Below, in pieces: positions 1 through 44,120 of a stretch of 44,120 nt of DNA. The position numbers were made by a program, and so were the translations under genes. Every line of letters starts with the position of its first letter. Within the stretch, counting starts at the first letter, position 1. Under the pieces are notes generated by a model. The model worked only from the letters and a program-made list of their open reading frames with translations, was not told the origin of the DNA and made no database searches. Origin of the DNA: a virus; IMG/VR virus record IMGVR_UViG_3300032285_002887, positions 1 to 44,120 of that record. The stretch is one strand, 5' to 3'.

Positions 1-123
1 CAGCACGCATAGGTATTCCCTGGATCGGTTGGAGAAAGACCTGTCTGCCATCGAAGACAGCCCCTATGCCGTGGAGGTGTCCGCGCGCAGCGCGGCACCT
101 TTGGAGGAGCGTATCGCCCAGGG
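1..123. repeat. Terminal direct repeat, left copy (identical to 43998-44120)
   Basis: The first 123 bases are identical to the last 123 bases of the window. The reading frame of the primase-helicase runs through the repeat without a break, so the two ends are the same place on a circle. A repeat this short inside a coding region is more likely an assembler overlap of a circular or circularly permuted genome than a real short terminal repeat. The unique genome length is 43,997 bp. Confidence 0.97.
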
Positions 124-1741
124 CAGCCTATTCAGCGTTAACAGCGGAGGAAATGGAAGCGCGTCCGATGTCCTGCATGAAAAGGTTTACGAAGGCGGCA
201 GCGAAAAAACCCGCTGGGGACAATTCAACCGCGTTGCCGGCCTGCATATCAGCATGGCGCGCCGCGGAGAAGTCACCGTGCAGAAGGCATTCGATGATAC
301 TTACGGATGGGTACTGGCCAACATGATTCCCCCGTGGCCACCGCAGCGCGTAGAGCATGAGTTTGCCGCCCTACTGGCGCATGACATCAGACACAATGGA
401 CCCATGCCGGAACCTGAGCCGCCGATGATTAGAGAGGAACAGCGAATGGCAGAAGGTGGCCTGGGGCTGAAGATGTGGGCCGCCCATCGTTGGGTGACGG
501 AACCAAAGCCGGAACATCATTACCTGGTGGATGGACTGATCATCAAAGGCGAGCCTCACCTTTTTGTAGCCGAAGGCGGAGCCGGAAAGACGTTCCAGGT
601 CGCAGACCTGGCAATGAAGATTGCTGCCCATGAACCCGAAGATGACGCCGTGTGGTTTGGCCAGAAGATCATAGCCGGCGGCACGACGGTACTGATCCTG
701 TGCGAGGATTCGCAGACAGAAATGCACCGGCGTCTACTGGAGATCAATCTGAACGAACGTATCAAGAAGGCCGGTGACAAATTCATTGTGCTTCCCATGA
801 CCAAGCTAGGCGGAGCCTTCCCCCTGGTGGAACTGGACCGGCATGGAGAGAGCCGGCCGTCGAAGCGCTGGGCGGAAATGCTTTCCCTCCTGCGTGAGAT
901 CCCTGACCTGGTACTGGTTTGCATTGATACGCTCAACAGCGTTTCCCATAGCGATGAAAACTCCGCCCTGGGAATCTCGCAGATGATGCGCGAAGCGCAG
1001 CGTGTCTGTGGAGACCTGGGCGCTGCGCTGATCGTCAATCACCACGTCCGAAAACAAGGACAGCAGGCAACGGCCATCGGATCTTTGGACGATCTGCGCA
1101 ATGCTATCCGTGGATCCAGCGCCATTACGTCATATTTCCGGATCAATATCGGCATGTTCTCCGTCGTCGATTACGACCGGCGCATGAAGGCAATGGGTAT
1201 GATGCCGGAGAAGGGCGCGCTATGGCGATTCGGTGTCTGCAAGGCCAACATTCACGGCATGATGCGCGGAGAAAAAACCCTCCTGCGCAATAACCGTGGC
1301 CTGATGGATGACGTGACATCCCGTGATGTCTTCCAGGGCGGCAATCACGATGACCGCATGGCATGGCTGATCTTTGCCTGCGCCAAGGCAGCGGAGAACG
1401 GGCATCCATACACCAACGGAACCAAGGGAAGCTCAAGTGGGCTTTACAAGCGCCGCGCGGAACTCCCGCCGGCCCTGCGCTTCATGGGCGGAAGGGAATT
1501 GGATGCCCTTCTAGGGCAGACACTTCAGGCAGGCCACCTTGTCACGGCAGCTGTCCGCGGATCCAAGGGCAAGCAATTCATCGACTCGCCCAACGGCCCC
1601 CTGGCAACAGACGAAGCCGGAGCCGTCTTGTCCGCAGGAGCGTACACCACGGTGCCTGATTGGTCACAGTTTGCCTTCTGCGAAGTCCAGGGAACCATCG
1701 TCAATCACAAGCAGGTCAAGAAGCCATTCGCAAAATCGTGA
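2..1741 (+). CDS. Primase-helicase, C-terminal part (RepA-like hexameric helicase); continues from 43318-43997
   Basis: This is the C-terminal 579 residues of an 806-aa protein whose start lies at 43318. The first in-frame codon here is base 2, and the TTG at 29 is internal. The segment carries a RecA-fold ATPase of the RepA/AAA_25 type. Walker A is AEGGAGKT at about residues 417-424 of the full protein, a Walker B-like strand ends in LVLVCID at about 536, and an IVNHHVRK strand-and-His motif follows. Such proteins unwind DNA ahead of the fork, and here the primase half is fused in front. The C-terminal 150 residues include a probable winged-helix region. The stop codon overlaps a GTG start of a small gene (GTGA). 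Fusion of an AEP primase to a RepA-like ATPase is well known in phages and plasmids; the exact fold was judged by motif only. Confidence 0.9.
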   Translation, partial: STHRYSLDRLEKDLSAIEDSPYAVEVSARSAAPLEERIAQGSLFSVNSGGNGSASDVLHEKVYEGGSEKTRWGQFNRVAGLHISMARRGEVTVQKAFDDTYGWVLANMIPPWPPQRVEHEFAALLAHDIRHNGPMPEPEPPMIREEQRMAEGGLGLKMWAAHRWVTEPKPEHHYLVDGLIIKGEPHLFVAEGGAGKTFQVADLAMKIAAHEPEDDAVWFGQKIIAGGTTVLILCEDSQTEMHRRLLEINLNERIKKAGDKFIVLPMTKLGGAFPLVELDRHGESRPSKRWAEMLSLLREIPDLVLVCIDTLNSVSHSDENSALGISQMMREAQRVCGDLGAALIVNHHVRKQGQQATAIGSLDDLRNAIRGSSAITSYFRINIGMFSVVDYDRRMKAMGMMPEKGALWRFGVCKANIHGMMRGEKTLLRNNRGLMDDVTSRDVFQGGNHDDRMAWLIFACAKAAENGHPYTNGTKGSSSGLYKRRAELPPALRFMGGRELDALLGQTLQAGHLVTAAVRGSKGKQFIDSPNGPLATDEAGAVLSAGAYTTVPDWSQFAFCEVQGTIVNHKQVKKPFAKS

Positions 1742-1920
1742 ACTTCCAGGAACTCAAAAGAGAATGGGAGTACGCTTACAACGAACGCATCGGGATATTC
1801 TGTGGGGACAGCCAACCCACAGAGGAACAGGAGCGCGAAGCGCGACTTTGCGCAGACAGACACATTCAGGACGTGTATAAAAATCTCAGAAATTTCGACA
1901 CAAATCGAAAACGTGTCTAA
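1738..1920 (+). CDS. Small hypothetical protein, 60 aa
   Basis: The gene starts at a GTG that overlaps the TGA stop of the primase-helicase, an arrangement suited to translational coupling. The product begins MNFQELKREWEYAYNERIG and is charged and helical, with a Cys in the middle (GIFCGD) and a basic end (NRKRV). No family is recognised. It is the last gene of the replication operon and is followed 18 bases later by a strong hairpin. An upstream ATG at 1660 is less likely because it would lie deep in the helicase gene. Confidence 0.6.
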   Translation: MNFQELKREWEYAYNERIGIFCGDSQPTEEQEREARLCADRHIQDVYKNLRNFDTNRKRV

Positions 1921-1938
1921 GTCATAGACATAAAAAGG

Positions 1939-1970
1939 GAGAGGCTACCGGAACCACTCGGTAGCCTCTC
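1939..1970. terminator. Bidirectional intrinsic terminator between converging operons
   Basis: A perfect 12-bp stem, GAGAGGCTACCG and CGGTAGCCTCTC, closes an 8-base loop. On the minus strand the stem is followed by CCCTTTTTA, a good U-tract for the minus operon that ends at 2038. On the plus strand it is followed by a weaker TGTGTTT and would end the replication operon. Confidence 0.75.
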
Positions 1971-1991
1971 TGTGTTTCCACATATGCACCA

Positions 1992-2030
1992 AACTGAAAG
2001 CGGGCAAATGAACAAAACCCGCTTTCAGTT
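1992..2030. terminator. Second inverted repeat in the convergent gap
   Basis: A perfect 13-bp inverted repeat (AACTGAAAGCGGG and its complement) surrounds a 13-base loop. It sits 8 bases beyond the stop of the minus-strand gene at 2038. Neither side has an immediate T-run, so it may be a backup terminator or an RNA-stabilising hairpin rather than a classic intrinsic terminator. Confidence 0.5.
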
Positions 2031-2037
2031 GTGATGT

Positions 2038-2412
2038 CTATTTTTGGTCCTTGTTTGCGTCAACAGGAAAAGAAATGCCGATACAAGATGTTCCAGTATC
2101 GGCTTTTTTGAAATCAAATTCCTTCCTCCAGGATTGATATTGAGACAATCCATTTAGGTCATCATCAACGATGTCTGTGCGTTTTGCCAGACTATTAAAA
2201 AGCAAGCCGGCGATTTCCTGAAGCTCATACAATTCGGATTTCCATTCGCTGAAATTCTGCATGAAGACGACGTTGGAACTCGCCAGGATCTTGATGCGCT
2301 CCGCGGCTTCCATGATTACGATTTCGGCAAGGCCGGTCTCGGATTCAATGGCGTCTGCCAGGGAATACAACGCATCCACTAGCGTCTCGGTCTTGGTGAA
2401 ATTCAAGTCCAT
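2038..2412 (-). CDS. Hypothetical protein, 124 aa
   Basis: This is the last gene of the left minus-strand operon. The product (starting MDLNFTKTETLVDALYSLAD) is acidic and mostly helical, with one Cys near the end (TSCIGISF). No domain is recognised. Its ATG overlaps the end of the gene upstream (stop at 2403) by 10 bases, which fits translational coupling. The converging terminators at 1939-2030 lie just beyond its stop. It is probably an early phage accessory protein. Confidence 0.65.
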   Translation of the reverse strand: MDLNFTKTETLVDALYSLADAIESETGLAEIVIMEAAERIKILASSNVVFMQNFSEWKSELYELQEIAGLLFNSLAKRTDIVDDDLNGLSQYQSWRKEFDFKKADTGTSCIGISFPVDANKDQK

Positions 2413-2597
2413 GATGCTTTGGCCCTGTCATAAGCAGCGCGCATGCGCTGAATATGATCGTGCAGGGTTTTGGATTTCCGATAACCGGCTAGGTACGCCG
2501 CTTTGGCGTAGTCCTGCAAGTTTGGCGCTGTCTTGTCTGCGACCAAAAGCCGGCAGCCTTCCGTCTTCCACCAGCGGTCAAAGAATTCGTTTCCCAT
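2403..2597 (-). CDS. Small hypothetical protein, 64 aa
   Basis: From the ATG at 2597 the product begins MGNEFFDRWWKTEGCRLLV and carries an aromatic/acidic motif followed by a helix with basic residues. A TTG at 2609 would add four residues (MNLY) and would overlap the TGA of the preceding 49-aa gene as TTGA; neither start has a clear SD. The family is not recognised. The gene is packed between overlapping neighbours in the same direction, which supports it being real. Confidence 0.6.
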   Translation of the reverse strand: MGNEFFDRWWKTEGCRLLVADKTAPNLQDYAKAAYLAGYRKSKTLHDHIQRMRAAYDRAKASWT

Positions 2598-2605
2598 ATA
2601 TAGGT

Positions 2606-2755
2606 TCAATCGTGAAGCTCGTCACACCTGCGGCACAGGCCCGTTTGCAGGCTGACAGGCGCGCGCTTTCCGCATTCTTCACAGACAGGAATATCAGGGA
2701 CATGCCGCGAAGCGGCGAGTTTGGGTTTCTTGACGGGTTTGGGCTTGTTTTTCAT
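2606..2755 (-). CDS. Small zinc-ribbon protein, 49 aa
   Basis: Reading the minus strand from the ATG at 2755 gives a basic tail (KNKPKPVKKPK) and then two Cys pairs, CEEC and CRRC, 17 residues apart. This is the layout of a zinc ribbon. The stop overlaps the possible TTG start of the next gene. The leader before the ATG is A/C-rich (AAAACGTTTACAATTACCC). A role in binding nucleic acid or a host protein is only inferred. The gene is too short for many gene finders but fills the gap between its neighbours exactly. Confidence 0.65.
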   Translation of the reverse strand: MKNKPKPVKKPKLAASRHVPDIPVCEECGKRAPVSLQTGLCRRCDELHD

Positions 2756-2772
2756 GGGTAATTGTAAACGTT

Positions 2773-3156
2773 TTAGTAGTTGGTTGTATATGGCGCGGGG
2801 GCGAGTCGGGCTTCTGCTTTGAGTTCATCAAGCTCGGGATTGATCAGCCCACAAAATTCATAAGCATGATCCGCAATCTCAATCGCTCTGTTCAGAAGCT
2901 CCCTGAGCCTTGCTACCTCGTTGTTGAGTTCTTTGAACTCTCCAACTATGCTTCTTCCAGACTCTTTGATAAGGCATTCCTCATAGCTGTAATCGTGTTG
3001 TTTTTCGCAGAGTGAGCAGGTGAGCCTTGCGACCTCGTTGGTTTTCTCGGAGCGGGCGCAATCTTCGCATAAGTTGTCTATGATTTTGTAATGAGTGGGG
3101 TCTAAATCGCCCATGGCTGCATTGCAACGAGGGCATTTGTTGGCTTCGGGGTTCAT
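2773..3156 (-). CDS. Zinc-ribbon plus coiled-coil protein, 127 aa
   Basis: The product starts MNPEANKCPRCNAAMGDLD and has Cys pairs CPRC, CEDC and CSLC in its first 50 residues, suggesting one or two zinc-binding sites. A leucine-rich helix follows, containing the motif NEVARLRELL, likely a short coiled coil. An earlier NEVARL copy lies between the Cys pairs. The same motif occurs in the neighbouring 100-aa protein. The leader before the ATG is A/C/T-rich without an SD. The function is unknown; small zinc proteins of this kind are common in early phage regions and often act on host machinery. Confidence 0.65.
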   Translation of the reverse strand: MNPEANKCPRCNAAMGDLDPTHYKIIDNLCEDCARSEKTNEVARLTCSLCEKQHDYSYEECLIKESGRSIVGEFKELNNEVARLRELLNRAIEIADHAYEFCGLINPELDELKAEARLAPAPYTTNY

Positions 3157-3520
3157 ATTATTATTGAATGTGGTGTTGATGTTTCTATTGGTTGTGTAGC
3201 TTTTTACTGGTGAGTAAACTTGTGGTGTTTCATTAAACTAGGATGGTTTATTGTTCAGGTTATGGTTTAGTATGTTGTAGTAGCGATCCATGATCTCTCT
3301 AACTTCGGCCTCGGTTGGGTAGTCTCGCCTAGTCCACTCGTAAAACTCTTGGATGAGTTCTTGGAGGCAGATGTTTTCTGTGTGGAGCTTGTCGATTTCC
3401 GCTTGGGCATTTTTACAGGTTTCAAGGTGAGCTTTTCTTGCCTTCTTCCATCCATCGTGCAGGACTCGGATTAGTTCTTCGGCTTTTTCTAACCGCTCAC
3501 GGAGCCTTGCGACCTCGTTG
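2905..3520. repeat. Three copies of a 19-bp direct repeat inside small minus-strand genes
   Basis: The plus-strand sequence GAGCCTTGCGACCTCGTTG lies at 3022-3040 and 3502-3520, and a copy with one mismatch (T for G at the tenth base) lies at 2905-2923. On the minus strand each encodes NEVARL. Two copies are in the 127-aa gene and one is in the 100-aa gene. This looks like small-scale duplication of a coiled-coil heptad or recombination between related genes. Confidence 0.85.
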
Positions 3521-3540
3521 TCGGGTGTCTGTGGGTTCAT
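3238..3540 (-). CDS. Coiled-coil hypothetical protein, 100 aa
   Basis: The product starts MNPQTPDNEVARLRERLEKA and is almost wholly helical, with a long heptad region from about residue 9 to 65 and a Tyr/Asp-rich end. The ATG overlaps the TGA of the upstream 125-aa gene (ATGA), which decides the start over more distal in-frame ATGs. It shares the N-terminal MNP and the NEVARL motif with the 127-aa neighbour, so the two genes may be partial duplicates. No function is recognised. Confidence 0.65.
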   Translation of the reverse strand: MNPQTPDNEVARLRERLEKAEELIRVLHDGWKKARKAHLETCKNAQAEIDKLHTENICLQELIQEFYEWTRRDYPTEAEVREIMDRYYNILNHNLNNKPS

Positions 3541-3914
3541 GCGCATCCAGCGTGTTTGGTGCAATAAAGCCCGCGGTGCCCCTTGTCGTTGCGGTTGCCG
3601 CATTGCCAAATGGCTCCCTTTTGCCGGCCTTCGGATTTGATCGTGCGAATGCAATGCTCCGGATCAAACCGATCCCCATAGAGCTTCATGGCGGATTGCT
3701 TTGACTTGGGTTGTTTCAATTTCCCCAGGATCAATCCCTGCTGATTGTCAGGGGATTTGAAGCATCCAAGTGCGCGCGGTTTTGCATAGAATGCCACCGG
3801 CAAAAACTGCTCGCTCGCCAGGAATTCAATGCCAGGCGTAAAGGCATCGGGGCAGGATTGAAATTTTGCACAGGCGTCGGCTGTGCAGAATGTCTTGTCT
3901 CGGAAGGAATTCAT
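3537..3914 (-). CDS. Cysteine-rich hypothetical protein, 125 aa
   Basis: The product begins MNSFRDKTFCTADACAKFQ and contains Cys residues at both ends (C-x4-C-x5-C near the start; CGN and CTKHAGC near the end), with basic stretches between. The pattern suggests metal binding or a small cysteine-cluster protein, but no family is recognised. Its start codon overlaps the preceding stop and its stop overlaps the next start, so it is embedded in a coupled operon. Confidence 0.6.
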   Translation of the reverse strand: MNSFRDKTFCTADACAKFQSCPDAFTPGIEFLASEQFLPVAFYAKPRALGCFKSPDNQQGLILGKLKQPKSKQSAMKLYGDRFDPEHCIRTIKSEGRQKGAIWQCGNRNDKGHRGLYCTKHAGCA

Positions 3915-4114
3915 TTTCTGGAACGGAAATAGGCCTTGGTGCGCGGATCGTAGGAACTACGGAAACGCGGATGCGTGGAGTATTCTTTTACGCGCATTCC
4001 ATCCACAATGGATTCAGGGAATAGGCGCATGAGGAGCGCAGGCCAATTCGTGATGACAGGCTGGCAGGTGGGATGCGGCTCACGCATCGGCACCCAGGGA
4101 CGGTGGTGGTTCAT
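3911..4114 (-). CDS. Hypothetical protein, 67 aa; first gene of the left minus operon
   Basis: The product begins MNHHRPWVPMREPHPTCQP and is rich in Pro, Arg and His, with a basic end. It has no recognised domain. The ATG at 4114 follows an A/C-only leader (ACCAAACAACAAAAACAACC), the same kind found before many genes here, which supports this start over the internal ATG at 4087. The stop overlaps the next start. Confidence 0.55.
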   Translation of the reverse strand: MNHHRPWVPMREPHPTCQPVITNWPALLMRLFPESIVDGMRVKEYSTHPRFRSSYDPRTKAYFRSRK

Positions 4115-4176
4115 TTGACTGGTGTGGTTGTTTTTGTTGTTTGGTTCGGCGCTGCGGTTATTGCAACGCTGGCCAT

Positions 4177-4205
4177 AGAATTCACAGGATGTCGGGTGTG
4201 GTCAA
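4177..4205 (-). promoter_or_regulatory. Candidate promoter for the left minus operon
   Basis: On the minus strand TTGACC (4200-4205) is followed after 17 bases by AATTCT (4177-4182). The -35 is good and the -10 is weak. The spacer carries ACATCCTGT, which also lies in the spacer and -10 of the candidate early promoter at 37494. The site is 63 bases before the first minus-strand gene. Confidence 0.35.
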
Positions 4206-4286
4206 TACAAATTTTCATGGCACGGAAAGATTTTTCATGCGGGTGCAAAAGTGCGTAACGGAAGGCAAAAACGGGGTAAAGCTGGG

Positions 4287-4335
4287 ACTATTGATCCCTC
4301 CATCAAAATTCTCGTCTTTTGGATGGATCAATAGT
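4287..4335. promoter_or_regulatory. Long inverted repeat in the control region
   Basis: The arms ACTATTGATCC (4287-4297) and GGATCAATAGT (4325-4335) are perfect complements over 11 bp, and further partial pairing (TCCATC/GGATG, AAAA/TTTT) extends inward. ACTATTGA occurs again at 4572-4579 just before the NUMOD-like gene. It may be a repressor site with a looping partner, or an RNA hairpin. Confidence 0.5.
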
Positions 4336-4412
4336 GGTTATGTAAATCCATGATTTGCAAGTGTTTGTCTGTGGCTATGTCTGCGAAGTGATAATTTTTA
4401 TTACGCACTACC

Positions 4413-4451
4413 CTCCATATATGGAGTAATAAATTACATCCATATATGGTG
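4413..4451. promoter_or_regulatory. Tandem palindromic operator-like sites, CCATATATGG twice
   Basis: CCATATATGG occurs at 4415-4424 and 4440-4449, 25 bp apart start to start. The first sits in a perfect 14-bp palindrome, CTCCATATATGGAG (4413-4426). Two identical palindromes in a gene-free stretch between diverging operons are typical of a dimeric regulator binding side by side. The Cro-like protein encoded at 37574 is one possible ligand; this is inference. Confidence 0.55.
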
Positions 4452-4524
4452 TGCTTCGCACATGGCTTTCGCCATGCTGGCACACAATCGCGCCCGTGGC
4501 GCTGTGTGCGCATGGCCCGCCAGC
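4451..4524 (+). promoter_or_regulatory. Stacked hairpins, candidate structured leader RNA
   Basis: Three stem-loops follow each other: GTGTGC/GCACAT with a UUC loop, a perfect CATGGC-TTTC-GCCATG, and an outer GCTGGC/GCCAGC stem (4476-4481 with 4519-4524) enclosing GCACACA/TGTGTGC and GCGC/GCGC. There is no open reading frame of note. The stretch lies 80 bases before the NUMOD-like gene and would be in its 5' leader if transcription starts upstream. No known riboswitch class was recognised. The region 4115-4605 holds no supported gene. Confidence 0.45.
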
Positions 4525-4605
4525 GAAACACACACCTCCCCCATGTAACGCCCCCTCAGCTTTTGGAGTTGACTATTGACCAAGAAATACAACATCGTCG
4601 CCAAC

Positions 4606-5016
4606 ATGGAACCAACGGAACCAACACAACAAGAGAACGACCAAGCGGAGTTCTATCGCAAGGAAGCAGAGACGCGCCGCAACGCGGCGCGGTCAAAGTT
4701 CATGTCGGATCGCTGGAAAGATCCGGAATGGAAAAAGCAGACCCAGGCAAAGATGCGAGAGAAGCGTAGCCAGGACCGGATGCGAGCAAAGATGCGAAAG
4801 GCGCAATACGGAGCGGCCAAGAAACGGGCGGAGGAAACCGGCGTCATTCCGCATTGGGCACCCAAGACCGTCAGGGTCCTGGAGCCAAACGGCAAGTGGC
4901 AGACATACGATTCCGTCCGTAAATGCGCGCAGCATTACGGCATCAAAGAAAATCACCTGCGGGGGATCATTCAGCGCGGCGGCGATTGGCAGGGCATGAA
5001 ATTCATCAAGGAATAA
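4606..5016 (+). CDS. NUMOD-like DNA-binding protein, 136 aa
   Basis: The N-terminal 80 residues are highly basic and charged (SDRWKDPEWKKQ, then MREKRSQDRMRAKMRKA), like NUMOD3-type DNA-contact segments. The last 50 residues read TVRVLEPNGKWQTYDSVRKC and then a helix-turn-helix with GIKENHLRGII and a GMKF end, matching the NUMOD1 pattern (Y-x-S-x-x-x-A/C-x-x-x-G-I). Such modules usually sit beside HNH or GIY-YIG domains in homing endonucleases, but no nuclease motif is visible here. The ATG at 4606 is chosen; a TTG at 4576 with GGAG seven bases upstream would add ten residues. The stop overlaps the RusA start. Confidence 0.65.
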   Translation: MEPTEPTQQENDQAEFYRKEAETRRNAARSKFMSDRWKDPEWKKQTQAKMREKRSQDRMRAKMRKAQYGAAKKRAEETGVIPHWAPKTVRVLEPNGKWQTYDSVRKCAQHYGIKENHLRGIIQRGGDWQGMKFIKE

Positions 5017-5507
5017 TGAAGGCCACCGACCAACGCATCTACGAGCCGATTCAGATTTTCATCCCAGGCACGCCACGACCTCAACCGCGTCCGCGGTTTG
5101 CCAAAGGCCGCGTCGTAGCAACGGCAGACCCACGCGCGCAGCGATGGACCCACGCGGTCGAGTTCTATGCCAAGCAGACGATCAACAATCTCGGCGGTCC
5201 AAACCTCATCCGGCATTACCTTGGTGACAAGGGCGAGGCCATCCGCGCCGATATGTATTTCCTGTTCCCGACGCAACCGCGGAACGCGGAGCGTTATGGC
5301 TTGCCGCATCTGAAAGTTCCCGACGCAGACAATCTCGCAAAACTCATCCTGGATGCTTTCGTGCGCCGCGGGTTGATCCTGGGAGACGACAGCCGCGTGT
5401 CGGAGCTATATGTCCGCAAAAACTGGTGCAAAGTATCCGACGCCGGCTGCATGGTGCAGCTTGCGCTACAGCGGCCCGTTGCACGGGTGGGGGATCCTAA
5501 ACCTTGA
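5016..5507 (+). CDS. rusA: RusA-like Holliday junction resolvase, 163 aa
   Basis: The protein resolves four-way DNA junctions made during recombination or replication. The RusA pattern is clear: a start strand with IFIPGTPRPQPRPR, a basic segment, the conserved PDADNLAKLILDAF with catalytic Asp residues, and LGDDSRV followed by a Lys (YVRKNW). Size is slightly above the E. coli enzyme (120 aa). The ATG overlaps the stop of the NUMOD-like gene (TAATG). It likely works with the Sak4-like and ssDNA-binding proteins of the replication operon, although it lies in another transcription unit. A short GCC-TTTTAA-GGGC hairpin with T-rich flank follows the stop. Confidence 0.88.
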   Translation: MKATDQRIYEPIQIFIPGTPRPQPRPRFAKGRVVATADPRAQRWTHAVEFYAKQTINNLGGPNLIRHYLGDKGEAIRADMYFLFPTQPRNAERYGLPHLKVPDADNLAKLILDAFVRRGLILGDDSRVSELYVRKNWCKVSDAGCMVQLALQRPVARVGDPKP

Positions 5508-5522
5508 TTTGCCTTTTAAGGG

Positions 5523-5741
5523 CTATTTTAGAAATTTCGTCAGTTTTGTTGCGCCGCCGTACAGGCCCCTGCCCACAGGGGGTGCAGACAGGCGCGCCCG
5601 CGTCTGCGCTCCGGCCCGCGCGCGGTCGGTCCGGTCCGGTCCCTCCCATCGGGTCAAGATTTCGGCAATGGGTAGCGTCTCGGCGTCGCAAATGATGTTG
5701 CCGAACCGCTGCCAGGGCGCGCGGGTGTGTGGTGTCTTCAT
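5523..5741 (-). CDS. Small hypothetical protein, 72 aa
   Basis: This is the last gene of the second minus-strand operon. The product starts MKTPHTRAPWQRFGNIICD and becomes Arg/Ala/Gly-rich. Its ATG follows an A/C-rich leader (ACAACCGCACACC) like its neighbours. The second half has biased composition, so the true function and even the exact extent are uncertain. No family is recognised. Confidence 0.5.
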   Translation of the reverse strand: MKTPHTRAPWQRFGNIICDAETLPIAEILTRWEGPDRTDRARAGAQTRARLSAPPVGRGLYGGATKLTKFLK

Positions 5742-5760
5742 GGTGTGCGGTTGTCCTGGG

Positions 5761-6063
5761 TTAGTATTCCGACGGGAGCAGGAATGTCGTGCAATGGCGG
5801 AATCCCTGGTCGTCGTCGCCGTCGGTGATGATCCAGAGCCGGTCGCCGTTGTAAGTGAAGGACGACAGGATCCGCGCGCCGCTGTGCGTGGCCTGGGCGT
5901 TGGTTTCCTGGTCTTCGGGATCCATCTCGGACCAGTCGTGCGCCAGGTGCCGGCCCAGGGCTTCGAGCATGACCGGACGCGGGAAGGTTTCCATAGCGCC
6001 AGGGGTGGAGACTACGCGGCCCAGGTCAAAGGGCTTCGGGGTGGTGGTGGTGTTTTTGCTCAT
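5761..6063 (-). CDS. Hypothetical protein, 100 aa, plasmid/phage 'related protein' type
   Basis: The core reads ALGRHLAHDWSEMDPEDQET, later RILSSFTYNGDRLWIITD and finally TTFLLPSEY. This matches a family often seen on plasmids and phages next to ParB or methylase genes (G-x-H-x-x-G/H-D-W … LWIITE … LLPEEY). Its role is unknown. The ATG at 6063 follows a repeated A/C leader; an in-frame ATG at 6117 overlaps the upstream stop (ATGA) and would add 18 Thr/Asn/Pro residues encoded by that leader. Confidence 0.65.
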   Translation of the reverse strand: MSKNTTTTPKPFDLGRVVSTPGAMETFPRPVMLEALGRHLAHDWSEMDPEDQETNAQATHSGARILSSFTYNGDRLWIITDGDDDQGFRHCTTFLLPSEY

Positions 6064-6113
6064 GGTGTGGTTCTCGGTTGGTGTTGGGTTGGTGTTGGGT
6101 TGGGTTGGTGTTG

Positions 6114-6389
6114 TCATGGGTGAGTCTGCGCCAGGCACTCCAGGCCCAGGCGGGCAAGTGATGCCTGCCGGCGGTCGCTGTGGCCTTTCATGGCTTCCAG
6201 CATGCCGAACGCTGTTGTCCTGGTGCGGCTGTTGATTTTCTCCAGGCGCTCGACTTCCTGGCGTAGCGCGCGCAAGGCGGAAAGGGCCTTGCCTTCGGGG
6301 CTGCTCCAGGCGCAAAGGTCCTCTACCTGGAAGCGCTGGCAAAGCGCCTCCTCTGCGTCGGTCAATTTCTGTTGTGTTGTCGGGTCCAT
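6114..6389 (-). CDS. Coiled-coil hypothetical protein, 91 aa
   Basis: The product starts MDPTTQQKLTDAEEALCQRF and is helical, with a predicted heptad stretch around LRALRQEVERLEKI. No domain is recognised. The ATG follows an A/C leader (ACAACCCCAACACCCG). Its stop overlaps a possible upstream start of the 100-aa gene. It lies between the DUF7192-like protein and the small genes of the same operon. Confidence 0.6.
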   Translation of the reverse strand: MDPTTQQKLTDAEEALCQRFQVEDLCAWSSPEGKALSALRALRQEVERLEKINSRTRTTAFGMLEAMKGHSDRRQASLARLGLECLAQTHP

Positions 6390-6414
6390 GTTTTCGGGTG
6401 TTGGGGTTGTGGTT

Positions 6415-7221
6415 CTACTGCGCCGCCGTCCAGGCGGAGAGCTTGTCTTGGGCCATCCTCACGGCCTGGGCTTCGGTGATGTTTTCATCCGGTGCGGGGA
6501 AGTAAATCGCGCCCTCCGGCAAGTCGGCGGCTGTGAAATTTAGACACTCGCCGTAGCCGTTCTTAGTCCAGGCGGACGGGTTGGCCGTGCGCTCCCGCAA
6601 GCGGAAAAGGAACCGGCGCTGGACGGACTGCGACGCCAGGAAAAAGGCCATGCGGTCAAGCTCAAGGGGATCCTCCGGCCGCTTCAACGTCGCTCGGAAC
6701 GTGTAGGTCTTCTTACTGGTGCGGGCTGTCTGGCAAATGCGGACTTCGCAACGGATTCCCGCGCGCTCCAGGGCGTCCACTACGGCCAGGGCGGCGGCTC
6801 CGCGCCGGAAGTAGGTTTCCGGATTGATCTTGTGCGAGCCTCCCACGTTCACGACGACGGCCGCGATCCGGCCGCGCCTGGGTGTAAATGCCTGCGGAAA
6901 GGCTAAAAAGTGATCACTCTCGCCGTCCAGGTAGCGGTCTACCAGGATCTCGTCCCCGTCCTCGGAGATTACGGGAAGCGGGGTCAGGTTTTCCATAGTG
7001 TCGGGGACCTGAACGGCCGCGCGGGCCTGCTCCATACGGGCCAGGCCTTCCGGCCAGCCATAACGCGCCATCGTCAGGGCGTGGGCGTATGATGTGGACC
7101 CGTGGAACTCCGGCCGCGTTTCGTCCTGGCTGGAATTGCTTAGGCTTTCATCCCTGGGCGGCTGCTCTGCCTCGGCCAGGAACTCGGCCAGGCTGTCAAA
7201 GTCGAAAGTATCGGTTGCCAT
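6415..7221 (-). CDS. DUF7192-like protein, 268 aa; possible VWA-like partner of the MoxR ATPase
   Basis: The N-terminal half has the FHGSTSYAHALTMARYGWPEG pattern typical of the DUF7192 group: an HGS motif, then a helix ending in GWxEG. The middle has a Rossmann-like strand-helix run (RIAAVVVNVGGSHKIN … ALAVVDALERAGIRCEVRIC) that resembles a von Willebrand A fold with a changed metal site. It lies directly downstream of a MoxR/CobS-like ATPase gene, 14 bases apart. MoxR ATPases commonly act with a VWA protein, so a chaperone-like pair is inferred. The DUF assignment rests on motif memory. Confidence 0.65.
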   Translation of the reverse strand: MATDTFDFDSLAEFLAEAEQPPRDESLSNSSQDETRPEFHGSTSYAHALTMARYGWPEGLARMEQARAAVQVPDTMENLTPLPVISEDGDEILVDRYLDGESDHFLAFPQAFTPRRGRIAAVVVNVGGSHKINPETYFRRGAAALAVVDALERAGIRCEVRICQTARTSKKTYTFRATLKRPEDPLELDRMAFFLASQSVQRRFLFRLRERTANPSAWTKNGYGECLNFTAADLPEGAIYFPAPDENITEAQAVRMAQDKLSAWTAAQ

Positions 7222-7235
7222 GTCTGCGGGTCCGG

Positions 7236-8522
7236 TTAGGCACTGATTTTGGCGCGGGTTGCCTCGTCAAGGCCTTTGACCAGGAGAACATCGCGCAAGT
7301 GGACGCATCCCACGCCGGCCGCTGCCATGGCGACGCCGTAAAGCGTGGCGCGCGGGCTGATGATGTGGCGGACCTTTGCGGCGGCTACTCCGGCACGATA
7401 GCGGCGGACGTGATCAAGCCACGTTTCCGGCTTCATCACTCCGCCCTCGTCAAGGCGGAAATCGGGGGCGGGGGCGTCAATGCCTATCAGCGAAGCCTCT
7501 AGGGACTCATCCAAAGGCCAGGAGATAAACGCGCCACGGTCCAGGGTGGCCGCGTCGAGTTGGTTCCGGCCGACGTATTCATTGGAAGCTCCGGTGCCGT
7601 AGGTATTCAACGCGAAGACGGGCACGAAGTCGGGGGACTTCTCGCGCATACCGTCCGGCGTGCTGAAGGATCCGTTGGCCAGGAGCATATTGACGGCCGT
7701 CAAGGTCGCGGGGTTTCCGGCGTCGAACTCGTCGAACAGGAAGACACCTCCGCGCGTCGCGGCTTTTACAAGGTCGCTCTCATGGTAATTTCCGCCAGCG
7801 TCGCGCATACCGAAAAGGTCGCTTTTCGATGTCATCGGGCCGACGCTGATGGCATGGAATGGAAGACCCAGGGCGCGCGCTGTCTGGTGCGCTGCGCTGG
7901 TCTTTCCGGTTCCTGCAGGCCCTACCAGGTAGGCGGGGACGCGGGCCGCGATGGTGGCCAGGAGGAGCGGGAACTTGTAATGTTGGCGGTCTATGGTAAC
8001 GGCGGGGCGGTCTGAAATTTTGATTTCCAGAGTGCGCGGCTCGGCCTTCGGTGCATGCTCCGCAATCAACTCCAGGACGCGGGACTCGTCCAAGGCGGCG
8101 GGCTGGGGCGCTGCTCCGGCGATAAGGTCGCGAACGGCATCGGCTAGGCGGGCGGCGGCTTCGGGGTCCGGTGTGCCAGCCTTCACGGCGGGGAATCCTC
8201 CGCCAGGGATCAACGCGCGCGGGTTCTGCTGCGGCTCCGGCTGGGTGACTGGAAGCGCGGGTTGTGTCGCGGCGGGTTCTTGTTCGGATTGGCTGCGGAC
8301 ATAAGAGGCCGCGCGAAAGTGGGCTTCGGGGTCGCTCGGCCAACTGCTTGCAATGTCTGCAACGCTGGCAAGCTGTTTGATGGTGAGCATGCCGGCGACG
8401 GCGTAGGGGATGCCGACGGCGGTGAGATACTTGCGGACGGCGTTTCGGTTTTCGCTGGTGATCGGGTAGGTGATAGCGTCGGCGGCTGCGTTCGCTGCGA
8501 TGGTGTCAATGCTGTGGTTCAT
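7236..8522 (-). CDS. MoxR/CobS-like AAA+ ATPase, 428 aa
   Basis: An AAA+ module fills the C-terminal half: Walker A GPAGTGKT at about 201-208, the MoxR-type SVGPMTSKSDLFG segment, Walker B GGVFLFDEFD at about 258-267, sensor 1 FALNTYG, and an Arg-finger region LDRGAFI. The N-terminal 170 residues are helical, then Pro/Gln-rich. MoxR and CobS proteins remodel or load metals into partner complexes, usually with a VWA-domain protein; the next gene may be that partner. The ATG at 8522 follows the leader AACCAACACCCAACC. Longer starts would run into low-complexity Pro/Thr sequence made by the preceding leaders and genes. Confidence 0.85.
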   Translation of the reverse strand: MNHSIDTIAANAAADAITYPITSENRNAVRKYLTAVGIPYAVAGMLTIKQLASVADIASSWPSDPEAHFRAASYVRSQSEQEPAATQPALPVTQPEPQQNPRALIPGGGFPAVKAGTPDPEAAARLADAVRDLIAGAAPQPAALDESRVLELIAEHAPKAEPRTLEIKISDRPAVTIDRQHYKFPLLLATIAARVPAYLVGPAGTGKTSAAHQTARALGLPFHAISVGPMTSKSDLFGMRDAGGNYHESDLVKAATRGGVFLFDEFDAGNPATLTAVNMLLANGSFSTPDGMREKSPDFVPVFALNTYGTGASNEYVGRNQLDAATLDRGAFISWPLDESLEASLIGIDAPAPDFRLDEGGVMKPETWLDHVRRYRAGVAAAKVRHIISPRATLYGVAMAAAGVGCVHLRDVLLVKGLDEATRAKISA

Positions 8523-8548
8523 TTTGGTGGTCCTGGTTGGGTGTTGGT

Positions 8549-8677
8549 TTAGCGGTGGGAGTAAGCGGCGGCGGCTGCTGTGTCGTGGTGGCTGATGGCT
8601 CCGGCATAAAGTCGGACCGCTGCCAGGAGGGCGGCGGCAAGGGCGATTTTGGCGAGGGTGGCGGCTGTGTTTTTCAT
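8549..8677 (-). CDS. Tiny membrane protein, 42 aa
   Basis: From the ATG at 8677 the product reads MKNTAATLAKIALAAALLAA and then a short His-containing tail. It is one hydrophobic helix after a Lys-containing start, like a small inner-membrane protein or an uncleaved signal. The ATG follows three CAACACC-type repeats (8678-8700), the same leader seen before neighbouring genes, which supports translation. The function is unknown. Confidence 0.55.
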   Translation of the reverse strand: MKNTAATLAKIALAAALLAAVRLYAGAISHHDTAAAAAYSHR

Positions 8678-8703
8678 GGTGTTGGGTGTTGGGTGTTGGG
8701 TGG

Positions 8704-9102
8704 TTAAAAATCAAGGGCGCGGTCAACGGCAGCGGCCAGGGTTGGCCAGACTCCCAGGGAGTGCCTGCCGCGGCTGACGTAATAACAACCGGTTTTTGTG
8801 CGGCGGATTTTGCGCTTGTTTCCGGCGTAGTAGTAACCGGCGGCCGTGATTGTCTGCTCAATCCTGTGGAGGTGGGCGGCGGTTTCGGCTTCGCGGACCT
8901 GGGCAATCGTGGGGCCGTTGGTGACGGGTTCCAGGACCAGGTTTCCGTCGTGGTTGTCCCAGGTGGCACGGAAGACAGGCAGCGCGTCGGCCGCAATGTT
9001 GACGGCTTCTCCGCGCGATTCTGCGTTGAAAGCTTGGCCGTCAAAGAATAGGCCGGTGAGCTTGTTGTGTGCGGTGTAATAGGCTGCGGCGCTTGTGTTC
9101 AT
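8704..9102 (-). CDS. Hypothetical protein, 132 aa; first gene of the second minus operon
   Basis: The product starts MNTSAAAYYTAHNKLTGLFF. It has two halves: an N-terminal sequence with FFDGQAFNAESRGEAVNIAA and a C-terminal basic part with YYYAGNKRKIRRTKTGCYYV ending in LAAAVDRALDF. No family is recognised. The ATG at 9102 follows the leader ACCAACACAACCAACACC. An upstream in-frame ATG at 9144 would only add Thr/Asn/Pro residues encoded by that leader. A candidate promoter lies at 9154-9182. Confidence 0.65.
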   Translation of the reverse strand: MNTSAAAYYTAHNKLTGLFFDGQAFNAESRGEAVNIAADALPVFRATWDNHDGNLVLEPVTNGPTIAQVREAETAAHLHRIEQTITAAGYYYAGNKRKIRRTKTGCYYVSRGRHSLGVWPTLAAAVDRALDF

Positions 9103-9153
9103 CGGGTTCTGCGGGTTGTTGGTGGTGTTGGTTGTGTTGGTCATCACGGGCCA

Positions 9154-9182
9154 ACAATACCCGACAAGATGGGGGAGGGCAA
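9154..9182 (-). promoter_or_regulatory. Candidate promoter of the second minus operon
   Basis: On the minus strand TTGCCC (9177-9182) is followed after 17 bases by TATTGT (9154-9159), each matching four of six consensus bases, with an A-rich run just upstream. It is 52 bases before the ATG at 9102. It faces away from the small terminase gene at 9231. Confidence 0.5.
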
Positions 9183-9230
9183 GGGGTTTTTTGTTTTTTT
9201 TTCGGGCCGTCTGCGGCATGGTCTGCGGCT

Positions 9231-9779
9231 ATGGATGACCAGGACCGGCAAGGCGATTTTGCACCAGGTGAAGGCGTGCCGGCGTTGGCCGGTCTGACGC
9301 CTCAACAGTCCATTTTCGCGTACGCTGTCGGGAGGGACGGCTTATCCTGTAAAGCTGCGGCGGAGCGCGCCGGTTATTCTCATTGCGCCTCGTATGGTCC
9401 GCTGCTCATGCGGACTCCTCACGTTAGGCAAGCGGTCCACGCCATCCGCGCGGCCGCTATAGAGGGCGATCTTTCCAGCCTTGCGCTCTCCACTATGCGT
9501 AAGCTTATGGCGGACGATCTCACTCCGGCTCCGGTTCGGTTCCAGGCTGCCAAGTGGACGCTCGAAACGGCGGGCCATAAGGCGGCGGAATCCCTGGGCG
9601 CGCCTGCGCCGGAAAAGAGCCTTTCCGATATGTCCCTGGATGAGTTGGAAGCGTTCATCGCTCGCGGCGAGTCTGCGCTTGATCGGCTGAAAGTCGTGGG
9701 CGCTCCGGTCGTCGAGGTGCAGGCGCTGCCGGTCGGAGGTTCCGCCCAGGTATCCGCCCAGGTGCCGACGCTGGCCTAG
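9231..9779 (+). CDS. terS: Terminase small subunit, 182 aa
   Basis: The protein would recognise phage DNA to start packaging. It begins MDDQDRQGDFAPGEGVPALA. The N-terminal third carries the usual small-terminase helix-turn-helix: LTPQQSIFAYAVGRDGLSCK, then AAAERAGYS and LLMRTPHVRQAV. A helical oligomerisation region follows (RKLMADDLTPAPVRFQAAKW), then a DELEAF segment and a Val/Ala-rich tail. The order TPQQ-F-x-x-x-V-x-x-G-x-S-x-x-x-A-A-x-x-A-G-Y-S is the family hallmark. The large subunit lies 5 kb downstream, separated by fibre and lysis genes, which is an unusual split. Confidence 0.82.
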   Translation: MDDQDRQGDFAPGEGVPALAGLTPQQSIFAYAVGRDGLSCKAAAERAGYSHCASYGPLLMRTPHVRQAVHAIRAAAIEGDLSSLALSTMRKLMADDLTPAPVRFQAAKWTLETAGHKAAESLGAPAPEKSLSDMSLDELEAFIARGESALDRLKVVGAPVVEVQALPVGGSAQVSAQVPTLA

Positions 9780-10009
9780 CGTCTGCGGGCCTGTGCGCGC
9801 CTTGTTCGGGCGTTACCAGTGGCGGGCCTGTGTCTGCGCCTGGGCTGGCGGGCGGGCGCGAGGCCGGTGGCCCCCCCCGTGGCCCCCGACGCCGCAAAAA
9901 AATTATTGGCGGGCCCGCCCCGACAAAATTTCTGAAAATTGAAATACCTACCCCTACAACCTGTATTTTGCTGTTGACCATCAATAACCAACACACCTAG
10001 CCTCCCCGC
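9780..10009. other. GC-rich gene-free gap after terS, with a 12-bp palindrome
   Basis: This 230-base stretch has no supported gene. It contains GCGGGCCTGTG twice (near 9784 and 9823), a run of eight C (about 9871), the perfect palindrome GGCGGGCCCGCC (9908-9919) and a T/A-rich stretch before the fibre gene with TTGAAA-17-TGTATT (about 9937-9965) as a weak promoter candidate. Headful phages often place pac sites in or beside terS, so this is a candidate packaging site. Confidence 0.4.
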
Positions 10010-11953
10010 ATGTCGCAAGCCCCTTCAATCTACACGCGCCAGCGCGATTTCACCGATGGCGCGACAAACAATCCAGAGCAGCAGGTTGCCGACATTGCGA
10101 CTGGACTGGATGCTGAGTTTGTAGCTGTTGCTGGCTCGCTCAACACGACGATCAACCGGCTTTCTGAGTTGCAGAATGACTCCGGCGCGCTGCGCGACGC
10201 CATCGTCTCCGCGCAGAATCTCGACACGTCGCTGCGCGCGTTAATCGCGCTGCAAGGAACGACGATCAGGGGCGCATGGGCAGCGGGTACGTCGTATGAG
10301 ATTGGCGATGTTGTGAGCAACGGCGGCGGCACATATCTTTGCGTGACAGCGCATCAGGCAAGCTCAGTTTTTGAAACTGACTCCACGGCCGGCAAATGGC
10401 TGACCCTGGAAGCGCCGTACAACAACAGCGTCACGACAACGCGATATACGGCCAACGGAACGCAGGTATCTTACTCGCTTGGCGTCAACGGTATCGTGAA
10501 TGTCACGTCTGTTTTCATCGACGGCGTTTATCAGAACAAAAACACCTATGACATCAGCGGTTCGACGCTGACTTTTGGCGTGGCACCTCCCAGCGGTTCG
10601 ATCATTGAAATGATCGTGGGGGCCATTACTCCGGTTACGGTGTCGATTCCTGATTTGTTTATTTCAACCAACATGCTTCAAAACGGTTCGGTAACGCCTG
10701 GAAAACTTTCTACAGGAGGACCGACCTGGGATGGAGCAGGAACACTTAGTCAAAGCGGGGGACAGAACCCAGCTTTTACTATTCAGCCCAATGCGATTAA
10801 CGGGCAGAGTTCTATAAATGTTGTTGGAACAGGGTCCGCATCTGGAATTACTAAGTTGCAAATGTATTGTAATCAGTCCGGTGGTGGATTTTACAGCAAC
10901 GATTCCATTCCAATTTATTTCACAAACGCTGCAACGCAGAGAATGGTCATTGACGCCTCTGGCAACGTAGGAATTGGAACTGGTTCACCAGCTGCAAAAC
11001 TTGATGTTCTTGGAAACATAAATGTAGGGCCTACCAATAGTCAATTTGGAATTGGGGCAGTAAATGTTGGATATTACGGAGATAGCACAAATTTAGCGCT
11101 ACGAATCCCTGCAAATGGTTCGCTTTTTATTCAGTCTCCATCAGGGGCAACTAGCTTTCTAACTGTTAATTCAACTACCGGCGCTGTTGCCACAACCGGA
11201 CAGTTTGTAAGCTCCTCGCCCCTGGCATTCCGCAACCGCCTGATCAACGCCAGTTTCGCCATCAACCAGCGCGCCTACGCCAGCGGCACGGCAACGAGCG
11301 GAGCCAATCAGTATACGGTTGACCGCTGGCAGGTCGTGACAAGCGGCCAGAGCATCACGTTCACGACCAGCGGCATTGACACGGTTATCACCGCTCCCGC
11401 TGGCGGTTTTCAGCAGATCATTGAAGGCAACATGATTGAAGGCGGAACGTATGTTCTGTCCTGGACCGGAACGGCGACGGCTACGGTCAACGGCACGGCC
11501 GTTTCCAACGGCGGTAGTGTCACGCTGACGGCCAATACCAACGCAACGGTGAAATTCTCCAGCGGGACGGTGCAATTCCCGCAGCTGGAAATGGGCAGTA
11601 TTGCCACACCGTTTGAGCGCAGGCCGTATGGTTTGGAATTGACGCTGTGCCAGCGGTATTACTGGCAGAGCGCGTCGATTGCCAGCGGAACTGTGTTGTT
11701 CGATGCATATGGCGCTGCGGCTGGTGCCAGGTTGCTTCCCAATAGCGCAAGCGTCGCCAGGCTGCCGGTGGATATGCGATCCACAATTACTGTTGCATTG
11801 CCCGCCGGAGCGTATGCAAACGTAACAAGCGGAGCATTCTCCGTAGTCAATGGATCCGGCTTGATTGCTGCCAGCGGAACTGCAACGGCCGTTGGTCGCA
11901 TGACTTACACGACTTCGGCTACAGGATTTATCACGGCATCGTCTGAACTGTAA
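10010..11953 (+). CDS. Tail fibre or receptor-binding protein, 647 aa
   Basis: The protein is probably an adhesin at the virion tip. Residues about 88-130 hold a carbohydrate-binding-like module (GAWAAGTSYEIGDVV, then TYLCVTAH and KWLTL). A fibre repeat follows with RMVIDASGNVGIGT and AKLDVLG at about 314-343. The C-terminal third starts FRNRLINASFAINQRA and is Thr/Ser/Gly-rich with beta-structure, ending in a compact globular-looking domain. The middle (10660-11180) is visibly AT-richer than either side, suggesting module exchange. The leader is CAATAACCAACACACC. A 52-aa gene overlaps its stop. Confidence 0.8.
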   Translation: MSQAPSIYTRQRDFTDGATNNPEQQVADIATGLDAEFVAVAGSLNTTINRLSELQNDSGALRDAIVSAQNLDTSLRALIALQGTTIRGAWAAGTSYEIGDVVSNGGGTYLCVTAHQASSVFETDSTAGKWLTLEAPYNNSVTTTRYTANGTQVSYSLGVNGIVNVTSVFIDGVYQNKNTYDISGSTLTFGVAPPSGSIIEMIVGAITPVTVSIPDLFISTNMLQNGSVTPGKLSTGGPTWDGAGTLSQSGGQNPAFTIQPNAINGQSSINVVGTGSASGITKLQMYCNQSGGGFYSNDSIPIYFTNAATQRMVIDASGNVGIGTGSPAAKLDVLGNINVGPTNSQFGIGAVNVGYYGDSTNLALRIPANGSLFIQSPSGATSFLTVNSTTGAVATTGQFVSSSPLAFRNRLINASFAINQRAYASGTATSGANQYTVDRWQVVTSGQSITFTTSGIDTVITAPAGGFQQIIEGNMIEGGTYVLSWTGTATATVNGTAVSNGGSVTLTANTNATVKFSSGTVQFPQLEMGSIATPFERRPYGLELTLCQRYYWQSASIASGTVLFDAYGAAAGARLLPNSASVARLPVDMRSTITVALPAGAYANVTSGAFSVVNGSGLIAASGTATAVGRMTYTTSATGFITASSEL

Positions 11954-12111
11954 TGTACGAGATCATCAAAAACGCTGACGGGGTTGATATTTGCGTCTGC
12001 AAATCCGACAATGTTCAAAACATTTACATCCCGATTGATCCGGAAAATGTGGATTATCAGGCGTATCTTGCTTGGCTTGCAGCCAACAACCAGGGTACGG
12101 TAACGGAATAA
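11953..12111 (+). CDS. Small fibre-associated protein, 52 aa
   Basis: The ATG overlaps the fibre stop (TAATG). The product, starting MYEIIKNADGVDICVCKSDN, ends with PIDPENVDYQAYLAWLAANN. The D-P-x-N-x-D-Y-Q-x-Y-L-x-W-L pattern is common in small proteins next to phage fibre genes and in the tails of Tfa-like fibre-assembly proteins. A role in fibre folding or attachment is inferred from that and from position. Confidence 0.7.
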   Translation: MYEIIKNADGVDICVCKSDNVQNIYIPIDPENVDYQAYLAWLAANNQGTVTE

Positions 12112-12123
12112 GCAAATCTCATC

Positions 12124-13044
12124 ATGGCACTCACTAAAGTTTCCAAAGGCCTATCGTCCATTACGCCGATCCTGACGACAGACATTGCCGATCTGGCAAT
12201 TACGACCGGCCTGATTGCCGAAAAGGCGATTGCTACCGGCAAGATTGCCGATAAAGCGGTGACGGGAGATCAGCTGTCTGATACGCTGAATCTTTCCAGC
12301 AAAACCGTTACCCTTCCGCCGGCTTGCGTGACGACAACCGCCCTGGCGATCAATTTGGATCTGACGCAAAAAAGCGTATCGCTTGCAGCGAATGCGATTC
12401 CTGCGCTGGCGATCACGTCGGACAAAATGGCAAACGCGTCGGTTATTACCACAGCGCTTGCCGACAATTCCGTGACGTATGCAAAGCTGGGAGCGACTGA
12501 GCAGAAGCAGGTTGCAAAAGCCTGGGTGTCGTTCCTTGGTGGAACTGCTGCAAACTTATCCGCAACATATTCCCAAAGCGGAACGACGGTCACGGTTACG
12601 ACTAGCAGCAATCACGGAATGGTTGCCGGAAATTTCGTCAATACCACAAAAGGAACAGGCACAGCGGTAGATGGCAATTACCAGGTCCTTGCAACAGGTC
12701 TGACGAATACGTCATTTCAGTATACCGCCGGAACGTCTTTGACGACCAACGGAACAATGACGCTAAACCGTTCGACAATTAAATCTGGATTCAACATCAA
12801 TAGCGTTACCAAAGTAGGAAACGGATTGTATAACGTCAATCTGACGACACCGATGGGAGACGCAAATTATTGCGTTATTGCATCCGTCGGCAGCAATACC
12901 AATTCCAGTACGACCAACGTTCAGGCAAGTCTTTTTACAACAGGAACAGCTGGCCAGACGGTAAATTGTTTTTCGATTTTGTGTGAAAACGCATCCGGAG
13001 CAGACGTTGATACGATTATCAATATCGTAGTGTTTGGAAACTGA
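12124..13044 (+). CDS. Second tail fibre-like protein, 306 aa
   Basis: The N-terminal 130 residues contain repeated short units such as LITT/AEKAIATGKIADKAVTG and NSVTYAKLG, a triple-stranded fibre pattern of about 8-10 residues (A-I-T/A-x-x-K-I/M). A junction EQKQVAKAWVSFLGG follows, and then a beta-rich Thr/Ser/Asn C-terminal domain with GNYQVLATGLTNTSFQY. Ala/Thr-rich composition with few charges fits a secreted fibre. It lies between the first fibre and the lysis genes and may form the distal part of the same appendage. Confidence 0.75.
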   Translation: MALTKVSKGLSSITPILTTDIADLAITTGLIAEKAIATGKIADKAVTGDQLSDTLNLSSKTVTLPPACVTTTALAINLDLTQKSVSLAANAIPALAITSDKMANASVITTALADNSVTYAKLGATEQKQVAKAWVSFLGGTAANLSATYSQSGTTVTVTTSSNHGMVAGNFVNTTKGTGTAVDGNYQVLATGLTNTSFQYTAGTSLTTNGTMTLNRSTIKSGFNINSVTKVGNGLYNVNLTTPMGDANYCVIASVGSNTNSSTTNVQASLFTTGTAGQTVNCFSILCENASGADVDTIINIVVFGN

Positions 13045-13054
13045 TTGAATTTTT

Positions 13055-13276
13055 ATGAGCGAAGGTTCTGACATCAAAGAGCTTCTTGGAGAAATCAAAG
13101 GTAAAATGGATATGTGTCTTGCCAATCAGAACCGCATGTTTGACCGCGTGGACAGCCTGGAAGAGCGTCTGCGGCACCTGGAAGGCCACCGCAGCTATTT
13201 GCTGGGCGTTGTTGGTGCCATGTCGCTTGCCTGGGTCCTGGTAGTCGAATGGCTCAAGGCCAAAGTTTCTGTCTGA
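13055..13276 (+). CDS. Coiled-coil membrane protein, 73 aa; holin or antiholin candidate
   Basis: Residues 1-45 form a charged coiled coil (LGEIKGKMDMCLANQNRMFD, then RVDSLEERLRHLEG). One transmembrane helix follows (SYLLGVVGAMSLAWVLVVEW) with a short tail. It lies directly before a second small membrane protein, a one-piece spanin and an endolysin, so a role in the lysis cassette is likely. Which of the two small proteins is the holin cannot be told from sequence. Confidence 0.65.
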   Translation: MSEGSDIKELLGEIKGKMDMCLANQNRMFDRVDSLEERLRHLEGHRSYLLGVVGAMSLAWVLVVEWLKAKVSV

Positions 13277-13284
13277 AATACTTG

Positions 13285-13313
13285 TTGACCGAATCAACTG
13301 ATTTTTCTACAAC
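13285..13313 (+). promoter_or_regulatory. Candidate promoter before the lysis and packaging genes
   Basis: TTGACC (13285-13290) is followed after 17 bases by TACAAC (13308-13313). The stretch downstream is an A/C-rich leader (CAACACCCGTAGCAACC) ending at the ATG at 13357. It could raise late expression of lysis, terminase and head genes. Confidence 0.45.
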
Positions 13314-13356
13314 AACACCCGTAGCAACCAACACTAACCAACACCTGCATGAACCG

Positions 13357-13536
13357 ATGAACTCCATTTTTGATTACCTTTTTGCAAGAGCCGGCGAATC
13401 TTCCACCTGGCGCGGGCTTATTTTTCTTGCCACGGCCGTCGGCCTTCATATCGACCCTTCTCAGTCGGAGGCCATCGTTGCTACTGGCCTTTCGTTGGCC
13501 GGCCTTATCAACGTTTTCCGCAAGGAAACCAAGTAA
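13357..13536 (+). CDS. Small membrane protein, holin candidate, 59 aa
   Basis: The product starts MNSIFDYLFARAGESSTWRG and has two short hydrophobic stretches (LIFLATAVGLHI and AIVATGLSLAGLINVF) ending in basic RKETK. The pattern STWRG…DPSQSEAIVA-x-G-L-x-L-A-G-L-I-x-V-F-R-K is common in short phage proteins next to endolysins that are often named holins. The ATG at 13357 follows the leader ACCAACACTAACCAACACC. A CTCT-TTTT-AGAG hairpin with CCCG/CGGG base follows the stop (13540-13561). Confidence 0.65.
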   Translation: MNSIFDYLFARAGESSTWRGLIFLATAVGLHIDPSQSEAIVATGLSLAGLINVFRKETK

Positions 13537-13572
13537 AGTCCCGTACTCTTTTTAGAGCGGGCAAATACCGCC

Positions 13573-13989
13573 ATGAGGGTTTTCGCTTCCTCCGCCCTCA
13601 TGGCGGCCCTTTTTTTGTCTGGATGCGCTTTTGCTCCAAAACAAGAATCCGCACAAGTCGCCATGCGCAGTATTGCGGCGGCAAAAGTGAAATTAGCGTC
13701 CGTAAAATCATCTGCACCCGCGAAATTGGAGCCGATCATTGTCGAGACGGAAAAGTCGTTGGACTCCGCTGCCTGCGCTGTCAAGGAACTTGCGAAAACC
13801 GAAGAAAACAGCCGTCTTCAGGCGCAAAAACTCAAAGAATCGACGGAATTTTGGCAAAAAAAGCATTTGGAGGCTGTTGGAAAGCTGAATTTCTGGCGAT
13901 TCCTGTTTTTTGGCATATTGGCAATCAATTTTTCCGTTGCCCTGGCCGCTTATTCCGTTCGTCGTTTTAATCCCCTGAGAATGATTTGA
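13573..13989 (+). CDS. One-piece spanin-like lipoprotein, 138 aa
   Basis: The N-terminus is a lipoprotein signal with lipobox LSGC (Cys18). A helical middle of about 85 residues follows with coiled-coil character (VKELAKTEENSRLQAQKLKE). A C-terminal transmembrane helix lies at about 107-129 (FWRFLFFGILAINFSVALAA). A lipid-anchored N-terminus for the outer membrane and a C-terminal inner-membrane helix are the design of unimolecular spanins such as T1 gp11, which fuse the two membranes in the last step of lysis. The adjacent endolysin and holin candidates support this. It implies a host with an outer membrane. Confidence 0.7.
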   Translation: MRVFASSALMAALFLSGCAFAPKQESAQVAMRSIAAAKVKLASVKSSAPAKLEPIIVETEKSLDSAACAVKELAKTEENSRLQAQKLKESTEFWQKKHLEAVGKLNFWRFLFFGILAINFSVALAAYSVRRFNPLRMI

Positions 13990-13990
13990 A

Positions 13991-14497
13991 ATGAACTCTA
14001 AAATTGCCGCTATTGCCTCATCCCAAGTCGGCCAGCGGGAAGCCACCAATCACAACGACGGCGCTGCCGTCAGAAAATACCAGGCAGCTACCAATCTTGA
14101 ACCGGATTCCTGGCCCTGGTGCGCGGCTTTTGTCTGCTGGTGTGTCCGTGAGTGGCTGAAAGACCCATCTGCGGTGTCCTGGCTGTCGCTGAAGAAACTC
14201 ACACCGGAAGAATGGCGTCCCAAGAACGCAAATGCCTGGGGGTTTTCTGACTGGTCGCACAGCCGGCCGGCAACCACGAAAATCATCGACCGCGCCGAAC
14301 AGGCGAAGCCTGGTGACATCGTGATGTTCACGTTCAGCCATGTCGGGATTGTCGTATCAGACAACGGCAAGTCGATTCAGACCGTGGAAGGAAATACAAA
14401 TGGCGTAGGCGAACGTGATGGCGACGGGGTTTATTTCAAAACGCGTAGCCGCTCCCTGGTAAAAGCCTACGTCCGTATCCACCCATCTACTGCATGA
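13991..14497 (+). CDS. CHAP-domain endolysin, 168 aa
   Basis: The protein is a cysteine peptidase or amidase acting on peptidoglycan. The catalytic Cys lies in WPWCAAFVCWCV (Cys44), the His in FSHVGIVV (His117), and the third polar site is probably in EGNTNG about 15 residues later. A PGDIVMFTF strand before the His is typical of CHAP domains. There is no signal peptide, so it needs a holin to reach the wall. Its stop overlaps the start of the large terminase (ATGA). Confidence 0.85.
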   Translation: MNSKIAAIASSQVGQREATNHNDGAAVRKYQAATNLEPDSWPWCAAFVCWCVREWLKDPSAVSWLSLKKLTPEEWRPKNANAWGFSDWSHSRPATTKIIDRAEQAKPGDIVMFTFSHVGIVVSDNGKSIQTVEGNTNGVGERDGDGVYFKTRSRSLVKAYVRIHPSTA

Positions 14498-16095
14498 CAA
14501 AAGACGGAAAAACGGACCACCAGCGCAAGGCTGACGCCTTGTTTGAGTACGAAAAGACAATCATGGCCGCCAAGCGCAAGTTGCGCTTGAAGAAGGCTGG
14601 CGAAGACCTGATTGATTTTACCTGTCTGATGATGCCGGATCCCAACGATCCAGATGATTCTAATAAGAGCCGCTATCAACCGGCCAAGCACCATAAGGTC
14701 ATCGCAAAAGCACTAGAGGAGGTGGATAAGGGTAACATACTACGCTTAATCATCACGATGCCACCGCGAGCCGGTAAATCCGAGCTATCCAGCAAGAAAT
14801 TTATCCCCTGGCTGATTGGTCGCGATCCCTACAAGCATGTGATTTTTGCGTCGTACAACGAGACATTTGCCCAGGATACAGGTCGCGCTGTGCGCGACTT
14901 GATGAAGCTGAATCTGTACCGCCAGGTATTCCCTGGTTGCAATCTGAGGGCCGGCTCCGCTGCGGCAGACAGGGTTCAGACACAAGAGGGCGGCATTGCG
15001 GCATTTGTCGGAGCAGGTGGATCCATTACGGGCCGCGGTGCAGATGTTTTGATCATCGACGATCCCATCAAAGACCGCGAGCAAGCGGATAGCATGACGG
15101 AGCGCAACAAGCTGTGGAGTTGGTTCACCGAAGTCGCAATGACGCGTCTGATGACTGCCGGCTCCCGCGTCGTGATCATTATGACGCGCTGGCATGAAGA
15201 CGATTTGATCGGCCGGCTCACCGATCCCAGCAATCCCTGTTACAACAAAGACGAAGCAAAAAGCTGGAAGATTCTGGCGCTTCCGGCAATAGCGGAAGAT
15301 GACGACCCAATGGGCCGCAAGCCAGGCGAATCCCTATGGCCAGAACGCTTCCCGATTGAATTCCTGAAGAATGCCCGCCGGCTCAATCCAAGGGGATTCA
15401 GCGCGCTGTATCAGGGCCGACCAACACCGGATGACGGCGAATTCTTCAAAAAGGATTACTTAAACACCTACGGTCCGGAAGAGTTGCCAAAAAACTTGCG
15501 GTATTATTGCGCGAGCGATCACGCGGTATCCACAAAACAAGACCGAGATCCAACCGTCCTCCTTCCGGTCGGCGTCTGCGAAGACGGCATCATTTGGGTT
15601 TTGCCTGATGTCTGGTGGAGGCGCGAGCAGACAGACAAAGTAGTGGAAGCAATGCTGGCCATGATGAAGCGGCGCAAGCCGCTTTTTTGGTGGGCTGAAA
15701 ACGGCCATATTAGCAAATCCATAGGGCCATTCTTGCGCAAGCGAATGCTGGAAGAAAGTATTTACGCATCCGTTTTGGAAATGACGCCCGTAAAAGATAA
15801 AATGACGCGTGCGCAATCCATTCAGGCAATGGCATCCCTGGGACGGGTCAAATTTCCGCGTTTTGCTTCTTGGTGGCCGAATGCCGAGCAGGAATTACTG
15901 AAATTCCCAGCCATCCGGCATGATGACTTTGTGGATGCCTTAGCGTGGATTGGAATTGGCTTAAATCTCCAGGTCAATGCACCTGCACCGGCCAAAGTAT
16001 CCAATCTTATCAAAGCCGGAACGCTGGCATGGGTGAAACACCAGACAAAACATGACGAAAAAATGAAAAGACTTGCGTATCGGGATGGATTTTGA
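14494..16095 (+). CDS. terL: Terminase large subunit, 533 aa
   Basis: This is the DNA-packaging motor with ATPase and nuclease parts. Walker A is MPPRAGKSE at about 89-97, Walker B VLIIDDP near 185-191, and the coupling motif region is VVIIMTRWHEDD. The RNase H-like nuclease has its first Asp in YYCASDHAV at about 340 and late acidic residues in HDDFVDALAW near 480. The length is usual. It follows the endolysin by a 4-base overlap and precedes the portal by 21 bases. Confidence 0.93.
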   Translation: MTKDGKTDHQRKADALFEYEKTIMAAKRKLRLKKAGEDLIDFTCLMMPDPNDPDDSNKSRYQPAKHHKVIAKALEEVDKGNILRLIITMPPRAGKSELSSKKFIPWLIGRDPYKHVIFASYNETFAQDTGRAVRDLMKLNLYRQVFPGCNLRAGSAAADRVQTQEGGIAAFVGAGGSITGRGADVLIIDDPIKDREQADSMTERNKLWSWFTEVAMTRLMTAGSRVVIIMTRWHEDDLIGRLTDPSNPCYNKDEAKSWKILALPAIAEDDDPMGRKPGESLWPERFPIEFLKNARRLNPRGFSALYQGRPTPDDGEFFKKDYLNTYGPEELPKNLRYYCASDHAVSTKQDRDPTVLLPVGVCEDGIIWVLPDVWWRREQTDKVVEAMLAMMKRRKPLFWWAENGHISKSIGPFLRKRMLEESIYASVLEMTPVKDKMTRAQSIQAMASLGRVKFPRFASWWPNAEQELLKFPAIRHDDFVDALAWIGIGLNLQVNAPAPAKVSNLIKAGTLAWVKHQTKHDEKMKRLAYRDGF

Positions 16096-16116
16096 TCTTT
16101 TGAGGACCTGTAATTT

Positions 16117-18300
16117 ATGATGCCTGGATTTATTCCCCAACAGCAAAACGCAGTAGCGCCTGGCGAAGAAGCTGGCATCCCGATTGACAGCAAAATGCCG
16201 GTTGTCATGGGCATGAATCAATCGGAGGAATCAAAAGAGGAAATGGAGCCTACGCAGGCCAGGCTTTCCTTGGTCAAGCGCTGGCAGGGCCGCGTCCAGA
16301 CCGGCAAGAAGCGGCATGAAAAGGCTTTCAAGAGAATCCGCAAGGATCTTAACTTCCTGGCCGGCAAGCAATGGGGCGACGATGATGATGATGACCGCTA
16401 CATGGCCAACATCGTGCAGCGTCACATCGCACAGCGCGTAGCTGCGCTTTACGCCAAGAATCCCACTATTATTGCCAAGCGCCGCGAAACAATGGATTTT
16501 GCCAAGTGGGAAGGCACATTGCAGGAAGCCGCTGGTGCGGCGCAACAGATTCAGCAAGGAATGCAGATGGGCATGCAGGTCATGCCGCAGGCTATGGAAC
16601 TTGCGCAGGACATTGCCCAGGGCTTCCAGAAGCGCAAGCTGATGGACCGCATCGCAAAGACGATGGAGCTTGTCGCCAAGTATACCCTGGACGAGCAGCT
16701 GCCGCCTTTCAAAATGCAGATGAAGCGCCTGGTACGCCGGACGTGCGCTACCAGCGTCGGTTTTCTCAAGATCGGCTTGCAGCGGTTTATGAAGAAGCGT
16801 CCGGAGGATCTGGAAAAGATCACGGACATCACGCAGCGGCTTGTCGATATTCAACGCTTGTCGGATCAGCTTTCCGAAGGCGACGAGTATAATCTTTCGC
16901 TTTTGTCTGCCGAAGCCGAGCAGCTGCGCCTGGAAATGGTCTCGCTCCAGGAAAATCCCGATATTGTCGCCAAAGAAGGCGTCGTTGTGGATTTTCCGCG
17001 GTCCACGTCGATCATCATTGATCCTCGCTGCACCGACATCCGCAGTTTCCTGGGTGCCAAGTGGGTTGCCCACGAATTCATCATGTCTACTGATGACGTG
17101 CGCGACATTTATGACGTTGACCTGAAGAAGGGCAACTTCACCGTTTACAACGACCCTGACCAGGAAAAGATCAAGATCCAGACGGGCGACAAGGACATTG
17201 ATAGCTATCGTCCGTGCGATCAGGTTTGCGTGTGGGAAATCTACAGCAAGACAGACGGATTAGTTTATGTCTGCGCCGAGGGATACAAAGACTTCCTCTG
17301 CGAGCCGAAGCAACCGGATGTCAAGATTGAACGCTTCTGGCCGTTCTTTGTTCTTTGCTTCAACGAGCTTGAAAGCGAGACGGAATTGTATCCTCCCAGC
17401 GACGTAGCGCTGCTGCGTCCCATGCAGAAGGAATACAACCGTCTGCGCGAGGGTCTGCGTGAGCATCGTTTCAGCAACCGGCCGCTTACGGCCGTTCCTG
17501 ATGGTGTCCTGGATCCTGAAGACAAGATGAAGCTGGAGGCCAGGCCGGCCAATGGCGTTGTCACGCTCAAGGGCCTTCAGCCTGGTCAGCGCATTGGCGA
17601 CATCCTTCAGCCGGTGGAAGGCCCCGTCATCAATACGCAGCTGTACGACACAAGCGCGATTTTTGAAGATGTTTTGCGCGTCGTCGGCGCACAGGAAGCC
17701 AACCTGGGCGGTACGAGTAATTCCACGGCCACGGAATCGTCGATTGCCGAGTCCAGCCGCATGTCTGCACTTTCATCCAACGTCGATGACCTGGATGACT
17801 TTATGAACGAGTTTGCCCGTGCGCTTGGCCAGGTCCTACTGACTGAGATCAGCGGTGATACCGTCAAGATGATTGCTGGACCTGGAGCCGTTTGGCCGGA
17901 ACTCACGTCCCAGGACATCGCCAACGAACTCATTCTGGAAGTCCAGGGCGGAAGCAGCGGCCGGCCCAACAAAGCTGCCGAACTGGCCAACATGGAGAAG
18001 ATCGTTCCGCTTCTCATGCAGATTCCTGGCGTTTCGCCGGATTTCCTGGCCAAGGAACTCATCAAGCGCATGGACGACAAGATTGACCTGACAGACGCGC
18101 TGCAAGGCGGTTTGCAGTCCATTGTTGCCATGAATGCTCAAAAGCAGATGGGCAGCGGAGACCCCGCGACAGATCCCAACATGCAGGGCGGACAGGGCGC
18201 AAACAACGGCCCCGCCGCGCCTGAGCCTCCTCAAGACAATCAGCTTCCCGCACCACAAGAACACGTCACCCACTACGACGCTTCTGGAAACAGAGTCTAA
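16117..18300 (+). CDS. Portal protein, 727 aa
   Basis: The protein would form the dodecameric vertex channel for DNA. Its size is close to the P22 portal (725 aa). Features include an early RAGKQWGDDDDDDRYM-like acidic stretch (about residues 82-97) and VQRHIAQRVAALYAKNP, a classic portal stretch ('N-x-x-x-x-x-V-x-x-x-x-x-x-x-x-x-N-P'). The long helical wing and stem follow, with LYPPSDVALLRPMQKEYNRL and later SIAESSRMSALSSNVDDLDD. A Gln/Gly/Asn/Pro-rich tail follows (about 680-727). It lies between TerL and the collagen-like fibre gene, and its stop abuts that gene's ATG. Confidence 0.88.
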   Translation: MMPGFIPQQQNAVAPGEEAGIPIDSKMPVVMGMNQSEESKEEMEPTQARLSLVKRWQGRVQTGKKRHEKAFKRIRKDLNFLAGKQWGDDDDDDRYMANIVQRHIAQRVAALYAKNPTIIAKRRETMDFAKWEGTLQEAAGAAQQIQQGMQMGMQVMPQAMELAQDIAQGFQKRKLMDRIAKTMELVAKYTLDEQLPPFKMQMKRLVRRTCATSVGFLKIGLQRFMKKRPEDLEKITDITQRLVDIQRLSDQLSEGDEYNLSLLSAEAEQLRLEMVSLQENPDIVAKEGVVVDFPRSTSIIIDPRCTDIRSFLGAKWVAHEFIMSTDDVRDIYDVDLKKGNFTVYNDPDQEKIKIQTGDKDIDSYRPCDQVCVWEIYSKTDGLVYVCAEGYKDFLCEPKQPDVKIERFWPFFVLCFNELESETELYPPSDVALLRPMQKEYNRLREGLREHRFSNRPLTAVPDGVLDPEDKMKLEARPANGVVTLKGLQPGQRIGDILQPVEGPVINTQLYDTSAIFEDVLRVVGAQEANLGGTSNSTATESSIAESSRMSALSSNVDDLDDFMNEFARALGQVLLTEISGDTVKMIAGPGAVWPELTSQDIANELILEVQGGSSGRPNKAAELANMEKIVPLLMQIPGVSPDFLAKELIKRMDDKIDLTDALQGGLQSIVAMNAQKQMGSGDPATDPNMQGGQGANNGPAAPEPPQDNQLPAPQEHVTHYDASGNRV

Positions 18301-19971
18301 ATGAAAAAAGCAAAACTCCCCAACGGAGAGGTCTTGCAGTTTCCGGCTGATACGCCGGATTCTGTGATTGACGATACCGTCAAACGCCACATGGCTGAAA
18401 AGCTGGCATCCAACGCCGGCATCGGCAAAGTGATGAACAATGAATTCGTGAAATTCATGGGCGGGGCGTTTGAGAGTATCATTGACGTGGCTGTCCGCCG
18501 GTACATGAAGAATTCAAAAGGCGACCAGGGCGACCAGGGTGATCAAGGATTGCAGGGCGACAAGGGCGACAAGGGAGATAAAGGCGACCGCGGAGAACAG
18601 GGGCCTGAAGGCAAGCGCGGTCCTCGCGGCGACAAAGGCGAGCAAGGCGAACGCGGCTTGATCGGCCTGAAAGGCGACAAAGGCGACCGCGGCGAGCGTG
18701 GCGAAAAAGGCGACCAGGGAGAGAAGGGCGAGAAAGGCGACAAGGGAGACCGAGGCGAGCAAGGCTTGCCTGGAGAAGGCAAGATGGGGCCTCCTGGTGG
18801 CCGTGGCCGGCCTGGAGCTTTCTGGCGTGGAGATTGGACTGCCGGCGTAACCTACAGCGATTACGATGCGGTCTATTACAATGGATCCAGCTATGTCTGC
18901 AAAGCCGGCAACGTCACAACGCCTCCCCCTGGACCGAATTGGCTGCTGATTGCCGCAAAAGGCCAAGACGGCGCTGCACCTGGGTCACTTACGCTTGCAG
19001 ACATCGGCCAGTCCGGAGCGACTACCGGACAGGTTCCAAAGTGGAACGGAACGGCATGGGTTGCTGATACGGTGTCTGGCGGAGGTGGGGCCGGTGTAAA
19101 AATGGTCACGGTTGCATCTAATGCGCAACGACTTGCGTTAACTTCCTCACAGGTAAATGTCGGAGACATCGTTCATATCTATGTTCCTTGGGTTAGCCCA
19201 GTTTATGTAGTAACTTTTGACGTTGTGCCAGATGATGGATATACTTTAAGCATTTACAGCGGCGGCACTACCGCAGATTTTAATTTTTACAACGACATTG
19301 GAGTTACTATAGACGACTCTGCAACATCAGTTGCCACAAAAGTAGTTTCTTATATACAAAACGGTTTTTACAATAGTTATCTTACAGTTTCTCAATCAGA
19401 TGCTAGTGTAACTTTTACTTTTAAGTATGAGGATACCGATTATGCCACTATCTTTTCTACGGTCGGAAGTACCTCACAGACTGGTTATGAAATCCGTTCT
19501 TCCACCGCTCAAGATGCGGAATACTATGAGGTAATTGACATTGCAAAACTAGGAACTGACTCTGGATTTACTAGGCAAAGATCAATTAACCAATCTTTGA
19601 ACACAACAGACACAGTTACTTTTGCAACCGCAATTACTTCTGGTGTATCAAATAATAACAACCCTTCTACTGTCACAATGGATCCTTTATATGGGTTTGA
19701 TTTTAGAACTGATAATGGTTCTGGTCTTTCTCAAAGAGGAGCAATGTCATGGGATGATGCGGAAGGATCTCTGAACCTTTACAACCGTGGATCTCTTGCC
19801 GCTATCCGAGTTGCAAATGATGGCACAACCAGGCTTGGATATTATTACGGACCCAATGTTCAAATTGATTCAAGCGCAAACATAAACACTGTTGGGCATA
19901 TTACGCTTAACGGAAAAATATTATCTTCAGACGGAACCGACCTTTATTGGAACGGTGTAAAAATCAACTAA
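18301..19971 (+). CDS. Collagen-like virion fibre, 556 aa
   Basis: The N-terminal 72 residues contain an anchor-like region (LPNGEVLQFPADTPDSVIDD). Residues 74-157 are 28 uninterrupted Gly-X-Y triplets, mostly GDK, GDR, GEQ and GEK, followed by GPPG and RPG. A module GDWTAGVTYSDYDAVYYNGS then YVCKAG resembles the carbohydrate-binding module of the first fibre. The C-terminal half is beta-rich and ends DLYWNGVKIN, a common fibre ending. It sits between portal and scaffold, so it may be a head fibre rather than a tail fibre. The last 860 bases are clearly AT-richer than the rest. Confidence 0.8.
   Translation: MKKAKLPNGEVLQFPADTPDSVIDDTVKRHMAEKLASNAGIGKVMNNEFVKFMGGAFESIIDVAVRRYMKNSKGDQGDQGDQGLQGDKGDKGDKGDRGEQGPEGKRGPRGDKGEQGERGLIGLKGDKGDRGERGEKGDQGEKGEKGDKGDRGEQGLPGEGKMGPPGGRGRPGAFWRGDWTAGVTYSDYDAVYYNGSSYVCKAGNVTTPPPGPNWLLIAAKGQDGAAPGSLTLADIGQSGATTGQVPKWNGTAWVADTVSGGGGAGVKMVTVASNAQRLALTSSQVNVGDIVHIYVPWVSPVYVVTFDVVPDDGYTLSIYSGGTTADFNFYNDIGVTIDDSATSVATKVVSYIQNGFYNSYLTVSQSDASVTFTFKYEDTDYATIFSTVGSTSQTGYEIRSSTAQDAEYYEVIDIAKLGTDSGFTRQRSINQSLNTTDTVTFATAITSGVSNNNNPSTVTMDPLYGFDFRTDNGSGLSQRGAMSWDDAEGSLNLYNRGSLAAIRVANDGTTRLGYYYGPNVQIDSSANINTVGHITLNGKILSSDGTDLYWNGVKIN
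18520..18771 (+). repeat. Collagen-like Gly-X-Y tract, 28 triplets
   Basis: Every ninth base starts a Gly codon (GGC, GGA, GGT or GGG) and the repeats use varied third bases, so the tract is kept by protein selection rather than by recent slippage. Lys/Asp/Glu at X and Y favour charge-paired triple helices without hydroxyproline. Confidence 0.9.
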
Positions 19972-19985
19972 CCAAAACCAAAACC

Positions 19986-20192
19986 ATGCCAACACCCATC
20001 ACACTCAATCCCGCCCCATTTCAATTACGCGGAGATTTAACCCCAGAACAAGTTTCGGATCTTGTATCGCTTATTGCCGGAGCAAACTTAATTGCCCTCC
20101 CAGCACAAGCCAAGTGGGTCAATGCTACAGGATTAAACATTTCCGTGCTTCCAACCGGCAATGGAGTGATTACGGTAAGTTTCCGTCAGTAA
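19986..20192 (+). CDS. Small hypothetical protein, 68 aa
   Basis: The product starts MPTPITLNPAPFQLRGDLTP and ends GNGVITVSFRQ, a short beta-rich protein. No family is recognised. The ATG follows the leader ACCAAAACCAAAACC, and the gene lies between the collagen-like fibre and the scaffold. It could be a fibre-associated or minor head protein. Confidence 0.6.
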   Translation: MPTPITLNPAPFQLRGDLTPEQVSDLVSLIAGANLIALPAQAKWVNATGLNISVLPTGNGVITVSFRQ

Positions 20193-20251
20193 ATTTTGCA
20201 GGACAAAAAAGTCCTTGCAAAAACCAAACCAAACCAACATAAATCAACACC

Positions 20252-21340
20252 ATGACGATAAATAACGATGCGTCTGCTTCGTCGGCAGACATCACAGCGC
20301 AGACAGCCTCAACCGACGCCCAGGCGTCGGCACCCCAGGACGTGTCTACGACCCAGGACGCAAAACAATTTTCCGCAGATACGTCCGCTGCGGGCGATAA
20401 GAGCGCAACAAAAGCTGAAGAGCCAAAATCTTTGCTTGATGTCGTAAAAGATGTCGTCAAAGAGGAAGCCAAAGCAGATGACGGGAATTCGCTCGACCCG
20501 AACAATGCAGACAATACTAGCAAAGCAACTGAAACCATTGCTTCGGACAAGCTGACCGCTCAGGACGACGGAAAGCATGCCGATGCCGAGGTGGATGATG
20601 CCCAACTACCATTCCATAAACATCCACGGTTTCAACAGGTCATAAAAGAGCGATCTGCCTACAAGCAGGAGCTTGATACTGTTAAGCCCGATGCCGAGGA
20701 ATGGCGTGCTGTTAGAACGTTCATGGACACAAATGCCTTGTCACCTCAAGAGGTGGCCGAGGGATTTCAAATCATGGCGGCGATGAAGAGTGATCCGATT
20801 CGTGCGCGTGAAATGCTGTCCGCGTACTGGAATCAGCTGGAAACATTCGCCGGCAACGTTCTTCCGAACGACCTGAAACAAAAGGTCGATGAGGGGGAGG
20901 TTGACGAGGCGGTTGCGGCCGAATTGGCTCGCAAGCGCAACGAGGCGGATTTTCTTCGCAGACAACAGGACGCATACGCTCAACACCAGGCCCAACAGGT
21001 CATGGCGCAACAGCAGGCCACAACTCAAAGCGTGCTACGCAACGTGGTTACGGATTGGGAGAATGGCATAAAAACCCGCGATGCAGATTACTCTGTAAAA
21101 GCCCCGTTCTTGATGGACAAAGTGAAAGCCGCGATGGCTATCCGTCCGCCGCAGACGCCCGATGAGGCGGTTGCGCTGGTGGAGAATGCCTACCGCGAGG
21201 TCAACGAGACGCTTCGGCGGTTCGTTCCTCAGCGCGGCCAAGCAACGACCCTGAAGAGCGAAATATCGTCCGCAACAGTCAAGCCGGAGCCAAAAAGTTT
21301 GCGAGATGCAATTAAATTGGCTGCGGTCGGACACCTGTAA
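20252..21340 (+). CDS. Scaffolding protein, 362 aa
   Basis: The protein would guide capsid assembly and then leave. It has a disordered, acidic Ala/Ser/Thr/Asp-rich first third and then a helical middle (HKHPRFQQVIKERSAYKQEL is a typical scaffold or minor-head helix start). A Gln-rich coiled coil follows (QQDAYAQHQAQQVMAQQQAT), and then a short basic end. Its position directly before the capsid gene is canonical. The leader is long and A/C-rich (CCAAACCAAACCAACATAAA). Confidence 0.8.
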   Translation: MTINNDASASSADITAQTASTDAQASAPQDVSTTQDAKQFSADTSAAGDKSATKAEEPKSLLDVVKDVVKEEAKADDGNSLDPNNADNTSKATETIASDKLTAQDDGKHADAEVDDAQLPFHKHPRFQQVIKERSAYKQELDTVKPDAEEWRAVRTFMDTNALSPQEVAEGFQIMAAMKSDPIRAREMLSAYWNQLETFAGNVLPNDLKQKVDEGEVDEAVAAELARKRNEADFLRRQQDAYAQHQAQQVMAQQQATTQSVLRNVVTDWENGIKTRDADYSVKAPFLMDKVKAAMAIRPPQTPDEAVALVENAYREVNETLRRFVPQRGQATTLKSEISSATVKPEPKSLRDAIKLAAVGHL

Positions 21341-21370
21341 AACAACCCCTAAACACAAAACACAAGCAAT

Positions 21371-22411
21371 ATGGCGTTTACAACCGCTGAACTCAACAAT
21401 ATTGCCAACGCGGCCCTGGATTATCACATCAAGGGACCTGCGCTGGCGCAGTCCATTCAGGACAAGCCTTTGCTCAAGGCGATGGAAGGTAGCAAGAAGA
21501 CCTTCCCTGGCGGCAAGGGCAACATCACGATCCCCGTCAAGGGCGATTACACCACGGCCCTCTCCGGCTACACCCACAACGATTCCGTCAGCTACGCGAA
21601 TCCGGCGAACCTGAAGCGCGTTTCCTTCCCCTGGAAGGAACTCCACGCAGGTATCACCGTGACCCTCACGGAGCTTAAGAACGACGGCATCAGCGTCGTG
21701 GATAGCGCGCAGAGCAAGAATGTTTCCGAGCATTCTGAGCGTGACCTTACGGTCCTTTCCGGCCTGCTTGAAGACAAGCTGGACGATATGACCGAGGGTT
21801 GGTCGCGCTCGTTCAACACGATGCTCTGGAAGGACGGTTCCCAGGATTCCAAGCAGGTCCCTGGCCTGCTTTCGATCCTCACCGACACCCCTAACACCGG
21901 AACGACCGGCGGCATTGATCGTGCCACGACGACCTGGTGGAGGCATCGCGTTGCACTTGGATTGACCTACTCTACGTCTGGTCAAGACCTGTCCAAGAGG
22001 CTCCGCAAGGAAGTCCGCCAGCTGCGTCGTTACGCCAAGAACCCCAACTACCTGCTTCTCGCTGGAAGCGCGTTCCTTGAGGCTCTTGAGGCTGAAGTTG
22101 CCGAGAAGGGTTACTACTCTTTCACCGGCTTTGCCAACAACGGCAAGAACGACATCGGAATGGCTGACATTTCCATGCGCGGAATCGGATCGTTCGTTTA
22201 CGACCCGACCCTTGACGATCAGGGCCGTTCCAAGTATTGCTACTTCATCGACACGAACTCCATCGGGCTTCGCGTCATGGAGGGTGAGGACAAGAAGACC
22301 CACAATCCGGCTCGTCCGTACGATCAGTATACCCTGTATCGTGCTATGACCTGGACGGGCAACCTTACCGTTCAGCAGCTGAACAGCAGCGGCGTTTACA
22401 GCATCGCCTAA
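21371..22411 (+). CDS. Major capsid protein, 346 aa
   Basis: The product starts MAFTTAELNNIANAALDYHI and contains PLLKAMEGSKKTFPGGKGNI, a beta-rich middle (ISVKGDYTTALSGYTHNDSV-like), a long helix near SKRLRKEVRQLRRYAKNP and an end with WTGNLTVQQLNSS. Length, position after the scaffold and strongly biased codons (many C-ending) fit a highly expressed HK97-fold coat protein. The leader is CACAAAACACAAGCAAT. A strong hairpin follows 20 bases after the stop. Confidence 0.9.
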   Translation: MAFTTAELNNIANAALDYHIKGPALAQSIQDKPLLKAMEGSKKTFPGGKGNITIPVKGDYTTALSGYTHNDSVSYANPANLKRVSFPWKELHAGITVTLTELKNDGISVVDSAQSKNVSEHSERDLTVLSGLLEDKLDDMTEGWSRSFNTMLWKDGSQDSKQVPGLLSILTDTPNTGTTGGIDRATTTWWRHRVALGLTYSTSGQDLSKRLRKEVRQLRRYAKNPNYLLLAGSAFLEALEAEVAEKGYYSFTGFANNGKNDIGMADISMRGIGSFVYDPTLDDQGRSKYCYFIDTNSIGLRVMEGEDKKTHNPARPYDQYTLYRAMTWTGNLTVQQLNSSGVYSIA

Positions 22412-22430
22412 TCCCTCTGGGAGCAAATTT

Positions 22431-22458
22431 GAGGTTGCGGCCGAAAGGCCGCAGCCTC
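22431..22458 (+). terminator. Strong GC-rich hairpin after the capsid gene
   Basis: GAGGTTGCGGCC and GGCCGCAGCCTC pair over 12 bp (one G-U) around a GAAA tetraloop. No T-run follows on either strand, so it is more likely an RNA 3'-end stabiliser or pause site that keeps capsid mRNA abundant than a full terminator. Confidence 0.55.
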
Positions 22459-22501
22459 AGACTGCCCCATTCACAACCACAACCACCAAACATAAACCAA
22501 C

Positions 22502-22912
22502 ATGCAAATTGCAAACTGCGAAGTCAGGCTGATGGGCGACCTCACCAACAGCATTCCCAAAATTGGAGTCACTCCGGCTGAAGCGGCCATCCTGAAAGCC
22601 ATTCATGGCGAAGATGCCGTCATTCGCGTCGAAATCACCGGCAATGATCGCCGGTCCCACCAGGAAGAATACAACCGCTTGGCTGATATTTACGGCAATG
22701 CCGGAAACACAGAAGGCGAAAAGATTTTTTACAAAATTTTCCCAAAGACATTCGATCCACGTCTGCCGTCTGATTTCAGACAGGTCGGTATTGAAGTCAC
22801 GGACGGCGGTCCCGCGCCCGTTCCCACCCCTCCCGATGCCCCTGATGCCGCCGACAAGGACGCTGAATTCTTTGACGCTGAACAGGAAATCGGTTCAAAG
22901 AAAAAAAAGTAA
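22502..22912 (+). CDS. Hypothetical head-region protein, 136 aa
   Basis: The product starts MQIANCEVRLMGDLTNSIPK and is an alpha/beta protein of about 100 residues followed by a Pro/Asp/Glu-rich linker and a KKKK end. The motif ITPAEAAILKAIHG is seen in proteins encoded just after capsid genes in many podoviruses. The function is unknown; head completion or decoration is possible. The leader is CCAAACATAAACCAAC. Confidence 0.6.
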   Translation: MQIANCEVRLMGDLTNSIPKIGVTPAEAAILKAIHGEDAVIRVEITGNDRRSHQEEYNRLADIYGNAGNTEGEKIFYKIFPKTFDPRLPSDFRQVGIEVTDGGPAPVPTPPDAPDAADKDAEFFDAEQEIGSKKKK

Positions 22913-22926
22913 TCTGGAAAGAATAA

Positions 22927-23628
22927 ATGCGCCGGAACATTCCCCTTGCAACGCTGATCGAAGAATTGCGTGCCGAAATCGGCGCGTCAACATCCGTGGC
23001 GCAAGGCATTGGGTCTGTTCCGGCACTCCAGCAGACGCTGAAGCGCAACCAGGAGCGGCTTTACCAGGAATGGAACTGGCCGCACATGGTCATTGAACGG
23101 GATAAAGCCCTGGTCAATGGAGAGCGGTATTACACGTTTGATGACGACATAAATTACGACCGGATAATCAGCGTCCTGGTAAAATACGGCGCTGTCTGGC
23201 GTGAAGTCAGAAACGGATTCGATTCCAAGATTTACAATTTCCAGAACAGCGAAATCGGAACCAAAAACGATCCGGTTCAGCTATACCGTCACTACGAAGA
23301 CAATCAGTTTGAAGTCTGGCCGATTCCGGCCAGCAACGACCAGGTTTTGCGGTTCCGGTGCATTCGCAATCTCAGGCCGCTGATTGCCAACGACGATCAA
23401 TGTGATCTTGATGCCACGACGATTGTTCTTTTCAGCGCCGCTGAAATCCTGCAACGCCTGAAAGCCGAAGACGCTCAAATGAAGCTGCAGCTTGCGCAGC
23501 AGCATCTAAAGAGCATCAAGGGCAACGCAGACAAGCAACCGACTTTCATCATGGGAGGAAGCCTACGCGTCAAGAATGACGAGGGTTGGCCTGGTGGAGA
23601 TTGGGAACTGCGCGCGCGCCGAATCTAA
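22927..23628 (+). CDS. Head-tail adaptor / tail tube protein A-like, 233 aa
   Basis: A helical start (LATLIEELRAEIGASTSVAQ) and LKRNQERLYQEWNWPHMVIE are followed by a beta-rich middle with RYYTFDDDINYDRI and YRHYEDNQFEVWPIPASNDQ. A helical end (AAEILQRLKAEDAQMKLQLA) completes it. This layout is that of gp4/gp11-type adaptor proteins that ring the portal in P22- and T7-like virions. The next gene starts inside its stop codon (TAATG). Confidence 0.72.
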   Translation: MRRNIPLATLIEELRAEIGASTSVAQGIGSVPALQQTLKRNQERLYQEWNWPHMVIERDKALVNGERYYTFDDDINYDRIISVLVKYGAVWREVRNGFDSKIYNFQNSEIGTKNDPVQLYRHYEDNQFEVWPIPASNDQVLRFRCIRNLRPLIANDDQCDLDATTIVLFSAAEILQRLKAEDAQMKLQLAQQHLKSIKGNADKQPTFIMGGSLRVKNDEGWPGGDWELRARRI

Positions 23629-25319
23629 TGGGCTACCTTGTCGTTGAAAACTTTGGCGCTGGACTAGACAGTCGAAAGTCGTTTTTGACAACGCCTGCCG
23701 GCGCTCTTTTGACTTGCAAAAACGCGCATATCACGCGCGGTAAGGAAATTGAAAAGCGCAAGAAGTTTGCAACGTTTGCCAATCTGCCAGCCGGAACGTT
23801 TGGCATGCACGCGGCTTCCGGAAACATTTATGTTTTTGGATCCGCCGATCTGATTCAGTCGATGCCCGATGGCGTCAATTATCAACGGTTGACGCATCCG
23901 CAAGATTCACCGATGACGGAACTGATTTTTAGCGAGTCATTCAACGGGAAAATCTACGCGATTGCCAAGTTTGCCAGCGGTGATATTTATCACTATTTCA
24001 ATCAGCAGCGCGTCACAGCATGGGATACGATAGCCTCGTCTGTGGCCGGCATCCAGGGAATTACCACGTTCCTGTCTGACCAGATCGACGCAGAACCGTC
24101 GTTTGGATCCATTGCGTCCAACAACACGATCATCATTACTGGCCCCGATGGCGTAGCATTTACCGTCACCGGATCCAACCGGATGAGCATCACGCAGTCG
24201 CAGATTTCCGATGTTGGCGTGCCTCAAAAAACCCTTGTCACGATCACGGGTACATTTCAGTCAGAAGAACAGTATTACCTCACGCTGGCGATTGGAACAT
24301 CATACAAGAAGACCTTTTCCATCACGGGGTCTTCCTCCGGAGCCGGCAAGAGCGTCAAAACGTTCGGCAAGAAAATCTACAGCACAACGCAATCCCTGAT
24401 TTATTTTTCTTCCCTGGATGATCCTACTGATTGGGAGGGAACCGGATCCGGATTCATCAACGTCCTGAACCAGGACGGCGGAGCCGAAAGCCTGACGGCA
24501 ATGGCGGTCTACCAGGGGAAGCTCGCGCTTTTTTCGCGTCGCGCCGTGCAGATTTATCAGATGGATCCAGATCCAACCAAAAACATCAACACGCAGACAT
24601 TGAGCAGCATTGGGACGTTTGCGCCCAAGAGCGTCGTTGCGTTTGGCGATGTCGATGTGTTTTTCCTGTCTGATAGCGGTGTGCGGTCGCTACGCGCGCG
24701 CGATGCTTCTAATGCGGCTACCGTGGCGGACATTGGAACGGCGATTGATACTCTGATCCAAAAGGAAATTGCCTCTGTCCAGGAGACTGTCAAAAATTCT
24801 TCTGTAGGAATCATCGAACCAACGGACGGACGGTTTTGGCTTGCGATTGGATCCAAGATTTTTGTTTTCAGCTACTTCACCGGATCCAACGTAGCCGCCT
24901 GGTCCACCTACGAAACGGGATTTTCCGTAGAGGCCATGAATTACGTCAACGGCCGCATTTACGTCCGCGGACAGAATGCCATCTACATTTACGGCGGCGT
25001 TTCCGGCAACGAGTACGATGACTGCGAGGTTGAAATCACGCTTCCGTATCTGGACGGCGGCAAGCCGGCCCATATCAAGACGATTCAGGCAATCGACATG
25101 GGCTGTGAAGGCTCCTGGGATGTGTTTATTGGAATGGACGTGGCGCAGCCGAATGCGCGTGACTACTCTGGAACCATTGAAAACTCGACCTACACGATTG
25201 GCCGGCTATTACACTTTGGGATTGGCACGCATATTGGCGCTCGCCTGGTCCACAAGTCCGCCGGTTACGCCAGGTTGAGCAATTTTGCCATCCATTACAC
25301 GATTGCAAATGCCGAATGA
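23628..25319 (+). CDS. Tail nozzle / tail tube protein B-like, 563 aa
   Basis: The product starts MGYLVVENFGAGLDSRKSFL and continues TTPAGALLTCKNAHITRGKE. That 'F-x-x-G-L-D-x-R-x-x … T-P-x-G-x-L-x-x-x-x-N-x-x-x-T-x-G' opening is typical of podovirus tail nozzle proteins with a beta-propeller (P22 gp10 or T7 gp12 roles). Many beta strands follow, with propeller-like repeats such as GVRSLRARD and GRIYVRGQNAIYIYG. It overlaps its two neighbours by one and four bases. Confidence 0.75.
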   Translation: MGYLVVENFGAGLDSRKSFLTTPAGALLTCKNAHITRGKEIEKRKKFATFANLPAGTFGMHAASGNIYVFGSADLIQSMPDGVNYQRLTHPQDSPMTELIFSESFNGKIYAIAKFASGDIYHYFNQQRVTAWDTIASSVAGIQGITTFLSDQIDAEPSFGSIASNNTIIITGPDGVAFTVTGSNRMSITQSQISDVGVPQKTLVTITGTFQSEEQYYLTLAIGTSYKKTFSITGSSSGAGKSVKTFGKKIYSTTQSLIYFSSLDDPTDWEGTGSGFINVLNQDGGAESLTAMAVYQGKLALFSRRAVQIYQMDPDPTKNINTQTLSSIGTFAPKSVVAFGDVDVFFLSDSGVRSLRARDASNAATVADIGTAIDTLIQKEIASVQETVKNSSVGIIEPTDGRFWLAIGSKIFVFSYFTGSNVAAWSTYETGFSVEAMNYVNGRIYVRGQNAIYIYGGVSGNEYDDCEVEITLPYLDGGKPAHIKTIQAIDMGCEGSWDVFIGMDVAQPNARDYSGTIENSTYTIGRLLHFGIGTHIGARLVHKSAGYARLSNFAIHYTIANAE

Positions 25320-25780
25320 CCGAACTGCGTCCATTGGCATACGAGGATGTCCTGTACGTTGCGCAGAACATGCGCCAGGCCGACAAGGACGAGATTTACG
25401 CTACGCGGTGGAATGACAGCGCAGAGCAGCTGGCGGCCGATGCCATGCTGGTCCCGCAAATGTGTTGGACGGCCTGCAAGGATGGCCGGCCGGTTGCCGC
25501 GTTTGGGGCTATTCCTATTCATCCTGGCGTCTGGACTGTCTGGATGTTTGCCACAGACGAATGGCCGTCTGTCGCGCTCTTGGTGACGCGCCATATCATC
25601 AAGAAAATGATGCCGTCCATCAAAACCGGAAGCAAAACGTTCAAGCGAGGTGAATGCAAGTCGCATTCCCTACACCATGTAGCTCACAGATGGCTTGAAT
25701 ATCTTGGCGCAAGCAAAGAATCTATTGCATACAAATACGGCAAGAACGGAGAAAATTTCTTCGTCTTTGCGTGGCTTTAA
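25316..25780 (+). CDS. T7 gp13-like acetyltransferase-fold protein, 154 aa
   Basis: The sequence starts MTELRPLAYEDVLYVAQNMR and continues with QMCWTACKDGRPVAAFGAIP, a GNAT-like strand-turn-strand, and ends with RWLEYLGASKES and NFFVFAW. This matches the DUF2833/T7 gp13 pattern, a protein needed for internal virion proteins in T7 and common before ejection protein genes. A free acetyltransferase activity is unproven. It overlaps the stop of the nozzle gene (ATGA). Confidence 0.75.
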   Translation: MTELRPLAYEDVLYVAQNMRQADKDEIYATRWNDSAEQLAADAMLVPQMCWTACKDGRPVAAFGAIPIHPGVWTVWMFATDEWPSVALLVTRHIIKKMMPSIKTGSKTFKRGECKSHSLHHVAHRWLEYLGASKESIAYKYGKNGENFFVFAWL

Positions 25781-25799
25781 CTCAAAAACTCCACCTTCA

Positions 25800-26528
25800 A
25801 TGTGCTTTTCTAGCGGATCCGGATCTCAAAATACTTCAGCAAGCGATGCCGCTAATGCTGCCGCTATTGCCAGACAAAACGAGTTATTCAGCCAACAGCT
25901 TGCCGATCAACAGAGGCAAGCCGCAGAAGCACGCCGGATAGCAGGAGAAAAGACCGCAAGGCTCAAGGCCGGAATGGCAAATATCGAAAACGGGTTTGCT
26001 CAGTACGACAACAATTACTTTAACGGGTTCGCAGACAAGTATCAAAACTACTACAACCCCCAGCTTCAAGATCAATACGACCAGGCCAAGAAACAGCTTC
26101 AATTCGGCCTTGCGCGAGCCGGAATTTCTCAGTCAAAGGCAGCCGGCGAAGAAATGGCAAAGCTGGACAAGCAATATGGCATGAAGCGCCAGGATGTGAT
26201 CAACGGCGCGCAAAACTACGCCAACCAGGCCAGGACGCAGATTGAAAATCAGAGGTCAGGTTTATTAAATCAGCTGTCTGCAACCGGCGGCGAGGAAGCT
26301 ACGGCCGGCGCATTCCTTGGCAAGGGCAATGGCAATTCCGTTGGAAGCCTTCCGATTCAAGCGCCTCAAATGCAGCAATTCTCCGCCCTGGGTGATTTGT
26401 TTGGAAATCTTTCGCAAGTTGCCGTGAATGACACCCGCGTTGCTAATGCTATGGGAAATAACGGATTGCTTCAGAGTGCTTTCCGCGGCGGTTCCAAAAA
26501 CAACAACGCTTCCAGTTATATCAATTAA
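25800..26528 (+). CDS. Internal virion (ejection) protein candidate, 242 aa
   Basis: The product starts MCFSSGSGSQNTSASDAANA and is Ala/Gln/Asn-rich and helical, with a Tyr/Asn stretch (YDNNYFNGFADKYQNYYNPQ). It then has LQFGLARAGISQSKAAGEE and GEEATAGAF, common in podovirus gp14-class proteins. An MC start is shared with the gene at 27553. It lies in the block that in T7 encodes the inner-core proteins released into the host envelope. The start at 25800 is preferred to an in-frame ATG at 25695 within the preceding gene. Confidence 0.65.
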   Translation: MCFSSGSGSQNTSASDAANAAAIARQNELFSQQLADQQRQAAEARRIAGEKTARLKAGMANIENGFAQYDNNYFNGFADKYQNYYNPQLQDQYDQAKKQLQFGLARAGISQSKAAGEEMAKLDKQYGMKRQDVINGAQNYANQARTQIENQRSGLLNQLSATGGEEATAGAFLGKGNGNSVGSLPIQAPQMQQFSALGDLFGNLSQVAVNDTRVANAMGNNGLLQSAFRGGSKNNNASSYIN

Positions 26529-26531
26529 GTC

Positions 26532-27548
26532 ATGTCAACAGTTTTCAGAGTTGACGATGAAATTAAAAAAGCAGGCGATGCTTTAACGGGGCAACATGCG
26601 GCCGCTGCTACGTCGCAATCGTATCTCAATAATTATTTGCAGAAAGCAAATGATTCTTTTGCGCAAATTGCAAAAAAATGGATGTTGCCAGGAACTTCTC
26701 CGGCACAATTAAAAACAGAACAAGATTTAATAGATGCGGTAAGTGGCATTAAATCGTATGGGTACACTCAAGATGCTGACGCGTTTGAAAAAGCCTTTGT
26801 AACTCCATATAAAGAAGAAAATAAAAAATTCAAATCTTTAAGTAATTACACAACGCTTGATAATAATTTATCTAAATTAAAATCTCAAAAAGCTGTAATT
26901 GATCCAAACATTGAATCGGCTCAAAAATCAGTTGCCGATTTGTTTGCTGCAAATCCTGAAACAATTTTTGATCCGTATCAACAGAATTACATAAGCGGAT
27001 ACCTTGGAAGGCTTGATCAATTCCGGCCTGAAGCTGAACAACAGGCCAAGTTTGCCAGTTATCGGCAGGGGGTTTCCGACGGATCTGTTTCAAGGCAGGT
27101 CAATCCTACCGTGCAAGGAATCTACGACACGGCAAAAAAGAAATACACGGATGAGGGTGATTCTGTGTTTTCAGCCATCAAAGGCGATTATCGGAATACG
27201 CAAAACGATTACGCTACCCGATATAGCTCGCCTACGTTTGATCAGATGCCGGCGCTTAATCCGTTGTTTCCGGCGCTAGAGACATCAAATGCCAACAACG
27301 CAATCAATACGCTTAGGACCCGTGCTTCTGACATCCTTCCGAACATTAACGGAATGACCAATCCGTTCCTGGGAGCAAAGATCGGCGCGCAGCTTCCAAC
27401 CATTAGCGCGCAGAAATCCGCTGCTTCCCCGATTACTGGAGTAAATATCCAAAATCCGTATCAGCCAATTATCCCGCAATCCAACAAGATTTTTCCAAAT
27501 TTTACTGGCGCTCAAACGAGCGGCCAATCATCATCTTTCGTGAAATAA
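26532..27548 (+). CDS. Virion-associated protein, 338 aa
   Basis: The product starts MSTVFRVDDEIKKAGDALTG, is helical for about 200 residues and then Asn/Pro/Ser-rich. No domain is recognised. The first 530 bases are markedly AT-rich (many AAA/TTA codons) compared with the rest and with neighbouring genes, suggesting separate ancestry. Its position among ejection-type genes suggests a minor virion role. Confidence 0.6.
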   Translation: MSTVFRVDDEIKKAGDALTGQHAAAATSQSYLNNYLQKANDSFAQIAKKWMLPGTSPAQLKTEQDLIDAVSGIKSYGYTQDADAFEKAFVTPYKEENKKFKSLSNYTTLDNNLSKLKSQKAVIDPNIESAQKSVADLFAANPETIFDPYQQNYISGYLGRLDQFRPEAEQQAKFASYRQGVSDGSVSRQVNPTVQGIYDTAKKKYTDEGDSVFSAIKGDYRNTQNDYATRYSSPTFDQMPALNPLFPALETSNANNAINTLRTRASDILPNINGMTNPFLGAKIGAQLPTISAQKSAASPITGVNIQNPYQPIIPQSNKIFPNFTGAQTSGQSSSFVK

Positions 27549-27552
27549 AACC

Positions 27553-28488
27553 ATGTGTGATCCTACAGGCGGCATAGCAACAACAGCGATTCTGGCAGCT
27601 GCCAGCACGGGCGCTAATTACATGGCGTCGCAGCAGCAGCAAAGCGCCATGCGCGGCGCGCAAAACGCAGCAGATCAGCGTATGGCTGGAATCATTACGC
27701 GTGATTCAATGGCCAATTTCAACGCCGCTCAGCAGGAAGCGTCGCGCAATCGCCAGCTGCTTGACGCTGAAAACGAGCGTCAGAAGCAATTTGCGCAGCA
27801 AACACAGGCCCTTCAAAACGAATCTATCCGCCGCAACTCTTCGGATAGCATGAATCAGCTTTTGGCCAACGAAACGGCCCAGGGAGAGCAGCGCTACGCG
27901 CCGGCCGCAAACATTGCCGCTGAATCAGCCATGCCCATTGCCTCCGCTGGTGGCAACGCCTCAGACACAACCAGGGTTGTCGCAGACAGCATGAAGAATC
28001 AGCTTTCCAAAGCCTCTGAATATCTCAGAGGACTTGGAAATGCCAGGGCCGGCATGGATGCTTTTGGAAATACGATGCTTGATCAGAATATCGCCATGCA
28101 AAGAGCCAACGGCCAGATCGGCAAGATTGGATCAATGGCCGATATTTCCCGTAATGCTTACAATTCCGAATACGGCGCATCCAACAATATGTCGAATCTT
28201 GCTTACGCGAATATCGGCCGTAATACCGGATACGATGCGCAGGCCGCAAACGTAGCTGCGCAGAGTGGCTACAACAACGCCCAGGCGTCCGGACAGAACA
28301 TGCAGACACTTGGCTCGCTGCTTGGAAGTGCTTCACAGATCGCCGGCATGTACGGTTCGGCTAACGGATGGCAAAATCCGACGCTCGCCAAGAATCGCGC
28401 GCTTTTGGCCAACGCCAGCGCAAATACGCAGACAATTCCTGGGTATCAGCCTCAATCAATCTCCAGCCGGCCGGTAATTATCAGATAA
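27553..28488 (+). CDS. T7 gp14-like internal virion protein, 311 aa
   Basis: The start MCDPTGGIATTAILAAASTG is a short hydrophobic helix after an MC, as in T7 gp14 (MCWMAAIP…). A long Gln/Ala/Asn/Met-rich helical region follows (QQSAMRGAQNAADQRMAGII, then QQEASRNRQLLDAENERQKQ). T7 gp14 forms the outer-membrane pore of the ejected channel. The C-terminal 60 residues contain QNMQTLGSLLGSASQIAGMY, a second hydrophobic patch. Confidence 0.7.
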   Translation: MCDPTGGIATTAILAAASTGANYMASQQQQSAMRGAQNAADQRMAGIITRDSMANFNAAQQEASRNRQLLDAENERQKQFAQQTQALQNESIRRNSSDSMNQLLANETAQGEQRYAPAANIAAESAMPIASAGGNASDTTRVVADSMKNQLSKASEYLRGLGNARAGMDAFGNTMLDQNIAMQRANGQIGKIGSMADISRNAYNSEYGASNNMSNLAYANIGRNTGYDAQAANVAAQSGYNNAQASGQNMQTLGSLLGSASQIAGMYGSANGWQNPTLAKNRALLANASANTQTIPGYQPQSISSRPVIIR

Positions 28489-28492
28489 TCCC

Positions 28493-30025
28493 ATGCCCTA
28501 TCCCGTTTACCCCGTCCAGAATCAGACTGCGCAGCAGTTAGCGAATATCGGCTCCAATCTTGGAGTCGCCATGTTCGGTGATGCTAACAGCATGATGCGC
28601 CGATCCCAGCTTGACCAGGATCTCAAATTTAAGCAGCTACAGCTTGATTTGAAGCGTCAAGAGCTTGGAATGCACGGAAAGGTTTGGGATAGCGAAGTAG
28701 CCAAAAATGAAGCGCAGACAGGGGGATTCACTTCTAAAAATCAAGGTGCGTCTGATTTGGCTGATGTCATTTCTAATTCCGCTATCGTCAATCAGGACGG
28801 CACCGTTACGATTGATCCGCACAAAATGGGATTCATGGCCGGCGCTGCCATGCGCGCTAATCCTAGTGGAAACGTAGCTCAGGTACTTCAGGGACTTGTC
28901 GGACTTAGCATCCAGCAGCGTCCTGGAGCTACAGAGGACCAATATCGCCAGGCCGCGGCCATCCAGGGCAAAATGCCTTCAGAGAATACAGCTTTTACGA
29001 CTGGCCAGGCCACGGCATTGCAGAAGCCGATTCAGATTTCTGGATCTACGACGGGAATCATTGCTCCTCCCAATAGCCCTTACAATCAGGGCATTCAAGA
29101 GCTTGGCAATCAGATAAACGCCAGGAATCAGGAACAGACAAACCCGCCTGCGCTTTTGCCCAACGGAGCCGGAAATCCTGTTTACACTCCCAATGGTGCG
29201 CCCACTCCGATGCCTTCTCTTGCTCCGGCTGGATCCCCGATGCCTGCATCAGACCCTAATGGATTGACATCCGTGGATTCTGCGCAGCGTGGCGCGGCTC
29301 CCGTATCTGTCGCCAATGCGTTTCCTGTATCGCATACCGGAGCGTCTGTGGCGCTTCCTGGCAAAAGCGGCTCCGCCGCTTCCTGGGGTACTGCGTCGAG
29401 CAGCGCCAAGGACGCAAAAGAATACTCCGGCAATTCAGACAGAGAATCAGACGTTGCCGCCAAAGCGCAAAGCCTTTTGGACACCGGCGCTTACAAATTG
29501 GCTCATGTTCCTGGCGGCGGCATTCCTGCCGTTGAAGGACTGAGTAAATTCTTAGTTTCGCAGACAGACACCAAAAAGCGCGATTCAATTATGCAACTTC
29601 AATCGCTTATGACAAGCGATTGGCTTGATAAATCGACCATTATGAAAGGCGCGCTGACGGAAGCCGAAGGCGCTGAATTGCGTAAAGATCATCCGCATTT
29701 TGGAGATGATCCTGAAGTCATCAAATCATGGCTGCAACGCGTTGCGTATCTGCATGATATGCACTCTGCAATGAACAATGCCAATTTTGACAGGACCGTC
29801 AAAAGGCAACCGCCTGTCAATCCAATGCAATTCAAGCAGGCATACGTTCAAGCGCATCGCCCGCCTTCAAACATGATTATTCATTTCGGCAGCGGTGATG
29901 GTAATTCCGGATTGGCCAATACAGTTTCCAGCCCTGGAGGGCCTGCCGTTGGAACGGTTGAAGACGGACACGTTTTTGTTGGCGGAGATCCGGCGAATCC
30001 TGCAAGCTGGCGTCCAGTTCAATAA
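28493..30025 (+). CDS. Ejection-type virion protein, 510 aa
   Basis: The product starts MPYPVYPVQNQTAQQLANIG. The N-terminal 90 residues are helical (FKQLQLDLKRQELGMHGKVW), the middle is Pro/Asn/Ala-rich, and the last 170 residues include DLADVISNSA-like and DWLDKSTIMKGALTEAEGAE helices. No enzyme motif is visible; a transglycosylase Glu motif was looked for and not found. By order it would stand for T7 gp15. The name is inference from position. Confidence 0.6.
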   Translation: MPYPVYPVQNQTAQQLANIGSNLGVAMFGDANSMMRRSQLDQDLKFKQLQLDLKRQELGMHGKVWDSEVAKNEAQTGGFTSKNQGASDLADVISNSAIVNQDGTVTIDPHKMGFMAGAAMRANPSGNVAQVLQGLVGLSIQQRPGATEDQYRQAAAIQGKMPSENTAFTTGQATALQKPIQISGSTTGIIAPPNSPYNQGIQELGNQINARNQEQTNPPALLPNGAGNPVYTPNGAPTPMPSLAPAGSPMPASDPNGLTSVDSAQRGAAPVSVANAFPVSHTGASVALPGKSGSAASWGTASSSAKDAKEYSGNSDRESDVAAKAQSLLDTGAYKLAHVPGGGIPAVEGLSKFLVSQTDTKKRDSIMQLQSLMTSDWLDKSTIMKGALTEAEGAELRKDHPHFGDDPEVIKSWLQRVAYLHDMHSAMNNANFDRTVKRQPPVNPMQFKQAYVQAHRPPSNMIIHFGSGDGNSGLANTVSSPGGPAVGTVEDGHVFVGGDPANPASWRPVQ

Positions 30026-30027
30026 CC

Positions 30028-32997
30028 ATGCCTAATCCCTGGGAAAAATACGCCGCTCAACAAGACAGCGGACCGTGGTCGAAATATCAATCTCCCACGC
30101 AATCATTTGCCAGTAATCAACCGCCCGCGCTTGGGTCGCAGGAAATTTCTGATTCAATCACGTCCTTACCTGAAGAAGTAGCGCATAAAATCGGCGTTGC
30201 AGCGCGTCCGTGGGGCGCGCTAGGCGCTGCCATGACGGCCGGAGGAGTAAGCGGCGGAGTCGTTGGAGGGCTAACAACTGGCCCCGCTGGAATTATACCA
30301 GGCGCTTTAGCCGGCGCGCCGATGGGCGCTGTTGCTTATGGCGGCGCGCATTTGGCCGACCTTCCGGTCATGGCCGTCAATGGTATTGGTAGCCTTTTTG
30401 GGTACAACCCAGGCATTCCGTATCCAGGAGCAACGTTTGACGAATTCGTCAACAATCACCTTAATCCGCTTCCGGAGCCGGTAACGACCGCAGACAAGTA
30501 TCTCGCCGCTACGTCAGGTGGCATTAAAGATGCCGTTGCCGGCAACAAGGTTGGCAAGTTTATGGAAGCCGGTCAGGCCCTTGGTCCTGTGTTTCAGAAA
30601 ATCGGTACAGCCATGTCTGATGCGCCTGGCAAAAATATGGTCATGGGCGGTACTAGCGGCGCTGGCGCGCAGTTTGGTGACGATGCCACGGATGGTTCAA
30701 CGGTTGGAAAAATCGGAGGAGCCGTCTTACCTGTTGTCGCTATGGGCGCAACCACGGGGCTAACTCGTCGCCTTGTAAACTCTTCTGGTGGGTACAGACG
30801 AGGATTCATGGGAAGAGGCGAGGATGTCGTCATGCAAAATGGCGAAACAATTCCTGCTTCCTGGGGATTCACCGGAGGAAGGTTGGAAAACGCGCGTCAG
30901 ATGGCGCAAAATCAAGTCCAGGATCAATTACAGAACACCATTTCAAAAGCCGGAGGTTCGGTCGCGGATGTTGTTTCGGAGCTAGACAAATCCGCCGCGC
31001 TAGATGGAGAAGGATTCCAGCGTACATCCGGAGCGGCTTCCAAAAACCAAGGCCTTACGATGGTCGAGAACGGATTGTATCAGTCTGATCCCGCCATGCG
31101 CGCGCGCTACGAAAACAACATGCGTTCCGTCAGCGGGTCGGTCAACAATGCCGTTCAGCCGGTTGGCGCACCCATTCAGGAATCGCAAGGATTCTTTAGC
31201 CGCTTCCTTTCCAATCAGGCTAGGGCCGCTGAACGAAACGCGCAGCGTTTTGACGTTGACATGAACCGCGCCAATAAAAACTTGGCGCAGAAACAAGCCG
31301 AAATCACCAGCAGCGCGTCTTCAGACCAGCAGACAGGCGCATCTATTGCGGCCAGGAAAGAAGCCGGCAATATGATGAACGACGAGCAGGCGGCTTATCG
31401 CAAGCTGTACGCTGCCGTCCCCCGCGACACGCCGATTGAATTCAACAACTCCATCGAAAAAGGCGTGGAGGCATTGAAAGAGCATGGCGCAAATGCCGCC
31501 GTGGATCCTTCTATCAGCGCTGCGAGGTCGAGAATTGAAACCATGATCAAGGCTCGCAGCGCGGAGCCGGTCACGAATTTTGGAGAAATCGAATCTGACC
31601 TCAAGATCGTCAATAGCCTTATCAAGCAGGCAAGCAACGCCGGCCAAGACCAGGCCGTGCGGCTTTATTCCATGTTCGAGGAAGGCATTGTTGCAGACAT
31701 CGAAGCCGGCGGAGCGGCCAGTCCCGCATTGAAGCAGGCCAACGGCGCATTCCGTACCTTCAAAGAGCGCTGGAGCAACGGCGTAGCCGGCGAAGCTCTG
31801 GACAAGAATTCATTGCCCTCAGAGACGTTAAACAAATACATGGCATCCCCTGAAGGCGCCACCCAATACAGCCAAACCGTCGGGGCGACTCCGGCCGGCA
31901 AAGAATCTGCTTCGCGCTACTTGTCTGCAAGCGTGGCCCGTGCTTCTGGACAAAATCCCACCAAGGAATCTGTAACGGCGGCGATTAGCAAAAATCCCGC
32001 GATTTCTACGTTTCCTAAAGTCAAAGCAGCGCAAGAAGCCAAGGCTACTCAGATCGGCGCTGCCACCAAGATGCAGGCCAACAGGCAGGGCCAGCTTGAG
32101 CAAATGCAGGCTGATGCCGCTGCCGCTCAGAAGAAAGCCACGACTAGCCTTCCCGCCAAGTACGCCAAGGGCAGCGAGGACAGCGCTGTGTCGGCTATTG
32201 AAACTGCTTTGGGCAGCAATGATTCCACCTCTGCTATCAATGAACTAGTCAAAACAGCCAAGGCTGATCGGTCCGGAAAGTCAATGGAAGGGCTGAAAAA
32301 CGCCGCTCGCAAATACCTTTCCCAAAAGCTCTTCAATAAAACCAACGCTGCTGCCAAAAATGAAGTATCGGCTGTCACCAACGAAGACTTGCCGACTTCT
32401 ATGGCCAAAATGGGCGATGTCCTCAACGAGGACGGCACCATTATGAAGAACATGCGGAAGCTGCTTACGCCTGATGAAATTCAGACGCTTCAGACAAATT
32501 ACCGCCGCTTGGAAATGGGTACCAGGATCCGCAAAGCCGGCCTGGGAGGATCCGCTACCGCGCCAAACGAATCAGACAAAGCCGTCTTGGAAAACCTGGT
32601 AAAGGGATACACAAACATCAATGCGTTGCAGGATCTCAAGACGGCCAAAACGATGTTGCAGGATCTCAAGACGATTGCCGGATCTGCTTTTACGAACAGC
32701 CGCGTCAACGACATCATCAATGACACGCGCTTACAGGCATTTTTAGACCCTGACAAAATGAAGCAACTGCTTCTGCGTCCTACTCCCCAAAATTGGAAAC
32801 GCACGTCCTGGGCGCGCCAGCAAATGAATATCCTGGCGCAGGAAATCAACCGCAAGCCCGATGACGAATCTAATACACCTCCTGCAACTGCGCCGGCTGC
32901 AAAGCCGAAAGCGACGCCTGCGGCGACTCCGGCTGCTCAATCTTCCTCCAAGCGCATGCGATGGAATCCCGACACAGGAAAACTTGAGCCAATCTAA
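30028..32997 (+). CDS. Large ejection-type virion protein, 989 aa
   Basis: The N-terminus carries two PWxKY repeats (NPWEKYA, GPWSKYQ), a motif often seen at the start of phage DNA-injection proteins. Residues about 60-120 are Gly/Ala-rich and hydrophobic (GGVSGGVVGGLTTGPAGIIP), long enough to cross a membrane. The remaining 850 residues are helical, with coiled-coil stretches and Ala/Lys/Gln-rich segments, ending in a Pro/Ala/Thr linker and SSSKRMRWNPDTGKLEPI. It is probably the main inner-core protein. No lytic enzyme motif was seen. Confidence 0.68.
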   Translation: MPNPWEKYAAQQDSGPWSKYQSPTQSFASNQPPALGSQEISDSITSLPEEVAHKIGVAARPWGALGAAMTAGGVSGGVVGGLTTGPAGIIPGALAGAPMGAVAYGGAHLADLPVMAVNGIGSLFGYNPGIPYPGATFDEFVNNHLNPLPEPVTTADKYLAATSGGIKDAVAGNKVGKFMEAGQALGPVFQKIGTAMSDAPGKNMVMGGTSGAGAQFGDDATDGSTVGKIGGAVLPVVAMGATTGLTRRLVNSSGGYRRGFMGRGEDVVMQNGETIPASWGFTGGRLENARQMAQNQVQDQLQNTISKAGGSVADVVSELDKSAALDGEGFQRTSGAASKNQGLTMVENGLYQSDPAMRARYENNMRSVSGSVNNAVQPVGAPIQESQGFFSRFLSNQARAAERNAQRFDVDMNRANKNLAQKQAEITSSASSDQQTGASIAARKEAGNMMNDEQAAYRKLYAAVPRDTPIEFNNSIEKGVEALKEHGANAAVDPSISAARSRIETMIKARSAEPVTNFGEIESDLKIVNSLIKQASNAGQDQAVRLYSMFEEGIVADIEAGGAASPALKQANGAFRTFKERWSNGVAGEALDKNSLPSETLNKYMASPEGATQYSQTVGATPAGKESASRYLSASVARASGQNPTKESVTAAISKNPAISTFPKVKAAQEAKATQIGAATKMQANRQGQLEQMQADAAAAQKKATTSLPAKYAKGSEDSAVSAIETALGSNDSTSAINELVKTAKADRSGKSMEGLKNAARKYLSQKLFNKTNAAAKNEVSAVTNEDLPTSMAKMGDVLNEDGTIMKNMRKLLTPDEIQTLQTNYRRLEMGTRIRKAGLGGSATAPNESDKAVLENLVKGYTNINALQDLKTAKTMLQDLKTIAGSAFTNSRVNDIINDTRLQAFLDPDKMKQLLLRPTPQNWKRTSWARQQMNILAQEINRKPDDESNTPPATAPAAKPKATPAATPAAQSSSKRMRWNPDTGKLEPI

Positions 32998-33023
32998 GCA
33001 GCGCAACAGTTTATTGAAAAATA

Positions 33024-34961
33024 ATGCCAACCCTGGTTGACATTCCAAATGTCGGAGAAGTCGAATTCCCTGACGGGATGAACGAGGCAGACATTACGGC
33101 GGCAATTCACAAAATATCGCTGCCGGCTGCGCAAGAAAGCGATCCATCCGATTTGCTTGCATCCGATGGTTTCAATTTTTTTGGCCGCAGGGAGCCTGTT
33201 CCTCGCGCTCCGCAGGCAACATCAACAGTCGGTCAAATTGCTTCCGGAATCTACAACGGCGCTGTCGCGCCGGCGCTGGAATTCATGGCTTCTCCTACAG
33301 GAATGGCAACCGCCGCCGTTCCTGCGCTTGGCCCAGCCGTTGCCCGTGGTGCGGCTGCGATTATGACGCCGCTGATGGCAAAAACCGCCATTCAGCACGG
33401 AGCGCAGGCGGTACAACAAATCCAAAATCCCAATGCCACCCTTCAAGAGAAGATAGAACCGGCTGCCGGAGCCGCTGCTGACGCAGCGATGGCGCTAGGG
33501 GTCGGTTTGCACGCTTCCAAACCCCTAAAATTACCTACCAATGTCACCCGAAGAGAAAATACAGCGCAAGCGGCAAGTGTGGGTGAAGGCGAGCAAGAAT
33601 TACAAATACCACGCAATTCAACTGATGGGTCAATACAAGATATTTCACGGTTGCCAGATGTGCGGGGAGAACGAGATTCCGGAGGCGCTGGATTACCATC
33701 ATCTGAATCCCAAGGACAAGAAATTTACCTTGAATCGCCAGGGTCGACAGGTATCCAGGAAGAGGTTGTTGGAGGAAATCCGGAAATGCGTGATTCTGTG
33801 CGCGAATTGCCACAGGAAACATCACGCGGGGAAATTGAAATTACCCAAGAATCTGCTCCGCGTACAATTAACACGGTTGGAGAAGGCCAGCTTTTTAGAG
33901 ATAATGAAATTCCCTTTAATCTCGCTGGTGAAACAGACGGTACGGCAGCAGTCGCCTCAGAAGCGGAAGCTCTAAAAGCCCAAGAGGCCGCCAAGGCGGA
34001 ACAAGATGCCGCCCAGGTCAAAATGTTTGAGGAACCGCAGCAGCCGGCGGTTGATGTAAAAACAGAGCAACCAAGCCCTGTTGTTGATCAAAAAGACCCG
34101 CTTTTGTCTGCGCTTGACGCAGACATGCAGACGGCCAGGGACGCCAAAGATACCAAGCGTCTAAACGCGCTGGCGGCATTGAAGATCAACTACCGATTGG
34201 GCAAGAAGCCGGCCATCAAAAAGCTCCAAGATACCTACGGCGAGGATGCGCAGCAGCCGACGTTGACGATGAATAAAAAGAGCGCGGCCAAACCCATGAC
34301 CAAAATGCAATTGTTCATGGAGGGGCCGGTTGCAAAGTTTGTCATCGAAAATGGCGGTTTCATGTCTCCCGCCGAAGCCAGAAAAGTGAAAGGCCGTGAA
34401 TGGTGGGATGCTACCGGAAAAGGCATGTATGAGGCGCTTGGCCGCATCCCGCCGGCATACGGAAGGCTGATTTTCAAAAAGGGAGGCAACGCTAGCACTC
34501 CGGACGACTTGATGAGTTCCGTGGGAATCCAAGATGCTTCAGGCGCTATAAGCGAATCACCATTTGGCCCCCAGGACACGCACCATGAGTTGCTGGCGCG
34601 GCTGATGGATGAAATCGAATCAGCCAAAGGTGGTAAATCGGCCCGTGGCGTCACGGCTGGCCTGAAGTCATACGATCAATACATAGATGAACAGTCCGCG
34701 CAGTCGCAGGAAATTGCAGACACCAAAGGATTAGACCTAAGCGTGGATGATCTGTCCCCTGGCGATACAATACGGCTTCCGTCTGATAGCGGCGGAGGAA
34801 TGGCTCAAGTCATGCAGGTTGACCCCGAAGGCAATGTTACGATTTCCATTCCTCACGGCGGCAAGACAAAGATGATAACGCTCCCATCCGGCCATACCAT
34901 TAAAGCCGCCGACTACATCAGAGGCGCTGAACGCGATTTGGGTAGTAGCGAGCCATTCTGA
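33024..34961 (+). CDS. Last ejection-type virion protein, 645 aa, with an HNH gene inside it
   Basis: The N-terminus reads MPTLVDIPNVGEVEFPDGMN, an anchor motif also present in the collagen-like fibre (P-x-G-E-V-x-F-P). A Gly/Ala/Pro hydrophobic stretch follows (residues about 70-135). Residues about 173-317 are low-complexity, acidic and Gln/Gly/Ser-rich because the same bases encode an HNH endonuclease in the +1 frame. The C-terminal part is compact: FVIENGGFMSPAEARKVKGR, DTHHELLARLMDEIESAKGG, then LSPGDTIRLPSDSGGG. Terminators follow the stop. The protein may tolerate the insert as a disordered linker. Confidence 0.68.
   Translation: MPTLVDIPNVGEVEFPDGMNEADITAAIHKISLPAAQESDPSDLLASDGFNFFGRREPVPRAPQATSTVGQIASGIYNGAVAPALEFMASPTGMATAAVPALGPAVARGAAAIMTPLMAKTAIQHGAQAVQQIQNPNATLQEKIEPAAGAAADAAMALGVGLHASKPLKLPTNVTRRENTAQAASVGEGEQELQIPRNSTDGSIQDISRLPDVRGERDSGGAGLPSSESQGQEIYLESPGSTGIQEEVVGGNPEMRDSVRELPQETSRGEIEITQESAPRTINTVGEGQLFRDNEIPFNLAGETDGTAAVASEAEALKAQEAAKAEQDAAQVKMFEEPQQPAVDVKTEQPSPVVDQKDPLLSALDADMQTARDAKDTKRLNALAALKINYRLGKKPAIKKLQDTYGEDAQQPTLTMNKKSAAKPMTKMQLFMEGPVAKFVIENGGFMSPAEARKVKGREWWDATGKGMYEALGRIPPAYGRLIFKKGGNASTPDDLMSSVGIQDASGAISESPFGPQDTHHELLARLMDEIESAKGGKSARGVTAGLKSYDQYIDEQSAQSQEIADTKGLDLSVDDLSPGDTIRLPSDSGGGMAQVMQVDPEGNVTISIPHGGKTKMITLPSGHTIKAADYIRGAERDLGSSEPF
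33541..33975 (+). CDS. HNH endonuclease overprinted in the virion gene, 144 aa
   Basis: The motif set is complete: C38-x2-C41 (CQMC), LDYHHLNP with the catalytic His at 53/54, a Lys-rich loop, EIRKCVILCANCHRKHH with C83, C87, C90, Asn89, His91 and His95. The Cys residues bind the structural zinc and His/Asn/His form the ββα-metal nuclease site. The gene starts at ATG 33541 after an A/C-rich leader (AAAATTACCTACCA). An in-frame TAA lies at 33526, so it cannot be reached by frameshift from upstream. The last 45 residues (from about LKLPKNLLRV) look like trailing sequence from the surrounding gene. It is probably a free-standing homing endonuclease. Confidence 0.85.
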   Translation: MSPEEKIQRKRQVWVKASKNYKYHAIQLMGQYKIFHGCQMCGENEIPEALDYHHLNPKDKKFTLNRQGRQVSRKRLLEEIRKCVILCANCHRKHHAGKLKLPKNLLRVQLTRLEKASFLEIMKFPLISLVKQTVRQQSPQKRKL

Positions 34962-34988
34962 CCGGATTGCGCTCCGGCCAACAAGCAT

Positions 34989-35008
34989 CTGTCTGAAATT
35001 GCAGACAG
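34989..35008 (+). terminator. Short hairpin after the late operon
   Basis: CTGTCTG and CAGACAG pair perfectly around AAATTG. With CCGG-x8-CCGG (34962-34977) and GCCC-TCCTT-GGGC (35024-35036), it makes a run of small stems between the last late gene and the terminator. No long T-run follows this one. Confidence 0.35.
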
Positions 35009-35054
35009 AATTGCTGTCCTGGTAGCCCTCCTTGGGCGTTTCCTCCCTAGACTT

Positions 35055-35087
35055 GGGTCGGGCCAACATTGGTCCGGCCCATTTTTT
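35055..35087 (+). terminator. Intrinsic terminator of the late operon
   Basis: GGGCC (35060-35064) can pair with GGCCC (35076-35080), or GGGCCAA with TTGGTCC inside it. ATTTTTT (35081-35087) follows directly. It lies 94 bases beyond the stop of the last late gene. Confidence 0.75.
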
Positions 35088-35161
35088 ATGCAAAAAATCG
35101 CGTCGTTGGTGGTTGTTGATGGTCACGGCAAACGCGCAAAACGGGCATTCAGCGCAACAAA

Positions 35162-35187
35162 AAACCCCGCCATTTCTGGCGGGGTTT
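35162..35187. terminator. Intrinsic terminator of the decoration-like gene, works both ways
   Basis: AAACCCCGCC and GGCGGGGTTT form a perfect 10-bp stem around ATTTCT. On the minus strand TTTTTTGTTG follows, ending the gene at 35210. On the plus strand it backs up the late terminator. The stretch 34962-35209 holds terminators and no supported gene. Confidence 0.85.
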
Positions 35188-35209
35188 CCTTGATTCTGCT
35201 TTGCAGCGA

Positions 35210-36124
35210 TTAGCCGGCGAACTGGCTGGCACCAGGGAAGTCGATGTCGGGAAGAGCAACGAGCAGCTGATAGGCGCGGGATCCGTTAGGAGCGCTGTTC
35301 GGGGCGTAGGTTCCACGAACGTCGCCGGTGGAGCCGGTGGCGAGCGTGGTGTCTCCGCCCTTGAAAGTTCCAGCCGTTCCGGCAACTGCACCGTCAACGA
35401 TCTCGCGGACGATGAATCCGGATCCGCCGCTGGTTCCGCCGTTCAAGAAGAAGGGAAGACCAAGGACGGCACCGTATCCGATGCTGGTGCTGTTTCCAGA
35501 CAGCGAGGCGCTGGTGGTGACAGACGTGACGGTCTTGAAGGCCTTGGCTCCGGTTCCAGAAGTAGCGGCAGACAGGGCAATGACCTCGACGAGCTTGGCA
35601 CCATAAACATCGGTTCCGGTGACGGTGATGTTCGTGGTGACGCTGGAAGTTGCCGTGACCGTGATGTTGCGGGGGACATCAAGGGTGACAGTCGTGCTGA
35701 CAAGGCTGAAGGCAGCAGCAGCGCCAGGAGTAGCGCCAGTAGCAACACCAGCAGCAGCGGCAGCGGCAGGGCTGCCAAGGCTGATAAGCTCAATACGGGG
35801 GCGAACCACCGTACCGTTAAGCTGGGCTTTCTGAGCATAGATGTCAGGCATGGTGTCTCCACCGATCTGCTCAAGCTGGAAGGAGTAGCTGGATCCTGCG
35901 GTCCAGGTAACGCCAGACACAGGAGTCAGGGTGACAGACGTATTGGCAGACGAGCTAACGGCAAAATCCTTGGGGGCCGTGTAGATCGACTGATTGATGG
36001 CGATCTGCTGATTAGCGCCACTCTTGAAAACGCCCCAGGTAAGACCGTTGGGGAGCGTCAAGGTGAGCGCGTTGGAGTTATTTACGTCACTCGCAAGAGT
36101 GCCGGAGAGGATTTGAAACGACAT
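35210..36124 (-). CDS. Head decoration-like virion protein, 304 aa
   Basis: The product starts MSFQILSGTLASDVNNSNAL. It is very rich in Thr, Ser, Val, Ala and Gly and almost wholly beta-structured, with few charges and no Cys. Codons are strongly biased to C-ending forms, as in the capsid gene, so high expression is likely. It stands alone on the minus strand with its own palindromic upstream site and terminator. Such genes often encode capsid decoration proteins or surface fibres, but no family is certain. The leader is AATTCAACAACAACCC. Confidence 0.6.
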   Translation of the reverse strand: MSFQILSGTLASDVNNSNALTLTLPNGLTWGVFKSGANQQIAINQSIYTAPKDFAVSSSANTSVTLTPVSGVTWTAGSSYSFQLEQIGGDTMPDIYAQKAQLNGTVVRPRIELISLGSPAAAAAAGVATGATPGAAAAFSLVSTTVTLDVPRNITVTATSSVTTNITVTGTDVYGAKLVEVIALSAATSGTGAKAFKTVTSVTTSASLSGNSTSIGYGAVLGLPFFLNGGTSGGSGFIVREIVDGAVAGTAGTFKGGDTTLATGSTGDVRGTYAPNSAPNGSRAYQLLVALPDIDFPGASQFAG

Positions 36125-36150
36125 ATTTCTCTAATTTTTGGGTTGTTGTT

Positions 36151-36174
36151 GAATTGCGATTGTTGACGCAATTC
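36151..36174. promoter_or_regulatory. Operator-like palindrome before the decoration gene
   Basis: GAATTGCG and CGCAATTC form a perfect 8-bp inverted repeat around ATTGTTGA, 27 bases before the ATG on the minus strand. An AT-rich stretch (TTTTAATTATTCG, 36190-36202) lies upstream and may serve as the -10 or an UP element. It may also form an mRNA hairpin in the leader. The gap 36125-36296 has no supported gene. Confidence 0.5.
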
Positions 36175-36296
36175 CAAGGGTATGCGGCTTTTAATTATTC
36201 GCGCAAGCCATTTTTTTGAAATTTACCGCATTGCGCAGGTGTTCGGGAGCATACCTATCTCCCACTCGTTTTCTATTTCGTGCGGTTGGAAGTGTT

Positions 36297-37430
36297 TCAC
36301 GGGTTGGTGATCTGTTCGACGGCTTGGATCCTTTTGCCAATCCAGGCCATCACGGGAACGGCCATTGAGTTGCCGAGAGCCTTGTATCGAGGCCCGTCCG
36401 GCGTTGATTTTCCCTTTGGTCGGATGTCGGTGTAATTGTCGGGGAAACCTTGGAGGCGTTCGCACTCAACCGGGGTCAGGCGTCGGACGGCCATTCGGTG
36501 ATTGATGATCGGCTGACCTCTGCCTGTTCCATCTTCGAAAGCGTCAAAACCTTCAGCCTTCAGCGTGTGGGTCGTGTCTCCCGTGATGCAAGTTGGTTGG
36601 GAAATCAGCGTGTCGGCCTTCGTGATGCTGTCTTGTGAGCGTAGAGTTGCGGCCTTCCCCTCGGCGTCCATCCAGTAACCGTGACCAGAGCAAACGGATG
36701 CCACCAGATCGGTTGCGTCCTTGTAGTCCCTGGCCTTCATCGCTGAAGCCGTGCCATCGTCCGAATACTCACCGAAAGCAACCATCCGAGCGGTTATTGT
36801 ATTTGACCCGCCACCGAGCGCAGAGCTTGGCCGAGCGCAGGCGGTAACTCCTTTCCCCTTTTCTCGGCTCGGCGCAGAATGCCCTGACAGGCTCGCGCGC
36901 TCAAAAAGAACCGCCGCGGCACGTCGCCAGTCTCCAGCGTATCCGACAACAAACACGCGACGCCTTCGCTGGGCCACTCCGAAGTATTGAGCGTCAAGAA
37001 CCCTGTAGGCGAACCCATACCCGAGTTCCGCCAGCCCTCCGAGGAAGGTTCCAAAAGTTTTTCCTCCGTCAATGGACAGGACGCCGGGGACATTCTCCCA
37101 GACCAACCATCGGGGCCGTAGGCGGTCAGCAAGACCAAGGAATCCGAGGGTGAGGTTACCACGAGGGTCATCCAATCCTTTTCGGAGTCCGGCGATAGAG
37201 AAGGCTTGGCAGGGGGTTCCTCCGACCAAAAGGTCGATTGGCTCGTATTGTCCAGAAGCGATAGTTGTGAAGTCTCCATGAAGTGGGGTCGTTGGGTAGT
37301 GATGTTGCAGGGTTTGGCGTGGGAAGTTTTCGATCTCGGAAAAGAAAGCCGGTTTCCAGCCTAGCGGATGCCAAGCAACGGTTGCGGCTTCAATCCCAGA
37401 GCAGACACTTCCGTATGTGATGGGTTTCAT
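36297..37430 (-). CDS. DNA (cytosine-5) methyltransferase, 377 aa
   Basis: The enzyme transfers methyl from S-adenosylmethionine to C5 of cytosine. Motif I is YGSVCSGIEAATVAWHPLGW, motif IV GGTPCQAFS with the catalytic Cys, motif VI WENVPG, motif VIII QRRRRVFVVG, motif IX RRLTPVECERLQGFPDNY, and motif X ALGNSMAVPVM. The target recognition region lies between VIII and IX (about 190-310). ATG 37430 is chosen because AAGGG lies seven bases upstream; an ATG at 37472 would add 14 residues before the conserved start. There is no restriction partner nearby, so it is likely an orphan that protects phage DNA. Confidence 0.92.
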   Translation of the reverse strand: MKPITYGSVCSGIEAATVAWHPLGWKPAFFSEIENFPRQTLQHHYPTTPLHGDFTTIASGQYEPIDLLVGGTPCQAFSIAGLRKGLDDPRGNLTLGFLGLADRLRPRWLVWENVPGVLSIDGGKTFGTFLGGLAELGYGFAYRVLDAQYFGVAQRRRRVFVVGYAGDWRRAAAVLFERASLSGHSAPSREKGKGVTACARPSSALGGGSNTITARMVAFGEYSDDGTASAMKARDYKDATDLVASVCSGHGYWMDAEGKAATLRSQDSITKADTLISQPTCITGDTTHTLKAEGFDAFEDGTGRGQPIINHRMAVRRLTPVECERLQGFPDNYTDIRPKGKSTPDGPRYKALGNSMAVPVMAWIGKRIQAVEQITNP

Positions 37431-37439
37431 TTGATGGCC

Positions 37440-37469
37440 CTTGTACCCTACGGCCTGTTGGGCAGTCAA
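37440..37469 (-). promoter_or_regulatory. Candidate promoter of the methyltransferase
   Basis: On the minus strand TTGACT (37464-37469) is followed after 18 bases by TACAAG (37440-37445). The -10 overlaps the likely SD, so the leader would be very short. An A-tract block (37471-37489) upstream is shared with the opposing early promoter and could act as an UP element for both. Confidence 0.4.
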
Positions 37470-37493
37470 CAAAAACTTTTTTCAAAAAAATCC

Positions 37494-37521
37494 TTGGCAT
37501 GTCGGCTACATCCTGTATGGT
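37494..37521 (+). promoter_or_regulatory. Candidate early promoter
   Basis: TTGGCA (37494-37499) is followed after 16 bases by TATGGT (37516-37521), with A/T tracts just upstream. The spacer holds ACATCCTGT (37508-37516), also present in the candidate promoter of the left minus operon. It would drive the Cro-like gene and the replication operon. Confidence 0.5.
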
Positions 37522-37573
37522 GCCAACCGTCGGCCACCAAACCGACAACAAAGCATCAACCGAACCAACCACA

Positions 37574-37831
37574 ATGCCAGACTTGAACATTGATCCACAA
37601 AAGACGCTCGCCGTTTTAGGGGGTCGTGCCGCCACCTGGAGAAGGCTTGAGAAAGCCGGCTTCTCGCTGGGAATCAAGACCATTGAGAAATGGGTGGAGA
37701 GGGGAAACATTCCGACCAATCGGATTGCGCAGATCGCCATTTGCGCCCGTGAGGACGGAAGGCCCATCAACATCTATGACCTCATTGTTGGCATGACACC
37801 CACAATGGCAAAAAACCAAACCAACCAATGA
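37574..37831 (+). CDS. Cro-like helix-turn-helix protein, 85 aa
   Basis: The product starts MPDLNIDPQKTLAVLGGRAA and continues TWRRLEKAGFSLGIKTIEKW, with VERGNIPTNRIAQIAICARE as the recognition end. The pattern I-x-x-W-x-x-R-G-x-I-P-x-x-R is usual for small Cro/YdaS-like DNA-binding proteins. It is the first gene of the early operon and lies divergent from the methyltransferase, a usual place for an early switch regulator. The start is set by the leader CGAACCAACCACA. Its C-terminal NQTNQ is encoded by the leader of the next gene. Confidence 0.7.
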   Translation: MPDLNIDPQKTLAVLGGRAATWRRLEKAGFSLGIKTIEKWVERGNIPTNRIAQIAICAREDGRPINIYDLIVGMTPTMAKNQTNQ

Positions 37832-38247
37832 ACGAGAAAATAAACAATATGCCCCTGACGCAGCTTCGGGATATGGCGGAAAATATTTCCAGCGCCATTT
37901 CCGATTGCCAGGCCGAACTCAAGCAAATCGAAAGCGAGATCCTGCGCCGTTATCGCGGCACGCTCGACAAGATTCTGTCTGAACGTCACCAGGAGTACGG
38001 TGACGCAACGATTGAAGTCGATGACGTGAAGCTGAAGCTGGGAATCTCCAAAACGGTTTCCTGGGACAGCGAGAAGCTGAAGGAAATCGCAGCCACGTTG
38101 GATCCTGAATTGCAGGCCACGTTGTTCACCGTCAAGGTTTCCATCCCTGAGCGTAAATGGGACGACATTTCCCATACCCAGGAAGGGAGAATCTTGGCAA
38201 CTGCCAGAACCGTCAAATACAGCGAACCAAAGGTAGCATTCAAATGA
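37828..38247 (+). CDS. Hypothetical protein, 139 aa, with N-terminal coiled coil
   Basis: The product starts MNEKINNMPLTQLRDMAENI. Residues 10-60 are a coiled coil (DCQAELKQIESEILRRYRGT); the rest is alpha/beta (ATIEVDDVKLKLGISKTVSW … RKWDDI). Proteins of this shape occur early in recombination operons of phages, sometimes called Gam-like or siphovirus accessory proteins, but no firm family is given. The ATG overlaps the Cro-like stop (ATGA) and its own stop overlaps the next start. Confidence 0.65.
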   Translation: MNEKINNMPLTQLRDMAENISSAISDCQAELKQIESEILRRYRGTLDKILSERHQEYGDATIEVDDVKLKLGISKTVSWDSEKLKEIAATLDPELQATLFTVKVSIPERKWDDISHTQEGRILATARTVKYSEPKVAFK

Positions 38248-38381
38248 TCCTCACGGACGTTTTCTTCTCCGTATTCGTTGCAAATTTCTTGACCATCGCT
38301 TTGATCGGAATGATTTATAGCGTTTCCACTTTGATCAGGATCAACCTGATCGAAAACCAAACCAACCAGAACCATGATTAA
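38244..38381 (+). CDS. Tiny membrane protein, 45 aa
   Basis: The product is MILTDVFFSVFVANFLTIAL followed by IGMIYSVSTLIRIN, a single long hydrophobic helix, then a polar tail ENQTNQNHD encoded by the leader of the next gene. It starts inside the preceding stop (ATGA) and ends inside the next gene. It may be an inner-membrane effector in early infection; the function is unknown. Confidence 0.65.
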   Translation: MILTDVFFSVFVANFLTIALIGMIYSVSTLIRINLIENQTNQNHD

Positions 38382-39222
38382 AATAATCAAGGCCGACGAA
38401 CGTATCGCGGCCAACACCAAAATCAACATTGCCCTGTTCGGCCCGTCCGGAGTCGGCAAGACCACACAGGCCCGCACCCTGGACGCTGAGACAACCCTGT
38501 TCCTTGACCTGGAGGCCGGCACGCTGGCCATTCAGGACTGGAACGGTGATGTCATCGACATCCGCAAGACGGCGCAGAGCATGAATGCCCATCCCTGGGA
38601 GATTGCCCGCGCCCTGGCTTGCCTTGTTAGCGGACCAGACCCCACCGACGCAGACGGTCCCTACAGCCGCCAGGCTTATGAGGCTTACGCGAAGGCGCTG
38701 GGCGCTGATCCGTCGATGCTCGACAAATACACAACTGTCTTTGTCGATTCCATCACGGTCGCTTCCCGCCTGGCGTTTGCCTGGTCGCAGAAGCAGCCGG
38801 AATCATTTAGCGACAAGACCGGCAAGCCCGACACGCGCGGAGCATACGGCCTTCTTGGCCGCGAAATGATCCGCTGGCTTACCAATCTTCAGCATTGCCC
38901 CAAGGACATCATCCTTGTCGGCATTCTGGACAGCGAGCAGGACGACCTGAAGCGCTGGGTACATACGCCGCAGGTCGAAGGTTCAAAGACCGGACGGGAA
39001 CTGCCTGGAATCTTTGACCAGGTTGTCACCCTGACGACTTTGAACACCGAAGACGGCAAGCCATATCGCGCTTTTGTCTGTCAGCAGCAGAATAGTTGGA
39101 ACTATCCCGCCAAGGACCGTTCCGGCCGTCTGGAAATGATCGAACCGCCCGACCTGGGAAGCCTTATCAAGAAAATCCGCACCGGCAAGCGCCTGGATGC
39201 GAGCATCACCACTTCCCTGTAA
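38374..39222 (+). CDS. Sak4-like RecA-fold ATPase, 282 aa
   Basis: Walker A is FGPSGVGKTTQ at about 22-32, a Walker B-like strand is YTTVFVDSITVASR near 115-130, and a DIILVGI strand with a following Asp/Glu-rich region completes a small RecA-like core. Phage Sak4 and AAA_24 proteins of this size catalyse strand annealing or exchange with a partner ssDNA-binding protein, and the next gene is probably that partner. The ATG follows ACCAAACCAACCAGAACC. Confidence 0.82.
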   Translation: MIKIIKADERIAANTKINIALFGPSGVGKTTQARTLDAETTLFLDLEAGTLAIQDWNGDVIDIRKTAQSMNAHPWEIARALACLVSGPDPTDADGPYSRQAYEAYAKALGADPSMLDKYTTVFVDSITVASRLAFAWSQKQPESFSDKTGKPDTRGAYGLLGREMIRWLTNLQHCPKDIILVGILDSEQDDLKRWVHTPQVEGSKTGRELPGIFDQVVTLTTLNTEDGKPYRAFVCQQQNSWNYPAKDRSGRLEMIEPPDLGSLIKKIRTGKRLDASITTSL

Positions 39223-39244
39223 CCCAAAAACCAACAACAACACT

Positions 39245-39832
39245 ATGTTCAGCCCTACCTCCGGAGCATCACAGGCTCCTTCCCTGATCCCCAACGGCAC
39301 GCTTGCTTTCGCTATTGTGAAGGTCCGCGGCCTCAAGCAGTCCAAGTCCACCAACGGCGAGTACGCCGATCTGGAAATCACCTTGGATGGCGGAGATTTC
39401 AACGGCCGCAAGGTCTTTGAGATGATGGCCAACCCGCTCGACAACAATAACAGCGAAGCATGGCGCAATATGGCGATTGCCAATTTGACGCGCATGTTTG
39501 AGTCGGCCGGAATCTTTAAGCCGGAAAACCCTGAAACCTACAATCAGTTTAACGGGCAATCGTTCCTTACGATTTGCCAATTCCTTGATGGAGCGCGAAT
39601 CTCCATTAAGGTCAAAGTTGAACAGGACAAGAGCGGCGCATACCCCGACAAGAACAAGGTCGGTGAATACCTTTCGCCCAACCCTCAGTCCGGTGGACAT
39701 AGCGGCTGGAAGAAGCTGGCCGAAGGCAATGCCGGAGCGTCTGCACAGGCCCGCGGAAATGCGTTTGGTTCGCCAGCGAGTGCGCCGGCTCCTGCCGGAG
39801 CGCCTGGGTGGCTCAACGCTCCCAAGAACTAA
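39245..39832 (+). CDS. DUF669-like ssDNA-binding protein, 195 aa
   Basis: The core includes LAFAIVKVRGLKQSKSTNGE and YADLEITLDGGDFNGRKVFE, an OB-fold-like stretch, followed by NLTRMFESAGIFKP and SFLTICQFLDGARISIKVKV. A Gly/Ala/Pro/Ser-rich linker follows, and then a short C-terminal end. DUF669 proteins next to Sak4 or ERF recombinases are regarded as single-strand binding proteins. The leader is AACCAACAACAACACT. Its last residues are not acidic as in host SSB. Confidence 0.75.
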   Translation: MFSPTSGASQAPSLIPNGTLAFAIVKVRGLKQSKSTNGEYADLEITLDGGDFNGRKVFEMMANPLDNNNSEAWRNMAIANLTRMFESAGIFKPENPETYNQFNGQSFLTICQFLDGARISIKVKVEQDKSGAYPDKNKVGEYLSPNPQSGGHSGWKKLAEGNAGASAQARGNAFGSPASAPAPAGAPGWLNAPKN

Positions 39833-39839
39833 TTAGATT

Positions 39840-39904
39840 CGCACCAAAGGAGGGTGCGCGGACTATGGGTAGTTACACGAATCCGCGCACCCTTACCTTG
39901 GTGC
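39840..39904 (+). promoter_or_regulatory. Alternative hairpins around the genome's clearest Shine-Dalgarno site
   Basis: AAAGGAGGG (39846-39854) is a strong SD. It lies in the loop of CGCACC/GGTGCG (39840-39845 with 39853-39858). The right arm can instead pair as AGGGTGCGCGGA (39851-39862) with TCCGCGCACCCT (39882-39893), a perfect 12-bp stem with the ATG in its loop. A third stem, GCACC/GGTGC (39887-39891 with 39900-39904), competes with the second. So arms 1:2, 2:3 and 3:4 can form, as in attenuators. Confidence 0.6.
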
Positions 39905-40035
39905 AACTGCTTGAACTTGCGCTGGACCACGGCCCCGAAGCCGAGCGCGCCAAGCAGATACTCCACAAAACGTACCAAATAAAAATCCATGATCCTGCGC
40001 CCGCGACAGGAAGAATTTACAGCAGCTTGCATTAG
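39865..40035 (+). CDS. Small protein, 56 aa
   Basis: The product starts MGSYTNPRTLTLVQLLELAL and ends GRIYSSLH, one amphipathic helix with a basic segment. The SD AAAGGAGGG lies 10 bases before the ATG, the strongest in the genome, and both sit in the alternative hairpins at 39840-39904. It overlaps the helicase start by 47 bases in another frame, so its translation could affect that gene. It may be a regulatory leader ORF as well as a protein. Confidence 0.6.
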   Translation: MGSYTNPRTLTLVQLLELALDHGPEAERAKQILHKTYQIKIHDPAPATGRIYSSLH

Positions 40036-41659
40036 TGCGCTGAAAGACAGGGGAAATACGCTTGGCGTAGCCCCAACAGGAGCCGGAAAAACCGTCATGC
40101 TGTCTGCGGTTTCCGGCAGAATGAAGACAGACAGCACGCTTGTCATCCAACACAGGGATGAACTTGTGGATCAAAACCGATCCACGTTCAAAAAGGTCAA
40201 CCCGTCCATTAAGACCGACCTGATGGTGGCCAGCCGGAAAAACTTCCTGGCCAAGGGTGCCACGTTTGCAATGGTGCAGACATTGGCGCGCAACCTGGAC
40301 ATGATGCGCCCCGTCGGCCTTCTGGTCATTGACGAGTGCCATCACGTCGCCGCGGCCAGTTACCAGGCGATCATCGAACGCGCCAGGGAACTATGCAAGG
40401 ACACGATTATCTTTGGCGTCACGGCCACGCCGATGCGTGCAGACAAGCGCGCTTTGACCAATGCTTTCGACAACGTAGCCGATGTCATTAGTATCACCGA
40501 ACTGATCCAGGGCGGTCACTTGGTCCGTCCACGCACATTTGTGATTGACTGCGGCATGCGGGAAAAACTCAACAGCGTCCGCAGGACGGCTGCTGATTTC
40601 GATATGTCCGAGGTCGAGGAGATCATGGACAAGTCGCCCATCACGCGGCGCGTCATCGAAGAGTGGAAGAATATCGCCGCCAGCCGGCGCACCATTGTCT
40701 TTTGCTCAACGGTAGAACATGCCAGGCACGTCACGGAGGCCTTTAAGCAAGCCGGAGTCAAGGCCGAGCTTGTTGACGGAACCATGACCGAGGCCGAGCG
40801 CAAGAGCGCATTGAAGCGCCTGGATGCCGGAGAGACGCAGGTTGTCTGCAATGTCGCCGTCCTGACCGAAGGTTTCGACTGCCAGCCGGTTTCCTGCGTC
40901 ATCCTGCTGCGGCCATGTTCCCATAAATCCACAATGCTTCAGATGATCGGCCGCGGTCTGCGTAAGGTGGACCCATCCCGATACCCTGGAATTATCAAGG
41001 ATGACTGCGTTGTTCTCGATTTTGGGTACAGTCTGCTGACACACGGAACCCTGGAAACGGACATCGAACTTTCCCCCAAGAAAGGTGAAGCCCCGACCGT
41101 CGAATGCCCCAGCTGCGGAACTAGGATCCCGTCAAACGTCCTGGAATGCCCGATCTGCGGACAGGAAATTCATCCGACACCCAGGCAGCAAGGAGAAGGA
41201 TCCGAGCGCGAAGCGCTTGAAAGCTTCTCCATGACGGAGGTGGAGCTACTGGATGTTTCACCGTTCCGATGGGAGCCGTTTTTTGACGACCGCGTTGTCA
41301 TAGCCAACGGCCTGACGGCATGGGCCGCCCTGGTGAATTACGGAGGCGTATGGATTGCTGTCTGCGGAACTGAATTCCGCGGACCAACACAGGTAGTCGC
41401 CGCAAGCCATGACAAACTGACAGCGCTAGCAAGCGCTGACGATTACATGCGCGAGCATGGTGATCGGTCCAATGCCAGCAAGAGCCGATCCTGGCTATCC
41501 CTTCCCCCGACAGACAAACAGAAAGAACTTCTTGGCATCCAACCGATGTCGATGGAGGCGTTTCACATGAACCGTTACCGCGCGTCCTGCGCGCTGACCT
41601 GGAGGTTCGGTGAGCAGCGCATTAAACATGCAGTCCAAACCCAAACAGCAAACCACTAA
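39989..41659 (+). CDS. SF2 DEAD/DEAH-type helicase, 556 aa
   Basis: This is an ATP-driven DNA helicase or translocase. Motif I is VAPTGAGKT at about 27-35, motif II LLVIDECHH at about 111-119, motif III VTATPMRADKRA, motif V TEGFDCQPVSCVILLRPCSH and motif VI QMIGRGLRK. A zinc site CPSC…CPIC follows at about 372-391, and then a C-terminal domain of unknown role. Type III restriction or Rad25-like families share this layout, and phages use such helicases in replication or recombination. Confidence 0.9.
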   Translation: MILRPRQEEFTAACISALKDRGNTLGVAPTGAGKTVMLSAVSGRMKTDSTLVIQHRDELVDQNRSTFKKVNPSIKTDLMVASRKNFLAKGATFAMVQTLARNLDMMRPVGLLVIDECHHVAAASYQAIIERARELCKDTIIFGVTATPMRADKRALTNAFDNVADVISITELIQGGHLVRPRTFVIDCGMREKLNSVRRTAADFDMSEVEEIMDKSPITRRVIEEWKNIAASRRTIVFCSTVEHARHVTEAFKQAGVKAELVDGTMTEAERKSALKRLDAGETQVVCNVAVLTEGFDCQPVSCVILLRPCSHKSTMLQMIGRGLRKVDPSRYPGIIKDDCVVLDFGYSLLTHGTLETDIELSPKKGEAPTVECPSCGTRIPSNVLECPICGQEIHPTPRQQGEGSEREALESFSMTEVELLDVSPFRWEPFFDDRVVIANGLTAWAALVNYGGVWIAVCGTEFRGPTQVVAASHDKLTALASADDYMREHGDRSNASKSRSWLSLPPTDKQKELLGIQPMSMEAFHMNRYRASCALTWRFGEQRIKHAVQTQTANH

Positions 41660-42294
41660 TGAAAAAAACCTGCTACATTGCCGGCCCCATGCGGGGCTAC
41701 CCACGCTACAACTTTGACGCGTTTGACGCTGCGCGCGACGCTCTCATAAAAGAGGGCTGGCACGTCATCAGCCCAGCTGACCTGGACAGACAGGCCGGAT
41801 TTGATCCCGACAATCACCCCGTCACCGCGGAACTCCTGCGCGAAATGCAGATCCGTGACGTGGATGCCATTTTCTTCAATGCCGACACGGTTTTCGCGCT
41901 GGACGGATGGGCTACCTCCAAGGGAGCGACCGCGGAGATTTGCGTTGCCAAGTGGCGTGACATCCCTGTGCTTTCCTACACAGACAGACAGCCCATTGTC
42001 ATCAACACCGTAGCGCATAAACATGAACCGGCCTTGGAGGAAGACGTATTGGAAGAGGCGCTGCGCCTGACTACGGGAGACAGGAACAATAGCTACGGCC
42101 CGCCGACACAGGATTTCGCCAAGACCGCTGCCATGTGGTCTGCCATCCTGGGAACCGAAGTAAAGGCCAAGCATGTCGCCCTCTGCATGATTGCGCTGAA
42201 GCTCTCCAGGGCAACCTGTGCAGCCAAGCGCGACAACTGGACAGACATCGCCGGCTATGCCCGCTGCGGATACCTCTGCGAACAAGCCGAATGA
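41659..42294 (+). CDS. DUF4406-DUF6378 fusion protein, 211 aa
   Basis: The N-terminal 110 residues match DUF4406, a nucleoside 2-deoxyribosyltransferase-like fold: YIAGPMRGYPRYNFDAF, then GWHVISPADLD, RDVDAIFFNADTVFALDGWA and SKGATAEICVA with the Glu site. The C-terminal 85 residues match DUF6378: TTGDRNNSYGPPTQDFAKTA, then KAKHVALCMIALKLSRAT and DNWTDIAGYA. A role in nucleotide metabolism or base exchange is inferred. The start overlaps the helicase stop (TAATG). Confidence 0.78.
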   Translation: MKKTCYIAGPMRGYPRYNFDAFDAARDALIKEGWHVISPADLDRQAGFDPDNHPVTAELLREMQIRDVDAIFFNADTVFALDGWATSKGATAEICVAKWRDIPVLSYTDRQPIVINTVAHKHEPALEEDVLEEALRLTTGDRNNSYGPPTQDFAKTAAMWSAILGTEVKAKHVALCMIALKLSRATCAAKRDNWTDIAGYARCGYLCEQAE

Positions 42295-42515
42295 TTTACC
42301 CCGTCCTGGGAATTGACGAGCAGGGCAGACTTGTCATGCTCATTTCTCCAGCGCGCCTGAATCCGATCAGCGTCATGCACCTCCGCGGGAACCCCCCTTC
42401 CGCGAGCCTGATGGCGCTGATCGACGGCGACGAAGGAGTAGCCGTCGATGCCCTGAAGGACATGCACAAGTATTACCAAAGCTATTACGCCAAAAAACAA
42501 AACAAAAAACGATGA
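42291..42515 (+). CDS. Small hypothetical protein, 74 aa
   Basis: The product starts MIYPVLGIDEQGRLVMLISP, a beta-rich first half, then GDEGVAVDALKDMHKYYQSY and a basic KKQNKKR end encoded partly by the next leader. It overlaps both neighbours by four bases (ATGA). No family is recognised. Confidence 0.6.
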   Translation: MIYPVLGIDEQGRLVMLISPARLNPISVMHLRGNPPSASLMALIDGDEGVAVDALKDMHKYYQSYYAKKQNKKR

Positions 42516-43306
42516 GTATGTTCAAACCCGAAAAGAATGCAGACAACGGCCTTTCTGATAAGATCGCGCCAATCGTGGACGAAGCCGTTCGCCAGGAACG
42601 CGCCAAACAAAAGCCCCGTGAGTACCTGGGGGCATCACGCTGGGGCGAGGCCTGCGAGCGCCGGCTGGGATACGAATTCCACCGGACAACTCCAGACAAG
42701 GGATTCAGCGGCCAGGCATATCGGATTTTCGATACCGGCCACGATGTCGAAGAGCGCGTCATTGAATACCTTCAGCTTGCTGGATTTGAGATTGAAACCC
42801 GCAACCCCCAAGGCGGACAGATCGGATTCTTTGCCGCTGACGGCAAGCTGGGAGGTCATTGCGACGGAATCATCAAGAGCGGCCCCGTCGATTTGCCGTA
42901 TCCGCTTCTGTTTGAGTGCAAGTCGCTCAACAACAAGTCCTGGACAGACACCAAGAACAAGGGCGTCAAGGTCAGCAAGCCGGTCTACTACTCGCAGATT
43001 CAGACATATTGCGCTTACTTTGAGATCGCTGGCGGTGGTTTGTTTGTTGCGCTCAACAAAGACAACAGCGAACTCTACTACGAGCATGTCCCGTTTGATC
43101 CCGTCACGGCCCAGGCAGACAGCGACAAGGCCTTGCGTGTCGTAAAAACCGAAAGCCCTTCCGAACTGGCGCGTATTACGACGGATCCAACCGATTTCCG
43201 CTGCAAGTTTTGCGATTTTCATAGCACCTGCTGGGATGAAATCAACGTAGCGCCCAACAAGCCGGCATCCACACAGCCCGCAGCGCCAAAACTATTCTGG
43301 ATTTGA
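42512..43306 (+). CDS. PD-(D/E)XK nuclease, Cas4/RecB-like, 264 aa
   Basis: The catalytic set is HCDGII with Asp118, and LLFECKSLN with Glu135 and Lys137, which is the D…ExK core. A Cys near the N-terminus (GEACERRLGY, Cys48) and three near the end (CKFCDFHSTC, about 233-242) match the four ligands of a Cas4/AddB-type iron-sulfur cluster. Such phage exonucleases resect DNA ends for recombination, here probably feeding the Sak4-like protein. The gene lies directly before the primase-helicase. No cas genes are nearby, so a CRISPR role is not implied. Confidence 0.85.
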   Translation: MSMFKPEKNADNGLSDKIAPIVDEAVRQERAKQKPREYLGASRWGEACERRLGYEFHRTTPDKGFSGQAYRIFDTGHDVEERVIEYLQLAGFEIETRNPQGGQIGFFAADGKLGGHCDGIIKSGPVDLPYPLLFECKSLNNKSWTDTKNKGVKVSKPVYYSQIQTYCAYFEIAGGGLFVALNKDNSELYYEHVPFDPVTAQADSDKALRVVKTESPSELARITTDPTDFRCKFCDFHSTCWDEINVAPNKPASTQPAAPKLFWI

Positions 43307-43317
43307 ACCACACCACT

Positions 43318-44120
43318 ATGCAGACAGAACCACACAACGAAGAAACCCCATTTCAGTACGACGAACAGGCAGCGATCAACCTGGTCGATAAAGACCAGGT
43401 AGTCAGGTATTTCCAAACAATTTTTGGGAATGTTCAATGGAACGACGACACGCATATTTGCCTGCGCGGAATCGGTGAAAAGGGAACACCAAAGGAAGGC
43501 GTTTTCCGGTCAGACAATTTCTTCCAGCCAAACCTTGCCGATCCCACGGACGGCATTATGAACTGCGTGGATATTTGGGCGCGGAATGCCATTGCCTGCT
43601 TTGTCGTCCCCGCCGTCCTGCGCGAGCAAAAGGGAACCGCTGAGAATGTTTCCATGTTCACGAATATCCTGGCGGATCTGGACAGCGGAAACACCGAAGA
43701 GAAACTGGCTTTCATGGACGAGCATTTAGGCGCGCCGTCTATGGTTGTCCGCTCCGGCGGAATGACCGAAGAAGGCACGCCGAAATATCACGTCTATTAT
43801 GTTTTGGAGAATCCCACCGAAGACATCCGCAAGGCCATCATTGTCCGCGACATGCTTGCCCGTAAGTGCGGTGGTGATCTGACGATGGGCCTTGGAGTGG
43901 ATGGGAATCCGTTTGGCCGCGCGCATCAACCTGTCCGCGTGCCAGGATCCGTCCATGCGAAGAACGGAAAGCCATCGGCATGCTCCATCGAAAGCCGCAG
44001 CACGCATAGGTATTCCCTGGATCGGTTGGAGAAAGACCTGTCTGCCATCGAAGACAGCCCCTATGCCGTGGAGGTGTCCGCGCGCAGCGCGGCACCTTTG
44101 GAGGAGCGTATCGCCCAGGG
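43318..44120 (+). CDS. Primase-helicase, N-terminal AEP primase part; continues at 2-1741
   Basis: This is the N-terminal 227 residues (plus the repeated end) of the 806-aa primase-helicase. It carries an archaeo-eukaryotic primase core. Motif 1 is NILADLDSG with Asp120 and Asp122, motif 2 KYHVYYVLE with His158, and the late motif RAHQPVRVPGSVHAKNG at about 201-217 is typical of RepB/Prim-Pol-like primases. It would make primers for the phage fork while the C-terminal half unwinds DNA. The ATG follows an A/C leader (GAACCACACCACT). The coding frame runs through 43997/1 without a break. Confidence 0.88.
   Translation, partial: MQTEPHNEETPFQYDEQAAINLVDKDQVVRYFQTIFGNVQWNDDTHICLRGIGEKGTPKEGVFRSDNFFQPNLADPTDGIMNCVDIWARNAIACFVVPAVLREQKGTAENVSMFTNILADLDSGNTEEKLAFMDEHLGAPSMVVRSGGMTEEGTPKYHVYYVLENPTEDIRKAIIVRDMLARKCGGDLTMGLGVDGNPFGRAHQPVRVPGSVHAKNGKPSACSIESRSTHRYSLDRLEKDLSAIEDSPYAVEVSARSAAPLEERIAQ
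43998..44120. repeat. Terminal direct repeat, right copy (identical to 1-123)
   Basis: This copy matches 1-123 base for base. It duplicates codons 228-268 of the primase-helicase. See the left copy for the reading as a circular overlap. Confidence 0.97.

Follow-up and report, generated by a model that had tools for sequence, protein, structure and literature searches.

A functional gene for a small HNH nuclease and a gene for a probable virion protein share, in all likelihood, 330 bases in two reading frames (probability of about 0.85), and the HNH frame runs on for a further ~105 bases within the same gene. The whole stretch of DNA analyzed (hereafter, the window; 44,120 bases of a virus record) is a tailed-phage genome carrying genes for a terminase, a portal, a major head protein and an internal virion protein, together with several large virion-type genes. 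The final large virion-type gene, a 645-codon ORF on the plus strand (33024-34961; the outer gene), lies after the terminase, portal, capsid and internal virion genes and ahead of an mmgR-like RNA. A second plus-strand ORF of 144 aa (33541-33975), read in the +1 frame, is wholly contained in it; this ORF begins at an ATG, and a TAA stop lies upstream in the same frame at 33526. A previous reading of this DNA from the sequence alone had described the nested ORF with these coordinates, frame, start and stop, and all of them were confirmed.

According to the explanation that we favor, the middle segment of the outer protein would be new protein sequence, obtained by reading the HNH gene out of frame and tolerated as a flexible acidic linker. 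The HNH protein would use its own ATG as the start on the late transcript, being initiated without a Shine-Dalgarno (SD) sequence at an unstructured A/C-rich leader. It could then act as a DNA nuclease, either as a selfish gene of the homing type hidden in a gene that cannot be dropped, or as a nuclease used by the phage itself.

The Nested Product and the Outer Protein

The nested product matched PHROG_2255 at 6e-25 and the Pfam family PF01844 at 3.8e-5, the latter match exceeding the gathering score. The residues C38, C41, H54, C87, N89, C90, and H91 were invariant in 34 HNH homologues and D51, H53, and H95 were nearly invariant, and all of them are present in the window HNH. The full HNH domain attributed to the +1 frame was therefore corroborated, with two CxxC zinc motifs and the H-N-H active-site residues intact, and the homologues matched the +1 frame only, as had been anticipated. 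From these motifs, the nested ORF is assigned as a putative HNH nuclease in which every conserved motif is intact. The closest annotated phage homologues of the HNH core were about 45–56% identical. The AlphaFold model had a pLDDT of 77.5, with strands at residues 50-54 and 83-87 and a helix at 88-95 (pLDDT ~90), and fell below 50 at residues 124-138. The best match of this model in a Foldseek search of PDB folds was the HNH nickase 4h9d, with a non-confident E of 0.6.

For the outer protein, no Pfam or PHROG family was matched. Its N-terminal motif, MPxIIEIPxxGEVEFPDxM, recurs in large proteins of other phage sequences (L087–L094), and its C-terminal block extends from GKGMYEALGRIPPAYG to THHELLARLMDE. 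In L087–L094 (position 6001), the motif in the form MPxIIEVPxxGxVxFPDxMxxADIxxAI opens otherwise dissimilar phage proteins of 623 to >2,000 aa; it is perhaps a common signal for virion targeting or ejection. Gene order and the N-terminal motif point to a probable virion protein of the internal or ejection type. The ejection-type label previously given to it is thus backed by these two features, and not by any Pfam or PHROG family. The overlapped part (residues about 173-317) had also been described as an acidic, low-complexity linker. It is acidic by reading and was modelled as coil, but the AlphaFold model of the whole outer protein is poor (pLDDT 41), which limits the structural half of that description.

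The Same Nested Pair in a Sister Phage

The same arrangement was found in a sister phage, L002 (IMG/VR contig 3300034198_012395, 44,554 bases). Its nested HNH gene (L002:9550-9984) has the same frame and the same ATG, and encodes 144 aa with 65% identity to the window HNH. The L002 outer homologue (680 aa) is 57% identical to the 645-aa protein, and the homologue of the upstream neighbor, a 989-aa virion-operon protein encoded at 30028-32997 on the plus strand, is about 55% identical. Because the two phages differ far more than copies of a single assembly would, the arrangement is unlikely to be an assembly artifact. When 80 IMG/VR homologues of the HNH were surveyed, only the one in L002 was nested in a clearly longer ORF, and the nested arrangement is therefore rare. 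A phage match overlapping an ORF labeled “baseplate wedge” was considered as a second nested case and discarded, the label belonging to a short call on the opposite strand.

Selection in the Two Reading Frames

The selection tests rest on one pairwise comparison, that of the window with L002, the two phages carrying the nested pair. Outside the overlap, the substitution rates at outer codon positions 1, 2, and 3 were about.32–.36,.18–.23, and.58–.61, respectively. Over 33541-33870, which corresponds to HNH residues 1-110, the rates flipped to about.45,.25, and.16, a pattern that marks the HNH frame (chi-square p = 4.5e-9). When the outer protein was held fixed and its synonymous codons were redrawn, none of 5000 simulated runs reached the BLOSUM similarity observed for the HNH (408, versus 117 ± 28 simulated). 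The outer protein cannot account for the conservation of the HNH, and the codon flip together with these simulations shows that the HNH frame is clearly functional.

The outer frame was analyzed in the opposite way, with the HNH protein fixed and the synonymous divergence calibrated to that of the flanks (0.6, from 4-fold sites). The probability that the outer frame would stay open given the HNH protein was 0.0028 and 0.0002 in the two directions. The outer amino-acid similarity given the HNH had a probability of about 0.005–0.012 for this one pair, a signal that depends on the calibration and vanishes if the synonymous divergence were 0.35. Without calibration and using the codon usage of the phage itself, 8.4 stops were expected in the outer frame across the HNH, and the probability of an open frame was about 1.5e-4. 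The chance of an open double frame had been estimated at ~0.1% from the sequence alone; its improbability was upheld and the figure itself is lower. Additionally, 4-fold sites had changed less often in the HNH (6/18) than in the flanks (99/161; p = 0.025). The codon-wise tests proposed for both frames thus reveal, in this pair, purifying selection on the HNH frame and an outer frame kept open in two diverged phages, on which the amino-acid constraint is modest.

The last part of the HNH ORF behaves differently from its core. Over 33871-33972 the outer-frame pattern is restored and the substitutions are indistinguishable from those of the flanks (p = 0.98). A related phage (L114) has a stand-alone HNH of 105 aa, the end of which corresponds to about residue 107 of the window HNH, and the window ORF continues for ~37 codons beyond this end, where outer-frame selection dominates. 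Judging from the length of the L114 protein and the low pLDDT of the model, the run-on (33871-33975) is probably a disordered extra tail. Overprinting therefore goes both ways, with the HNH core being read through in the outer frame and the HNH ORF extending into sequence of the outer gene.

Related Phages and the Origin of the Overlap

The locus was compared among relatives using the 989-aa gene upstream and the mmgR/suhB-like RNA downstream as synteny anchors. This RNA matched RF00519 over its full length in the window (35018-35094, plus strand; 62.7 bits), in L002 (11078-11157; 55.3 bits), and in L114 (4937-5015; 54.6 bits), and an mmgR-like RNA is also present in L115. In the related phages L098 and L099, whose portal is 67% identical to that of the window, the 989-type gene is followed by a stand-alone 105-aa HNH gene that begins just past the upstream stop codon, and then by the mmgR-like RNA and an integrase gene. 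The 645-aa outer gene is absent from both, and its frame carries stops at that spot. This layout may reflect a resident HNH gene that was later overprinted by a virion ORF, or a loss of the outer gene in these phages. In the HNH tree, the HNH of L114 fell into the same loose group as those of the window and L002 (support 84/83) on long branches, so that orthology is weak. The sequence of another relative, L097 (portal 85% identical), ends inside the 989-aa homologue, before the outer-gene locus could decide.

The sequence-only reading had proposed that a mobile HNH gene was inserted into a pre-existing virion gene, and had predicted relatives lacking outer residues about 173-280, with the flanks joined cleanly. 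No such relative was found in the viral contigs, phages, plasmids, and species genomes searched; no outer gene without the HNH segment was recovered from them, and the searches returned only L002 and proteins sharing the N-terminal motif. HNH-only relatives were found instead. The opposite case, an outer homologue sharing the acidic linker with a broken HNH frame, was not encountered either.

Two origins, both compatible with the shared coding described above, were weighed. A homing event, in which a mobile HNH gene entered a pre-existing 645-type virion gene whose frame happened to read through it, has a precedent in the ShiLan phage gene (PMC11855218) and agrees with the occurrence of HNH homologues as separate genes in many phages. 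An imperfect direct repeat of 15 nt (33528-33542/33838-33852) could be taken as its footprint, but it is only 80% identical, is not found at the matching place in L002, and was judged likely to be due to chance. The absence of an uninvaded outer gene from the viral contigs, phages, plasmids and genomes, and the relatives that carry the HNH without the outer gene, also speak against this origin, which we rate at somewhat below an even chance.

The other origin starts from an ancestor with the order 989-type gene, HNH gene, and mmgR-like RNA, in which a virion ORF arose or joined through the HNH gene by overprinting. The lone HNH gene of L098/L099, which starts directly behind the upstream stop and precedes the same RNA, fits this order, and so does the extension of the HNH ORF beyond its ancestral end into outer-frame sequence. 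However, the N- and C-terminal parts of the outer protein appear to belong to a single virion protein, the same picture would result if L098/L099 had lost the outer gene, and the orthology of the HNH genes is weak. We consider this origin just as plausible as insertion, again a little short of even odds. The lack of a segment-free outer homologue, together with the HNH-only relatives, suggests that the outer gene may have grown up around an HNH gene already in place. A fuller version, in which the virion gene took shape across a resident nuclease gene, the linker is HNH sequence read out of frame, and the two genes became locked together so that neither could be lost alone and the HNH is kept vertically rather than merely by homing, is put forward only tentatively and is the less likely proposal. 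Since the HNH family is widespread, the HNH reading of the overlap is the older of the two, and the middle segment of the outer protein arose de novo under either origin.

Several other features were observed downstream of the outer gene. The match to mmgR, an alphaproteobacterial sRNA, lies just past the virion operon in three related phages, in two of which an integrase gene adjoins it. It may be an sRNA carried by the phage or the operon terminator, or it may mark an attachment site within an sRNA gene of the host. The integrase is present in L002 and in L114/L115. In the window, the corresponding region (about 35100-36124) keeps only a short similar stretch, followed by a 304-aa ORF on the minus strand (35210-36124), which suggests that the integrase was replaced, possibly with a change from a temperate to a lytic lifestyle. 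Further downstream, a 391-codon ORF with a TTG start (36297-37472, minus strand) matched phage DNA methyltransferase families (PHROG_116, 5e-93).

Translation of the HNH Gene and Less Probable Readings

The 645-codon ORF could also be read as two genes flanking the HNH gene, with the frame between them open by luck. The outer constraint is weaker within the overlap than in the flanks, in keeping with this reading. Nevertheless, the outer frame is open in both phages (P about 1e-3 to 1e-4 each) and the tail at 33871-33972 displays plain outer-frame selection, and this reading is very improbable.

The leader of the HNH start (33516-33540) has no SD sequence. It is rich in A+C in the two phages (80% and 92%), with a local folding energy of zero, and the HNH ATG ranks first among the 41 ATGs of the outer gene of the window for lack of structure. 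The A/C leader reported for the window is thus found in both phages. By a simple motif test, only 2/29 listed starts of this phage have an SD-like sequence, and several of its other genes have A/C-rich unstructured leaders. The scarcity of SD sequences and the A/C-rich leaders hint at hosts or transcripts that use SD-less initiation. As the leader is shared with other SD-less genes of this phage and kept in both phages, independent initiation of the HNH is plausible. Alternatively, the HNH might be made as a +1 frameshift fusion to the N-terminal module of the outer protein, giving a nuclease borne in the virion and ejected from it. The +1 relation of the frames and the virion-type N-terminal part would suit such a fusion, but in both phages stops close the HNH frame shortly before the gene, a slippery sequence conserved between the two was not seen, and the conserved ATG with the start MSP(E/Q)EKIQ follows a leader typical of initiation; its probability is small, slightly below that of two flanking genes. 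Group I introns and inteins often carry HNH genes, but an intron or intein here is the least credible reading: Rfam gave no intron match even at E<=5, Pfam gave no Hint/intein domain, and the outer frame is open and constrained through the segment.

Comparison With Other Hidden or Interrupting Nuclease Genes

The claim that this arrangement differs from everything known is out of date, since HNH genes lying out of frame within phage genes that read through them were published in 2025 (PMC11855218). In that work, the ShiLan domain and Pacc40 gp60 are HNH genes hidden in mycobacteriophage methylases, without intron or intein features and without a ribosome-binding site (RBS). In ShiLan, the host methylase is non-essential, the HNH has a GTG start, and uninvaded alleles and a disjunct distribution demonstrate the insertion; for Pacc40 gp60, a stand-alone HNH adjoins the gene in the phages Sashimi and Tiff81 (PMC11855218).

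As in ShiLan, the window has a complete HNH in an alternate frame of a phage gene, a host frame free of stops, neither intron nor intein machinery according to Rfam and Pfam, no RBS, and a host-frame product modelled as loop or disorder, although the model of the outer protein is poor here. The differences from ShiLan lie in the host, which is a virion-operon gene, in the HNH start, an ATG with an A/C leader, in the lack of any known uninvaded allele, and in the codon-level selection detected in both frames. The HNH of a relative as a separate neighboring gene recalls Pacc40 gp60, Sashimi, and Tiff81. However, in Sashimi and Tiff81 the free HNH lies next to a host gene that was not invaded, and in L098/L099, which have the HNH, the host gene is missing. 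Free-standing small phage HNH nucleases (PHROG_2255; Felix O1-like phages) have the same HNH core as the window HNH, but those sampled are ordinary separate genes.

Among other endonuclease genes, mobE sits in the split nrdA of an Aeromonas phage, and mobA is associated with the bypassing of T4 gene 60. In both cases, as in the window, an important phage gene survives an endonuclease gene lodged in it. It does so there by being split or bypassed, whereas the outer gene reads straight through in another frame.

Therefore, hidden HNH genes are a kind already known. The present case adds another type of host gene, evidence at the codon level for both frames, retention over a long divergence, and a stand-alone copy at the corresponding locus of relatives. 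When a gene is nested in a longer one on the same strand, gene callers generally discard it, and such nucleases are thus likely to be overlooked. These results provide independent support at the codon level that hidden HNH genes function, and widen their range from a dispensable methylase to a virion-operon gene. The overlap is also a case, open to testing, of a new stretch of protein, a linker, derived from a selfish gene read out of frame, and of an endonuclease gene tying itself to a gene that the phage likely needs.
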